From Polytrichum commune (taxonomy: Eukaryota > Streptophyta > Polytrichopsida > Polytrichales > Polytrichaceae), in contig OX485808.1 in the NCBI GenBank assembly GCA_950295325.1, positions 26,246,527 through 26,310,526 on the forward strand: 64,000 nt of DNA. The letters are read 5' to 3'. Made by a program: the position numbers and the translations under genes. The notes beneath the pieces were generated by a model. The model saw only the letters and a program-made list of their open reading frames with translations, did no database searches and had not been told where the DNA came from. Of the stretch, positions 1-64,000 are shown piece after piece; within the stretch, counting starts at the first letter, position 1, and the number at the start of each line of letters is the position of its first letter.

Positions 1-904
1 AGACATTATTGCATCAAACCCAGATTGATTGTTGGTAAGCTTTTATATGTACAGTTATTGGTCTAACATGACCATATAAAAACGCACTCGATGTCCACCT
101 AGCTAGTGTTACTTTGCACTCACACATTCAATGCCCACCGTCATTGTTTAACCGCCCACGAGGACAAAGACATTAGAGCTTCGCTTGCTCTCAAAACTCC
201 AACTCCGGATTTCACCGACGTCCAATTTTGGATGATAAGATGGCTACATCCAACATCTCGCAATGTCCATGTGAACGCACGCCTCCGGTTGCAAAAATCT
301 CCACTAAATTAAACCATCGCCACGTCAAGTCTAGGGAAGGAAAAAAATCACGGGTTTCTTCATTAAAATAACAAAGGGTTTGGTTCGGACGGGAGACAGA
401 AGGCACAAAAGGCCAGCACCGATTATGGGTTGGTCTCATCACAAGCTGATCTTTCAATCCATTGCACCAGCTGCCTCTCCCTCCATGACGACAAAATCAA
501 TATGCTGGCGAATTAAGGACCACTAATGTACTAATTGTTTAATGCTGATTGGCCCCACTTGCATTATGCTGAATAAGAGGGCAAAAGGACATGGGAAGAA
601 GAAGGAGAATAATAATATAAGTTAAGTTAGAGACCCATGGCCGATCTGACACCACCATAAGGTGCCTGCTTTCAACATGTTCGGCACAGTTACCAACATG
701 TGTGTGTCTCAACACCCAGGACTACTACTGCATGGGACAACAAATTAACCCCTTAAACGACGCATGGTCTCCATAGACGGCCCCCCCTATATATATGTAT
801 ATGTATACCCAATTTATGTGGGTTCCACGCTTTATTTTATGCGTTGTCTTGTAAGTTGTGTCAAAAAGAATATACTCATACTTGACATTGTTGGTCGAAA
901 TATA
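1..904. other. Unassigned AT-rich DNA
   Basis: I see no gene, domain or clear repeat here. The reading frames are short and do not resemble known proteins. A small TATATATGTATATG run lies near 788-805. Confidence 0.5.
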
Positions 905-1260
905 ATGCAAGTAACCTCTGTAATGTCACCCTCTGTAATGTCACTCCTTCTCTTCTATCCCAAAACTTTAGGGAATGGATGTGCTCTGTTCAATTAAACC
1001 TCCCTCCTTGTTGTCACATTTCCCTCTCATGTATCGTGTGTTTTGACATCAAAGTAATCCACCAAAGACTTCAAGCCCCATGTTGTCATCATTATCAATA
1101 TTGCGATGTTGATGTTGTGTTATTTCATAATGTCACATGCTACACTAATTCTATGTTATCATGCATCCATGTTAACGTTGCATACCTCCTTAATACCACG
1201 TGCACTTTGGTTACCACATGTGTGATATTAGGGAGGTTGGAGTGTGTGTGCATACAAGGG
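905..1260 (+). repeat. Dispersed repeat R1, copy 1
   Basis: This stretch recurs in direct orientation at 3935-4265. Shared blocks include GGATGTGCTC, TTGTCACATTTCCCTCTCAT, ATAATGTCACATG, CATCCATGTTAAC and ACCTCCTTAATA, in the same order with similar spacing. The copies are diverged by small indels and contain no coding frame. They could be relics of long terminal repeats about 3 kb apart, but no primer-binding site or polypurine tract was recognised. Simple dispersed copies are equally possible. Confidence 0.7.
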
Positions 1261-1482
1261 TGCCCATGGAGAATTGATTAACTTTAGATAATCATTTTTG
1301 AATCCACAATTAGCTAAAATTGGAAGTATGTAGCTCAAATGCATGTTTTTGTGCAAGGTCACTAAGGGTTAAGGTAGTATATTATGTAATTTGTATGCCT
1401 ATATACCTTTATTTTTTATTTTTTTCAACATCGCAACGTATTACAAGGTTCTTGAACTTACAATATGTAACATACCGTGGTG

Positions 1483-2250
1483 TTTTTTCTTTTTCTTTTT
1501 TTGAGACAGAAGGCCAACCCACCCAATGCCAAAATGAATTAAAAACAAGAAGACGCGCCCACACCAAGGGGAGGTGAGACCCCTCGGACGTGAAACACCG
1601 CCACGTAAGGAGAAACGAAAGAATCAACCCCACCAAGGACAACCCCCCGGACCCACCAAGCCAAGGACAACCCCACCCCACCAGCCAAGGACAACCCCCA
1701 AGCCACCAAAACTACCCACAAAGCCCACCTAACTACGTTGCCTTTTCCAGTTCCACTTAATATTCAAATTGTGCCTCCTACAAAGAACATTCCTATCACC
1801 CCCAAGTTTTGTCAAAACCTTGGAGCATGGCCACCACAGAGAAGCTGCTAATCTTGATATGTTTAATCACCCGGTTCCAGACCGCTTTGGCATAAATGAT
1901 GAGTTCATCCTATATCCTATGCTTGACCTTAGATTCATGCCATTATTCATGATTGAACACTTTGTCATTATGTTTCATCCAAATGGTCCACATCGTAATG
2001 CCCCTAAGGAGGTGCCAAATCTTAACCTTTTTGCCGTACTTTTAGGAATCCTTTCCCAAAAAAGTGCTTGTTTCCAACTGAAGCTATCATAATTGCTAGT
2101 TCTAACCCCGCAAAGTTCATGCATAATAAACGTGGCCCATCTCCATGCTCTCCTAGCTTGCAATATGGATTCAATAAAGCAGAGTTGAAGGTTTGTGAAC
2201 TTCCTAAGATATAGCAATTTGAAACCAACACCCTAAAATCTTGCACTACA
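1483..2250 (-). mobile_element. LINE family A, 3' end (coding C-terminus plus 3' UTR)
   Basis: Read on the minus strand, a diverged coding tail occupies about 2250-1745. It includes short blocks such as RAWRWATFIMHELCG and WNWKRQ. A G-rich untranslated region follows at about 1720-1560, then the terminal motif CCTTCTGTCTCA and an A-rich tail at 1483-1510. The same order is present at 61020-62172, 63631-64000 and 27500-28000, and the tail alone at 14757-14869. The frame has several breaks, so this is a dead copy. The upstream boundary is not visible. The LINE assignment rests on the A-tail, the 5' truncation of sister copies and their target duplications, not on a reverse transcriptase in this copy. 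Confidence 0.72.
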
Positions 2251-2735
2251 AGTATTTATTGAGTTTGAGAATGTTTGCATGGACCTTAACCCTAGAGGTC
2301 CAATCCTTTTGCACAAAGTAACACATATCGTTCGAATGTGTTGTGAATGTGAAGGTTCAACACCAAAGATTGCATGGGACAACAAAAGGTACTATACTAC
2401 TTTCTTGTGCAAATTTTTGTTTCTTTTTGACGCTGCAACTCATTAGGTTCACGAGCTTACAATTACCAAGTGTGTTTCCATTGAGAAGCGGAACAAAATG
2501 TAGTTGGATGCCATCAAGAATGTGTGAAAAGGACAAATTGCTTTGTGCATAGCGATACTAGGAAAGTCATTTTTCATTCCTTCCATCTTGTAATATGTGG
2601 TTTAGGGTGCAAAAAGCTGAAGGTTTATGAATCTCCTAAGGTAAATCACTCTAAAACCAACACCCTAGAATCTTTGCACTATAAGTACATGTTGATTTTG
2701 AAAAGGTCCACCGCCTTAGTCCTAGAGGTCATTGA
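2185..2735. repeat. Two direct copies of a ~115-bp segment, ~435 bp apart
   Basis: Positions 2185-2300 and 2618-2735 share GAAGGTTTGTGAA/GAAGGTTTATGAA, AAACCAACACCCTA and CCTAGAGGTC in the same order. The duplication abuts the LINE-A 3' fragment and may be internal to it or to its insertion site. It has no coding meaning that I can see. Confidence 0.65.
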
Positions 2736-2739
2736 TAGA

Positions 2740-3310
2740 AGGTTAGGTAGGGCCGAAGCTAAAGATAATCATCTAACATCTCCATGTTTCATTCGAATCA
2801 TGAATGGCCCACCCCACCATCCCATGGTTTAAGGTTTGGACTTATATACAACTTATAGAGTAAGGGCTAATCGTCAAGGAGCATTCATAGAACTCTATCA
2901 CTTGGGATGTAATATGAGATGAAGTTATTTTCCCCCAAAAATATTGCTAGAGCCAATGTTTTTGCACATTTTATTTTTTGCATGCAAATGTTATGGCAAT
3001 ACCTTTTTATTTTACTTTGGTGTGGGTAATAAACTTCTTGATGTTTTTAGCTATGACTCTATATATGTGTCGTCATTGTTTTGTTCACTCAAAACATGTA
3101 TCAACCCGGGACTAATTTGATGGTGACACATGCAGGACGCCTGCACGTGCTGTATGTTTTTAATGAAAAGGTCACCCCGAATATCCTTACCAAGTAAATC
3201 CATTGTCTCACACACCTTATATGCCAAGAATCAATGCATACTAGATGCAACATATCTAACCCTTTAACCTACATTGCATAATCTAAGCCTTATGGGTGTC
3301 ATTTGGCCAA
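2740..3310. other. Unassigned DNA
   Basis: Nothing recognisable was found. The sequence is AT-rich with short frames only. Confidence 0.4.
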
Positions 3311-3489
3311 CATAACATTATTAAGCAGTGTGCATTCATTCACATGAACCCTAAGAATATAACCATGGGATGACCCAACCTAGTGCAAATTCACACTTAA
3401 TTTGAGTCTCCTTACACTATGTTGGGGCATCCCATGATTATATTCTCAAACTGTACATGAACGAACGCACATTACTTCATAATGTTATG
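3311..3489. repeat. Long imperfect hairpin (78-bp arms)
   Basis: The left arm at 3311-3388 pairs with the right arm at 3412-3489 at roughly 78% identity, leaving a loop of about 23 nt. Both ends begin CATAACATTAT when read inward. The structure suits a foldback MITE or a hairpin-RNA precursor. No target duplication is evident. Confidence 0.8.
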
Positions 3490-3934
3490 AACTTGTCATG
3501 AATGGAACTTCTCCAACATGAATACGCAAGACATCCAACGAGCCATAGATGTAACTCATTTGATCATTCAACATGTAGTTCAGTGTATCTTATTGTATTT
3601 TCCTCCATATTAGTTAGAGGCAACAAACAATCAAACAACCTTTTGATGTACAATTAATCACAAAACATCACTACAAGGGAACGGGGGTTATAAAAGACCT
3701 CCCAAATGACCACCGCACTCAAGCTTAAACAACAACATTATATACATACCCAAATTTTCTCATGCAGGAAAATGGCATTTTGATGGTTGAAACCAATTAT
3801 AAATTCTCTCTTCACATCTACATGGTTACATCATCTTAGAAGTTGCTTGATATTAAGAGCCCTTCAATTACACCCTTGTTTTACCCAAAACCTTTTGGAG
3901 CAAGTAGAGATTTAATCAATGAAGTAGAGAACTA

Positions 3935-4265
3935 CACCCTAACCTCCGTAATGTCATTTTCTCTCTTATATCTCAAATCTTTAGGCAACGGATGTGCTCA
4001 CTTTAAATCTCCATCCTGGTTGTCACATTTCCCTCTCATATATAATGAATTTAACATTTAAAATGAACCATTAAATAATTCAAACCACATGCTGGCACAC
4101 ATCGCATTGTCCGTGTCGTCGTTATTGTTGTGTTGACTTCGTGTGATTCTATAATGTCACATGTTACACAAATTTATTATTATTATTGCGTATCCATGTT
4201 AACACTATAGACCTCCTTAATATCATGTGCACTTTGATTGCCACGGGCATGATGTTAGGGACGAA
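3935..4265 (+). repeat. Dispersed repeat R1, copy 2
   Basis: Direct-orientation partner of 905-1260, sharing the same ordered blocks (GGATGTGCTC, TCACATTTCCCTCTCAT, ATAATGTCACATG, ATCCATGTTAACA). It differs by a small (TTA)n expansion near 4175 and scattered indels. Confidence 0.7.
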
Positions 4266-4270
4266 GCATG

Positions 4271-5149
4271 ATATCTGTACCAAGTACACCCGTTTTTTTA
4301 AGCATTTATTTGTGGAATGAACAATAGATTTTGTCGTTGTGGGAGTAAAATACGACCAAAGCGTTGACCATCTCAAGTCTCGTTGGCATGTTATGTCCCA
4401 CTAGACACTCACACAACAAATATAGACCGTAGCACACAACCATCTGGGCACTGTATCCGATGTCGTAAACGTGTCACTCTACTATGAAATGTAGCATGAC
4501 TCCTTGTGTACAATATCTAACACACACACATTAGCTTGGGAGATTATATCTACACAAGGTGAAGTTGGACGGTGGTCACTTGGTGAGCCAATAAACGTGC
4601 ATAAGAACGCTCGATATTTATTCTTGGCAATTGGCCGGTTGGCTTTCTCTAGGAATACTATAGTAGAGAATAGTAACCCGAGAAACTAAGATAAATTATA
4701 AAGACAAATATCGATAATAATAGTTCACAGTCACCAAAGAAGGGTGGGTTGTCGGAGGCAACTACAAAGAAGCAGCGGCCACTAAGCTAAATGTCAATGC
4801 AGATTCCATCCGAAAATCCGAAACTCCCAGCTATATATATATATGAATGATGAATGAATGTACATAGGAAACCCAACCGCCAGGATCTTGATCTCTTGAT
4901 AAATATTTTATCCTTCTGGTCAACCTGCCCGTTGCCCCGGGCAGCGGCATTTGGAATGAAAAGAAAAAAAAGCGGAATTGATGAATTTAAAATCGGATTT
5001 GAGGTAAGGAAACACTAGTTTGGCAGACGACCGATGTAATATGGTTCAGCCGTGTGGGTCGGTTCCATGACCTTGGAATATGTCAATTATGTGTTTGTGG
5101 GTCCAAGAACAAAGTGAAAATATTCATGTACTAGTCATACATTCAGGTT
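4271..5149. other. Unassigned DNA
   Basis: No supported gene. A short TA-rich run is present near 4833 (ATATATATATAT) followed by ATGAATGATGAATGAATG. Confidence 0.4.
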
Positions 5150-5159
5150 GACACTTGAA

Positions 5160-5352
5160 ATTTCGGCTGAGTTATACTTCCGGCATTGTTCACATCAATC
5201 GTTGTTCATGCCGACATTATTTACATGAAACATTGTTCATCCCGGTATTATTCACCGAAAATATTATTCATAGCAGTGCTATTAGTGAAAGTACCGACAT
5301 TATTCACACTATGCTTGCTATTCATACTGGCACTATTTGTTATTCGTACCAG
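5160..5352. repeat. Degenerate short tandem repeat (~20-25 bp unit)
   Basis: Variants of a unit resembling CATTATTCATACCGGCA recur about eight times with drift (CATTGTTCAC, CATTATTTACAT, GTATTATTCACC, CATTATTCACAC). It is an old minisatellite-like tract; apparent reading frames across it are repeat artefacts. Confidence 0.65.
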
Positions 5353-6424
5353 CATCAATTTCTTTTTGTTTCTTAAGTTTCTTCCCATGAAGGTAATATA
5401 GTGGAGGCCCATGTGGTATTCTACATATAGAATGGAACACAATCATGCAATTGAATGGTGGTATGAAAAACCCAACTGACCCACTAACTTAGTTGAATTC
5501 ACATTAAGTATATTTGTACAAACCATTTGTTCATGGATAATAAGGAATGTGCACTTGAGGTGCACTTGTGGGAACAAAAACATCAATGATAACAACAAAA
5601 GCCACAACATAACAACCACAACTTCGAATGTTTGTAATCCATGTTTGCCCACCACCAAGTTTGTGTAGTTTTGCGATCTAGTGTACGTCATATTGGTGGT
5701 TAGAATTATCCAAAATTCATGCATAAATCCAAATATATTAAAATCATATTTTTTACCATCCGTTCCAAGTATGCCACATCACCAAATTCCTACATTAACA
5801 AACTAAAACTCAAGAAGAAGAAAAAAGAACTATGGTCTTTGGGGGAGGTTGAGGTGAATAGAGTGTCTCTTCATAAACAAGTTGTGGCCACGTTCTAAAG
5901 GACGATCGCATTGGATGTCAAACTACTTCACCCTTTTGCAAGGAGTAGAGACTACATTAGTTACCTATATTTGATAACCGTGTCTATTGAATGTCACCTG
6001 AGAATATAATATCTTTAGGAGGTAGGTTATAAGGGTATATTTATGGCAATGAGTAGACACCAAGCCATTAACTCCCTGTTGGTTGGCAGTGGATGTGAAT
6101 TCCACATTATCTAGTCCGAGTTCAATCTTTGTGGAGCTCGTTTGAGTGGATGAAGTTGGAAAATGGCTTGGTGCTACTATGTGAATACGGGCATGAAATG
6201 TAGCTCTATCCAATAGCCTATCCTAAGAAATTGAGCCAAAGCAATGGTTTGTGAGTGTCATTGTTGATTATTATTATTATGAAATTACTATTTACTTAAT
6301 TTATTTTTGTGTTGTTTTAGTGGTGGGTTGTTTGTTTGCAAGTCAAGTTGCATGTCCACTAACATAGGATGTGTTTTAATATTCTCTCTGTGGTTAATGA
6401 TCTAGGGTGGGTCATGGAGGTTTG
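5353..6424. other. Unassigned DNA
   Basis: No gene supported. A short (TTA)n tract lies at about 6265-6280. Confidence 0.4.
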
Positions 6425-8935
6425 TGACAAATTATTGATTCTCTAATCTTTGTTTATGGACTAGTATGGAGTGTGCATATTGTGTGGCGATCGTGTTTGA
6501 TTTGTTTAAATGCATTATTAATTATTGTAACAGGGAGTTTTAATTTAATTATGAGATTTTTCATTGACGGGATATGTGTAGTAGCTTTAGCACTTGCAGC
6601 TAAGACCATGAGTGGGGCTACGGTCCATCTTGTTGTTGTGATGTTGTTGATGAATGATTAACTTACAAGTTTCCTATTGAGGGTTTTTATAGCAAATATA
6701 TCAATACAATATGTGAATTCTATGAATTGTATAGTGAGTTCATGTCTAGGGGTTTTATGGTGGGGGTGGTTGGAAGGGTGGCCTATGAAGTATAATATGT
6801 CGGGTTTAAACTTGGCATTGCAATGGCATCTTTGGGCACCACATGTGCATGGTGTTAGCTATGTTAATATTTGTTTTTTGAGGTAGTGTGTTATAACTTC
6901 TTGCATTCATAAGTGTGTAGTGTCTTGATATTCTGTTGGATATAAGAAGTTCTTGTATTTCCCAAACGGCTTTGTTGAGAATTTTTGTTATTAATGCGTG
7001 AATGTGTTGTTGTTTGCATTTGAGTAGCATGTGTAACCATGAATTTGCGTATGAGAAGTTACAAATAAGGCATGTCTTTGATGGGTAGCCTTTTCTACTA
7101 TAGAAGAGATATTTTCAAGCATTGCCCATGAGCTTTCTTGTTCATAATTTGATTAGGCAAGTCTTTTGTTTGTCTACAACAGTGGGGATTTCCAAAAATC
7201 ATTTGATAGCATTGTATCTATATCATCGATTTTGAGCCATTTGTGTAGTTGGTGTTTGGTTTGCTATAGCTGATAGGTTGTGGCATTTTTCATATTTGAG
7301 GATGTGTTTATTCTAGATGTCTGATGGGGCCTTTGTTTGGTGTGTCTTGCATTGGGTCCCACTAATCTTTTTGGAGATAATATAGTGTAGGGTGTGCGTG
7401 CTCATATGATGTTGTGGCATTTGTATGGTCTAGCGTCCAAATTCGTTTCCATCTATATTAGTGTGGGCTCTGTTTTTGTGGAGTGTGTTGGTTTGTGTGC
7501 GGCATCTTAACATTCCGACTATGGATTCAAGGATAAGTTTAACTAGATGGCTATTATGTATAGTAGGTAGTTCAATTTGGGTGTATAGTAGATACATGAT
7601 ATTGAGGCAATTTGTGAGCTAGTTTATCCTAATATGTGGTAGTGAGGAGTTGGAGGGTGTGGTGTATGGCTATCATTTTTTAATGTATTATGTTTTGTAA
7701 TCCAAATAATCATTTGGCGGATTTTTGGTTTTTGATGGAGATTTGGATGCCAAAGCATGATGTTTCACGTTTCTAGTGTCCATGGCTATTTCTTTAGGTG
7801 GTTTGAATGACTGATATGTGTAATAACATAATTGTGGTGGATATTTGAGGGATAAGCACCTTTTGAGGTTGGTGATTGGTGGGGTATTTAGGAGGTGAGT
7901 GTTTGGCAAAGGGTGGTATGTGAATTTAGCCCTTTTTTGTTGTTGTGGTTGACAGGGTGTCCAATTGTATAGGTGTTGCAATTTGTGCAAACATTGTGAG
8001 GATTAGTAGAGTGTTAGCTATGTTGTTCAATTGATGTGTATATTTGTTGGTTCCAACAATTTATTTTTATGGTGCATGTAGAGTGTGTGGATGGCTTGAC
8101 TTTACATTCTAGGTTCAATTCTTAGTTTTGGTGGAATTGTTGGTCCTTTGTAGGTGATGGTATATGCTTTAAAATGTGCTATGACATGTGAGTCTTGGAA
8201 GGATCCATCGTGGGTTTAAAGTTGTGATACCAGTTATGATCTACTGTTATTGGTATTGTGACAATCTTTGGGTAATTATTTGATGCAAGGCATGTCCAAT
8301 GGAGGCCTTGTTGCGCTTCATTTTCCATATGTGGGTGGGCATAGCCACAACCCTGCCATTTGTGTTGGACGATTGTTCCGATCAATCCGTATGCTACGTC
8401 TTTGGTGAATGGGAGTGAAATTATTTAAGTGTGGTGGGGCATGTTGTCAGTGATGAGAAATAAGTGTGGCTTATTTGGAAGATACTTGTAAGGTGTTCAA
8501 AGATGGCATTGGGAAATGTGGGTTACGAGAGTTTGAGGGGGTTGCTTTTGGGAATCCTATATTTGTATCCTGGATATGATCATACTGCTTTAGTTTCAAA
8601 TGGTTGGATGGGAGGTTCAAGGTTATGGGGCCAGTTTAGTGCCAAATTATATTGTTTCCATAGCCATTGTAATCTAGTTTTGGGGATGGTGATTAGGTGT
8701 TGGCCAATGTCATCGTAGATGTATGCTACATCATGTTGAGTTTGGGTAGTGTTTGGTATGTGTGTTATGTCATTCTTTGGGTTGCATTCATTGGCATGAA
8801 TATGGCATAGAGGTACAATTTGTTGTGGGGGAATGTATATGGTGTCTCTTGTTTGCTCTTGGTTGAAGTTTGTTTGTAGTATATTAGTGAAGTGGTAGTG
8901 TTGTTTTTGGGTATATTATTGTGTTAGGAGTAAAA
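6425..8935 (-). pseudogene. Family B retroelement (RNase H plus zinc finger), decayed copy 1
   Basis: Minus-strand translation, spread over several frames, aligns with 28645-30482. An upstream block is seen at about 8385-8180 (GYAHPH then LHW). The RNase H start is near 7860 (CYYTYQSF, where copy 2 has CYYTDGSF), so the first catalytic Asp is lost. A Cys-x2-Cys...His...Cys knuckle lies near 7080-7010 (CLIC, then WLHMLLKC). A C-terminal module occupies about 6760-6440 (IQFIEFTYC, then APLMVLAASAKATTHIPSM). Frameshifts and stops make it non-functional. A reverse transcriptase would be expected further upstream (above 8935), but none is recognisable. Whether the family is a LINE or another non-LTR type is not settled by this copy. 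Confidence 0.8.
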
Positions 8936-9880
8936 ATGTTATGATATATATATTTTTGGTTAATATTCCAGGAAAAGAGGTCATTAAGAAAACTCATGAA
9001 GAATAATGGGGAGAATGGGACATGGAGGCAACTTCATCATGTTGTCCATGCACATTGAAGCACTTGAAATGATAGTTTTACGTTTCAATGTGTAAGAGGA
9101 CAATATTATCAAGCGTACTTGTTTGGAAAAGTGACATGTGTTTACAATAAGGTAGAAGCGGTCGAAGCTTCCAATTTCGTTAGCGGGCACCTATGTACTT
9201 CAACATGAACATTGGTTGTACTCTTCACATGACTAAAAACGCAGCTCATTGGTTGAAGGAGACAATGTGTCAACGATGAACATTGTCCACTTTGCGTGCG
9301 GTGGGGGGGAAGGGGGGGGGGGCTTTGTGATTAGGAAGGTTGAAATAAGGTTTGTGATTGTAAGCATTTTTATGGAAATTATATATGTTCTCAGTTATGT
9401 GATCTAAATATCATTGTGCTCATAATGTAATTGGTATTCCAAACAAATATTGGAAACGCCACGAGTTAGGTAAAGGGACTATAGTGCTCAAAGTTTCCGC
9501 GATAGTTGCTTTCACCTTAAATTTTGAGCTAGTTGACCATTTGTGCAACCTACATTGTGTATCTAGTCATAATATCATCAATCATATTAACACCAGATGT
9601 CACACAGTTACAGTAATGGTCAACCTATTGACCATTGGTAAAAACATAGGGATGCCCTTACAATAGGGTAAGTAACACTACTAGGCCAATGACATCAAAT
9701 ACCATGTTAAATGTAGTTGCCTCTCCCAGTAAATTTATTTGAAGTCCCAGGGAGTGGACACTTCATTGGAAATCTATATGTTATGCATGGGAGAGCAAAA
9801 CTCAAGAGAGCTCATGAGCCCTCCAAAAGCCCCCAATTTATAAAAATCTAGAATCCAAATGCAAACCCTAACAAAAATGG
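8936..9880. other. Unassigned DNA with weak dispersed-repeat similarity
   Basis: Around 9070-9140 the sequence resembles 35787-35860 (both contain ATATTAT, AGC-TACT and CATGTGTTTA in order), about 70% over about 70 bp. Near 9664-9710 it resembles 17145-17205 (AATAGGGTAAGT and ATCAAATACCATG). A G-rich run (GGTGGGGGGGAAGGGGGGGG) lies at about 9301-9320. No gene is supported. Confidence 0.5.
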
Positions 9881-9881
9881 A

Positions 9882-10030
9882 CATGGTAGTCATTGAGGAT
9901 TGTATTTTTATGATAATAATGGATGAATATGTGAATTGAATGAAACTAACACATATATTGTCAAATTTTGTCTAAACCTTAGGGCCCTCTTTTGTACATC
10001 TACCTTTACTTCAAAATTATGATTAGCCTT
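9882..10030 (+). repeat. Inverted dispersed repeat R2, left copy
   Basis: Reverse-complement partner of 17225-17385. Shared blocks include GAATGAAACTAACACAT, CTTAGGGCCC, CTTTTGTACA and CTACCTTT. The pair faces each other across about 7.2 kb. The block contains TTAGGGCCC, which superficially resembles a Tourist-type end, but homology runs through it on both sides, so it is not the element edge. Confidence 0.7.
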
Positions 10031-10246
10031 TTTAAGTGCACATACTAGAGAAAAAATAATATTTCTCCCTTATGTATACTATGTATTCTAATGCCTCAAC
10101 TAATACCCCTTCTTACATTCACATTAGCTCCTACATGGTATGAAGAGTTCCACAAACCCTGACCCTCCCCTTGGCCCCCCCTACGGACCAAGATAAAGGG
10201 GTCTACAAAGAAAAATACTCACACCTTAATATATGCAAACCTTGAT

Positions 10247-10423
10247 TTTTTATTTTATTTTCCTTTTTTTAAGGGAACATAGGAGGCGCATAGCCACCTA
10301 GCTAGTTTTTCCGTTAAGTAAAGAGGAAATTTCATAGTTGGGAATCGAACCACCAACCACTCCATTCGGTTTTCAATACCTCTCCACTTTCAACTGGTAA
10401 TTTAGGGTCATCTTAGACCACAC
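10247..10423 (-). mobile_element. tRNA-derived SINE, copy with atypical tail
   Basis: On the minus strand the element begins TGTGTGGTCTAAGATGACC, resembling an A box (TGGTCTAAGATG). It carries a B box (GGTTCGATTCC) at about 10350-10340 and continues with GAAATTTCCTCTTTACTTAA, matching the SINE body at 33389. The 3' end is ATGTTCCCTTAAAAAAAGG and A-rich sequence, lacking the CCTTCTGTCTCA tail of the other copies. An 8-bp target duplication, ACCTTGAT on the plus strand, flanks it at 10239-10246 and 10424-10431. Confidence 0.85.
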
Positions 10424-10431
10424 ACCTTGAT

Positions 10432-12000
10432 CCTTGTGAGGCTATTAGTCAAGGTAGAATTATCAAAGCAATGAACATATTAAGAAATAAAATTGTAATG
10501 GCAAATGATAGGAGGGGCTAGGAGGCAAGGAAGGTTGTGGAAGACTCAAAGGCCGCCATGCTCTACTACTAGTTCTGATAGATAGTCATTGCCCATTGCC
10601 TTTGGAGTAACTACACCTCATGAGTTTGGTTAGATATTCTTTACCTCATTGCATTTTTCTATGATAATCTAAGCAAGAGTGTTTCTTGTATTAGCTACTA
10701 GGAGCATGTGTGTTATATTTCTTGGTTATTTCATCGCTTCTTGTATGCCTCTACTTCTTCCCTAGAGGCTAGAGCATATAGTCGTAATCTTGGAAGTTAC
10801 TGGAACGTTGTCGTAATGTAAATACATACACTATATAGATGTATACTTATTTAGTATTGCATTGTGATTCTTTGATTTGGAGGAAAGTAAAGGGAATAGA
10901 AATAGATTACCTTCTTGTTTAGTCTTAGTTTAGTCTTAGTTTACCCTTTTAGTCTTACTTCTAGTTTTATTCTTAATTTACTTTTGGACCAATGGGTGAT
11001 TAGAAGTCCATGTGATGAGGATAAGAGGGGGACTTTGTCTCTCTCATATGGGGAGGAGAGAAGAGGTTGGTGAGGAGAAGAGGGGTTTTTTTTTTGCAAG
11101 CTCATGGTGTGTGAGTTTATTTTATGGGAATTTTGAAATAAAATATGGAGGAGTTGTGTTTCATGGTGTTGTTTCTCTAGAGTGATCTCACTAGCTTGAT
11201 TTGAAGTTAGCAATTAAAAGTTGTGCTAGTTTGAGTGGAGGGAGGTATGTTGGCTCTTATAAAGAAGGGTTGAGACCAGTGTTGAACGGGTATGTTGTAA
11301 AGTGCATACAGGGGAGGCCTGGTTTTTGAAAATTTCTTGGAAATGTAGAACATCGAGGTATTGATATTACAAAGGTTTTGTATTTTCAAGGTAGGGTATG
11401 TGTATGTGGTCTTGTAAAATTTCTTGAATTTTAGGGTACGTGTTATGGTGTGATTTTTTTTCATATACCAGGGTGCCCAGTGCAAGGGTATGGTATGTCA
11501 TTTTAAGGTTTTTAAGAGAGAATTTAATTAATTAATAATTTAATAAAAAAAATCCAAAACATATGAAGCATGAACTTGAGCAAACTGATCAAATTGAATC
11601 ATGATTTGAATTTATCAAATTGTCATGCTTGATTAAGTATTGAATCGGATCAACATGGACTACTTCGACCAACATTAGTTTAATCAAACAAAGTTGAATT
11701 GATAAAAAAACAATCAAACAATGCCCTCAAGTTAAATCTCACTCTAGCTCACCCGCTGCAATCAACTCCTCTTCACTAAACTTGTTTAGCAAACACAAAC
11801 CCTAGTTGTTATATGAAGTTGGTGCTTCAAGCAAAGACAAAACGGAATTACCTCTTCTTGAAGGTGCAACACCCTCTCTCCCACATTAATCAATGTTGCT
11901 AGCTTAACCCCAGCAACAAAGCTCCACTACTTGTAGTACGCTGTGCACACAACAAACCCGTACATCGCCGGAAGCAGGCATAATGAACAAAGACGTGCAT
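10432..12000. other. Unassigned DNA
   Basis: No gene is supported. A local direct repeat (TTAGTCTTAG, about three times) lies at 10918-10965. A 13-bp sequence GTTGAACGGGTAT near 11280 recurs inverted near 12173-12189. Confidence 0.4.
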
Positions 12001-14756
12001 GTTTAAGGGTTTCCAAGCTCATCATTGAGCAAGGTACGGGTTAGTGACCAGGTTTAGGGTTGGCAGTGAGTCCACGGCCCGGGTATGAACCTGGTATTTG
12101 CGCACTGCTTGGTAGTTCAAGCTGGTATCACAAACCAATGTACATACCCTTTTACAGACCCGTGTGCGGGACAGATACCCGTTCAACATTGGTTGAGACT
12201 TCGACCGACCATAGAAGACGGACATGTATTTTGTTTGCAACGAAATTTTGAAGAAGTGTAAAGATCTCATTTGCTCAAAATTTGACGTTCATATGAAGAT
12301 TTGAAGACTTGGAGACTTCTCAAGATTCAAGTGTGTTGTGGCTTGTGGCTTGTGGTTCGTTGTCCTTTCTGTGATTCCCAACCGGATTTGGAGGGTAGTC
12401 GCATTTGATTTTTTTGCATCGTAAATTTGCTGCGGGTTTTGTAGGAATCCATAAAAGTCCCATTTCATGTTTGTAACAACTTGTTGACCCACAAGGATGT
12501 TTTCTGTTGTTCCCATTGGTGAGGCACAATTGTTGGTCACCATGGATTTGAAAGTTTAGGAGCCAATCTTTTGGACGTCAACTCATGATCTGACGTCCCA
12601 TTTTACCCGTCCGAGGCATGTGGTTTCTTATCACCCTACCCTTACTCTTAACCCATTTAGAGCCATAACAAGATAGGCCGATGGGAAAGAGTTTGAAGAT
12701 TTGAAGAAACTGAAGACCGAGACTCTTGAAGACCAGAAGATTCGATGGTCCGACAAACAAATCTAGTTGCAGCCAAAAGCCCACTGCTTTCCCAAGGCGG
12801 AACCCTCTCTACCCGACAAAGTCACTAAACATAATGACATTATGGACAAGAATGGAAAAAGAAGATGAGAGGAGTGTTGGAATGGAGGAGAACCGACAAT
12901 GTAAAGTATAGTAACTTCGTTTTTTGGGGGGACATTGTACACTTATATGTGCAATTTGGATGCCCCACATTAGTTATCAACATTCCACAATATCATGAAT
13001 ATTTATTACCACAACAACAAAACTCATTATTTTAGTCATATCCTACTATGTTGGCTATATGGATGATATAACTTTTTGTGATTTGATTTTGAACCAAGTT
13101 AACTTATGAGTAAAAAGACAACTTGTTCAGTTAGACAACCTAATTGCACATATCAGTGTGATTATTTCTCAAATGATGTGGTACCCGGACCCTATAGAAT
13201 TTTCTTTCTCTAAGTATTAGAGGGTTATTGCCAAGGAGGGTCCACTATTGAAACTAGAGTTGACTATGTAGATTGGTTATGCAAGTTAGTGGATAATTCA
13301 TCCCAACAAAGTAGTGCTAGACTTGACAATTTGAGGCCCATGGTGTTCATTATGGAGTTGAATCAACTAAAGAATGAATATTGACATCAAGATATTTGGC
13401 ATGTATCTTTGGAGACAATCCTCCATGAGACTTCAACAACCTAAATAGGTATTTGCCATCTCCTTAGAGGGATTGCTTTGTGGGTGTTTGGTTTGGAAAG
13501 GATGATAAAGTCTTTAGTTATAAAATTTTGGCCAATTGCCGAACTTGAAATCATGTTTGGCAACACTCATTCTTGAATATGGTTGTTTAGCTTGGGCTTA
13601 AACCGTGCAAATCATAGGGAAAGGTTGGTAAACATTGAACACTTTGATAAATCTTGGGGCCTCCACGCATAACTCCTTTGCAAACATCCTAGAAAACGAT
13701 TGCATGACAAGCTTCTCGTCCACCTCTTGAAGGTGGTTGCTAAGGCTAGCCTTGCGAGGGGGCCTTGGGGCACATGTGAACAAGGCCCATGAGGAAAAAG
13801 GAAAGAGACATGATCAAGAAAAAACCACATCATACTTTTTTCAAGCCTTGGTCGTGGGACATAATGTAAAGTGGACTTGCATTGATTGAAAGAGTAGTTG
13901 TTTTTCTTTATAGACATCCTTGACTAATATAAATAGAACATCCTACTTTTTTGGCTGCTCTTACAAAGATTTTAGGGTAATGTTGGATGTAGATTTCACT
14001 AATTATCCATTTCAAGTCATCTACCTTCCAAAATTTATAGATGTCGTCTAACTCGCAACCTCATGCATTGGAGAGGAACAATAAGCTGCAATGATTTGCC
14101 GTTGGGGGGTGCACTCATTGTTAGAACCGGGAACAACATGAGTGCATGACTATGAGATTAAATACCTCTAATATACAAGATTTTCCTCATGAAAACAATA
14201 TGCATACAAATATATAACTAGGAAATCCCCTTGAATCATACAAAAGTGAAAAGTAAATAAATAGTTTAGACCCCAATCACATGTATACATCAAAAAGATT
14301 TTGTGAAAAATATGTCTAAAATACTCTTAGCAAGACATATCTATTTATCGTTGATACAATCATTGAACACTCATTCATCCATTGGATGTAACTCATACAA
14401 ATTTGTTTCTATGATATAAGTCAATGTAGATAACGCAATGACGGTTTCTAACCCTACCATTAAATGATCCATCAAATCATAGATCCACATTGATCCATTC
14501 TTATTTTGATACCAATATAACCTTATTTTCATTTTGGAAGGCCGGTCGAAGAGGTCAATTGGTTGTCGGTACTCAATCAACCTATTGCCAATTTTGCGAG
14601 GCTTCCTATAGATCCTTCCCAAATACCGAGTCTTCATCGTTAATGTTGCGGCCAACTTGCTTTTCATTTCTCTTTTTTCTTGACTCCTTCAACTACACTT
14701 TGAGAATAAACGTTATGACACAATCATATCCCAATTCAATGTAAAATCATTATACA
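12001..14756. other. Unassigned DNA; faint coding-like relic near 13590-13780
   Basis: Most of this stretch shows nothing recognisable. At about 13590-13780 plus-strand translation gives a locally protein-like run with few stops (for example RERLVNIEHFDKSWG and LARGPWG), then decays. I do not recognise the family. It could be a relic of a transposon protein or chance. Confidence 0.35.
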
Positions 14757-14869
14757 GCCCGAGGGGCTCCGCCTCCCCTTGGTGAGGGCGCGTGTCTTCT
14801 TTTGGTTTTTATTCATTCTGGCGTTGGTTGGTTTGGCCTTCTGTCTCAAAAAAGAAAAGAAAAGAAAGA
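14757..14869 (+). mobile_element. LINE family A, 113-bp 5'-truncated insertion with target duplication
   Basis: Only the last part of the 3' UTR and the tail are present: GAGGGGCTCCGCCTCCCC, then GGCGTTGG, then CCTTCTGTCTCA followed by AAAAAAGAAAAGAAAAG. Flanks match as an imperfect target duplication, GTAAAATCATTATACA at 14741-14756 and GTAAAATATTATACA at 14870-14884. Short 3' fragment, A-tail and duplicated flanks together are the signature of target-primed reverse transcription that stopped early. Confidence 0.88.
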
Positions 14870-14884
14870 GTAAAATATTATACA

Positions 14885-17094
14885 TAGCTTAAGATAGTTG
14901 AACTTTAGGTTTGACATACAACATACCAGACTTGATTATAGCGAGCCTATCCTTGGACAACGTGAGTTACACCTAAATAATAAGATTGGGGGTTGCAAGA
15001 GCTAGTGACCTTGACAAGACATATACCGATCCCACTCTTGTATTCATTATGAACAAAAGTAGGCGATGACCATCGCTGAGAAACACCAACCCACTCGGTT
15101 GAACCGAAATGCAGTTTAAGCAATAATACATAAGCAAAGGTAAGGCAATGGCCATAAATTGTTGATGTTGAAGATGAAGATGGGCATCATAGGCCGGCGT
15201 CCAAATGTTGACACTACAACGGCCCCCAAAACATCACAATTTGTAGCAACAATCTCATTACCGGAACAAGAAGCAACTAGGAGAAGAGAATAAAAAATCA
15301 CCTACAAGCTCCACCCTCACTCCACCTACAAGCTCCACAATGAGAAACCTTTAGGGTTTTCAAAGAGTGGTCATCCCCGTCTCGTCCTAAACGTTAAATT
15401 TCATGGATGAATGTGGTTAACATATTGGATGAAATATTCATTTGGACCTCTTGTAGATTACCCACTTTATTCTAATTGACCATGGGCCTAAAGGTAGAAA
15501 TACAACTAGGATTATATGAATAATATGCCTAATATATTTATAAAGCTAGAATAAATAATACCATACCTTTATGTATATTTTGCAACCCCTAGGCATAATT
15601 AATACCCCGTGTGTGCACCCACGTGGGTCCATATATTTAACAATGAGTGCACCCCCCGAGGATTTGCCTTAGGCAGTAAGCAACATAGGAGTTACACTTC
15701 GATAGCTTTGTGGGTTGCAAGTCCACACACTTTTTTCGAGATTTCTTGGATTTCAAAAATGGGTGCCTAATAGTATCACACTCACAAACATTTGATACAG
15801 AAAGTAAATGAAGATTAGAGTGTGTCAATGTAATTAAATAGAGAAAAAATAAATCATAGAATTGATGGATCGGGAGACATGCCAAACCATCCGTGGCAAA
15901 GTGAAATTGGGGATGTGTGACTATGATATGATTCTCCAAATGTGATGTCGTTGGAGGTGATTATGGACGAATTTAGTGAATTTGTGTCCCTGAATTGTTA
16001 TAACTTTGTGTCTAACTCAAAAAAAATTGTGCGTAGTGGACTGAGGACTGTGAATAGTATTATGGCATTAAAAAGACCAGTGTGCATTCAAGGCCGTCTA
16101 TGGTAGCATGTTCCGAGGGCAATCAAAAGACAAAGTTTTGTTTTAAAAATGTTAGTTAATCTTCTCGATAGTGATGTGGAGTTTGTAAAGTGTACGCACG
16201 TAAGAGGAGACATGAAAAATTCTTAGATAATGTTCAACCATGTTAAGCATTTGAAGAACCAAACAACAATGGTGTGCCGTGTGTACGAGAGCATATACCG
16301 TAATTTAAAGTATTGATAACAACGATTGTGTGTCATGACATGCATTGAGAAGATGGTGCAACACATACACTCTTTTGAAAAAACTTAAATGTCGTCATGG
16401 CTGAGAATGGAGTGCCCTTCGTCAACTTCAAGGATTACATGATGAACATTTCTCAAGCAAATTGGAATGTGGTAAGGATTTCTATGAAGATGGTGACCCA
16501 AGAACAAAGAATTTGTCACGAAGAATCTTTTATTCATGAACACTCGATGGGGTCAAACCATTTTCCAACCCATATGAAAATATGTAAATTGACAACGAGA
16601 AAATTAGGACATCACCATTCAAGAGGAATATGTCCTATCGTGAAGGGGACAAATTAGTGACCAGTGAACTAGCCTCCTTGTAAAAACATCCCTTTTCTAT
16701 AAGATCGGCAAGTTTCTAGATTTTATAGGTGCATCACTTTACAAAAGACTAGAGAGAATAAGAAAATGAAGCTCAGGACATGTCCTAACCAAGAAGCTGC
16801 CACGCTCATGTCACTAAGGCGCTTTGAATGGAGGTTGTGTGGTTGTGGGCAGACCACATCCAAGCCATTCATTCACAGAGCCCCATCCTACGGTCAACGA
16901 AACTGTTCGGGCAACTTGAAAGAAGACTTCTTGAGAAATGAAATGTGGGCGTATGAAAAATCAATGTTTGCAAGATGAAGGGGTAGATTATTCACCCCAT
17001 CGTATGAGAGCATTTGTGTGGGATTTTGAAGGTTCTCAGAGGGTTCCCTAAGTTCTTAATGGAATTCCACACACTTGAACACTAAGTGATGTGA
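14885..17094. other. Unassigned DNA
   Basis: No gene or convincing repeat. All frames are under about 100 codons and unlike known proteins. Confidence 0.4.
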
Positions 17095-17215
17095 CACTTG
17101 TGATGAATTTGTTAATCATTAGTGTATCCTACCATATGCCTCAAAATAGGGTAAGTGACATCATTACACATGTGACACTAAATACCATGAACGGTGTAAC
17201 ACTAATCACACCCTT
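17095..17215 (+). repeat. Dispersed repeat R3, copy 1
   Basis: Matches 36010-36125 in direct orientation: GTGTATCCTA, AATAGGGTAAGTGACA and ACATGTGACACTAAATACC are shared in order (the second copy reads AATAGGGCAAGTGACA). A shorter relative occurs near 9664-9710. Confidence 0.75.
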
Positions 17216-17224
17216 AACATACAA

Positions 17225-17385
17225 CCAAAACGGCTATTAAGAAATCTAAAGGAAAGGTAGGTGTACAAAAGGGGGCCCTAAGGTTTAGAGAAAATCTTGA
17301 CAATGGATGTGTTAGTTTCATTCAATACATGTTTTCATCCTTTATTGTCATATGGTAATAGTCCTTAATGACTACTAGGGGAATG
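17225..17385 (-). repeat. Inverted dispersed repeat R2, right copy
   Basis: Reverse complement of 9882-10030, with shared blocks AAAGGTAG, TGTACAAAAG, GGGCCCTAAG and ATGTGTTAGTTTCATTC. It directly follows repeat R3 here, while the left copy has R3-like sequence about 200 bp upstream, so the two loci are rearranged relative to each other. Confidence 0.7.
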
Positions 17386-18829
17386 GTACCATATGACTGG
17401 TGCCCAAGAAATTATATGCGGAAACAAACACACTAGTATCATGGCATAAACATTGTATTATTCACCACATGTATGTGGAAATATGATTTCAAATATTGTG
17501 AGTGATAGAGTATAATGGTAACTATATGAACATGGTAAAACCTGATGCAATGGAAATTCCCAAGACCAAATAATTCTATACGAAAAAGAATCATAAGTCA
17601 TTGCATACATGAGGGAAGCTAGGATGTGAATGGTAGGTGGTGAGTAGTAACATGCGAGCAGTGAGCAACAACATGAAATAGAGGTTTCTATTTCAAGATT
17701 ATATTCCAGAAGATTTGAATAGTTTGGCTATAAAAGGAATGTAAGGGGAAATTTGACATTCAAAAAATAAACCCCATTACTGTGGAATTGACACTCTATG
17801 AGTCTATTCCCGTGTAATCAACATGGTATTTGTAGATTTGAATATAAGCCTAATATATTATTGTAGCTTGAAAATTAGTAAATGGAGCTCAAAAATAGCT
17901 ACAATTGCCTACATATATTGAAATTTCATAAAATTTACATATCAACAATGTACTAACATCACAACTTGATTATTTGTTATAAACTATTAATTAGTGCTCG
18001 AGAATAGTAGCAACCCTATATGGTTTGGGTGTGATGCGCATGACCTTATATATTCTTAGTAAGCCAAAATTTTAATAAGAGCCTTAGGTACTAGATCGTA
18101 GACTTGTAATGTAGTACCTTGTGTATTTTACATTGGGATAATGGATACAAGTACATATGATCCAGAACAACAAAAGTTATTAGTCAAAAATTAACATTTG
18201 CAACAACTAGAGTATGCTAAAAGCTTTCATCCCCTACATAGTCTAAGTAACAATAGGATCAATGAAATTGATCAAAAAAAGATGTTATGTATAACAATTG
18301 GCTGTAGTAATCAAGACCATGATCTCAATACCCCCCCCCCAAAAAGGATAAATATATAAATATCCTCTTAATGCATGTGTATACCACAACACATATTTAG
18401 TTGTCTTCCCTAAGAAACTACCAAGAACATGTGACCAATTTATTGTTTGTAGTAGAAAAGTCTCAATCTCAATTGATTTGAAAGATTGTGAAAGCCTTCC
18501 TTTGTTATGAACAATCAACATAGTATTATATTTCAACATCGTTCATTGTATTGTGTACATCTAATTCTTTCAAGGTTTTTGGGTTGAAAGTACAACAACA
18601 ATTACGTGTGTTGTTGGGTGACCTTGATCATAAAGAGTTATTCAAATCATAATGGGCTTGCAACATCTTCGGATTACATATCACAACAATCAACCATCCA
18701 TATTATATAGTATTTGCTATCGCACCCATGGCTTGAGACCATGGTTTTATCCTTCAAATGTTGGCCATGGTCAAATCATCGAAATGCTTGAACTTCAAAC
18801 AAGATATAAGATATTAAAAAATGGCCTCA
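17386..18829. other. Unassigned AT-rich DNA
   Basis: No gene supported. A run of ten C lies at 18331-18340. Confidence 0.4.
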
Positions 18830-18839
18830 AATAAAAAAA

Positions 18840-19650
18840 CAAAAACTAGTTTTGATCACAAATTTCTTCTATTTTCGTTAATTTATTTACAAATGGCCCT
18901 CGTACTACTTCCCATGACTTTCACAACCATTTCAAAAAATATTCAAAATTATGAGGTGACTAATATCAACACTTAGATTCCTATTATTTTCTCTATCAAT
19001 TTTGTTTATTTAGATTTACATATGGCACTCACATCACTTCCTAGAGCTTTCAAAAAAAATTCAAAAAATCCTCATTTAAGATAAAAATTGGTCATCTTAG
19101 TGAAACAATGATTGATTTCAAAATTTGGGTACCTATGAGTTTCTCTCAAAAAGGCTTGTATTTTTCTCAAGTGGTTTACAAATGGCCTTCGCAACTATTC
19201 CTAACCTCTTTAGACCAATTTTGAAGTGTCTTTAAAATTTTGAAATTAGTCATCTCGGTGCCAACATGACTAATATCAGCATTTGGGTACCCCTAAGTTT
19301 CTCTCATAATTTTAAAAAATAAATATTTAAATGGCTTTAAAATGGTCCTCCCAACGCTTCCTAAATTATTTAGACCAATTTTGGAAAATCATCAAAAATT
19401 TGGAATTAGTCATCTTGGCGTCAAGATAGCTAAAATCAACATTTGGTTATTTTTATGTTTCTTTCACGATTTCTTACATTTTTTCAAATGGCTCACAGAT
19501 GGCTCTCACAACGATTTTTAGCTATTTTAGACCGATTTTGAAAAATCTCCAAAAAATAGAAATTAGTCACCTAGATGCCGAAATGACTTATATCAACATT
19601 TCAGTAACCTGCAAGATAGTTCAAAATATCTTTTGTTTTTCTCCACTGTT
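18840..19650. repeat. Degenerate tandem array, ~157-bp unit, five copies
   Basis: A landmark resembling ACAAATGGCCCTCRCAAC recurs at 18889, 19017, 19177, 19338 and 19494, giving spacings of 128, 160, 161 and 156. Within units TTTAGACCAATTTTG, GAAATTAGTCATCT and ATCAACATTTGG recur in the same order. Divergence between units is high, so this is an old satellite-like array. The reading frames crossing it are artefacts. Confidence 0.85.
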
Positions 19651-20455
19651 TTGTCAATGGTTTTGTCAAAACTGCCATATAAGCTCCTATGGCAAGGAGT
19701 TGTGTTGTACTAAGCAATTAGCCAAGGGTAGAATTAGGTTGTTTTTGAAGTGGTAACCGCAACTATCAGCAAAGGAGAAGATGTATGAAGGATGAATATA
19801 AGAGTGATGCTTGTAATGGTTAGGATGACCGCATAAGATGTAGTGGTTAGGATAGTGAACTGAGGGTTTCTTAGGACCTACTTAGAAAGTGTAAAAGCAA
19901 GTGAGCAATACAAGGGAGTGGTGAAGTTTTGTAGGGTACGGCCTTGCTAATGAATGTAATAGTGTTGGTCCTTGAAATATTTGTACTTGGGTTGGGAAGG
20001 ATTCCTAACTTGTTTGTGGTTGTAGTACGGCTTGTCATTATGTAAGCAATTAGTTCCAAGAATTCTTGAAGAACCGAGATTTATGTATGTCTTACCTTCA
20101 TTTCCCCTAATAACGAGAAGTATCTACCGGATTAGTGTTAGAGTTAAGAGGACTAAGTTGGTCAACGCCTCAATATCACTTCCGCTTAGGGACCCACCCT
20201 CTGTAGTATAGTTTAGTAATCATGGACATTATAGACTAACTTCGGAAGGTCAAACATTGATATTTGGTGGGTATGTCAAGGTGAGAAAATCTTTGTATAC
20301 TTGAGTTATTATTTGGGTCAATACCTTTCTAAATCATATTGATACTAGTATGATTTTACCTAGGTATGAAGATCCTTCCATGATATATATACCCGAATGG
20401 TATTGAAAAGAAAAAAAATACTGCCAAATACTTATACCATGTTCTCATTAAAAAT
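19651..20455. other. Unassigned DNA
   Basis: Nothing recognised between the tandem array and the Mutator-like element. Confidence 0.4.
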
Positions 20456-20464
20456 GTGACATCC

Positions 20465-23113
20465 TCGGGGAGGTAACTATCGGAATTTTAGAAACCACGT
20501 GAGATAAAACATAGGGTCAATTTAATTCATTGAGGGTAAATTTTATAAATTCGTTAAATCTACCATACCATTGGAAATATGTCCCCTACATGATTATATG
20601 TAAAATAAGGTGGTGAATAATTCCTTCATTTTAGTAATCAGTAAAAAAAATAGGGTTATAGATATTGGATCCCCCCAAATGTGTGTAGTAGGATTAATAA
20701 AATAATTATGGGTTTAACAACTTGGATGAATATTGTCTAAATTTTGTCTAAATTTGAACGAAACGCGTTAATATGGAGGAAAATGTTGTGGATTTTTTGG
20801 AGGAAGGAATGTTGTGACTTCTCAATGGCCCTTGGGCTTGCTTAGGGTTTGGGCAAGCATAGTGGCGTGAAGGCGGTGAAGCGTTCGGGTAGGAGGTCTT
20901 GCGTTTGTTAAGTGTGAAGCAGTGAAACGGTGAAGCGTAGCGCAAAGGCGGTAGGTAAGACATATTTTTTGGAGCTTTTTTCTTTGCTCCATAGCATTCA
21001 CATGTGGTGTTTCATGAGCGCCAAAGACTCGGCTTGCTCGGCTCTCATGCATTAAAAGTCGATTTCAAATTCTAACTCTTTGATTTTCCCCTTCCACTGC
21101 CTGTTTTCAACAACATACTATTGATTTCCAACACCCTCCTGAATGTGAGATGTAGAAAGATGAAGAGTTACAAGACCTGAATGTGAGCGTAGAAAGATGA
21201 GATGTTGATGATAACATCAATGTTTCATCTTCTACAAAGAAAATATTGTTGGGTCTTGGGATGGATTGTGGAGTGTATTTTATGCAAAGAAGTACGATAA
21301 CTATCTCATCTATAGTTAAATCAATTGTTAGGAGGACTAGGGGAAGACCTTCCAAAAATTTACAACCTACATGTGTCTTCAATGGAGTTGACCGGGGCAC
21401 GTGGTGTATATGACGAGTTCAAAAAATGAGACGGAAGGTAGGTACAAGGTGGGGAAGTTGCAGGCATTTCATTGACCGTGTCAATCGGGAGGTGAACAAA
21501 GGTAAACAAACAAGTGTTGCCGGAACCGGTTTTATGGTCTATGTTAATTAATTTAGAAAAATCCATGGACACTTCAACTTCGAATATGACCAGTCGGATT
21601 TTATTTGGGTTGATGTGGATAGCATAATTTGCACAATGACTATATCATTTGATGTAGAGAGGGATATCTTTGAGTTTGATCCGGTTAATAAGAACTCCTT
21701 GAATGAGTTTTTTTGAAAAATCTATATGAAATCGATAGCCATGTAGGATATTGGTTGTGACTCCATACCCATACCACAAAATAACTTATTTTCTTTCTAG
21801 TGTACAAATTATGAATGATTGTTGTAGAAAATATTTTTTAAGTTAATAGATGTTATTTAATCTACGAAATTCTCTTGCTTCATTCAAAGATGTCATTTAT
21901 TAATGAGCATTGGATGGTTGAAGTAATGAGCATGTATTCGACTTTTCAAATGCATAAAGATGATGAATTCACTTTCAATCCAAATTCGGAAAAAGTTAGG
22001 TACTATGTTCTATTAAACCTTGAATTTACACATTTTCTTGTTGTTTGGTCTTGAATAGATTTTTGAATAAGCATATTCAATTTTCTAAATCTAAAAACCT
22101 AGTTTTCAAATCATGAAATTATGAGAATTAAAGCTGGTTTGTGGTTCATTCTTCATCAATTTTTGTAGTGGCTCTTACTTGCCTAGTTAGTAGTGTCTGA
22201 TATGCCAACATTCTATTGACTGCCCTTCTGTTACAACAACCTTTTGTAAATGATCGATGATGTGCTACAACATTTGACAACCTCACTGTGGTAGACTTGG
22301 AGGATTACGCTTTGCCTTGAATCAAGACGTGGTGGAGTGGTTAGAGAATTTGAAGGTTGTCCGTCTCATGCCAATAATTAGTTTTAGTTATCCGTCATCA
22401 TTGGTGTTAAATATTTCTAAATTTTTTAGTCTTATCATAACATTGTAGAAGATATTGACATGTACCTTGACATAAAATGGAGGGTGCATAGTTATATCTC
22501 AATCCTTCACATTGTAAATAGTTAATACAAGGTTGAATGTGTTTGTGAACACAATTAAAGTAAACATTTTCAATTTTGTATTAAGTTTTTTTTCATTTGA
22601 ATGCAATCTTGCGTTTTTGGAGTATGTAGTTGTGCAAAATTTCATGTCTTGTGACAATTGATTGTATTTTTTGTTTTGTTCTATCTGCGTTCACAACTTG
22701 TCTATGTTAGCTTGTACATTTTGTTATCTCCATGTTTATTGGTAACCTTTTAATTAGTATCCAAGTGTTATTGATGTTGTTTTGAATGGTTTAGTATTGG
22801 TATAACTAATTAAAACCGATTGAAAGACATGGATGGTGTGGAACGTTTGTTGCTCACATAGTCGATTTTGCAATGCTATAATATTTTGTCCACTATTTGG
22901 TACTTGTATGATTTATTAAAAAAAATATGATGCCAAAAAACAACCTCTCTAAATAATTACAAATAAATGTAGAGTGCTAAAAAATATGTCAAAGTAGCTT
23001 TATATCTACAAATGGGAAGGGAAAAAATATTGAGAGGTGCATAAATATCCCCCCATTAAATACCCCATTATCACACGTGGTTAAAAAATGTAAAGGGGTG
23101 TGATCCCCCCGAG
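20465..23113. mobile_element. Putative Mutator-like element, 2.65 kb, 9-bp target duplication
   Basis: A perfect 9-bp direct repeat GTGACATCC flanks the interval (20456-20464 and 23114-23122). Immediately inside, the ends are inverted relatives: TCGGGGAGGTAACTATC on the left and CTCGGGGGGATCACACC on the right (reverse complement). Both continue to a shared CCACGTG-GATAA block about 30 bp in. A 9-bp duplication fits Mutator-like elements. No transposase is recognisable; the interior has only short frames, with a weak protein-like run at about 21560-21720 that I could not assign. It is either a decayed autonomous copy or a non-autonomous one carrying other DNA. Confidence 0.68.
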
Positions 23114-23122
23114 GTGACATCC

Positions 23123-25434
23123 TAATTATTGATACCTGAATGGCATCTTATAAAAACGATACCAACCCAACGTTGGTTATAACAATGCTGGTATAAGAGG
23201 GAGTAAATCAAAAGCTATATCATATAACTAGCACAAAGACATGGTTATAAATAGATCAAAGTATAAGATAGTACATTTATGAGTTTTGACCAATACCAGG
23301 GGGTGGGCAATATTAATACAACCTTCAAGATAGTATAATTGGTAACATTGTAGTAATCATATCTAGGTAGTTGGGTAACATAGACTAGAAGGGGTTTAGG
23401 ATTTTGCATTATTGTTGTGATTTTTCACATTTTTTGGAGGAGCATTATTGACGCCATTATAAGGCATTTGTATAAGAAATACCAATTGCATTTTGAGGAA
23501 CTCACTTCTAGTGAGGTTGATGGTCATACGTCAAGTTTGCAATGTCTTTAAAGATGAAATTATCCTCACTTGTTGATGCCTATTGTGAAGGGTTTATCTT
23601 ACTTTTTAGTCAATTAAGTTTTTTACTGTAAGAATTAAAGATAAAAAAGGAAACATATTAAGAATAATGATGATTTTAGATATAGAAATTCACTTAGATA
23701 GATGAAAACCTAAGCAGTGGCTACGAAAGAATTATTGGCGCATTGTTTAGAGAGGCTAGGTTATAGTCAACGTACATCATAAACACATCAAAAGATGAAT
23801 AAGCGAGTGACTTGGATTAAAGATGATGGCATGAGATTTAAAAGCTAACTGTAAGGGATCCAAAGCGACCAAATGCCAAGATAATGGAACGAAAGGAGGT
23901 AAGTTTACTTCTCAAGTTGTTAATTGAATCTAATAGTTAAGTTAATAGAATTTAGTTTGACGATGTAGGATTCTTCGTGATGAATGTCTTTGGACACTAC
24001 AAAAGTAACATTTAATGAAGAATTATCAAATGAAAAATGACAAAAATAAGTCTTTTGAAAAAGTATCCAAAACAAATCAATGATAAATATTGCTCCACCA
24101 AGTGAACCGGATAAATGGTGAGACGCAAGTAAGAAAGAAGTTCACCCCCACTACTTGAGACGACCCCTTAAAATGAAGTCTCAACTTCGCCTTCAATCAT
24201 TTTCATTTTCGACTTTCACCTCCGGAAGGCTCGAACCTTCCCCTTGTCAACCTCATCTCACCTCCAACCAACTCTCAATCTTGAGCACATGATTTGGTTA
24301 ACATTATTGAAGTGTAGTAGTATTGAGTGTTAGACTATCTTAAACTTCTATATTTAGTTGATATGAAGACTTGAAGTAGTAACATGATATTTCAAAAGAC
24401 GGTATTATGATCTTTACACCTTAAATAAAAATTTGTTTGATTGTATTGATTCTTGCCTCCAAAACTCTAATTTTCTTAGCATTTATCTTCTTTGGTTGTA
24501 ACATAATAATTAGTTCTATAAGACATTTAAATGATAGAAGATCTTAAGTTAGTGAAAATGATAGACAATCTTGATGGTATTGAATAATTTGAAGCCCCTG
24601 GTCCATTAAAAACAACTAACTTCAAAGGCTCATTAAAGCGTTTTTTAGAGTCTATTGACTTATTTTTCTAATCCAAATCTTCTTATAGAAATCTATTTTT
24701 TTCTAGAAGTTATAGGTGTTTTCATGAGATATATGTTCATTTAGAACAACTAACTTTGAAACCTCATCATAGCTTCCTATGGTCATTGACTCTCTACAAA
24801 TCTTATCATCCATATGTAAATTTGTAGGTTGTCTCTGTATTCTAGTTAGTTTTATTTCAGTTAAAAATAATAAATGGAATTATATGAATTTTTGTGAGAC
24901 AACCTCACCATCTTAGTTTTTTTAAATTATTGGGATGTATTGTAATGGTTTAAATACATTAAAAATTCCAAGTTATTTATTCCACAACAACTAAGCTTGT
25001 ATTGGATTTTGAGACATTTGATATAACTAATTAGATCTAATTAACTCACAAAGATTTTAATTTGGTTATTTTTTATTTGAAAATATGTATAAATCCACCT
25101 TTGGCTTGAAAACCCAAAACATACAAACTTTATCGCACATAATTTGTTTTGTTGAATTCTAGTCTTTATATTGTAGTTAAGTTATTGTTTTTTTATTTTT
25201 TATTTTTTGGTTTGATACAATTGTTTTTTTGGGTTTGGTAGAAAAGAAATTTCAATGTCCATTGGAAAGAGAAGGTGCAATTCATGTGTAATAAAGGTGT
25301 ATTTAAATCATAATTTTATCTTGCATGTGTGGTGAAGATATTTATTGTATTAAATTGATGTGATATTCATGAATCTTGACAAACTTTCTTGCACCACATC
25401 CTCGTTGTTTTACAAAACCTGCATTGAAGGCAAA
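23123..25434. other. Unassigned, very AT-rich DNA
   Basis: About 2.3 kb without any supported feature. Frames are short on both strands. Confidence 0.4.
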
Positions 25435-27200
25435 CAATATAGGATTATGTTTCCAAAACGAAGGGGACAGGTGAGCAACCAAGCTTTTGAAAATTGTGCA
25501 TTTTGACGTGTGCGGCCCCATGAGGACCACATGTATCCATGGTGCAAAGTATTTTATGACCTTCATTGACAATTTCTCGAGGAATGTGTAGTTTATGTAT
25601 TGAAGTCCAAAAATGAGTGTTTTGAGAGGTTCAAGGTGTTTGTAGGGACGCAATTGGAGTAGTTGAGTTTCAAGGCATTCAAACGGTTTTTTGAAAACCA
25701 TGACATTGAAAAACAAACGTCCACCCCATATAGACCTCAATAGAACGGAGTGGTGGAGCATGTGAATTGCACCATCTTACTAGTAATGAGAAGGAGTATG
25801 CGTCATGCTCAAAACCTCTACAAATTATTTTGGGCAGAAGCAATGGCTAGTGTGGTTTACACACAAAAGTGATGTCCAATGAAGGCGTTGGACTCCATTT
25901 CATCCAATGAAGCATAGAACAGAAGAAGACTTTGTATTGTACACATGTGTGTATTCGGATGTGTCACTTATGCAATGGTGTGGAATTATAAGAGGGGTAA
26001 GCTTAATGCAAAGGGCACCAAATGTTTATGTTTGGGTTATTGTGAGGGGATTAAAGTCTATAGGTTGATGTTTTTGCAAACTAAAAAAATCATAATAAAT
26101 AGAGACGTGATATTTATGGAGGATAGAACATTAGAAACGATTTAAAGATGCGTCCAAATGGGAGAAATGAAGGCCCTAGGATGGTCATTGTGGACAAATC
26201 TTCCAAATTATTTTCGTGTAATGACGGTGAGGGGTGTGAGGCGCAAGTGAGAGATTACTTGGTTGCAAATAAAGATGTAATTGTAAGACCCACGGGGAAA
26301 GATGGCCGCATAGAGAGATTTGGCAAAGATGAAAGATATTTTAAGAGGGAGTGGCGCCCACTTGGAAAGTGGTGGAAGAGTCACATTCTATCCCAACGTG
26401 GCATTTTTGGACGATTCTTTGAATTTGTGCAAAGCTTTGTGATCAAAAAGTACAAGCAAGTGGGAGGTCACAATACAAGAGGAATACGACTTGCTTGTAG
26501 CTAATGATACATGGGAATTGACCAATCTTCTAAAGGATTGCAAGAGTATAGGGTGTAAATGAGTATTCCACACCAATTTGCATGTATTAGGTGAAATCGT
26601 TAGGCATAAGGTTGGTTAGTACTGAAGGGGTATTTTCAAGGAGTTGGAGTGGAGTTCAAGGAAGCATTTGCCTCTGTGGCCAAGTTCATCACCATTAGAT
26701 GCATTCTCACAATAGAAGTGGTCATGGATTGGGAGATCCACCAAATGGACGTAAAATCAACGTTTTTTTTTAATGAAGTGTTAATGATGGAGATTTGTAT
26801 GGATCAACGGGGGGATTCATCCAAGAGGAGAAGGAACATCTTGTGTGCAAACTTAAGAAAATTTTGTACGTGCTCAAGCAATCACGAGGAAGCGGCCTAG
26901 TGTAGTCAATTTTTGGTGGATGTGAGATACGTGCAAGAAAGATCGGCATACATCATGTACGACAATCAAGGATTCTTAGCACTTGCAAAGAATCCCACAC
27001 ACCATTGTCGCACTAAACATATCGACGTATAACTTCACTTCATCATATAGAAACTAGAAAACGAAAAGATATGTTTGAAGTATTGTTCAACAGAGGATAT
27101 GATAGTGAATGTGCTAACCAAACCACTTGGAAATGATAGGCATTAAGCATTGACAAAGGCAATGAGTATAAAGGCCTTTGACTACTCGCAAAGAGGGAGA
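25435..27200 (+). pseudogene. Ty1/copia retrotransposon polyprotein, broken copy 1
   Basis: Plus-strand translation in shifting frames gives domains in copia order. Integrase at about 25490-25870 shows FDVCGPM, then YFMTFIDNFSR, then TPYRPQ with a stop before NGVVE, then FWAEAMA. The post-integrase segment at 25945-26140 has VFGCVTYA, CLGY and RDVIFME. Reverse transcriptase starts at about 26650 (WEIHQMDVKSTFF, then CMDQ). The RNase H end is at about 26975-27170 (AKNPTHHCRTKHIDV, then NVLTKPLGN). Between about 26900 and 26930 most of reverse transcriptase, including the YxDD box, is missing. Many stops and frameshifts, and no recognisable LTRs, show it is dead. The order integrase before reverse transcriptase is diagnostic of copia rather than gypsy. 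Confidence 0.93.
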
Positions 27201-27499
27201 GTAGAAGGTAGAGCATTGAATTGCTCGTGGTGGAGCAAAGTAGGAGGTTAGTCATTAGAAATGTAATGAAAGAGACGTGAGAAACAATAAGATTAGAATA
27301 AGGCCACAACGCTAGTCCATGAAGGGATAAGAGTGATCTCATATTGTTTGTATGAACTAAGGAAAAGAAAAGAGCAATAAACGACAGAACACAAGACTAT
27401 CTCATTTCAAGCGTTGTTCATATGCCTTTGTGTATGTGTATATCCTTGTGCATTCTCATCTCTAGTTCTATTGACTTCGAATAATTTGGTTAAATGGAT
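27201..27499. other. Unassigned DNA between copia and LINE-A remnants
   Basis: May contain the 3' region of the copia element, but no LTR was recognised. Confidence 0.35.
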
Positions 27500-28000
27500 C
27501 GGGATTTGACACCTTCTACATCATTCTTCAGACCATTTGTTTTAAGAGGAAAGACATGTTCTTTAACCAACAACAGTGGAATAAAATTAAATTTAACCAC
27601 CTTATTTGAGATGAGTTCATCATGTATGCCAAAATGACATGCGTGAGGGTTCTTCAGTATGTCAAGATCAATGCGTTCTTTTAGCCAAGGCTTTGCTCAA
27701 GGTTTTGATAATGGTTTAAGGTTTGTGTAGGTGGGACAACTTATCGATCATGTGTAACAGGGAATGCCTATAACAATAGGCTACATGCATCCTGTTTTGG
27801 GGGAAATGGGGTTCTCCATTCAGTGGTTTGGTGGGTGATCTATAGTGGATGTTGTGTTTTTTCGATTCTCTTTATGCGACGGTGTGACGCACTTGAGGGC
27901 CCCATCTCCCCTCGAGGTGGGTGAGTTTTCTTGGTTCTTAAATCATTCAGTGGTTTTCACTAATTGTCTTCTCTCTCTCAAAGAAGAAGAAGAAGAAAAC
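27500..28000 (+). mobile_element. LINE family A, 3' end (diverged copy)
   Basis: A coding relic at about 27605-27730 (for example GATGAGTTCATCATGTATGC) aligns with the 3' coding end at 1740-1910. It is followed by a 3' UTR with GAGGGCCCCATCTCCCCTC and TTGGTTCTTAA, matching 62068-62132. The end CTCTCTCTCAAAGAAGAAG replaces the usual CTTCTGTCTCAAAA. The copy is more diverged than the others and is followed within 20 bp by a Tourist-like element. Confidence 0.72.
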
Positions 28001-28018
28001 CTTAGTAAGATCATGTTA

Positions 28019-28551
28019 GGGCCGCTTTACATCTAGAGGCCGGGCCAATTCCCTTTGAGGCGGATTGCATGAAATTTTAGCCTTTTTTGGGTTGGAGGTT
28101 GGCCTCAGCTACACATTATAATAAGATTATAATGGGGGTCAATTTCCCATATGTAAAGGCCTTAGGGCCAAGAAGCTAGGCTGATTCAACAAATCTCGCA
28201 TAATCCAATGGATCTAGCATAATCTAGCATAGAGTTGTTCATATTTCCACATAATCCAATGGATATGGTTCGGTAAAAAATATCATATTTTAGTAAAAAA
28301 TATATTTATTGAAATTTGACATCAGCCCCGAGGCCAAGAATTGGCATTCCATTTTGGGTGCACCCAACTCAATGAGCTCGGGCCGTGTCATAGCATGCAT
28401 TTTTTGATTAAAAACATTCTTACCACCAAATTGGCCCGGCCTCTAGGTGTAAAGGGGTTCAGGTTGATTTCAACCTTTTGGCCAATCACAAGTGAGGATT
28501 TCAAACCTCTTACACAACGAATTGGCCCGGCCTCTAGGCGTAAAGCGACCC
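28019..28551. mobile_element. Tourist/PIF-Harbinger-like MITE, 533 bp, TTA duplication
   Basis: Terminal inverted repeats of 32 bp match at 29 positions. The left begins GGGCCGCTTTAC and the right, read inward, GGGTCGCTTTAC; both continue to TAGAGGCCGGGCCAATT. TTA flanks both sides (28016-28018 and 28552-28554). A second direct copy of the right terminal repeat lies about 89 bp inside (around 28431-28460), so the right end is duplicated. There is no coding capacity. A TTA duplication with GGGCC-type ends is characteristic of Tourist elements mobilised by PIF/Harbinger transposase. Confidence 0.87.
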
Positions 28552-28644
28552 TTAATGAGAGTTGGCTGAAGCCAAAATTTGAATTGAAAGAGCAAAACAT
28601 ATCACGTGCACTAGCCTTCCTCTACCTTGGGTTGATGCCCGCTA

Positions 28645-30482
28645 GTAGGATTGTGGGGACACGTCATCACACACTTTAAAGCGGACACCATTACATATGA
28701 TGAACCCACGATACCACCAGAACTACAAATTGAACCCCGAACAGAAAGCCATGACGTTAGGATATTGTGTATACACCACAAAACTACGCTCATCGGACCA
28801 ACAGGATACGCATATCGCATGTACACTATTGGCAAATCTTTACAAATACCCACTATATTTAACACAACCGCACCACCCACACCAATAAACACCTCAGTAA
28901 CCCGTAGTAAGAATTGGTCTCAACTCACATATCCGCCCCCCCACCCCCGACCCAAACTACCAATATCCCACCAATCACAAATCATGACATATGCCTACCC
29001 CTCAAATACCCACCGCAATTTTGTTACTATACCGATGGGTCATTTATACCACCCAAAGCAATACCCCAAGAACATTGGAGACGAGAAAAGGCAGGGTATG
29101 GCATATATAACCCTTTTAAAAACCTTAAAATTGCATAAAGACTACCAGGACTCCAAAATATACTACGAGCAGAATTGATGGCTATTCATCACACTCTATG
29201 CCTCCTCACTACTACATACCGAAATGAACCAGCACATATTTTCACAGACTGTCTTAATGTTTTATACCTCCTAAACACACAAACAAAACACCCAACCTCA
29301 CACAACAATCACCCAGACAAGAAGATACTTGAATCAATAATTACGATGTTACAATCCCGTACACAAATCACCACACTACATAAAGTCAAAGCCCACACGA
29401 ATATAAGTGGCAACGAACAAGCGGACAAATAAGCCAAAAGGGGATGTGAACTAAGCCATAGAGATGCCATAGCAACATATGAACATGCACACCCCATGCC
29501 ATACTACCTCCAAAAAGGATGGTGGCACTCAATGCAAGAAACACCAGACAAAGGCCTCATCCGACACCTTGGTAAATACATCATTAAATATGACAAAAAA
29601 ACATAACCTCATAGCAACTCAAACACACCAATTACACAAATGGCTAGACAACAAAGATATCGACAAAACATTATCAAATGACTTCTGGAACAACCCAGTC
29701 ATTACAGATAGACAAAAAACATGCCTAATAAAATTCCGAACCGGACAATATATGGGACATGCTTGGAAACAACTTTTCTTTGGTAGAAACGCATATCCAT
29801 TCCATACATGTCCTATTTGTAACTCACTAGAAGCAGACACATGGCTACATGTACTCCTAAAATGTAAACAACAACACATCCACGCACTCATAACAAATGG
29901 ACATAACAAAGTGGTATGGGAAATACGCAAGCTTCTCGTCTCAAACAAAGTAACAAGACACTACATACTTATGAATGCAGGCACATACAATGAACTACCC
30001 CAAGAAAACACAGTACCAACATGGTTACTACCATGCACATGCGACACCCAAAGATGCCACTGTGACGCCAGGCTCAAACCCGACATAATATGCATCTTAG
30101 GCCACCCATACAACTCCACACCACCAGAAGCACCTACACCAGAAATTAATATACAATTCATTGAATTCACATACTGCAATGACAGATTCTTTGTTGAAAC
30201 AAGAGAACGGAAAATTACAAAATATCAACCACTCATCAACAATATAATAGCAAGAGGCTAGAACGTAGCCCCACTTATTGTATTAGCATCAGGTGCCAAA
30301 GCCACAACTCACATCCCCTCGATGAACGAACTTGAAACAAAGCTTAAACTCCCTACATCACAAATTAGGAGCACGTTCAAACAAATCAATATAATCGCCA
30401 TACAATACGCACACTCAATATTAATCCATAACAGACGGTTAGAAAATAGACAATCCATCACAGACTTACAAAATCATAATTA
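28645..30482 (+). pseudogene. Family B retroelement (RNase H plus zinc finger), best copy
   Basis: An N-terminal block at about 28645-28890 (TIPPELQIEPRTES) leads to RNase H at about 29010-29435. That domain shows Asp in YYTDGSF, Glu in LRAELMAI, Asp in IFTDCLN and Asp in GNEQADK, so the catalytic set is intact apart from an in-frame stop at 29136. A frameshift near 29600 lies in an A-rich run. A 260-codon open stretch (29479-30261) then carries the Cys-x2-Cys...His...Cys knuckle (CPIC, WLHVLLKC) and the C-terminal module (IQFIEFTYCNDRF, then RKITKY). A TAG at 30259 replaces the Trp codon seen in the two other copies, after which the frame runs to 30482. No reverse transcriptase lies upstream; the copy is 5' truncated. 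It sits directly after a Tourist-like element. Confidence 0.87.
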
Positions 30483-31305
30483 AAATTTATGAACCCAACA
30501 CACCCCCCCCCCCCCGGTTAACCAGTAAAACCCCTAGTTACTAACATAGTGTCTACTCCCTGCAAAGAGTGAAGTAGTATTACATCCATACTACCCTGGG
30601 GTATGGCCACGGATGTCCTACGAACAGACACTTTATTCACTCCGGCCCCCCTAGTCGGGACTGGAGTTCTTCTTCTTTGTGGGGACCATGACACACTTTC
30701 CATTTTGAAGAGGACGGTCATTGCAACATGACTCCATTTACGTATGTCAAGCTGAATCTACGACGGTTGTAGATTGGACTTCAAACACATGTCCGAATGA
30801 CCGACCACTGTCACATGAGACGTGTGTTGTAGACCCCCCCCCCCCCACACACACACACACACACACAATCCTAGTTATAGGTGTGGGGGCTAGCTAGCTG
30901 CTCACCAAGTTGCCCGAATCCACTGCGGAATTATAGCGCAATACCCACCCAAACAGTGTTCATTATTTGGAAAGGGGAGGTCGGTGAACTGGGAATATGG
31001 GTTTTCTATGAACATGTGAAGGCAATTGTCGGAATTGGTGAGGCCATTTCCCCCTTTTTGTGTTGGCCATGGCAGCATGAGCTTGTTGCTTTTCCCACCT
31101 TGGTGCTTGCAAACACACACACACACATACAGGCAGGTGGTGGCGCCCACGGTGAGAGAATAAACCCCAAGCCCTTGTAAGCCGGGGTTCGGAGTGCAGG
31201 AGGAACGTGGAGGCCTTTTGGGTTTTATTTAGCTGCCGATTGTTTAATACTCAGGTCCAGGGTGGAAGCGGGCGCTACAGCAGTGTCGTATTTTAATACT
31301 CAAGC
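30483..31305. other. Unassigned DNA with simple repeats
   Basis: Contains a run of 13 C at 30503-30515, and a run of 13 C (30834-30846) followed directly by (AC)n to about 30866. A shorter (AC)n lies at about 31112-31127. A 99-codon frame at 30881-31180 resembles no protein I know and is not called. Confidence 0.55.
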
Positions 31306-31331
31306 GGGGGGGGGGGGGGGGGGGGGGGGGG
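31306..31331. repeat. Homopolymer of 26 G
   Basis: Twenty-six uninterrupted G residues are followed by CGGAGGGGAGGCGAGGCGAG. It is exceptional against the AT-rich surroundings. The length is likely to be unreliable in any assembly. Confidence 0.95.
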
Positions 31332-31688
31332 CGGAGGGGAGGCGAGGCGAGTAGTATGATCATTATCGGGTGGGGAAAATAAAGTTCAGCAGTGGCTATT
31401 GATAGCCGGACGCTAAAGGGCCCCGATGAGATGAGCTTTTCAAGCACCACTACGAAAGGTGGGCGAAGAAGGGGACACTGGAATGACACCGTTCCAACCA
31501 ATCTAGCATGTGCCTGTTACATTCCACGCGGGGGTAACCTTGGCCATGTCGAAATGGTGTCATCCTGGACGCAATCTACTGCTAGGGTCCTTGCCTGTGA
31601 ACGGAAAATTGTTAGGTGTCAGATTGAACCTCAAATTATAATTCCATTCTGAAAAAGCAAGGTAAGTAAGTTTATTACTATTACAACT

Positions 31689-32050
31689 GGAGACGCCGAC
31701 GGATGGTGTCAGAATTGGGTGGTGTGATCGACCCCTCAGGCCCTCATCACACCAAACTTTCCGTCTGGGTTCCAAACATGAAATTGTTGGGGATTATGTT
31801 GACAAATAGATGTTGGCCTACCAAATTTCACACCATTATAGTCGGAGATGCCGACGGATGGTGTTAGAACTGGGCGGTGTGATCAACCCCTCAAGCCCCA
31901 ATCACACCAAACTTTTTGTCCAGTTCCAACCGTGAAATTATTGGGGATTATGCTCAGAAATGGATGTTGGCCCATCACTTTTCACATTATTATAGCCAAA
32001 GATGCTGGCAAATGGTGCCAGAAGTGGCTGGTGTGATCAACCCCTTAGCC
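31689..32050. repeat. Tandem array, ~155-bp unit, 2.3 copies
   Basis: GGAGACGCCGACGGATGGTG at 31689 recurs as GGAGATGCCGACGGATGGTG at 31844 and as a diverged AAAGATGCTGGCAAATGGTG at 31998, spacings 155 and 154. Each unit also carries GGTGTGATC-ACCCCT and ATTGGGGATTATG or close variants. Confidence 0.92.
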
Positions 32051-32074
32051 AAGTGTGGACATTGGAGATGTGAA

Positions 32075-32160
32075 AAGCAGCCAGGCTTGACCACAAGCAC
32101 CAGGATTCGAACGTGGTACCACATACCCAAGATCCCACACCAATGCAACGTGATTAAGCT
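32075..32160 (-). other. tRNA-like promoter motif (possible degenerate SINE or tRNA relic)
   Basis: On the minus strand a B-box match GTTCGAATCCTGG (about 32113-32101) is preceded by TAGCTTAATCACGTTG (about 32159-32144), which resembles an A box at usual spacing. I could not fold a proper cloverleaf, so this is not called a tRNA gene. It may be a second, unrelated SINE family. Confidence 0.4.
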
Positions 32161-32448
32161 ACTACATTATCACATATATTACATGATCAAGTGCTTTCAA
32201 CCTCCTGAAGCTTTGTACCCTGGTACAGTATCCGGGAAGAATTTTGGGCATGATCGGTTAAAATCCTAGTGTTTTTAAGTCCAACCGGTTACAGGTTGTG
32301 ATCTTTCAAATTTTCTTTATATAATTCAAGGTATATTCTTTATATTCTTCTATAAATAACACCAAGTGGGACGCATTCATGGGGCATGACACCAAGCCAA
32401 ACGCAATCATGGCACTAAAGACCGTGTCATGGAAATGACACCAAGAGG
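32161..32448. other. Unassigned DNA
   Basis: Contains a loose direct repeat of GACACCAAG-type sequence at about 32350-32450 (ACACCAAGTGGGACGCA, ACACCAAGCCAAACGCA). No gene. Confidence 0.4.
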
Positions 32449-32457
32449 GATTATCTA

Positions 32458-32748
32458 GGGGCTCCCTAAATACCCCCGACGAGCGTTGCAGCTGTTAGGC
32501 TCGGAGGCCAGGTTCGGTGGGGTTCATTTTTCTGGCCCTCCCCGTTTTGGCCCCTTGGGGAATTTTTTTGGTTTTTTTTTTGCTAAATTTGGGTCCTGCG
32601 GCCCCAAATTACTCTAGGAAGCCCCCTATGAGATTAAGTAAGGCCCCACCCAATTAAAAAAATAGGGGGCAAGTTTTACCCCAACCCTGCCACCCCCTCC
32701 CGAACCTAGCCTCCGAGCCATGCTCGATGGGGGTTTTTAGGTAGATCC
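32458..32748. mobile_element. Short inverted-repeat element, 291 bp, 9-bp target duplication
   Basis: GATTATCTA flanks both sides (32449-32457 and 32749-32757). The arms pair over about 70 bp. The left begins GGGGCTCCCTAAATACCCCC and the right, read inward, GGATCTACCTAAAAACCCCC; both contain GGCTCGGAGGC further in. The interior is GC-rich compared with its surroundings. The 9-bp duplication suggests a Mutator-like MITE. A reading frame spanning 32654-32935 crosses its edge and is not meaningful. Confidence 0.87.
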
Positions 32749-32757
32749 GATTATCTA

Positions 32758-33375
32758 AGCCTTCTATGAGATTTTGTGATCTTTCGGTTTTCTTAACTGA
32801 TATGAGGTTTATTCCATACATTCCTCTAAAGTGATGGGTTAGATTCCTGAAGTCTTGAACTTCAACCAGTTCATTTGTAACTAGAGGTCGGTTCACAAAA
32901 ACTAGAATCCCAATCCACATGACACCGGAACTCAAATACCATTATGAAAGTTGAAATGACATGTTTGTGATTCATAATTGTCTCATTTGCACCCGTACCA
33001 CCTATTCGTGCGGTTCACCAATTGAAATCATGCGTTGCTAAAACTCTACCAAAAGTATCATTGTCTACAAGGATTATCCCAACCAGTGCGTGTTATTATT
33101 TGGAATGAGATTGTAATATTCTACCAAGAAAAGTCATTTATGTTCTATAATCTCCAAACAACTCATTAAATTTTTGTTAGTAGAAATTAAACTCTTGAGT
33201 ACGTAAGACGTTATTGCATTGCATAACTTTGGATAGTAACACACACTAATTCGGTAACCATTATCGAATTATGCCAAGTAAATTATAGTTCTCAGCATGG
33301 CATTATAGCGGTGGGCATGTGAGGCATCAAATGGGGAGAAGTGGCTGCTAGTTACAGATGAACTACTGTAGTTGA
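32758..33375. other. Unassigned DNA
   Basis: No recognisable feature between the short inverted-repeat element and the SINE. Confidence 0.4.
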
Positions 33376-33388
33376 GTTTGAGAAACAA

Positions 33389-33576
33389 TGGTCCGAGATG
33401 ACCTTAAACTACCGGGTGATGGTAGAGGGATACCCAAATCTCAAGGAAGAGGTTGGCGGTTCGAATTCCGGCTGTGAAATCTCCTCTCTACTTGACGGAA
33501 AACTTGCCAGGTGGTCAACTGCCTCCTGTGCTTGGTGTTGGCCTGTCGACCTTCTGTCTCAAAAAAAAAAAAAAAA
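33389..33576 (+). mobile_element. tRNA-derived SINE, full-length, LINE-A-type tail
   Basis: The element begins TGGTCCGAGATGACC (A-box-like) and carries the B box GGTTCGAATTCC at about 33453. The spacing between the boxes is long, as in tRNAs with a variable arm (Leu or Ser type). The body GAAATCTCCTCTCTACTTGA leads to a tail ending GACCTTCTGTCTC and 16 A. A diverged 13-bp duplication flanks it: GTTTGAGAAACAA (33376-33388) and GTTAGAGAAATAA (33577-33589). Its 3' tail matches LINE family A closely, which suggests mobilisation by that LINE's reverse transcriptase. Confidence 0.92.
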
Positions 33577-33709
33577 GTTAGAGAAATAACTGGTTGAAGT
33601 TAAAAGACTTCAGGAAACCTAATTACCCATCACTTTAGAGGAATGTATATATGGAATAAACCTCAAATCAGTAAAGAATAACCCAACAGATCACAGGGCC
33701 CACGCCCTG

Positions 33710-34170
33710 CAACTCTCGGGCATTCCCAAAAACTTTTCTAAACTCGATTGGAAAAATGTTGCTTGCCCAGCCCGACTTCCAAAAAAAGATTGTTCTTGCA
33801 TTTTTTAAGATCACCTAGTCCACAAAATCCATATTGGGTGCTCCTCAATTGCAAAGCCCAAAATCCTATATATATATATATGCACTTTCACTTAGTAAAT
33901 AAGCATTTGATTTGGATTTCATTCCCAAAGTGAAACTGTTAATGAAGCATGCAATTAACTTGGAAGTTAAAGAGACGAAAAAATCCTCTTTCACATTGAG
34001 GTGATGTTTTTTATGACATACCATTTGAAAGAGCCTTCGCCATTTTCAAAATGTGTTTAAAAACAATGTGTTCATTTAAACCAATTTGTCTTACAATAGT
34101 TTACTGACGTCTTCTCCTTTCACAAGTAAATTTCCAAAAGTATTCATACACATTCAAGCTCACCAAGCAT
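33710..34170 (+). repeat. Dispersed repeat R4, copy 1
   Basis: Aligns in direct orientation with 54640-55070. Shared blocks in order include TTGCATT, ATCCATATTG/ATCCCATATTG, ATATATATGCAC, AGTAAATAA, AATGAAGCATG, AATTAACTTGGA, AAAATCCTC, ACATTGAGGT and AAGTATTCATACACATTCAA. It is non-coding and may be an LTR or non-autonomous element; its ends are not defined. Confidence 0.8.
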
Positions 34171-34663
34171 AACCCAACGCACTCAGTGTGGGTTTTGTGC
34201 ACTAGGCAACCTTCAAGAATGCAAGGACAACTGTTTCTTCGAAGTCAAGCGAGACGAGCAACATTTTTCCGGTCAAGGTCCAGTGAAAAGTTTTTATGGG
34301 ACTTTCCAAGGGTTGCGGGTCACCAGGACCCTTATCTTATCTTGGGACCCCTTCCTTAAAAAGCTCGTTGGGAGTGCTTTAGCGTGGGGCCCTAGTGACA
34401 CCACTTATCAAGTCCAAAAGCGGACAGTGGAGATGCTATTTGGTGGGTTCTAAAGGACACGCATATCTAGGACATGCCCCTAATTTTATGGAAGTTAACA
34501 CTCTGTTACTGGCCGGACTTCCTGCCAGCCATGCTTGGCTCCTCAAGTACGTTCTTACTAGGCCCTATACTAAGGGGCACCCCCCTTTGGAGGAAACTCC
34601 CCTTGCATTGACTAGCAATACTTCCCGTTCTTATTGGCGTCTTCGGGATTCACCGTGTATTCA
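34171..34663. other. Unassigned DNA, target region of a SINE stub
   Basis: A frame of 140 codons crosses 34395-34817 but runs through the SINE, so it is a composite artefact. No domain is visible. Confidence 0.4.
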
Positions 34664-34679
34664 AATGTCACTCACTATT

Positions 34680-34780
34680 GAAATCTCCTCTCTACTTGAC
34701 GGAAAACTTGCCAGGTGGTCAACTGCCTCCTGTGCTTTGGCGTTGGCTTGTCGGCCTTCTGTCTCAAAAAAAATAAAAAA
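34680..34780 (+). mobile_element. 5'-truncated SINE stub with perfect 16-bp target duplication
   Basis: Begins GAAATCTCCTCTCTACTTGA, identical to the internal part of the SINE at 33389, and ends GGCCTTCTGTCTC plus an A-rich tail AAAAAAAATAAAAAA. AATGTCACTCACTATT flanks it exactly on both sides (34664-34679 and 34781-34796). The tRNA-related promoter is absent. Identity to the other SINE over about 85 bp with only a few changes, and the intact duplication, indicate a fairly young insertion. Confidence 0.95.
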
Positions 34781-34796
34781 AATGTCACTCACTATT

Positions 34797-35770
34797 CGGA
34801 GTTACGCATCGCTCTAACATCTAAGGTAGAAATATCATAACCCGTGAAATAAGGTGATTCGCATTGAAGATCTGGTCTGACAATCATGAGATAATTTCCC
34901 AAGATAGACGAGAAGGATTCATGAAGAATGCAAGTTGTTTCATAATTTTTTGGCCCTCTACAAAAAATGCTACAATTTTTCAAAGTGGAAAGTTGTCCAA
35001 ACCCCTACTCGTTCACTAGATTCTCCCTACACCGAACACGGTAATCCGCATTTCCATACATAACATCACCTAAACTGGTTAACTCATGAGTACACTAAAC
35101 TTGACTCCCATTGGGTACACTAAGTGTACACGCATTGAAGTTGTTGCCTCGCCATGACCGGTTTCAGAAATGGCACTTCACTATTATGACGGCGGTCTAG
35201 TGCACAGGTAGAGGGTGGTTAACCGGTTTGGATATTGCTACCTTATTGGTAGTGTAAATTTTGACCAAGTAGAGATACTAATGTTCGTTAGTGTCCAAAC
35301 AATCGATTCGACCTTTGTTGGTTAAAAAAACAAAAAAAAAGTATGGTAAAAGGTACAGCACAGTGTGGCTTCAAATAGGAAGTGATGCTAAATACCATAC
35401 CCGGTGTAGTCTATATTCTTAGTTTGGCAGACGTTTTCACCATGTGTTCACTCCACTTGTTATCCTAATTAATGAAGGAGGGCTAATAACGAATGTGGGA
35501 AATTAGTGAAGGTGATACTGGATTTCTTGACGATGTGAAATTAGTGCCACCAAAAGATCTTGGAAGCATTGTTTACTATGGCGCTATTCGTAGTCCACTA
35601 TATATGATATTTCAGTGTAACATACACTAGTTGTGAAGGGCCCAAACTAGATGACTAGAGGTCTTAAAGTGTCACGCCCGTTAGTAGCTAATATGATTCC
35701 ATTTGTCAAAATAAGTATTTTCTTTGAGTGAAAGAATGTCTACATTATGACATGTAGAGTAGCACATTGG
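34797..35770. other. Unassigned DNA
   Basis: No gene or clear repeat recognised. Confidence 0.4.
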
Positions 35771-35786
35771 GATACTTTATATGAGA

Positions 35787-36130
35787 GTCTTGCGTTTTAG
35801 TATATAAGGGGAAGATATTATTGAGCATACTAATGGCGAGTGTCATGTGTTTAGATTTTAACATGCAAGAGGAATATGCTTATGTCAAGTCATTTGTGTG
35901 CACTTTGGTCAACTTGTAGAGCATCGTGTAACATAGGCATACACCTCATAACCTTATTGAACATACTCATGCCGAGATATTAGAAAGCATACTCGAATGT
36001 AAGTGTCATGAGGTGACATTAATGATGAGGTTGTTGATTATCAATGTATCCTAGTACACACCTCGAAATAGGGCAAGTGACACTATTATACATGTGACAC
36101 TAAATACCATAAACTATGTAGCGGTAGTCC
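35787..36130 (+). repeat. Dispersed repeat R3, copy 2, plus adjacent repeat-like segment
   Basis: The portion 36010-36125 matches 17095-17215 (AGGGCAAGTGACA, then ACATGTGACACTAAATACC). The portion 35787-35860 resembles 9070-9140. The association of both segments here and near 9 kb suggests one larger, old non-coding element of which three eroded pieces are visible. Confidence 0.65.
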
Positions 36131-36885
36131 TAAAAAATATTGTCACGTGGCACAATTCATTGACAAGAATGTGTTTCCATATATATATTTAAATACTCTA
36201 CAAACACCTAAGAGCATGCACTTATTATATTGAAATCTATGGTAAATGAGCATGTATCATAAATTTAGTGTCATTCAATAAAAAATTCAACCCTTAGTAG
36301 CTTTGAGATCTCACGAAATAGTCCGTACTTCGAGAATTAGTACCATCCTCACTAATTGTGATAATCAATGTGCTCACAAGCCATAATGTACATTAATTAG
36401 TCATATTAATGTGAACTGCTAGTAAATCAATCAGCACACCAATATGGGAAGAGACCTAGGGGTGGTCTTAGAATCATGCCAAAGTTTGGCAACCAACAAA
36501 GACCGGCCACATATGGTGTTAGTAACTCACTCTTCAAGTGGAGTCCAGTTGCAAATTGTTCTCTACAAAGAGCCAAACTTTGGTCTCAGTCGAAGAACCA
36601 ACTAGAACTGGCCTTGTGTGCAAGATAATACTACTAGCACAACATTTTTTCTGACTTGTAGCTTGTTATTATATTTACAAAGCCCACCTTAAGGGTTGTT
36701 GCATATGCAAACTAAAAGCTATCACCATGAAAAGCCAAGGGCCCTTCAAAATCGTCCAAAGGCCATATAGTGGAAAATAAAAATCCAATTTGTGGTTGAT
36801 GCGTCCTCAAGCATGGTGTAAAGTGAAAGTGGACCATGTTGAGGGTCTGTAAAATATTTGATGAGAAATCCAAACTAACATGTAG
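36131..36885. other. Unassigned DNA
   Basis: Nothing recognised. Confidence 0.4.
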
Positions 36886-36888
36886 TTT

Positions 36889-37323
36889 GAGACCCCCACA
36901 AGGAGGTCACTTCATTGTCAAAGAGAACACCACATGCGAATAAAGTTTGCTACCCCTATATTACATGCCATAGATATATTTAAATTTTATGATATTTTTC
37001 TACATATACATAATCATTGATAGTATAATTCTTCTTCTTTTTTAATTTTTTAGTCATCTTCATTTTGTAGTGATTGTTTTAGTTCAATTTTGTGTAATTC
37101 TAGTTAGAACAATATGTTTTATAGAAGAAAAAAATCATCAAATTTAGTTATCATTTCTTACAGTGTAATAGATACCTTGTATATCTACTCATGAAAAAAA
37201 ATTGATAAAATTTTGACCCATTTTGGTGGTGCTTTATGTAAAAAGTAGGATTTTTTACATGTAAAGTGTTTGCACATGGTTGTTCAACTTTACAATGGAG
37301 TGACCTCCCCGTGGGGGCCTCAC
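36889..37323. mobile_element. MITE-like element with ~60-bp terminal inverted repeats
   Basis: The left end has GAGACCCCCACAAGGAGGTC (from about 36890) and the right end, read inward, GAGGCCCCCACGGGGAGGTC (from about 37322). Pairing continues to CATTGT and further at about 75% over 60 bp. The interior is AT-rich and non-coding. The exact ends and target duplication could not be fixed. Confidence 0.72.
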
Positions 37324-37989
37324 CATGGCAGTATATTATTTCTAGAAGCCAATGACAACTTAATTTTTTGCCACGATCCCTGGTTTTGCATTAGCCCCAC
37401 CTCTTTTTAATGAGCCTAATGCAATATCTAGTAGACTATGAAACATTATCCACATGTTGCCATGTAGATGTTTATCCATCCAAATTTATTTGGTTTCTTA
37501 GGCCTTGATGGTCCAGTTTGAAGTGAACTTTGACCATCCACGACTTCTTTAGCAATCACATGATTTGACTATCTTAGGTCAAGGGCCGTCAACCTCTAGT
37601 GTGAAATGGCCCTAATCCTCATAATGAGAATTGATGTGGGCCACGTGAATTTGCAACCCATGCCAATATAAATTAGTTAAAAATTATTGTGCCATATTTT
37701 TACTCCCTATAAAATTGCTATGGTGACATATTGATTCTATGTTGTTTTTAATGTAAAGGCAATTCCACTTGTTGTAAGGTGTTGGTTAGAAGTCCCTCAA
37801 TCTTCCTCAATTAGATGAGCCATGATGGTCTTCAAACCCACATCATGTCCAACCCAACTAGATAATCAGAGTGGTCCACATGAATTATTTCCAAGCAATT
37901 TTCCCACCCACACTAATAGGACTTTGTAGTGTAGTCACCAATGTATGTTGTGTCCTCTTTGTTTTCCATTTTCATTTTCTGGGGGTGAC
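37324..37989. other. Unassigned DNA
   Basis: No feature recognised. Confidence 0.4.
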
Positions 37990-38134
37990 ACAACATTATT
38001 CAAATCCATAAGAGTGTTATGTGGGACAGACAATAATCCATGGAATATTCTCCACATTTAGTCTGGATATGGGGAATATTATGTGGATTACTATCAGTCC
38101 CATATAACACTCTTATGAATTTGAATAATGTTAT
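37990..38134. repeat. Nearly perfect hairpin (~65-bp arms, ~15-nt loop)
   Basis: The left arm (about 37992-38055) and right arm (about 38070-38134) pair with only scattered mismatches; for example AACATTATTCAAATCCATAA pairs with the complement of TTATGAATTTGAATAATGTT. The outer ends begin AACATTATT, as in the hairpin at 3311-3489. It could be a small foldback MITE or a small-RNA precursor. The 62-codon frame across it is a by-product. Confidence 0.9.
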
Positions 38135-38885
38135 GATAGAAGGCCAAAAAGCCCACTATGTTATGTCATTTTGTTTTAGGGTAAAGTGGTGCCATTGTGG
38201 GCACTTCCAACTCCATATGTATTTTTGACCTTAGGATCGGACCGCATTGGGAATCGTCTCCTGTGGTTAGCACTTGCGAATATAGAAGATTGCAATGTAA
38301 ATTTCAAGATTGAGGCTAAGATGTGTTAGAGGATTTGAGTTATTCTTGAATTCTCCTAAATACTCATGTTTGGTAGTTAGGTTTGCCATATTTTTGGCAA
38401 TTTATAGAATTTAAGGAGCATTTAATGGGTGTCAAAACCCCCACTTTTGGTAAAATGAAGGGTAGGCGTTCGACTTTGAGCGAAAATGGGCAAACTTGAA
38501 TTGAATTTTATGGCAAACTTTTTAATTCACCTAAATTGATGCTCTCAAAGGTTTGACAATAATTTCATAATTGTGTATTACCATCAATTGGCAAAAGTGA
38601 AACACATCTACTTCATTTCTTCAAATTTGGGGTTTTCAAACTTGAACATTTATCAAAAATTATGAATTGTCAAAAGTGGGATAAACATAATTCCTTTGCC
38701 AGTAGATTCTTTTAATTAGTTGGTAAAAACACCTCAACATTTTTTATATTAGATGAGACAAGAGGGGGAGGTTTTAACCAAGATATGAGACATGGATGGC
38801 ATCTGGTATTGAGGGGGAGGGGGCACATTGATTGTGAAACTGCTGGTTTTCCCCGTTGACACCACTTTCCTAGCATTTCAAGAGT
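38135..38885. other. Unassigned AT-rich DNA
   Basis: No gene supported. Confidence 0.4.
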
Positions 38886-38939
38886 TAAATAAAAAGTTGA
38901 TTCTTCATTGAACTAGTAGTTGAGAATGGGGGTTTCCTT

Positions 38940-39160
38940 TTCCACCAAAGGTTTTTGTGTAATCTTTTGTAAAAATCTTTTGTAGGTATCCAAGTAATCT
39001 TTTGTGGTAACTCTTTTGCAAGTATCCAAATAATCTAGTGACAAAGCGATTCTTTTGAGTAACTCTTCAAGATCAAGTATCTAAGTAACCAAGTGATTCT
39101 TCTGAGTAACTCAAAGTATCCAAGTAATTGAGTAACCAACAATCTTTTGTAGTCACTCTT
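38940..39160. repeat. Irregular short repeats (GTATCCAAGTAATC / ATCTTTTGTAG family)
   Basis: Variants of TAATCTTTTGTR, GTATCCAAGTAA and GAGTAACTC recur many times with irregular spacing. This is a cryptically repetitive tract of the kind produced by slippage. Confidence 0.7.
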
Positions 39161-40749
39161 GTGTATGTAACACAATGCCAAGGAGTAAAGTAATCTTCAA
39201 TAACTTTTCTTCACTAATCAATTTTCACACTTTCCTCCTTAGCTTCTTAGACCCACCAACTTCCCCTTTGACTGTTCATGTGCTTTCTTATTGTTGACTT
39301 TTATTATCGGGTCACTTTCCGGTGTGATATAGGTAGCAATTACTTCAACAACTATTCAGTTGTTATTGGACACTTTCTTGCCATGTAGAAAACACCTTCT
39401 TTCTACATGTGTAATAATACCTCTACTAACTCTTAACTTCCTTATCAAGTCTTGAGGAGGCATCTTGACATTTGTCCCTCAAAACTTATCATGTCTCATT
39501 TCCTCTACTCCTCTTTGTAAAGATAATGTACAACATAAAGTGCTAGTATGGGGTTGCGTCATAAATAATTATAGACTTCTTTTAGCATAGCCATAATATT
39601 TATGAATATACTTATAGGTCACACAATACTTATTATGTAGAAATCTCATCGTATAATATAAGCATACCATAATAAGTTTTAAAATATCATAATATTTTTC
39701 TTTACGTTCAAACAACTTCTCATTATCCTTATATTTTTCAATATGTAGGCAGTTAATGTTTTTTTGACTTGGATATGGTAGAATTAGCGATATTTATTGG
39801 GGGAAAAGTGATGGTAGAATAACTAAGATATATGAAGAATCAATTAGTTTGATTTTATGTTGAACAATTATATCTCCTTGTATATAGCAAGTCAACTTAG
39901 TAAGGCAAATATATATGCGTTCAAATATCCATCATCCTTGAAAGTGTCCTTTCCCTATGAACACTCATTCTCCTTATCACAATCCTTCTTTCATACCAAC
40001 ATTCTTGAGTAGTCTCATTCCCTCTCACTAATTGATTTGGTATATCCAAATTACCTTCTCTTACTTCTAAGTCTTCCCCACTCCAATTGGTAATCACTCA
40101 TGTGTAAGACTCCTTGATTTTGTATGAGACTCTTGAGTATCCAGCCGCGCCCACTTGCTTTGCAATTCTACAATCATTTTCTTATACGAGTTGTCTTTTC
40201 TCAATTTATGTGATTATTTTCATCTTATGTGTGTTTCTATACATAACACTCTTTAAGCAATAGGAAGTATGTCTTGTACAATCTCCCAACTTGATGGTAT
40301 CTATGCTATCGTTTATTTTGTCTCTACCTTAAAGGGATATGAAGTAAGTTTGAGCTTGAAGCTCTTGCATTCAAATGTAATAAAGATACAAATGACTTAT
40401 CTCTTGTAGCCTATCTTTGTGAAGAAGGTGCATAAACTCTAATCCTAACTCTGTATATAATGAGAGGTGGCATCAAACATGTGCCTCCTTCTTATATTGC
40501 AAAATCTCAATTTTCTTGAAGAAGATGAAGAGTGCTCCTCCAAAATCTTCAAAAACTAGCATATTTTAATATTATTTATATTCAAAATGTGGTAGATTAT
40601 GTTCTAAAATCTACCTACTCAATATCTAGGTATGAGAGAATTCATAAGGATAGCCAAGAAGTTGTTTCTTGGCCCTCATCCTCTTCCACCTGCGTTGTTC
40701 CTTACCTTGGTGGACTAAATCTTACCAATAAAAATAGAGTCCACTAATC
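39161..40749. other. Unassigned AT-rich DNA
   Basis: No coding region or repeat of note. Confidence 0.4.
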
Positions 40750-40930
40750 CTACGTGGCTTACTAGATTCCAAGTAGCTCACTAATTACATGATGTCTCAC
40801 TAATTTCCAAGTCGCCTTACTAATTAAGTGACAGCTCATTAATATTTGAGGAATCCCCTAATATTTAAGTGGCTCAATAATTTATTGAATCACTTTGCTT
40901 AATTTGAAATGGCTCAATAATTTTTTAACA
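40750..40930. repeat. Degenerate tandem repeat (~30-35 bp unit)
   Basis: A motif like GGCTCACTAATTTCCAAGT recurs about six times with drift (GTGGCTTACTAGATTCCAAGT, GTAGCTCACTAATTACATG, GTCGCCTTACTAATTAAGTG, GTGGCTCAATAATTTATTG). Confidence 0.75.
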
Positions 40931-40984
40931 TTAACGTAGTCCAAGTTGGTTGGTTTCATGGCCTTTATGCAGCCCCTTATGATA

Positions 40985-42350
40985 TCGTTGTGGTACCTTG
41001 GTCTAGACCCAACCCCCCTTGATTGATACCCTCAATATCACCTAGTTGGATACCTTAAACAATAGGCAATATTTGGTGAGCAAGAATTTCACATTAGCAT
41101 CCGTCATATTATATGACAACAATATGATGTTGAACCCAAAAATTTACTCTTCAAGATTGTCATTTGAGAATGTGGGATCAACACCTTTATATGAAGCGGT
41201 GCTAGATGGGGGAAATATGCATGCTTGGATTCATTGACATAACCCCCCTAATGAACCTATGATTATAAAAAGGTTGTCCCCCACAATGCAAGTTTAACTA
41301 GACAACTGCGCCAAGGACAATAAAAAACATATTTGTGGTTGCCTATTGGTTGCAAAAAGCATTTTCAAGGGGGTGTTTGTATCTTTGCTATTGATGGGCC
41401 GCACGCATAATGATATTGTTGCATCTTTATGGCGGTGAAACATGAAGTTGCATGAGGATTTCCCAACAATCTCACTTTTGATAAAGTCGTACATGGATTT
41501 GGACAGCATTTTTGTCGTCCCACGTATGATTAAGGAGGTGTTAAACTTCAAAGCATTATAGAATCATATGTTTAGAATGAGGCTCACCATTTGATTGGGC
41601 ACACAAAGGCTCAACAATTTTGGTTTTACATGCATAATGACGGTATTCCGGCATTGCAATACAAGTTGTTGTGCACAACACAAGATTGGAGCCCACTGGA
41701 GGGGCTTTTTGTTTGACATTTTAACACGGAGGATAAGATAATGTTACCACATGGGGAGCCCAAACCTTGCAATCCAATACCCATGAAGAATGTGGAGGAT
41801 AATCTAAAGGGCATATCATGCTTCATTAAATATTGGGATCATCTGGGAGTAGTGGATGTTGGTGGATCATTTCACCACCAATATGGAATTTGGATAGGCT
41901 ATTGGACAAATGTTCATTCAACTCTCATGGACCTTTATCAAGATAGCCCCCTTATTTTGAGACATGGTTTTTGGCCAAAAAATTGTTCGGATGTTCAGGC
42001 GTCGGAAGCTAGGCTTTTGGACACTGGGAAGGTTCGTGAGGAGTTCTACAAGGATGACCATTATGTTGGGCTCCTAGTAATCATCCCCCACCATCCATGT
42101 TACAGTAGATTGTCATGAAGGCTATATGCTCATATTGCGTCTTGGAGATGAGACATATGCTAAACTTGTTTGGGTGGCAAGAGCTTTGTTTCAACCAACT
42201 TTTGTAACTTCTATTCCTCATTTCAAATAGATGAGGTGGAGTACTATCAACTAACAATACGTAATGAATATGTGACCTGTCATTGCACAAATTGGGATTC
42301 AAATCATAATATTTGTAGGAGGGTGGATTTTGAGCATGGTCCAAGCTAGA
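40985..42350 (+). pseudogene. DUF7869-like protein, decayed
   Basis: Plus-strand translation gives a conserved stretch at about 41310-41570. LDNCAKDNK is followed by a hydrophobic segment, then FVSLLLMGRTHNDI (the family usually has VGHTH-DID), then KLHEDFPTISLLIKS and IKEVLNFKAL. The next part at about 41600-42110 continues in other frames with FWFYMHNDGIPALQYKLLC, and then a 125-codon open stretch (41741-42118) including REEFYKDDHYVG. Stops and frameshifts interrupt it. The DNxxxDNKN plus GHTH pattern is typical of the DUF7869 domain, found in multicopy, transposon-associated proteins in plants and other eukaryotes; its biochemical role is not established. The second histidine of the GHTH-type motif remains but Gly-His has become Gly-Arg. 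Confidence 0.75.
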
Positions 42351-43289
42351 TAGATACAAATACCATATTTATAGCATGGAAACCATGATAGAATCATAGA
42401 AGATCACTATCCATTCCTCAAAAGCATACGATATGTGCAAAGGACAATATTGCTTGCCTTACGGGGGAATCACGCCAACGAAAATAAGGTAGAAGTCAAG
42501 TTGTTTGGTTGTGAACAACCACCAATAATATCCAACATTTGTGTACTTGATCTATTATTATAAATTTAGCATGCTTAATATTATAGTAGACTATTAGTAA
42601 GTCTATGTGCATTGTACATTCAATACAATTGGGCTAGACTTTGGGTTATTTACGAATCCTATTGTGTGTTGGGTTTGGATATCCATATATAATCATCAAT
42701 AAATATAATATATCTTTTAAGTTTTTGTCTGGGATGAAACTCCTATGTTGTAATGAATATGCATTTATTACACTCTACTTTTGTAGGCTAAAAGATTGGG
42801 GGTTTTCTTTCTATTCAATAGACATGTATTCCCTTGATTTTATGTTGAAGTAGGTTCCATGTGTTCTACCCAATGTGTTTATATTGGTCAACCATTAATT
42901 TTGGGCTATATATTTCTTGCCAATATACCGTCTATGTTCAGGGCGACATCATTTTGTTTGTCATCCATATACTAATTTGAAACAATGGAAAGTTTTAAAT
43001 TACTTAATATAATATGTTGGTATGTCGGCAACAATGCGGACAACATCAAATGGAAATATCTCAAGTATCATCCAAAAGATCAAGTGGTCGATTACATGAA
43101 GAAGTTGATTAAGGAAGCCATTCGATATAATGAATGAACCCAAATTTATCATGGATCGAAATTTCACATAGGGTGAAGAATAAGGCCCAAAATGGAGTTT
43201 TAATACTCAAGCAACGGGTTGATAATTTTTTCCGCCCCCTTAAGTGGGTGAGGCGGTGACCCCTTAAGCAGCAAAAAAATAGACATTGC
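42351..43289. other. Unassigned DNA
   Basis: No supported gene. Confidence 0.4.
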
Positions 43290-43292
43290 TTA

Positions 43293-43739
43293 CTAGGTGG
43301 GAACCCTAGACCAGATGGTTTTCCAAGACAGCCAACAAAATAAATCCTTGCAACGAACATAAGTTGGAGAGATGGTTAAGGGCGTCTTGCCTATGCCAAT
43401 GATAGTAATTTTTGCCTCTCCTTTGCAAGTGCCATGTATCATAATGACATGCCTTTGTATAATTAAGAAAACACCAAAATATGCCACTTTGGTGATATGT
43501 GGTTCTTCCACCATTCTCCAAGCGGTTGGCGCTCCTTTGTGGGGTATCTTCGATCCTTTAAAGGTTGTCCCTTTCCACAAACACCTAAACTTGGTGCATT
43601 CAATCATTATAATTCTTGTGGGATGGAGATGTTGACAAATACCTTTTGTTTGATGGTATTTTTCTTGTTTCTTGAAATGCAACTTGGTTATCTTCCACTT
43701 GATCCTCACGCTCCTCAATATCTCCACCAAGATCAAACA
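43293..43739 (-). other. Open minus-strand stretch downstream of copia copy 2, unassigned
   Basis: A 177-codon frame (43826-43293) continues from the copia remnant but shows no copia reverse transcriptase motifs. It may be a nested insertion or the diverged linker. I do not recognise it. Confidence 0.35.
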
Positions 43740-44245
43740 AAGATGACTTGGAAGATTAGTCAATCCCAACCACCATAGGAGATTCATTTCTCCCACTTGA
43801 ACACATCTCCGAAACATTTCCAACACTCATTCCATCCTCCATGAACACCACATCTTTATTTTCAATAATTTTGTTGGTTTTTAAACACATCAATCTATGT
43901 ACTTTGATGCATGCACAATAACCAACAAACAAACATTTAGAGCATCTTGTCATCAGGCACCATTGCACACGTAATGCATGTAAATACACTTATGTATGCA
44001 ATGTAAGGCCTCCTCTTGCTCCACGCTTCTTCAGGTGCCATGAGAGGCAAGACTCTCATTGGACAATGATTAATGTGTGTAAACTGCATTCGCCACTACT
44101 TCTGCCCAAAATGATTTATCGAGGTTGTGAGCATGAAGCATGCTTCTTATCATCTCTACAATGGTGTGATTTTCACACTCTACCACTTCATTTCATTGCA
44201 GCATGTATGATGTAGATGTTTATTTTTCAATGCCATGTCCATTCT
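43740..44245 (-). pseudogene. Ty1/copia polyprotein, broken copy 2 (integrase C-terminal part)
   Basis: On the minus strand, from about 44240, the translation reads IEK, then TSTSYMLQ, then NEVVECENHTIVEMIRSML and FWAEVVANAVYTH. It aligns with copia copy 1 at 25720-25870. Further downstream, CLFVGYCACIKVHRLMCLK and NKDVVFMEDGM (43990-43830) match CLGYCEGIKVYRLMFLQ and NRDVIFMEDRT of copy 1 at 26025-26135. The two remnants are therefore from the same or sister families. There are several frameshifts. Upstream of 44255 the similarity stops. Confidence 0.87.
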
Positions 44246-44255
44246 ATATTCTATA

Positions 44256-45127
44256 AAACTTAGGCATATTTTTGTCAAAAAGATATTGAAAAAGTGAGAA
44301 AGACCGATGAGGACCAAAGTTGGCCCACTTGGGAAAGAGTTGCCATACAATATTGGTTGCATACCACCACACATGTTGAGCCAAAAAAAGGTTGTATTGT
44401 AGGAATGAATAGGATGGCCAACAGATGACAAGAATGTAAAGTATTTTTTGATCAACCAATCATCTTATACAAGAGAAGGATGGGGGGAACAATTTCCATT
44501 TGGATGAATGGCATGGTGCATGTCTTGTCGCTAGATGGGACATGACAGATTGATGGGGATAGCAAGCCAAGGGATAGTCAAAGAAACAATGTTCCACATA
44601 CTTAGCAATAGATTGACCATAGTGTTGGTAACTATTGTCAATATTGTCCAAGATCTTCCTACACCTCACATTGATAGCCAAAACTTTAGGAAGGACTAAT
44701 CAAAGGAAGTTGCCTCCTTAAGAGCCATGTGTTTGTGCCAAATTACATTCCACTAGGGGGAGGCAAATAGAGGAACAAAATTTATCCGCTATGGACTTCT
44801 TAAGCATCACATATTTTAGTGATTGAAGTCCTTCCCAACTTGGTTGAGTATTCCATGAATGAAACAAACTCCAACCATCATCAATGAGTTGGATCAAAGT
44901 ATAAGGCACCAATCTTGTTTAAAATATATATATATATAAAAGAAAAAAAGGAAAAAAGGTTTTGGCACTCCCACAAATGTCCAACTTAAGTTATGCGCAT
45001 TTAGTTGCTGAAATTTGCCAAATCCACCAAACCAACCATGTTAAGTTGCAATTCCAAGAAAATGAAGTATTTAGAGCACATTCAGAGCCAACCTAGAGTA
45101 AAGGAATTTCTTTAAAGAAAAAAAATG
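44256..45127. other. Unassigned DNA
   Basis: Two overlapping minus-strand frames of 70-90 codons at 44180-44460 do not resemble copia or any family I know. A short (TA)n run lies at about 44925-44937. Confidence 0.4.
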
Positions 45128-46560
45128 TGAGCCCAAGATGATGCCCACATGTCTTCTTAACCTCGAAAACTATTAAAATTTAGCATTTGTGTGGTGTGGA
45201 TAGTTAAAAGGGACAAGAGTTTTTAGATTTAGTTAAGACTTAGCGTGTTCTGTGTTAAGTGGAACTTAATGAAGGTAACTACGTGATTAGTGTTAGTGAA
45301 AAGGAAAGGTATATTAAAAAGAGTGGATTAGTTAACGCGGGGGGTGAAGTAATTGGGGCTTGAGGGGCTTGTCCCACAACATTGTTCATTTAAGGGGGGG
45401 GGGATCCCCCTAAGGGGATTAGGTGCTGGATCCTCGGATCCCGAGACTAGGGTGTCCCCTGGAATGTTTGGTTGCGAGCAGAGTTGGACACACATGTCAA
45501 GGGTAGAGGACCGAGAGCGGCAACGGCGGCTGGGGAATGAAGAATGCTGGAAAATTGGCTAGGGGGTTGCTGCTGGGATGAGACCAGCTGGGAGGTAGGA
45601 GGAGGGCATCACAACTTATGGCCATGAAAGGAACTGTGCCGAAAATGGCTGAGGCAAGGCAATGCAGGGAGGGGCCGTAAGCTGGAGTGTTGCTGTGAGG
45701 ATTCAGACTGGTGAAGCCTCACCGAATCCAGGGAGGTAGTGTGTCTAGGAGCAGCACCGCCCCGAACCAGGATTGGAGTGGCAAGGTGGGTCGGAAGTGG
45801 CTGAGGAGGAATGAGGGTGTCTGAGGTGGAAGCGCTCGGATTCATATAAAAATTCTCTCCTCTTGAATTGTTGGAGTGAGGAGGGGAGGCCATTCTCCCT
45901 CTGGAATGACACTGTGAGAATGGGTGCAGGGTGAAGGAGAGAAATGCGACACCAGCAAGGGGTGCAGCGACAAGGAGCAATCAAGATGAAGAGTAAGAGG
46001 AAGGATTGAGATGGATGGATGAGGAGCATGCCCACGAGGGGGATTGCTGCCGAACGTGGCCTCTAGCAACGCAAGCTGGGGGGGGGGGGCAAACGTGAGG
46101 TCCAGTGCGGTTGTTTTGTGGACGACCCCCAAGTTAACAGAAACCAGAAGGGCTAAGATCTAAGGAAGGAAGGCAAGGAGGCACCATCGGAGGAAGTGCT
46201 GGAGTGCCGGTGAAGGCTGGTAGCCTTGGTTGCACCGGACAGTGCTGCTGCTGTGGCCGCTAGGCTAACTGAAGGTCGAGCTTGACAGTAACCAGGGGGC
46301 TCTACTAAGATTGAGTGTGGGTACATGGTACAAGGAGTGGGCAGAAGGGAAGGTGTTGAGCGGGCATATTAGTTATGTTAATTAAATAATAAGGTGAACT
46401 AACCCACGATTAAATGTGGTGTTGGCTTGCTTTGCTTGGGTAGTTCTTTGGGTTGATTAGAAAATTAGGTGTGGATTTAGGATGTCAATACCCGGTCAAG
46501 TGGGGTACCACAATCGAGGAAGAATAGCATTTTTCAATGCTTGCCACCTTGTTTCTGGCT
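45127..46560 (+). repeat. Palindrome-headed repeat P, copy 1 (LTR-like)
   Basis: Starts TGTGAGCCCAAGATGATG then CCCACATG, and contains ATTAAAAAGAGTGGA about 190 bp in. Its head and the AAAAAGAGTG block are shared with copies at 47776, 48998, 51283 (minus) and 55837 (minus). The far end is tentatively placed at CATTTTTCAATGCTTGCCACC (46528 on), which parallels GTTTTTCAACACTTACATCC at 50034. The middle (45440-46300) is GC-rich and unlike the other copies, with 90-120-codon frames that are not credible proteins. TG-initiated ends and repeated whole-unit copies suggest LTRs, but no primer-binding site was recognised. Confidence 0.55.
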
Positions 46561-46599
46561 GAATAAAGTTGTCCACATGGCACTTATTTTGTGGATGTG

Positions 46600-46660
46600 T
46601 CGGCCATAAACCCCCCCCCCTTAAGCGTCGTAGTCCGGGTGAAGGCTTACTGCTCACATG
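46600..46660 (-). repeat. Motif M (CACCCGGACTANGACGCTTAAGGG), minus-strand copy
   Basis: On the minus strand, CACCCGGACTACGACGCTTA precedes a G-run. The same motif occurs on the plus strand at 50329, 50732 and, diverged, 51352, so it marks a component shared across the 46-51.5 kb cluster. Confidence 0.75.
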
Positions 46661-47775
46661 GAACACATCAAACCTCCTAAGCCCTAAAACTTGTGTGCTG
46701 ATCAAATGGTGAATCATTCCATTCCACAATCCAACTTTATTTCATTGACTAAGTATTTAAAACACTTAATTCAACCACACAACATTCACCCCAATCCAAA
46801 TCCAATCATGAACTCCCTAATTAAACCAGCTACATCCTAATAGTGCTTTGAGGCATCAGATTACCCCCTTGGCTATCATCTGTAGCCATTTCCTCTTTCT
46901 TAATCACCTAGGCCTAAGTCACTGGGCCCTCAACTTCACTCTCCCCTACCATTAACGGCTAACCACTGTGAACACAACATCAACCCTCCCTGGAAATCTC
47001 TTTCTCGCCTCTGCTGGCTTCCTTTGGGTGATGACACCTGGCAGTCCTCCCTCGGCAGCAAGCAGTTGCAGCTGCTATGTTCGGCCCAACCTCGTTGGAG
47101 GAAGCTAGTTCCACTGCCTCTAAACCTTTCCCTGCAGGCACTGAAGAGCGATGCCCTCCACAGATTTTACCACATACTTTAACCAAGATAAAATCCAGCC
47201 GGCCCAACCTTGCATCCACCTTCACCGCCGTTGACATTTCCAGAACGACCCAACCTTCTTCCGCGGCGTTCACAAATCTAGTCCCTCCCAAATGTTGTGA
47301 TTATTGACACCCAACTCCATGGGAGCACTCATTAAACTCTCCCCTTCATTCCGAATTCAGAGCGGTAGCAAACCTGGTTTCAGAGCGGTATAACTTTGAA
47401 TCAGAGCAGCCTCCTTGATTCTTCACTTTGTTCTCCTCATTGTCTCACTTCTTCACACCTTGAAATCACCTTCCCCTTCTGTTCGCGCTCACCTGCAATC
47501 TCTCTTTACCCCCCCCCCCCCGCCTGAATGCTCATTCCAGGCATTGAATCCCAGCTGCCACCATTCTCACACAGAGAGCAATCTCTCTGCACCTCGGCCA
47601 CTGCTTAGCTCCACACCTCACCTAAGGCACTGGTTGCAGGCCTTAGCCCCTTGGAGCCATTCACATTTTCTTCCCCCCCTTCAGTTCACCCTTGCTGGTG
47701 CGATCAACCACCTTTGCTCATTCCTCTCCTCCCGGTACAGAGTCTCCGCATGACCGCGGCCTCTCCCTTGGTCCT
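46661..47775. other. Unassigned DNA, partly C-rich
   Basis: Frames of 76-112 codons on both strands at 46980-47750 are compositionally biased and resemble no protein. A run of C lies at about 47509-47521. It may be the inverted counterpart of the GC-rich interior at 45440-46300, but I could not align them convincingly. Confidence 0.35.
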
Positions 47776-48995
47776 TATGAGCCCAAAATGAGTGCTCATA
47801 TTTGTTTTATGTGTAGAATTTAATTAGAGTTGCAATTGGAGTGTTATTGAAACAATCAAAAGTATAAAAAGAGTGAGGAGTGGTGTGGATTTATGTTTAG
47901 GCCTTAAGCCATTTTGTGTGGTGTAATAGAAGCTTAGTGACATTAGGGAGTGTTTTTATTAGCGGAGTAGTGCTTGAGGGGACAAGGGGAAGTGCCTTTG
48001 ATTTTAATTGTTTAAATTAGAACGTGTCCTTGTTGGTTTAGGAGTTGAAGGGTTAGCGGAGAGGATGAGGTCCTCCTAAGGGGGAGAAGGTTAAGGGGTT
48101 GTGATTGGATGCCTTATCTCTCCTCTTCCTCCCTTATCCTCTCTTCTCCTTAAGTTCCCTCTCTTTACCTTTTCCCTTCTCTTCTTCACAATCATTCTCT
48201 CTCATTCTCTCCCTCTTCCTCTTAGAGGTGTGTGTATGTGTGAGTGGGTGAGTGTGTGTGTGTTGTAGTGTGGTAGAAAATACTTTTATTAGGGAGGAAC
48301 TTAGAAAGATAGTTGATTAAGGTAGGAACTAGGTAGTAGTTTAGTAGAATTAGTGGGCTTATGAGCATAATTAGTTAGGGGGTTGTTAAGGGTTAATTGG
48401 GTACAGCAGCTGCACTGAACTAAGTTGGATACAGTTGGACTGAACTAATGTGGAGCTGTTGCCCAGCAGCTAGACTGAACTAAGTTGGATGCAGCTGGAC
48501 TGAACTAAGTTGGAGCAGCTGGACTAAACTAATATGGAGCTGCTGCCCAGCAGCTAGACTGAACTAAGTTGGAGCAGCTGGACTGAACTAATGTGGAGCT
48601 GCTGCTCAACAGCTAGACTGAACTAAGTTGGAGCAGCTGGATTGAACTAATGGGGAGTTGCTGCCCAACTAGACTAAGGTCAGATTTGGGCTTGTGTTTT
48701 TGAGGAAGGGGGTTGAGATTAACATTTTCTAAGGAAAGGGGGACTTACTAGGTTGACAATAGATTATATTATAGCTAGTTAGTATATTTAGCACGTAATG
48801 TTAGTTAGATGCTTAGTCATTAGCATGTTGGATGACCACTATACATTATAAGGTGGTAATAAGATATGGACTTGGGATTGAGTTGTGTGGGCTTGCACTC
48901 GAGTACGCTAATAGCGCCACAATAGAGAAGAGTATTTTTTTAACACTTGTGTCTTTATTATGGAATACATTGAAGTGCTAAGCTTGATGTGGAGT
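47776..48995 (+). repeat. Palindrome-headed repeat P, copy 2 (LTR-like)
   Basis: Head TATGAGCCCAAAATGAGTG then GCTCATA, with ATAAAAAGAGTGAGGAGTGG about 95 bp in. Next come TTGTTGGTTTAGGAGT (about 48030), TTAAGGGGTTGTGATTGGA and a pyrimidine-rich tract (48115-48225). A unit-specific minisatellite follows (48404-48665), and the end is ATTTTTTTAACACTTGTGTC (about 48932). Copy 3 has the same order at similar distances and begins directly afterwards, so the two are head to tail. Confidence 0.75.
48404..48670 (+). repeat. Minisatellite inside repeat P copy 2
   Basis: The core TGGACTGAACTAAGTTGGAG / CAGCTAGACTGAACTAAG recurs about ten times, arranged in a higher-order unit of about 60-75 bp containing GGAGCTGCTGCCCAGCAG. 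Copies are highly similar, so the expansion is younger than the split between repeat P copies 2 and 3. Confidence 0.93.
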
Positions 48996-48997
48996 AT

Positions 48998-50095
48998 GTG
49001 AGCCCAAAATGGTGCCCACATGTGGTGATTAACTCTTCGAAACCAATTTTAGTTTGACTTTGATGTGTTATGATTATTTACAAAACATAAAAAGAGTGAA
49101 GTGTGGTGTGAATTTAAGTTTAGGCATTAGGTGGTGTTGTGTGATTATTTCAAGGTTTGATTTCAATAAGAGAATGCCTTGATTATGTGAGTAGGGGGGT
49201 AAGGTGAGGCAAGGTGAGCTCCGCGGGTTAAATGCCCACTTTTGGATCCACCTTGTTGGTTTAGGAATGAGAAGGTTTTGTGGATGGGGATTAGTCCCTA
49301 CTTTGGAGGAGAGGGTTAAAGGATTGTGATTGGAGGTGCTAATCCTCTCACCCTATCCTCACCTCTCTCTCCCTCTCTCCCTCTTTGCTACTTAAGGTGT
49401 TTTTCTCTCATTTTCCTCTCTCTCTCTCAAGTCTTCAAAAGGGAGCGAGCTCTTAGAGCTAGGAGGCCACGTGTGTGGATTAGTTAAACCTTAGTGAGGT
49501 TAGGGAATTATGTTAGTTGATCATTAGTGAAATTAGTTGAGTGAGCTCTTAAAAGCTAGTGATGATATGTGTGTTAGGTTAGTTCATTAGTTCAATAAGA
49601 AAAGAAATGACATGGTGAATGTCCGATTAGTGGTTATAAAGGGGGTGGTATAAGGCAGCAGCAACCAACACGGGAAGATACATCGCCAAGCCTCTGCCCA
49701 GAAGGGAGCTTGCTATTGTTCGGCTAAGCCGCTGGTTACAGAAGGGAGTTGGCTACTGTTCGGTCAAGCCTCTGCCCAGAAGGGAGCTGACTACTGTTCG
49801 GCTAAGCCGCTGGTTACAGAAGGGAGTTGGCTACTGTTCGGCTGGTTGACTAATCATATTTAGGTAGTCTAGGTGATTAGCGAGGCTAATCCCACTTAGT
49901 GGTGGTTAGCACGTGGAACAATAAGACCACATTGGGCTACATTAGCGGTAGACAAGGGATTAGACTCAATAGGCTAGTTAGAGTTATGTGTGGCCTCTAA
50001 GGCGAATGTATTTGAGGTTAACCATTGAGGGAGTGTTTTTCAACACTTACATCCTTTGTGGTAAAAACCAATCACTTATATAACAATGGAGAAAG
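48998..50095 (+). repeat. Palindrome-headed repeat P, copy 3 (LTR-like)
   Basis: Head TGTGAGCCCAAAATGGTG then CCCACATG. ATAAAAAGAGTGAAGTGTGG, TTGTTGGTTTAGGAATG, TTAAAGGATTGTGATTGGA and a pyrimidine tract (about 49340-49430) follow in the order seen in copy 2. A different minisatellite occupies 49690-49845. The end is GTTTTTCAACACTTACATCC (50034 on). The TTAAGGTG and TTAAGTTCCC sequences after the pyrimidine tract could lie near a transcription start, but this is speculative. Confidence 0.75.
49690..49845 (+). repeat. Minisatellite inside repeat P copy 3
   Basis: A 78-79-bp unit, itself two ~39-bp halves, appears twice. Half one contains CCTCTGCCCAGAAGGGAGCT and half two CCGCTGGTTACAGAAGGGAG; both end with CTACTGTTCGG or a close variant. 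Confidence 0.93.
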
Positions 50096-50139
50096 TGGAA
50101 GACTCTAGCAATGGTAAAGTGAAGGAGAGGATAATCAAA

Positions 50140-50780
50140 GGCCAAAGGGGAATATCCTTGAGAGCTTGTGTTGCCAAGGCCGCCGGTTGGACCCTTGAGA
50201 AGGCCAATTCGGCCACAAGCCAAGAGGCTACCATTAATAAACAAAGTGATTCAGAATGACATGAACGCCTTGGGATGTGAAGGGAGCATTTTCAAGACAC
50301 AAACAATACATGTGATTCTCAAAGCCATCACCCGGACTAGGACGCTTAAGGGTGGTGGGTTTGGCCTCACAGAGTACTAGGGTGGGTTGTGTGGTTCCAC
50401 ACGTAGAGAATGGCCTTGGGTTGACAATGGGGGATTAATACATGAGAAACTTAATTGCCACATGGAGTTTACAAGCCATAACCTCATGGAGGCTAAGATC
50501 ACTAATGATGAAGCCTCGGCCAAAGCTAAGGTTTCGAGAAGAATATCCTTAAAGGGCGTGTGTAGCCAAGGCCAAGGGTTGGACCCTTGAAAAGGCCAAC
50601 GCTATACCCATTCATGAGGCTAAGCATTAATAAAATGACATGACTTAAGTAAGATGGGTGCCCAATGAGATGGAAGTTATATTTCAAGCTACCCCAAGCT
50701 CTATGGAGTACATGTGATTCTCAAAACTATCACCCGGACTAGGACGCTTAAGGGTGGTGGGTTTGGCCTCACAGTCCTTC
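50140..50780 (+). repeat. Two direct copies of a ~240-bp segment, ~395 bp apart
   Basis: 50140-50375 and 50530-50775 share GAATATCCTT, GCCAAGGCC, GGTTGGACCCTTGA, AAGGCCAA, CATTAATAAA, ATGTGATTCTCAAA and the long identical block starting CACCCGGACTAGGACGCTTA and running through GGGTTTGGCCTCACAG. The last block is fully identical over more than 40 bp, so the duplication is relatively recent or has been homogenised. Confidence 0.9.
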
Positions 50781-50939
50781 AAACTTGCGCCAACGAGACA
50801 GAAACACCCAAGGGCCCCTGTTACGAGCCCTCCCCAGCTTCTGATATGGAATTCCGGGATCAGGAGGCCCTATCCTCACTTGAGGTCGACCCCTCCCTTA
50901 AATGAACAAGAGCATATCCTAACATGGCTAACCTGCCTC

Positions 50940-51283
50940 TAAGCTGCCAGCCTTCGGCCTAAGCCGTAACCCTCTAAAATTAAGCCGTGAAGGCTAAACC
51001 CAAGCCAATTAATTTGAAGTCTAACCTAAGCCACATCACAACCCCGACAAGTCCTAAATCTAAACTTCGTGAGGCCATCAGCCTATTACATTCAAGCTTA
51101 GCCTCAAAATATTAATCCAACTAAACTACAATCACTTCCTACCCTACTTTAACTTGAAAACAATCTAAAATTCGAAGCTCCACTCTTTTTATCTTTCTGG
51201 ATGATTGAATAATCGTCCAAATAAGTTTTTAAGGGTTTTTTACAGTTCAAGAACACTTGTGAGCACTAATTTGGGCTCACAGG
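50940..51283 (-). repeat. Palindrome-headed repeat P, copy 4 (minus strand, partial)
   Basis: On the minus strand it begins TGTGAGCCCAAATTAGTG with GCTCACA closing the palindrome, then GATAAAAAGAGTGGAGC about 85 bp in. Sequence further in is not clearly matched, so the copy is either truncated or strongly diverged. Confidence 0.65.
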
Positions 51284-51335
51284 ATGCCTGAATGTTGAGC
51301 CTAAATGGTTGAGGAGAGGTCACTTGATGTCATGT

Positions 51336-51400
51336 TAGCCATAGGCCCTCACCTGGACTATGACACTTAAGGGTGAAGGTTTAGGGCTCACACAAAATGC
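51336..51400 (+). repeat. Motif M, diverged plus-strand copy
   Basis: CACCTGGACTATGACACTTA followed by GGGTGAAGGTTTAGG parallels CACCCGGACTAGGACGCTTA and GGGTGGTGGGTTTGG at 50329. It follows the head of repeat P copy 4 by about 65 bp. Confidence 0.7.
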
Positions 51401-51849
51401 TTCTCAACCTGGCCAACCAATACTTAGTCATGTAACCCGCCTTCACCACTCACTCTAGGATGGTGTCACCTAAAATTTTGAGAAGTTTCACCCACTCATG
51501 AGCACCCATAGTAGCCTCAACATGCTTGGACTCAATTGACTCCCCAATATTAGGCATTATGTTGCTATCCTACCTGTATTGATACATTCCATTGTTGACC
51601 ATCAAAGATAGCACACAAATAATGTGTCCTTGAATAAAATTGCATCTTGAAAATGATTATGCCTTTGAATCTCATCTTTTGTCCTTTTATACTTCCATCT
51701 ATGCGCAAGAACTTAAGTTCTTGTCTTTCAAAATGTCATCGTCGATTCATCTCTCAAACCTACATGTTTTTTTTAATAAATATAGTCCTATTCATGCTCA
51801 ACACTTGAAATGTGCTTGCATTTTTTTGAAGAATTGAATAGAAGAACAA
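51401..51849. other. Unassigned DNA
   Basis: No feature recognised. Confidence 0.4.
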
Positions 51850-51869
51850 TGTTTAAAACAAGACATCTC

Positions 51870-52545
51870 ACCATTATGCAACCTATGCTCTCTAAAACAA
51901 GATGACACCTATCACCACCTACTCTCATGTTGCACTAACAAAGATATAAATGATCTTAGAACCAATACACATAACAAAGCACATGCACTAGCCGACACCC
52001 TCCTTGCTCACCTAACAATCAGATGTTTCATAGTAATAAACGCAAGCAAATTCAATATCAAAATATTGGACAACACACTACCCTCATGACTACTTTCTTG
52101 CACTTGCTACCTCCCAAGGTGCAAATGCCTTGCCTGGCTACAACATAATATACTATGTATCCATGGAACAACATACATGACCCAACCCCCACTCACACCC
52201 ATCCAAAACCTCCAAGTACAATTCCTAGAATTCGCCTATTGTAGTGATAGATTCCCCCAAGCCACAAGAAAAAAATTAGAAAAATGTGACACACAAAAAA
52301 CCACTACAACCCAACAAGGATGGACGGTCTTACCCACAATAATTATTATGGCAGGCATTCTAGGTTCCATCCACACCACCACCATACAAAAGCTTACATA
52401 ACTCAATATCCCACCTAAAAAAACACACAAATTAATGGAAACCTTCTCAAATTCCTCTACCTGATACCTCACAAACTCGAAAAGCAACAAACCCCGATTC
52501 TCTTTTACTAAACTCCCCCCACACACATACACAAACACTCAATCA
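51870..52545 (+). pseudogene. Family B retroelement, 3' fragment (zinc finger and C-terminal module)
   Basis: Translation starts in the knuckle (CNLC, then HHLLSCC), continues with NTHNKAHALADTLL, then CTCYLPRCKC. The C-terminal module follows: VQFLEFAYCSDRFPQATRKK, then GWTVLPTIIIMAGILGSIHT and further to about 52545. It aligns end to end with 29810-30482 but is much diverged. RNase H is absent, so the copy is 5' truncated. Two stops interrupt it (about 52088 and 52399). The Trp codon in GWTV supports the view that the TAG at 30259 in copy 2 is a mutation. Confidence 0.83.
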
Positions 52546-53575
52546 ACAAGCTAGATTTATAATTATGATTACTAACAAAGTAACTTATGGTCCATCTATG
52601 AAAAACATGCATTTAACCACCCCCGACCCCATGCTCAACCGGATATGGACTAGATGTGGTGAGTGGACATCACACATCGATGTCAAGACACGGATGTTCT
52701 TTTTTCCTTTCTTTTCTTCAAGTGCTTCAACTTTGTTTCATACCTTTCTGACTATCGTACTACCCCCAATTTCCCACCATGTTGGAGGGCAGGAGTGGTA
52801 GTAATCCATTCCCCTCTAGTACGTAAGGGGTACATTATTTCAGGTGTCATAATTGAGTCTGCATGGCTTGTGAAAAGGCTCTTGGTGATGACACTAACCT
52901 AGCTAGGCCAATGACAATTGGCTTGGTGACCGATATTGTAGGTCATGGTAGATTTTGCTCACTATGTGACTATTGCCAATTGTACCACCAACGGTATTGT
53001 AGTAAGTGTACAAGCCGACCTTACCCCATTACGTATTTAAAATACTTAGGGGGTGTATACAAATGTTAAGTTTATTGTGAGATTTAGAAACAATTACATA
53101 ATACATCGGAGCTTTGCTCTCATATTCATTTATAAACTTTTGGCAAATTTGATAACTACTTAAACCTATAGCCTTTATACAACAAATGTAGACCACTTTT
53201 GGGCTCCGTGGGCATTGAAAGGTATAGCATGTTGATTAAGTTGGTGGCTTCTTCTAATTGAACGTGTTCAATTTGTAGAAGACACAAACATTCTCCATTT
53301 GAGGAGTGTCACTTGGAAGCCTTATTCTTGCAGAGTAACTTAACGGGCTTAATATGATTTGCCCCACCAAACATACCATATGTTTTTTTCCATTTATTTA
53401 TTTGTTTTATTTAACTATGTCACAGGGAATGGCTGAGGGTCACAAGTTGTTTCTAAAGCACTTGGAAGGTTAGAGTGATTAGGGAGGCTCAAGTATCGGG
53501 AATAGCCCATGCCAAACCGTGTTTTTATTTATTTAAGAAACGAGATTGAGATGTGTACTACAGAGGTACGTAATA
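52546..53575. other. Unassigned DNA
   Basis: No supported gene. Confidence 0.4.
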
Positions 53576-53600
53576 GGGTGGGTGGGTGGGTGGGTGGGTG
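53576..53600. repeat. (GGTG)n microsatellite
   Basis: About six uninterrupted GGTG units, preceded by AATA and followed by AAGGAGAGG. Confidence 0.95.
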
Positions 53601-54144
53601 AAGGAGAGGTCAAGGCTAGAAACAACACCTTGCGATTGCCAACCATTAGACATGGTTGTCTTATCATCCACAATCAAAATTTGATGGAACTTAGGTTTTT
53701 GATGTCAGGATTGTGCAAAATCTTACCCACCAAGTGAACGTCGTATACCTCCACAATGACGCCAATTTTTTGGATACACATTCACTTTCATGACAATTGG
53801 TTTTAGTGTGGGTGCAGTCAAGTCTATTTTTACCTTTTAAAAAGCCATAGGCCAAAAATCATATTTGAATCTAAGAAACCTTTGCTAGTCTCCATGCACT
53901 ACTTGTAGCTTCCCGCCACAATGATCTCTAATTCCCAATCCTCAAGATGTCAAGGCTACAACATGCGAACATGTGAGAAGTGCACTTTAGAGCATGCGCC
54001 AACCTATGGGAGGATTTGGTAGTTGAAAACAAATTAAAAAATGAAGCATTATATATTGAGGTTTTGTGGGGATTGAGGTGGACCAATGTATGTATACGCA
54101 AGTCATGCTAAAGGATTCATGGCACCCATAAGGTTGAAGGCAAA

Positions 54145-54240
54145 AAGTTTGGGAACTCCTTGAAGTGGGTGTGTCTTTTGTTTTTATGCATTGTCGGCAT
54201 TGGGTCTTTGGCATGATTGTGTCTCAAAAAGAAGAAGAGT
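54145..54240 (+). mobile_element. LINE family A, probable diverged 3' tail
   Basis: CTCCTTGAAGTGGGTGTGTC, TTTTTATGCATT, GTCGGCATTGGG and GTGTCTCAAAAAGAAGAAG align in order with the 3' UTR and tail at 14760-14855. The CCTTCTGTCTC end is altered to GATTGTGTCTC. No target duplication was found and the upstream limit is unclear. Confidence 0.6.
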
Positions 54241-54639
54241 TTGGAAACCTTTAATATACTACTAGGATTTTGTGGTGCTCACAACACACTTGGCTTTGAC
54301 ACAATTTGGATATGGCTCAAAGTGGGTTACTACTATATAGCTCACAATTTCATACTAGATAAGAACTTGTTGATTCGATCCCAGAATAAGCCACAAATAA
54401 GACTCCAAATTAGTTATTGTTGTTTATGGACTTTAGTATACCTTATTATTTGGAACTTCACATCAGTGGTGTTTATTACATTCTTCAGTCATGCACTGTT
54501 GCTTGCATTTCTAATTTGAATTGAACCTTTTCATGCATCACTGTAGCGATACAATGGGGGCCACTTCACACACAAGACTAGGCAGACATTAAGTCCTTCC
54601 ATACGAACTATGGGGGGTGTCAGATTCGGGCGGGGGCAG
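54241..54639. other. Unassigned DNA
   Basis: A 100-codon frame at 54217-54519 has hydrophobic segments but no recognisable family and overlaps a LINE tail. Confidence 0.4.
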
Positions 54640-55070
54640 CCTCCTCGGAAATTTTTGAACCCGACCGAAAACTGCTGCCTGCCCCGCCCAACTTCGAAAA
54701 AAATATTGCTCTTGCATTCTTGAAGGCCGCTTGACTACAAATCCCATATTGAGTGCACTTCACCTTCAAGGTCTAAAATCCAATATATATGTGCACTTCC
54801 CACTAGTAAATAACAATTCATTGGGATATCATTCCCGGAAGCGAAACCATCAATGAAGCATGTAATTAACTTGGAGGTCAAATAAAATTACAAAATCCTC
54901 ATTAACATTGAGGTTATAATTTTTATGACTTACCATTTGAAATTGTCTTTGTCATTCTAAAGTGAAACCTAAATTTAGTGTGCTGATTTAGTATGTATAT
55001 TTTATAATATTTTAGTAATGCCGTCCACTTTCACAAGTATTCATACACATTCAAACCAATTAAGTGTGAT
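54640..55070 (+). repeat. Dispersed repeat R4, copy 2
   Basis: Direct-orientation partner of 33710-34170 with the same ordered blocks (CTCTTGCATT, CCCATATTG, ATATATATGTGCAC, AGTAAATAA, CAATGAAGCATG, AATTAACTTGGAGGTC, CATTGAGGT, AAGTATTCATACACATTCAA). Confidence 0.8.
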
Positions 55071-55079
55071 TTAATGTAA

Positions 55080-55837
55080 TTAAGTATAATTAATTCTGAT
55101 TTCTTAATTCGTGTTACCTCAATACTGGGGGATTCAACACCCCCTGTGATAACGGCAACACCCTCTTGAATATGGGATCGCTCCCTCAGTCCAGCAATCC
55201 ACCATCCCAGGTTGGAGCCGAGCTTTAGCCACGAGGTAATTCCAGCGGAGGTTCCTTCATTCACTTACCCCCTCACCCCCATTGCACTGTAGAGAGGAAA
55301 ACATTAAAAACCACCAGTTTTGGCCGAGCCTCTTCGGCTGGCCTCCTCCCCTGTTGCGCCACACGGCCGCTTCCACACCTCCGAAAACAGCAGAGAGAGA
55401 GAGAGCTTAGCTCTCTGGGGCCCTCCTATCCTCCCCGTTCCCTAATCATCCACCTAACCAGACCCTCCTAAAACGGACATTAACTCAACCTTCTAAGCAC
55501 TTAGACCTAAGCCTTGCAAAACTCTCAATTAAAACTACCGCCCTCATCTTTAATTGTTTCCTCTCTTAGTAATTCCCGGCTCACAACTTAACTCAACTAA
55601 TAGTAACTTCAAAACCATAATGCAATCTAGCTTTAAGACCAACTCTACATTCTTCTTGATCTCCTTCTTTACCAATAAGTTGTGTGCAGCTAACCCTTCC
55701 AGTCGAACACCTAATCCTAATCCAAACCCCTCGCATCACTCTTTTTATGTTTCTTTTCACAATAAATAAAATTCAAGATCCTAATTCTAATGATTTCTAA
55801 GGTTAACACACATGTGAGCACACGACTTTGGGCTCAC
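55080..55837 (-). repeat. Palindrome-headed repeat P, copy 5 (minus strand), inserted in a LINE
   Basis: On the minus strand it begins TGTGAGCCCAAAGTCGTG, with GCTCACATG closing the palindrome, then ACATAAAAAGAGTGATGC about 95 bp in. A GC-rich interior has a pyrimidine tract (CTCTCTCTCTCTCTG, about 55405-55393). LINE coding sequence begins immediately at 55838, so this repeat interrupts or truncates that LINE. The other end is not resolved. Confidence 0.68.
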
Positions 55838-56452
55838 AGATATCCATGGCATGGAATTACCAAGGGAGAAGTAGAATTTGCCACGACTTTTACCAAGATC
55901 TCTATAAGTACAAGGAAATTTCAGAGGAAGGCCTACATGAGGTGTTTGAGGGATTCCCAATCATTGTCACTCATGCTATGAATGTGTTTTTTTTTCAGAC
56001 TAATTATACATGTAGAATTTTTTACTATAGTAGATTCTATGGCTAAAGAGAAGGCTCCGAGATGGGATTCCCATAGAATTTTTCAACAACTTTGGCCAAC
56101 ATTTGGCAATGACTTCTACCAAATGATCCGTAAAAGTATCAAGCTTAGCGCATTTCATGAGGGGGTCAGTAAAGGTCTCATTAGACTTATCCCAAAGAAA
56201 GGAGATGACGAAAACCTCAATTATTGGCACATGGTTACTCTTTTTACTCCAATTCAAAATCGTTTTTATGCCAAAGTGCTACAATTTAGGTCACAACCTA
56301 TTCTAAGTGATATCATAAGCCCAAAGCATATTGCTTTCCATCCCCTAAGGATTAGTCTTGATAATATTGTTTTAACTTAAGAAGCATTGCAGTGGGTTAA
56401 AACTTCAAGATAACAAACTATCTTTCTTAATCTTGGCTTTTCTAAAGCATCT

Positions 56453-56496
<44 letters not shown>

Positions 56497-58090
56497 GCAA
56501 CAGATGGGTATTAACGTGCAATAGTTTAGGTGAGTCAAAATGACTTTTGGCAATGCTTCTGCTACAATTTACTTGATTGGCAGTTATGTGGAGGATTTTA
56601 ATTTGAAAGAGGGGTTAGGCAAGGGTGCTCACTTGCACCTAACCTCTTTCTAGTTGCCAGAGAGGACTTCATACATGTAATTAAGAAAGCAATAGCATAG
56701 GGAAGATTGAAAGGATTTATCCTTCCAGTCGGGAAGAAACAACAATGTATCTCCCAATATGTGGACAATTCTTCCTTTGTGGTTAGAGGGGATAAGCACT
56801 TGGTGGATGAGTTGGTTAGACTTCTTAGGGTCTTTAGCACAACATCATGGATGGAGATAAACTAGGATAAATCATGTGCGTATTGGTTTAATAAATACAT
56901 GCATAAGCCAAAATGGCTTGCAAGGTTGGCCAAAGAGGGGGATCTTTCTAAGCTACTATGGACCCTGTTGGGCCTCAACCTTAACACTCCCAACGTGGAT
57001 CAATCCCTTTATGCCAAAATTCCTAAGAAGTTGGGGCTCCACAAACTTTCACTTGTAGGCATGGTAGTCATTTGCAACCAAGTCCTTCTTTCTACTTCGT
57101 GGTATTTCATCGATGTATGGGGAGGTTCCAACAAACTTCTAAGGAAAATAAAGAGGGGGCATCTGTAACTACCTATGGTCATGTAAAGAGCAACTTATAG
57201 GCACTAGGGTTAGTTGAGGAGAATGTTGCATGCAAAAGAAGTATGAGGGGCTAGGACAGGTGTATCATGAGGCAAGTAAAACTGGTCTCCTATGTAAATG
57301 ACTTATTAAGGCAATGGATCCAAGTGAGTCCAACCTTTTGCTCATGCTTAGGTATAGGCTGACACTACAAAGAGGAGAAGTTGGGGTTGGGATGGATTGG
57401 TACATTAGAAAGCAAGAGATTGGATTTATAGGATCCAAGGTTTGTGGGCACATTAGAAAAGCATAGAAAGTCACAGTCAAGAGTATTTACCAACTGCTCC
57501 CCTCTCCCACCCTCCTTAAATTGCTTCACTCCAACATTTGGTGGTTGAAGGTCTTGAGCTCATTAATAATGGTTTCACATATGCTAGGGCCCATGAATTG
57601 CACCACAAGGGGATTCAATGCATTGATGACATCTAGGGTAACGAGTATCGTACCTTCCTCTGATGGGAGGAGCCCTAGATAATTCAATCTCACCCTAACA
57701 AACTTTGATGATTGGATTCTTCTTACCTCTAAGATCATTGATTAATGGTGAAATCTTATGGATAACGATCTAGATGTCACTCTTCCCGGGCAATGGGTAG
57801 GCTTCTATAGATATGGAGACCTTGTGGTTTATTAATTATGGTAATTTGTTACTTGGTGTTTGTCCAAATTACTCCTTCCACCATGCATCAACACCACCTC
57901 TACGTGCCTATCATTGAGAAATGCTACATGATTGACACCTATTCTAGATGCCTTAGTGAGTGGGAGAAACCTATCGAGGACATGACCGGCTTCATTCACA
58001 CTACTTGGGGTAAGGGGAATGCTATTTCATGAGGAAACTCATGTTGTAGGTGTTTCATCTTTGTAGAATAGAGTTCAATTACCATGGATG
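55838..58090 (+). pseudogene. LINE reverse transcriptase and C-terminal region, decayed
   Basis: Plus-strand translation over several frames gives non-LTR reverse transcriptase blocks in order. KEKAPRWDS (usual GKAPGPD), then VSKGLIRLIPKKGD and FYAKVLQFRSQPIL, then SPKHIAFHPLRISLDNIVLT occupy about 56045-56380. GVRQGCSLAPNLF is at about 56605-56650. The active-site region is altered to YVDN (usual F/Y-A-D-D) at about 56758. A typical thumb-adjacent segment follows to about 57165, then further coding relics to 58030 (RAHELHHKGIQCIDD). An AT microsatellite at 56456-56494 splits the domain. Loss of the second catalytic Asp, stops and frameshifts show it is dead. It may be the 5' counterpart of LINE family A, but no overlap proves this. 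Confidence 0.88.
56456..56494. repeat. (AT)n microsatellite, 39 bp
   Basis: An uninterrupted AT/TA run inside the LINE reverse transcriptase pseudogene. Confidence 0.97.
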
Positions 58091-58289
58091 GGGTAGGCAA
58101 AAGGTTTCTTTGTAATTTCTACTCAAGAGAGAGTTAATTTTTAATTTTTATGGGTTGCTCAAGTTACCCAAAATAAATAAATGAAGAATGAACCTAAAAC
58201 ATCCACGAGAAGACCAACTAAAAGGAAACAAACAAGAGGGTTGTAATTGCCCTTGACGATTCTCTACAGAAGACAAAACCTGAGAAAAT

Positions 58290-58690
58290 ATTTGTAAAAG
58301 CAACCAGTTTCTTGAGCCCATCTGGATGAAGGCAGTTACCAACAAGTCCACCCTCAAATAAATAGCATTTAAATACTATTTTTTGAAGCTTACATGTGGT
58401 GATCGTCCACCCAAGATTAAACTAAAACTATAAATAAATAAAAAGTTAAAAAATCGGCCAAGTTCTTGATCCCCACCTCTTGCACATAATTGCCACCTCC
58501 AACGCAATCCCAAATAAATAGCATTTTAATTTACCATGCATTTGGTGATCCTCCACACAAGACTAAACCTAAAAGATGTAAAAAAAAAATTAAAAAAAAA
58601 CGGCCAAGTTTTTTAGTCCATCCACATGGGGGCAATTGCCACCTCCAAATGCAGTGCCAAAAGGTAGCATTTCAATGCTATAGTTTTTAG
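58290..58690. repeat. Tandem array, ~150-bp unit, about 2.5 copies
   Basis: CAAATAAATAGCATTT at 58355 and 58511, with CAAAAGGTAGCATTT at 58658, gives spacings of 156 and 147. CGGCCAAGTT-TT at 58455 and 58601, with CAACCAGTTT at 58301, gives 154 and 146. GGTGATC and AATTGCCACCTCC also recur. Confidence 0.88.
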
Positions 58691-58970
58691 AGTACATTTA
58701 TTGAAACCCCTCCAAGAATAATTACAAAGATCAATATGTAGTATGCCCAACCCTTAATGATTAACCCTTTGTCGCCCCTCAGTGACCTAAGGGGTCATCT
58801 CTTGTCGGGAGAGTATTCTAGATTGCCACCTCACACTATCATCCGGGCTTCCTACTTAACATAGTGACTTTTATATACTTCAAGAAGAGATAGGTGCATG
58901 CCCCATTAGATTTTGTTGATATGAAGGAGAATGATGCACTGAGGTGAAATTGATCCTCGTAGAAGGTCAC
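58691..58970. other. Unassigned DNA
   Basis: No recognisable feature. Confidence 0.4.
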
Positions 58971-59421
58971 TAAGGGCCGGTTTACACTATGAACCATGAA
59001 GTTGGACCAGGGCTCTACAAGGCATCTGATTGGCTGTTGAAGTTCTCCCGGGATAACTTCGGTTTACACTAAGGAAAAAATGGCAGAGGGACCATGGAGG
59101 TCGAGGTCCCCAAAATATATTTTTTAAGGCCTCATAAATGCACTGACATGGTCCAACGGGTTTTGCGGTGACAGAGGAAAGAGAGGTGGTATGGTAGGAA
59201 AAGGCAAGGGCCCATGTCAGAGATAAACCATTTCAATAAATTTTCAATGAATCTACCTTTTATGTGCCTTAATTGTACCATAGCCCATGAGACATACCAG
59301 CACTACCTTGCCCTACCCCTTAAACCGGCTCACACGAGTTTCACCAAACAACGTGGGACATCTAGAACTCAAGAATTCAAGTGCAGATTTGTTTTTTTGG
59401 TCTATCAAATGCAATGTTTGG

Positions 59422-59497
59422 AATTTGGGGGCTTGTAATATACCGTTGAAAAGGTCTTGAAAATACCTTTCCAACGGTATATTACACACCCCAAATT
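59422..59497. repeat. Hairpin with ~34-bp arms inside the Tourist-like element
   Basis: GTAATATACCGTTGAAAAGG (from 59435) pairs with the complement of CCTTTCCAACGGTATATTAC (to 59485), with one mismatch and a 9-nt loop. After a small asymmetric bulge, AATTTGGGG (59422) pairs with CCCCAAATT (59489). Confidence 0.93.
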
Positions 59498-59589
59498 TTT
59501 TGAAAAATTCAGTTGAAAAGAAAAAAAGAAAAATCTGTAGTGGTTTAGTGACTGTAGATCAGGGTAGTCAAAAGAAGTGCAATGGGAAA

Positions 59590-59655
59590 TCTTCTAACAC
59601 TAATTATCAAAGAATTGAAAATTAGTGTTGAGCAAGGTAGGGTGGTAAAGACATT
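59590..59655 (+). repeat. Dispersed repeat R5, copy 1 (inside the Tourist-like element)
   Basis: Reverse-complement match to 63403-63463 (GAATTGAAAATTAGTGTTGA/TCAACATTAATTTTCAATTC, and AGGGTGGTAA/TTACCACCCT). It contains its own short palindrome AACACTAATT...AATTAGTGTT. Confidence 0.85.
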
Positions 59656-60096
59656 AAATATAATAAAACATTAAATATCCTATTTAGTGTAGTGACAACA
59701 CAAGGTACATGTCACATGTAAATTACATTGAGCATGTACAAATTAAATTGCTCATTTTTCTTTTGTAAAAATTGTTGTGAGAAGATTTGCAAGACACATC
59801 TTCGACGCATTTAACAAGAAGTGAAGACAAGTGAAGCCCAAGAGAAGACAAGGAATGATGAAACTCAATTTATATTTTTTCCAAATTGTCCTTTTTGGGC
59901 ATTTATTAAAAAAATCAGCACCTTCACTTTTTGGTGCATGGTCATTCTTCATGGTCCACATTCGGTTTACACCTAGTGAGGGGCCCAAGGCTCTCAAAAC
60001 TATTTTTTTATGAAGTCGGACCATGGAAGTCGGACCATTGACAAAGGCCATCTTTTATGGTCCGACTTCATGGTCCATAGTGTAAACCGGCCCTAA

Positions 60097-61019
60097 GACA
60101 TGAGCAAGGAGGTAAATTATCTTGCATGTGGTGTTGCCCATTGTAAATGTAAGCTATCTTTAGTAGTTTGAGCAACAACCCAAAGAAAACAAGCTCTAAA
60201 GATGGCATTCAAGTTCAATATGAGAGACACTCATCGTCCGGTCAATAAACTTTGACCACCTCTAGAAAAGGCCTATAATCAAAATTTGGAATTTCAATTT
60301 CTCATTTGTATGTATTTTTTATTTTTTATATGTGTATATATTTTAATCCAAAGGCCACATCCATCATGTTATCCTAATTTAGAAAAATGATTTTCATTAG
60401 TTACCTTAGACCCCAACTTTATAAAGTTAACTTTGCAAACATTGCATCTTCTCAAATTTTATTGAAATGATGATAATTTTGTTCCCATGCCTTCATAATT
60501 AAGCTAGCTCTACATGCAAATGGCCAATCAAAACAGATGTTGAAAATAATAGGCTCAAATGTGCTCAACATTAAGGGTGGTATGAATTCTCTAAGTTCAT
60601 TGGAATGCACCCAAGGGCAATACATGGTAGACGTATAATTGTTCATTTTTCTTACTAGGCCACTTCTTCTAGGATATGAAACATGATATTATTACAAGAT
60701 GATGAGCAAATATAAATTAGGTCCATAATCAATTTTCTCATATTTTTTGGAGCTCATATGATTATCTTACTCAATAATTGATATACAAATCCTCATGCTT
60801 GACATTAAATGGTTATATAGTTCCTCCCCCCCTTATGTTGACTATCAGGCCTATAATGGTTAACATATTTTGAACATGCATATAATCCAATCTCTTCTAA
60901 ATGTACATGTCTTTTTGTATTTGTTCTTGGAGCCACACCTAACCACATACCACTTAAATATAGGTGTCCTATCAATATAAATAATTGATTCAGGCACCCA
61001 TTAGGGACACGTTGAAAAA
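60097..61019. other. Unassigned AT-rich DNA
   Basis: No gene supported. Confidence 0.4.
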
Positions 61020-62172
61020 ATTGTTCTAGGAATTGTGAAGATCCAAGGGAATTTGACTATTTTGGGAATTGTGAAGTTCCAAGGGAATTCCAGTGTCCGG
61101 GGAGATTTTTGGGCATAACAGGGTGGAAGACTACTAGTTTCTCAACTACACCACCAAATTTGGCATGATGGAGATTATTACCAGGAACTATGAGAACAAT
61201 AGGATGGCTTACAAGTGGGAAGGCTACCTTCCGGGGAACTATAGTTTCTATTGGTCTTAGGTTTGGGACTTGGCATGCTATGGTAGAGAAATTCACCTAC
61301 TTTGGTTACAACATTCTTTTCTATTGCACCTAAAATATCCATCCTTGCAAAAATGCCTATGGCATAAGGCCGTTGTTGTCAACAAACGGAGGGCCCGCAT
61401 CGCTCCAGCATCTATCTCCAACAATGTGTTTTTTTCTCCTCCTAATACAAGTGAATCAATTAAACACAAGTTTTGGATTGCATTCAAGGGAGGCATGATT
61501 GGTGGTGGACAAATTTCATCATGCATGAGCTTTGCGGGGTTAGGATGGGCAACTTTGATAGTTTTAACTAGAAGCAAGCCCTTTATGGGGAAAGAATCTC
61601 TAAGAAGTTTGCTAAGAAAATCAAGATTGAGCACCTTCTCCAAGGCATCACCTATTGGATGATTGGGATTGAATAGGATGATAGGTTGTTCAACCATAAA
61701 CATTGGCATGAGTCCAAAATGAAACACCTTAATTTGAGATGACCTTGTTATGTACACCAAGGTGGCTTCCGAAAGGGTAGTTAATTTGTTAAGATTAGCG
61801 TATACTTGACCAAAGCCCTCCTCATAGGCTTCGATCAAACTTGGGGTGATAGGAAGGTTCTTTGTAGACACAATAGAATAAAACTCGCATGGAATCGGAA
61901 ATGGCAATGTATGTATGTAGTTAGACACTTTGGTCACTTGGCGGCTTGGGGGTTGTCGTTGGTAGGTGGGGTGGGGGTGCTTCTTGGTTGGGTGGTTTGG
62001 TAGGTTATCCTTGGTGGGTTCTTGTTATTTGGTTCTCTGTTACTTTTATGTGGTAGTGTGGTGCGTATGAGGGGCTCTGCCTCCCCTCAAAGTGGGCACA
62101 TCTTCCTCCCTTGGTTCTTAATTCTTCTGGCACGGGCTTTTTTGGCCTACGGTCTCAAAATAAAATAAAAGT
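61020..62172 (+). mobile_element. LINE family A, longest 3' fragment
   Basis: A plus-strand coding relic includes a 130-codon open stretch (61270-61662) with SCMSFAGLGWATLIVLTRSK and SLRSLLRKSRL. It aligns with the minus-strand translation at 2217-1980. After stops it continues to about 61910 (NRKWQ). The G-rich 3' UTR follows (61945-62030: GGTGGGGTGGGGGTGC), then GAGGGGCTCTGCCTCCCCTC (62068), TTGGTTCTTAATTCTTCTGG, GGTCTCAAAA and an A-rich tail. The antisense strand also has a 214-codon open frame (61937-61293); because homology and the A-tail both point to the plus strand, I regard that frame as spurious. Confidence 0.8.
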
Positions 62173-62319
62173 AACATAACATTGTCCAATGCTTACTAGG
62201 TGTTCCATAGTTATATACTAAGTGTTGTGCACGAACAAATAATGTGTTCATGTAGCCATCATGCTACATGTTTAGCTTGAATCTACAAAACTTTATTCCT
62301 CCTTCACACTACTTGAACA

Positions 62320-63180
62320 CACTAGTAGAAATGTGGTAGTTTCATGACACAAAAATCTAACACGAAGTGACTAGAATGACATAGGGTCAAAACATGGTAA
62401 AGTAAACACAAATTGTACCTTGTCAATTTAGAATGGCAAGTAGCCATATCTCATAGCTAAATTTAAAACAATCAAAGCGAATCATATCAAAGATACTAGT
62501 AAGGTAGGTCATAGTGCCATAACAAATATTTATGCAAGCTTTGAGATTTATATCCATAAAAGTAGATTGTAGAGTTTGTAGAATCTACTTCTATAATTAT
62601 CAGGATTCGGTAAGTAAGAGTGTCATAGGCCTTAAGAATAAGCACTATAATTCAAAATGTGTGGTCCACGTAGGACACAATATGACCTTATCAAATACTT
62701 CAACTATACACATAAATCATAAGAATTTTTGAAACGAAGTAAGTTTTAACTTGAATCAACCACTTAGTTTAGGATCTACTTCATAGGTAACTCTATAACA
62801 CCAATGATGCACAAATATGATACTATATTTGCTTGAAACCTATTGAAGGGCTCCAAAAAAGAAAAGAAAAAAGAAAAGCCAAACCAATGACAAAAAATCT
62901 TATGTGAATTTGAGCCCGTTGGCCCTACCCTACTCAAGAATCCGCTTGGTGCAGGGTAGGGTTTACTACCTACCTTGCGGTGGGTAGGCTCTTGTTTGTA
63001 AAAGTTGAAAGGCTTCATTGATCTTGGAAGGACACATTATATGATAAAGTTGTCACAATACAAGGGCGGACCTTCTTTCTTGTATACTATTATTCCATGC
63101 TTGAGCTCCACATGTTGGTGTCATTCTGGTCAATTTATGTTAGATTCTCGTGTAATGAAACTACCACATTTCCATTAGTG
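62320..63180. mobile_element. CACTA-like non-autonomous element, 861 bp
   Basis: The ends are CACTAGTAGAAATGTGGTAG and, read inward from the right, CACTAATGGAAATGTGGTAG, continuing AGTTTCAT. Subterminal similarity extends to about 75 bp (AATCTAACA and AGAATGACA are shared). The flanking trinucleotides are ACA and AAA, an imperfect fit to the 3-bp duplication of CACTA elements. The interior is non-coding. Confidence 0.8.
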
Positions 63181-63217
63181 AAACATGATTTTAGAACACA
63201 CTTCGCATTTGACACAT

Positions 63218-63320
63218 GTGGTCATTAGTACATGACCTTGTCGACAAGTGTTGAGTCCGATCTACAGTTGCCATAGATTGTATTTGATTATTGTTGGTGG
63301 GGTCATGTGCTAATGACTAC
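63218..63320. repeat. Inverted repeat (20-bp arms)
   Basis: GTGGTCATTAGTACATGACC at 63218-63237 pairs with the complement of GGTCATGTGCTAATGACTAC at 63301-63320, 18 of 20 positions, across about 63 bp. It lies just outside the CACTA-like element. Confidence 0.8.
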
Positions 63321-63402
63321 CCATGCCAAGTGGGAAGAGCATTCTATGACCATGCTTTTGAGTACATTAAATAAAATTTATTATTATTATTATGTTTAGT
63401 GT

Positions 63403-63463
63403 TGTTACCACCCTACCCTGCTCAACATTAATTTTCAATTCTTTGACAATTAGTGTTAGACAT
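63403..63463 (-). repeat. Dispersed repeat R5, copy 2
   Basis: Reverse complement of 59590-59655. It keeps the AACACTAATT-type palindrome and the TTACCACCCTACC block. Confidence 0.85.
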
Positions 63464-63620
63464 AAATGTGCCGCCTACCTTCCCTACTGCCACCTCCATT
63501 ATATATATATATATCCTTACTAACACTAAATTCAAACATGCAACTTCCACATATTACCATAGTTGATATTTAGTGTTTGAGTTTACATTTAGTATTACTT
63601 ACTTTCATAGGGTTATTTAT

Positions 63621-64000
63621 TTATTTATTTTTGAGACAGAAGGCCAACCCAGCCAACGCCAAATGAATTGAGAACAAAAGAGAAAACCGCACCCATCACC
63701 GGGGGGAGGCGGGACACCACCATGTAAACGGAACCAAGAGCAAAACCTCACCACGGAAACCCCCCCCCCCCCCCACCCCACTTGCCAAGGACAACCCCCA
63801 AACCACTTCCCCGCCCCCGAGGCGGGGCAAACACTACCTACCAACTATGTCTCTTCCAATTCCACTCAATATGTAAATTCCTTCTCCTACATAAAACATT
63901 TATGGCCCCCCATGTTTTGTCGAAACCTTGAAGCATTGCCACCGCCGACAAGCTACTGATCTTGATGTGTTCGAGCACTCGGTTCCACGCCGCCTTGGCG
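63621..64000 (-). mobile_element. LINE family A, 3' end, running off the window edge
   Basis: On the minus strand the coding tail enters at 64000 (AAWNRVLEHIKISSLSA, GFDKTWG, IEWNWKR) and is the least damaged example of this segment here. A G-rich 3' UTR with a 16-G run follows (63759-63774 as C on the plus strand), then TTGGCGTTGGCTGGGTTGGC, CTTCTGTCTCA and an (AAAT)n tail (63621-63632). The element continues beyond the window, so the upstream sequence could hold the full reverse transcriptase. Confidence 0.83.

Follow-up and report, generated by a model that had tools for sequence, protein, structure and literature searches.

A SINE and an L1-like LINE family with a common 3′ tail in a non-flowering green plant: evidence for a retroposition partnership

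SINEs that carry the 3′ end of an L1-clade LINE are rare on record: a survey of this clade covering over 800 LINEs found only three SINEs with L1 tails (PMC3747384). The green-plant pairs listed there are those of maize and sorghum (ZmSINE2 and ZmSINE3 with LINE1-1) and of Chlamydomonas (SINEX-3_CR with L1-1_CR), and the ancestral green-plant L1 was proposed to have been stringent, with relaxation occurring later (PMC3747384). The maize SINE/LINE pair is described in PMC2774510. In the L2 elements of zebrafish, which belong to another clade, the ORF2 protein must bind the cognate 3′ stem-loop (PMC4176376).

Within the window (the whole stretch of 64,000 nt analysed here), the final ~32 nt of a 173-nt SINE recur at the end of an L1-like LINE family, hereafter denoted LINE-A; in both, this tail reads TTGGCGTTGGC-(5–6 variable nt)-GGCCTTCTGTCTCA and is followed by poly(A). 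We take the host to be a non-flowering green plant, because its plastid contig (146561 bp, with rbcL, chlL and rpoA) carries chlL, which to our knowledge the plastids of flowering plants lack; cysT was not found on this contig. The pair resembles that of maize ZmSINE2/ZmSINE3 and LINE1-1_ZM, together with the sorghum relatives, in which SINEs with pol III boxes share an L1-clade 3′ end (~50 nt in that case) with a predicted hairpin (PMC2774510; PMC3747384), but it differs in its tail sequence, in ending in poly(A) where ZmSINE2 ends in poly(T), and in its non-flowering host. An L1-clade LINE tail on a SINE, with poly(A) on both partners, is also seen in Chlamydomonas SINEX-3_CR and L1-1_CR (PMC3747384), although ~80 nt are common to the two in that green alga, as against ~32 nt here. 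The tobacco TS SINE with RTE-1_Stu offers a further likeness, being a plant tRNA-derived SINE with a LINE 3′ end (PMC3747384), whereas its partner is of the RTE clade, its end is (TTG)n and its common segment measures ~100 nt, in place of the L1-like partner, poly(A) and ~32 nt of the present pair. Eel UnaL2 and zebrafish ZfL2-1 and ZfL2-2 likewise have a 3′ stem-loop near the terminal repeat, common to SINE and LINE in eel (PMC4176376); these elements belong to the L2 clade, the ORF2 requirement is experimental and specificity resides in the loop, whereas in the present tails it is the loop that varies and the structure is predicted from sequence. The SINE and LINE-A are best explained as a further L1-clade pair, of which few are recorded for green plants in the open-licence literature (later reports may exist).

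The copies present in the window are collected in Table 1. CTTCTGTCTCA occurs exactly at 1502-1512(-), 14838-14848(+), 33551-33561(+), 34756-34766(+) and 63632-63642(-), which are the 3′ ends of two SINE copies and three LINE-A copies; allowing up to one mismatch, the window has 7 matches, compared with 1.0 expected, and none of 100 shuffles reaches 7. These five ends, together with the exact copies found across the genome (below), bear out the ~30-nt tail sharing that an earlier note on this DNA had claimed. A near-match at 392-402(-) was rejected as a family member since it sits in single-copy DNA, and the region 385-560(-), considered as a second SINE family, was rejected as single copy.

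Table 1. SINE copies, LINE-A copies and LINE-A relatives located in the window.
Feature	Position	Strand	Content
LINE-A 3′ portion	1502..2230	-	C-terminal ORF2 remnant, 3′UTR, shared tail TTGGCATTGGGTGGGTTGGCCTTCTGTCTCA, A-rich run
LINE-A, last ~92 nt only	14757..14848	+	shared tail CTGGCGTTGGTTGGTTTGGCCTTCTGTCTCA; imperfect target duplication
Decayed LINE-A relative	27480..27990	+	C-terminal remnant 27520-27681, degenerate tail
SINE 1, full length	33390..33576	+	GGTCCGAG start, box B-like GGTTCGAATTC, unique middle, tail, poly(A)
SINE 2, 5′-truncated	34680..34780	+	~87 nt (34680-34766) plus A-rich run, shared tail TTGGCGTTGGCTTGTCGGCCTTCTGTCTCA
Older LINE-A relative, interrupted	55876..62157	+	RT 46-64% identical in pieces
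LINE-A 3′ portion	63632..64000	-	consensus-like tail TTGGCGTTGGCTGGGTTGGCCTTCTGTCTCA; continues past window end

SINE 1 comprises 33390-33561 plus an A-run, with the shared tail at 33532-33561 (TTGGTGTTGGCCTGTCGACCTTCTGTCTCA), and is flanked by an imperfect 11-nt target duplication (AGTTTGAGAAA/AGTTAGAGAAA), whereas the direct repeats flanking SINE 2 (AATGTCACTCACTATT; 34664-34679 and 34781-34796) are perfect. Target duplications had earlier been noted on members of both classes; this stands for SINE 2 and, genome-wide, for clear cases of each class (visible, for example, at five SINE loci), but within the window the duplication at the LINE-A end 14757-14848 is, like that of SINE 1, imperfect, and none was shown for the LINE-A ends at 1502 and 63632.

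The genome searched comprised 408 Mb and includes seven large scaffolds. The pattern TTGGCGTTGGC-N1..15-CTTCTGTCTCA has 347 exact copies, versus 0 for its reversed control, and GGCCTTCTGTCTCAAAA has 511, versus 0 for the control. Among the first 60 loci of the exact-copy list for the former pattern, which were picked by the tail alone, 23 have a SINE body, 21 a LINE body and 16 little or no body, the last being mostly elements trimmed to the tail by extreme 5′ truncation. A further 39 loci, picked on GGCCTTCTGTCTCAAAA, are all SINEs, LINEs or near-solo tails; no third tail-bearing family was found among these 60 and 39 tail-selected loci. The two classes differ slightly within the tail, LINEs having ..GTT-GGCC and SINEs almost always ..GTC-GGCC.

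The 173-nt SINE consensus, built from 30 copies, has a uniform GGTCCGAG 5′ start, A-rich ends and a perfect box B-like GGTTCGAATCC, whilst the A box is, by eye, degenerate. Of 2148 candidates, 41 gave scored matches, and the box B stretch has 256 exact genome copies. The element is short and dispersed, with a defined 5′ end, an A-rich 3′ end and no coding capacity, as befits a SINE. For the SINE head, neither a comparison with tRNA in Rfam (E<=10) nor ARAGORN gave a match.

ORF2 of LINE-A, analysed from fragments of the copies at C2:24.26 Mb and C1:54.09 Mb, contains RVT_1 (PF00078; E=2.9e-29) and Exo_endo_phos (PF03372; E=3.8e-11) domains. Among solved proteins, human L1 ORF2p comes nearest (E=8.5e-34, compared with 1e-19 for R2), and this ranking of solved-structure matches supports a probable affinity of LINE-A with the L1 clade. 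Searching the genome with the RT core recovered frames of 1415-1439 aa that are free of interruptions and 78-86% identical. In 10 of the 23 RT loci with at least 68% identity, an exact tail follows the RT at a downstream distance of 2.2-2.9 kb, mostly 2197-2243 nt, as against none of 14 more distant RTs (<51% identity; p=0.006 for the contrast). The tails of the intact copies at C1:68135526 and C1:44088393 were read directly, and intact copies missed by the strict pattern (L150, L170) have the tail with small changes; tail-bearing LINEs reach down to 55-64% RT identity (L151, L173 and the window element ending at 62157). The ORF1 region was glimpsed in a single copy (L131). Upstream of the copy at C2:24.26 Mb there are frames which, by eye, resemble a Tigger/pogo-type DDE transposase.

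The arrangement of two conserved blocks around a variable loop arises, on prediction, because the tail forms a hairpin. In all tails tested this is GGCR / UU / GGC / loop / GCC / UU / C.GUC, then UCA and poly(A); the same fold is predicted in six tails, which represent the SINE, LINE-A and relatives whose RT is 58-64% identical, and the diverged tail of the older relative in the window (62125-62157; TTCTGGCACGGGCTTTTTTGGCCTACGGTCTCA) folds alike. Taken singly, most of these hairpins do not exceed shuffles in stability (z -0.6 to -1.95). Compensatory double changes were not seen at the tail stem pairs, where the changes are one-sided and compatible (for example G-U to A-U and C-G to U-G) and in part reflect CpG decay. 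One LINE subfamily (L110, L125) has a 1-nt loop and its inner stem cannot form. In maize the stem covaries and the loop and flank are fixed, whereas the present tails combine a fixed stem with a variable loop. Separately, the LINE-A 3′UTR (in three copies, for example) has a strong hairpin, CCGAGGGG-(loop)-CCCCTCGG (z -2.5), which is located ~60-90 nt from the LINE end, outside the shared region, and is absent from the SINE; it has apparent paired changes between CCGAGGGG/CCCCTCGG and CCGGGGGG/CCCCCCGG.

Insertions of the SINE and of LINE-A have an A-tail, target duplications of about 12-17 nt and frequent 5′ truncation, which together indicate L1-type target-primed reverse transcription. Seven LINE-type insertions retain just 1-17 nt before the tail core, and in a scan with mismatched pairs as the null their duplications outscore every control; by eye, three insertions begin inside the tail itself. 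Such ultra-short insertions are no proof that the tail alone suffices, because truncation occurs during cDNA synthesis. A LINE tail of ~23-50 nt plus poly(A) between target duplications is a common sight, and in roughly 40% of the LINE-type tails among the loci picked by tail, as judged by eye, <40 nt of LINE precede the tail core.

Copies of a second L1 lineage terminate in (T)TGCAATTGAATTTTCAATTTGTGCC(A)n or in related forms (three loci at 45-51% RT identity, one at 42%). The core of its conserved tail, TTGCAATTGAATTTTCAATTTGTGCC(A)n, has 176 exact genome copies, versus 0 when reversed, and a weak hairpin is predicted for it; no SINE with this tail was present among the 11 copies sampled, which comprise LINEs, repeats of a single LINE insertion and short ends left by truncation. 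That two L1 lineages each have a terminal tail of their own agrees with stringent recognition. One second-lineage insertion recurs four times on C1, always beside the same 3′ flank, which suggests that it sits within a larger dispersed repeat. A further RT lineage (37-39% identity) has very long open frames, the longest of 1845 aa, and is GC-richer downstream; no LINE-A-like tail was found in the 1.4-kb pieces covering four of its long-frame RT loci, and the 3′ ends probably lie beyond these.

We consider it likely, with a probability of roughly 0.8, that the SINE, as a non-autonomous retroposon, depends on LINE-A for its mobilisation in trans, via stringent recognition of the 3′ tail. By analogy with the maize, Chlamydomonas and zebrafish L2 systems, we infer that the tail would be the element recognised by the LINE-A enzyme: the ORF2 protein would bind the shared tail and start target-primed reverse transcription, with either its own transcript (in cis) or the SINE RNA (in trans) as template. 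The SINE itself probably originated when a head resembling a tRNA, together with a unique middle, became fused to a LINE-A 3′ end. The open frames of LINE-A are apparently intact, and the SINE copies look recent.

The same observations might also arise with a relaxed L1, if the SINE gained the LINE-A 3′ end at birth and now moves by poly(A) alone, the tail being a functionless relic. A-rich runs end both classes, and an L1 that reads poly(A) could also move the SINE; moreover, variability in the tail stem of the SINE is nearly as high as in its body (0.031 versus about 0.035-0.042), and the stem is devoid of covariation. We nevertheless regard a relic tail as rather improbable, since in LINE copies that were not tail-selected conservation of the 3′UTR peaks in the last 30 nt (mean pairwise identity 0.87, versus 0.76 over the 320 nt upstream), with near-invariant stems and a variable loop, and the tail is retained in the relatives at 55-64% RT identity. 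Such conservation in the LINE and its relatives is expected if LINE-A itself needs the tail. That the second L1 lineage keeps a conserved tail of its own also argues against the relic.

The identity of the SINE and LINE-A is confined to the 3′ tail. Alignment of the full SINE to the LINE 3′ end gives a local score of 43, compared with a maximum of 28 in 500 shuffles; an alignment of the two consensuses, as the earlier note had proposed, covers only the last 33 columns, and with the tails removed the bodies score 16, which is the shuffle level. It is very unlikely that the short element is an amplified, internally deleted copy of LINE-A rather than a SINE: a relaxed alignment of the SINE middle with the LINE 3′UTR was suggestive of homology (matched by only 2.3% of shuffles), but this was rejected by a profile of 56 LINE 3′UTRs, which scores the SINE body at -1.7 bits, a value reached by 1542 of 1922 shuffles, and the copies have a defined 5′ end and the box B-like motif. 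Chance or an alignment artefact, for which the shortness of the segment (~32 nt, of which about 5 are variable) might speak, has a negligible probability in view of the exact genome copies, the empty reversed controls and the local score. The SINE/LINE partnership proposed in the earlier note is supported both by this tail-confined identity and by the LINE-A reverse transcriptase; the doubt raised there, that the LINE copies might have no such enzyme, is dispelled by the two ORF2 domains and the long frames with the tail ~2.2 kb downstream.

The pair also bears on how L1 recognition evolved in plants. At least two L1 lineages have their own conserved tail with a predicted hairpin, and one of these would be parasitised by a SINE, which leads us to suggest, as a tentative possibility, that the ancestral state of land-plant L1s may have been a general, stringent and lineage-specific recognition of the 3′ tail; the L1s of flowering plants, which are relaxed and read poly(A), would then represent a derived condition. 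As an L1 pair in a non-flowering plant, the SINE and LINE-A are intermediate between the algal and grass cases, and they make the proposal of ancestral stringency testable by experiment and by tree.
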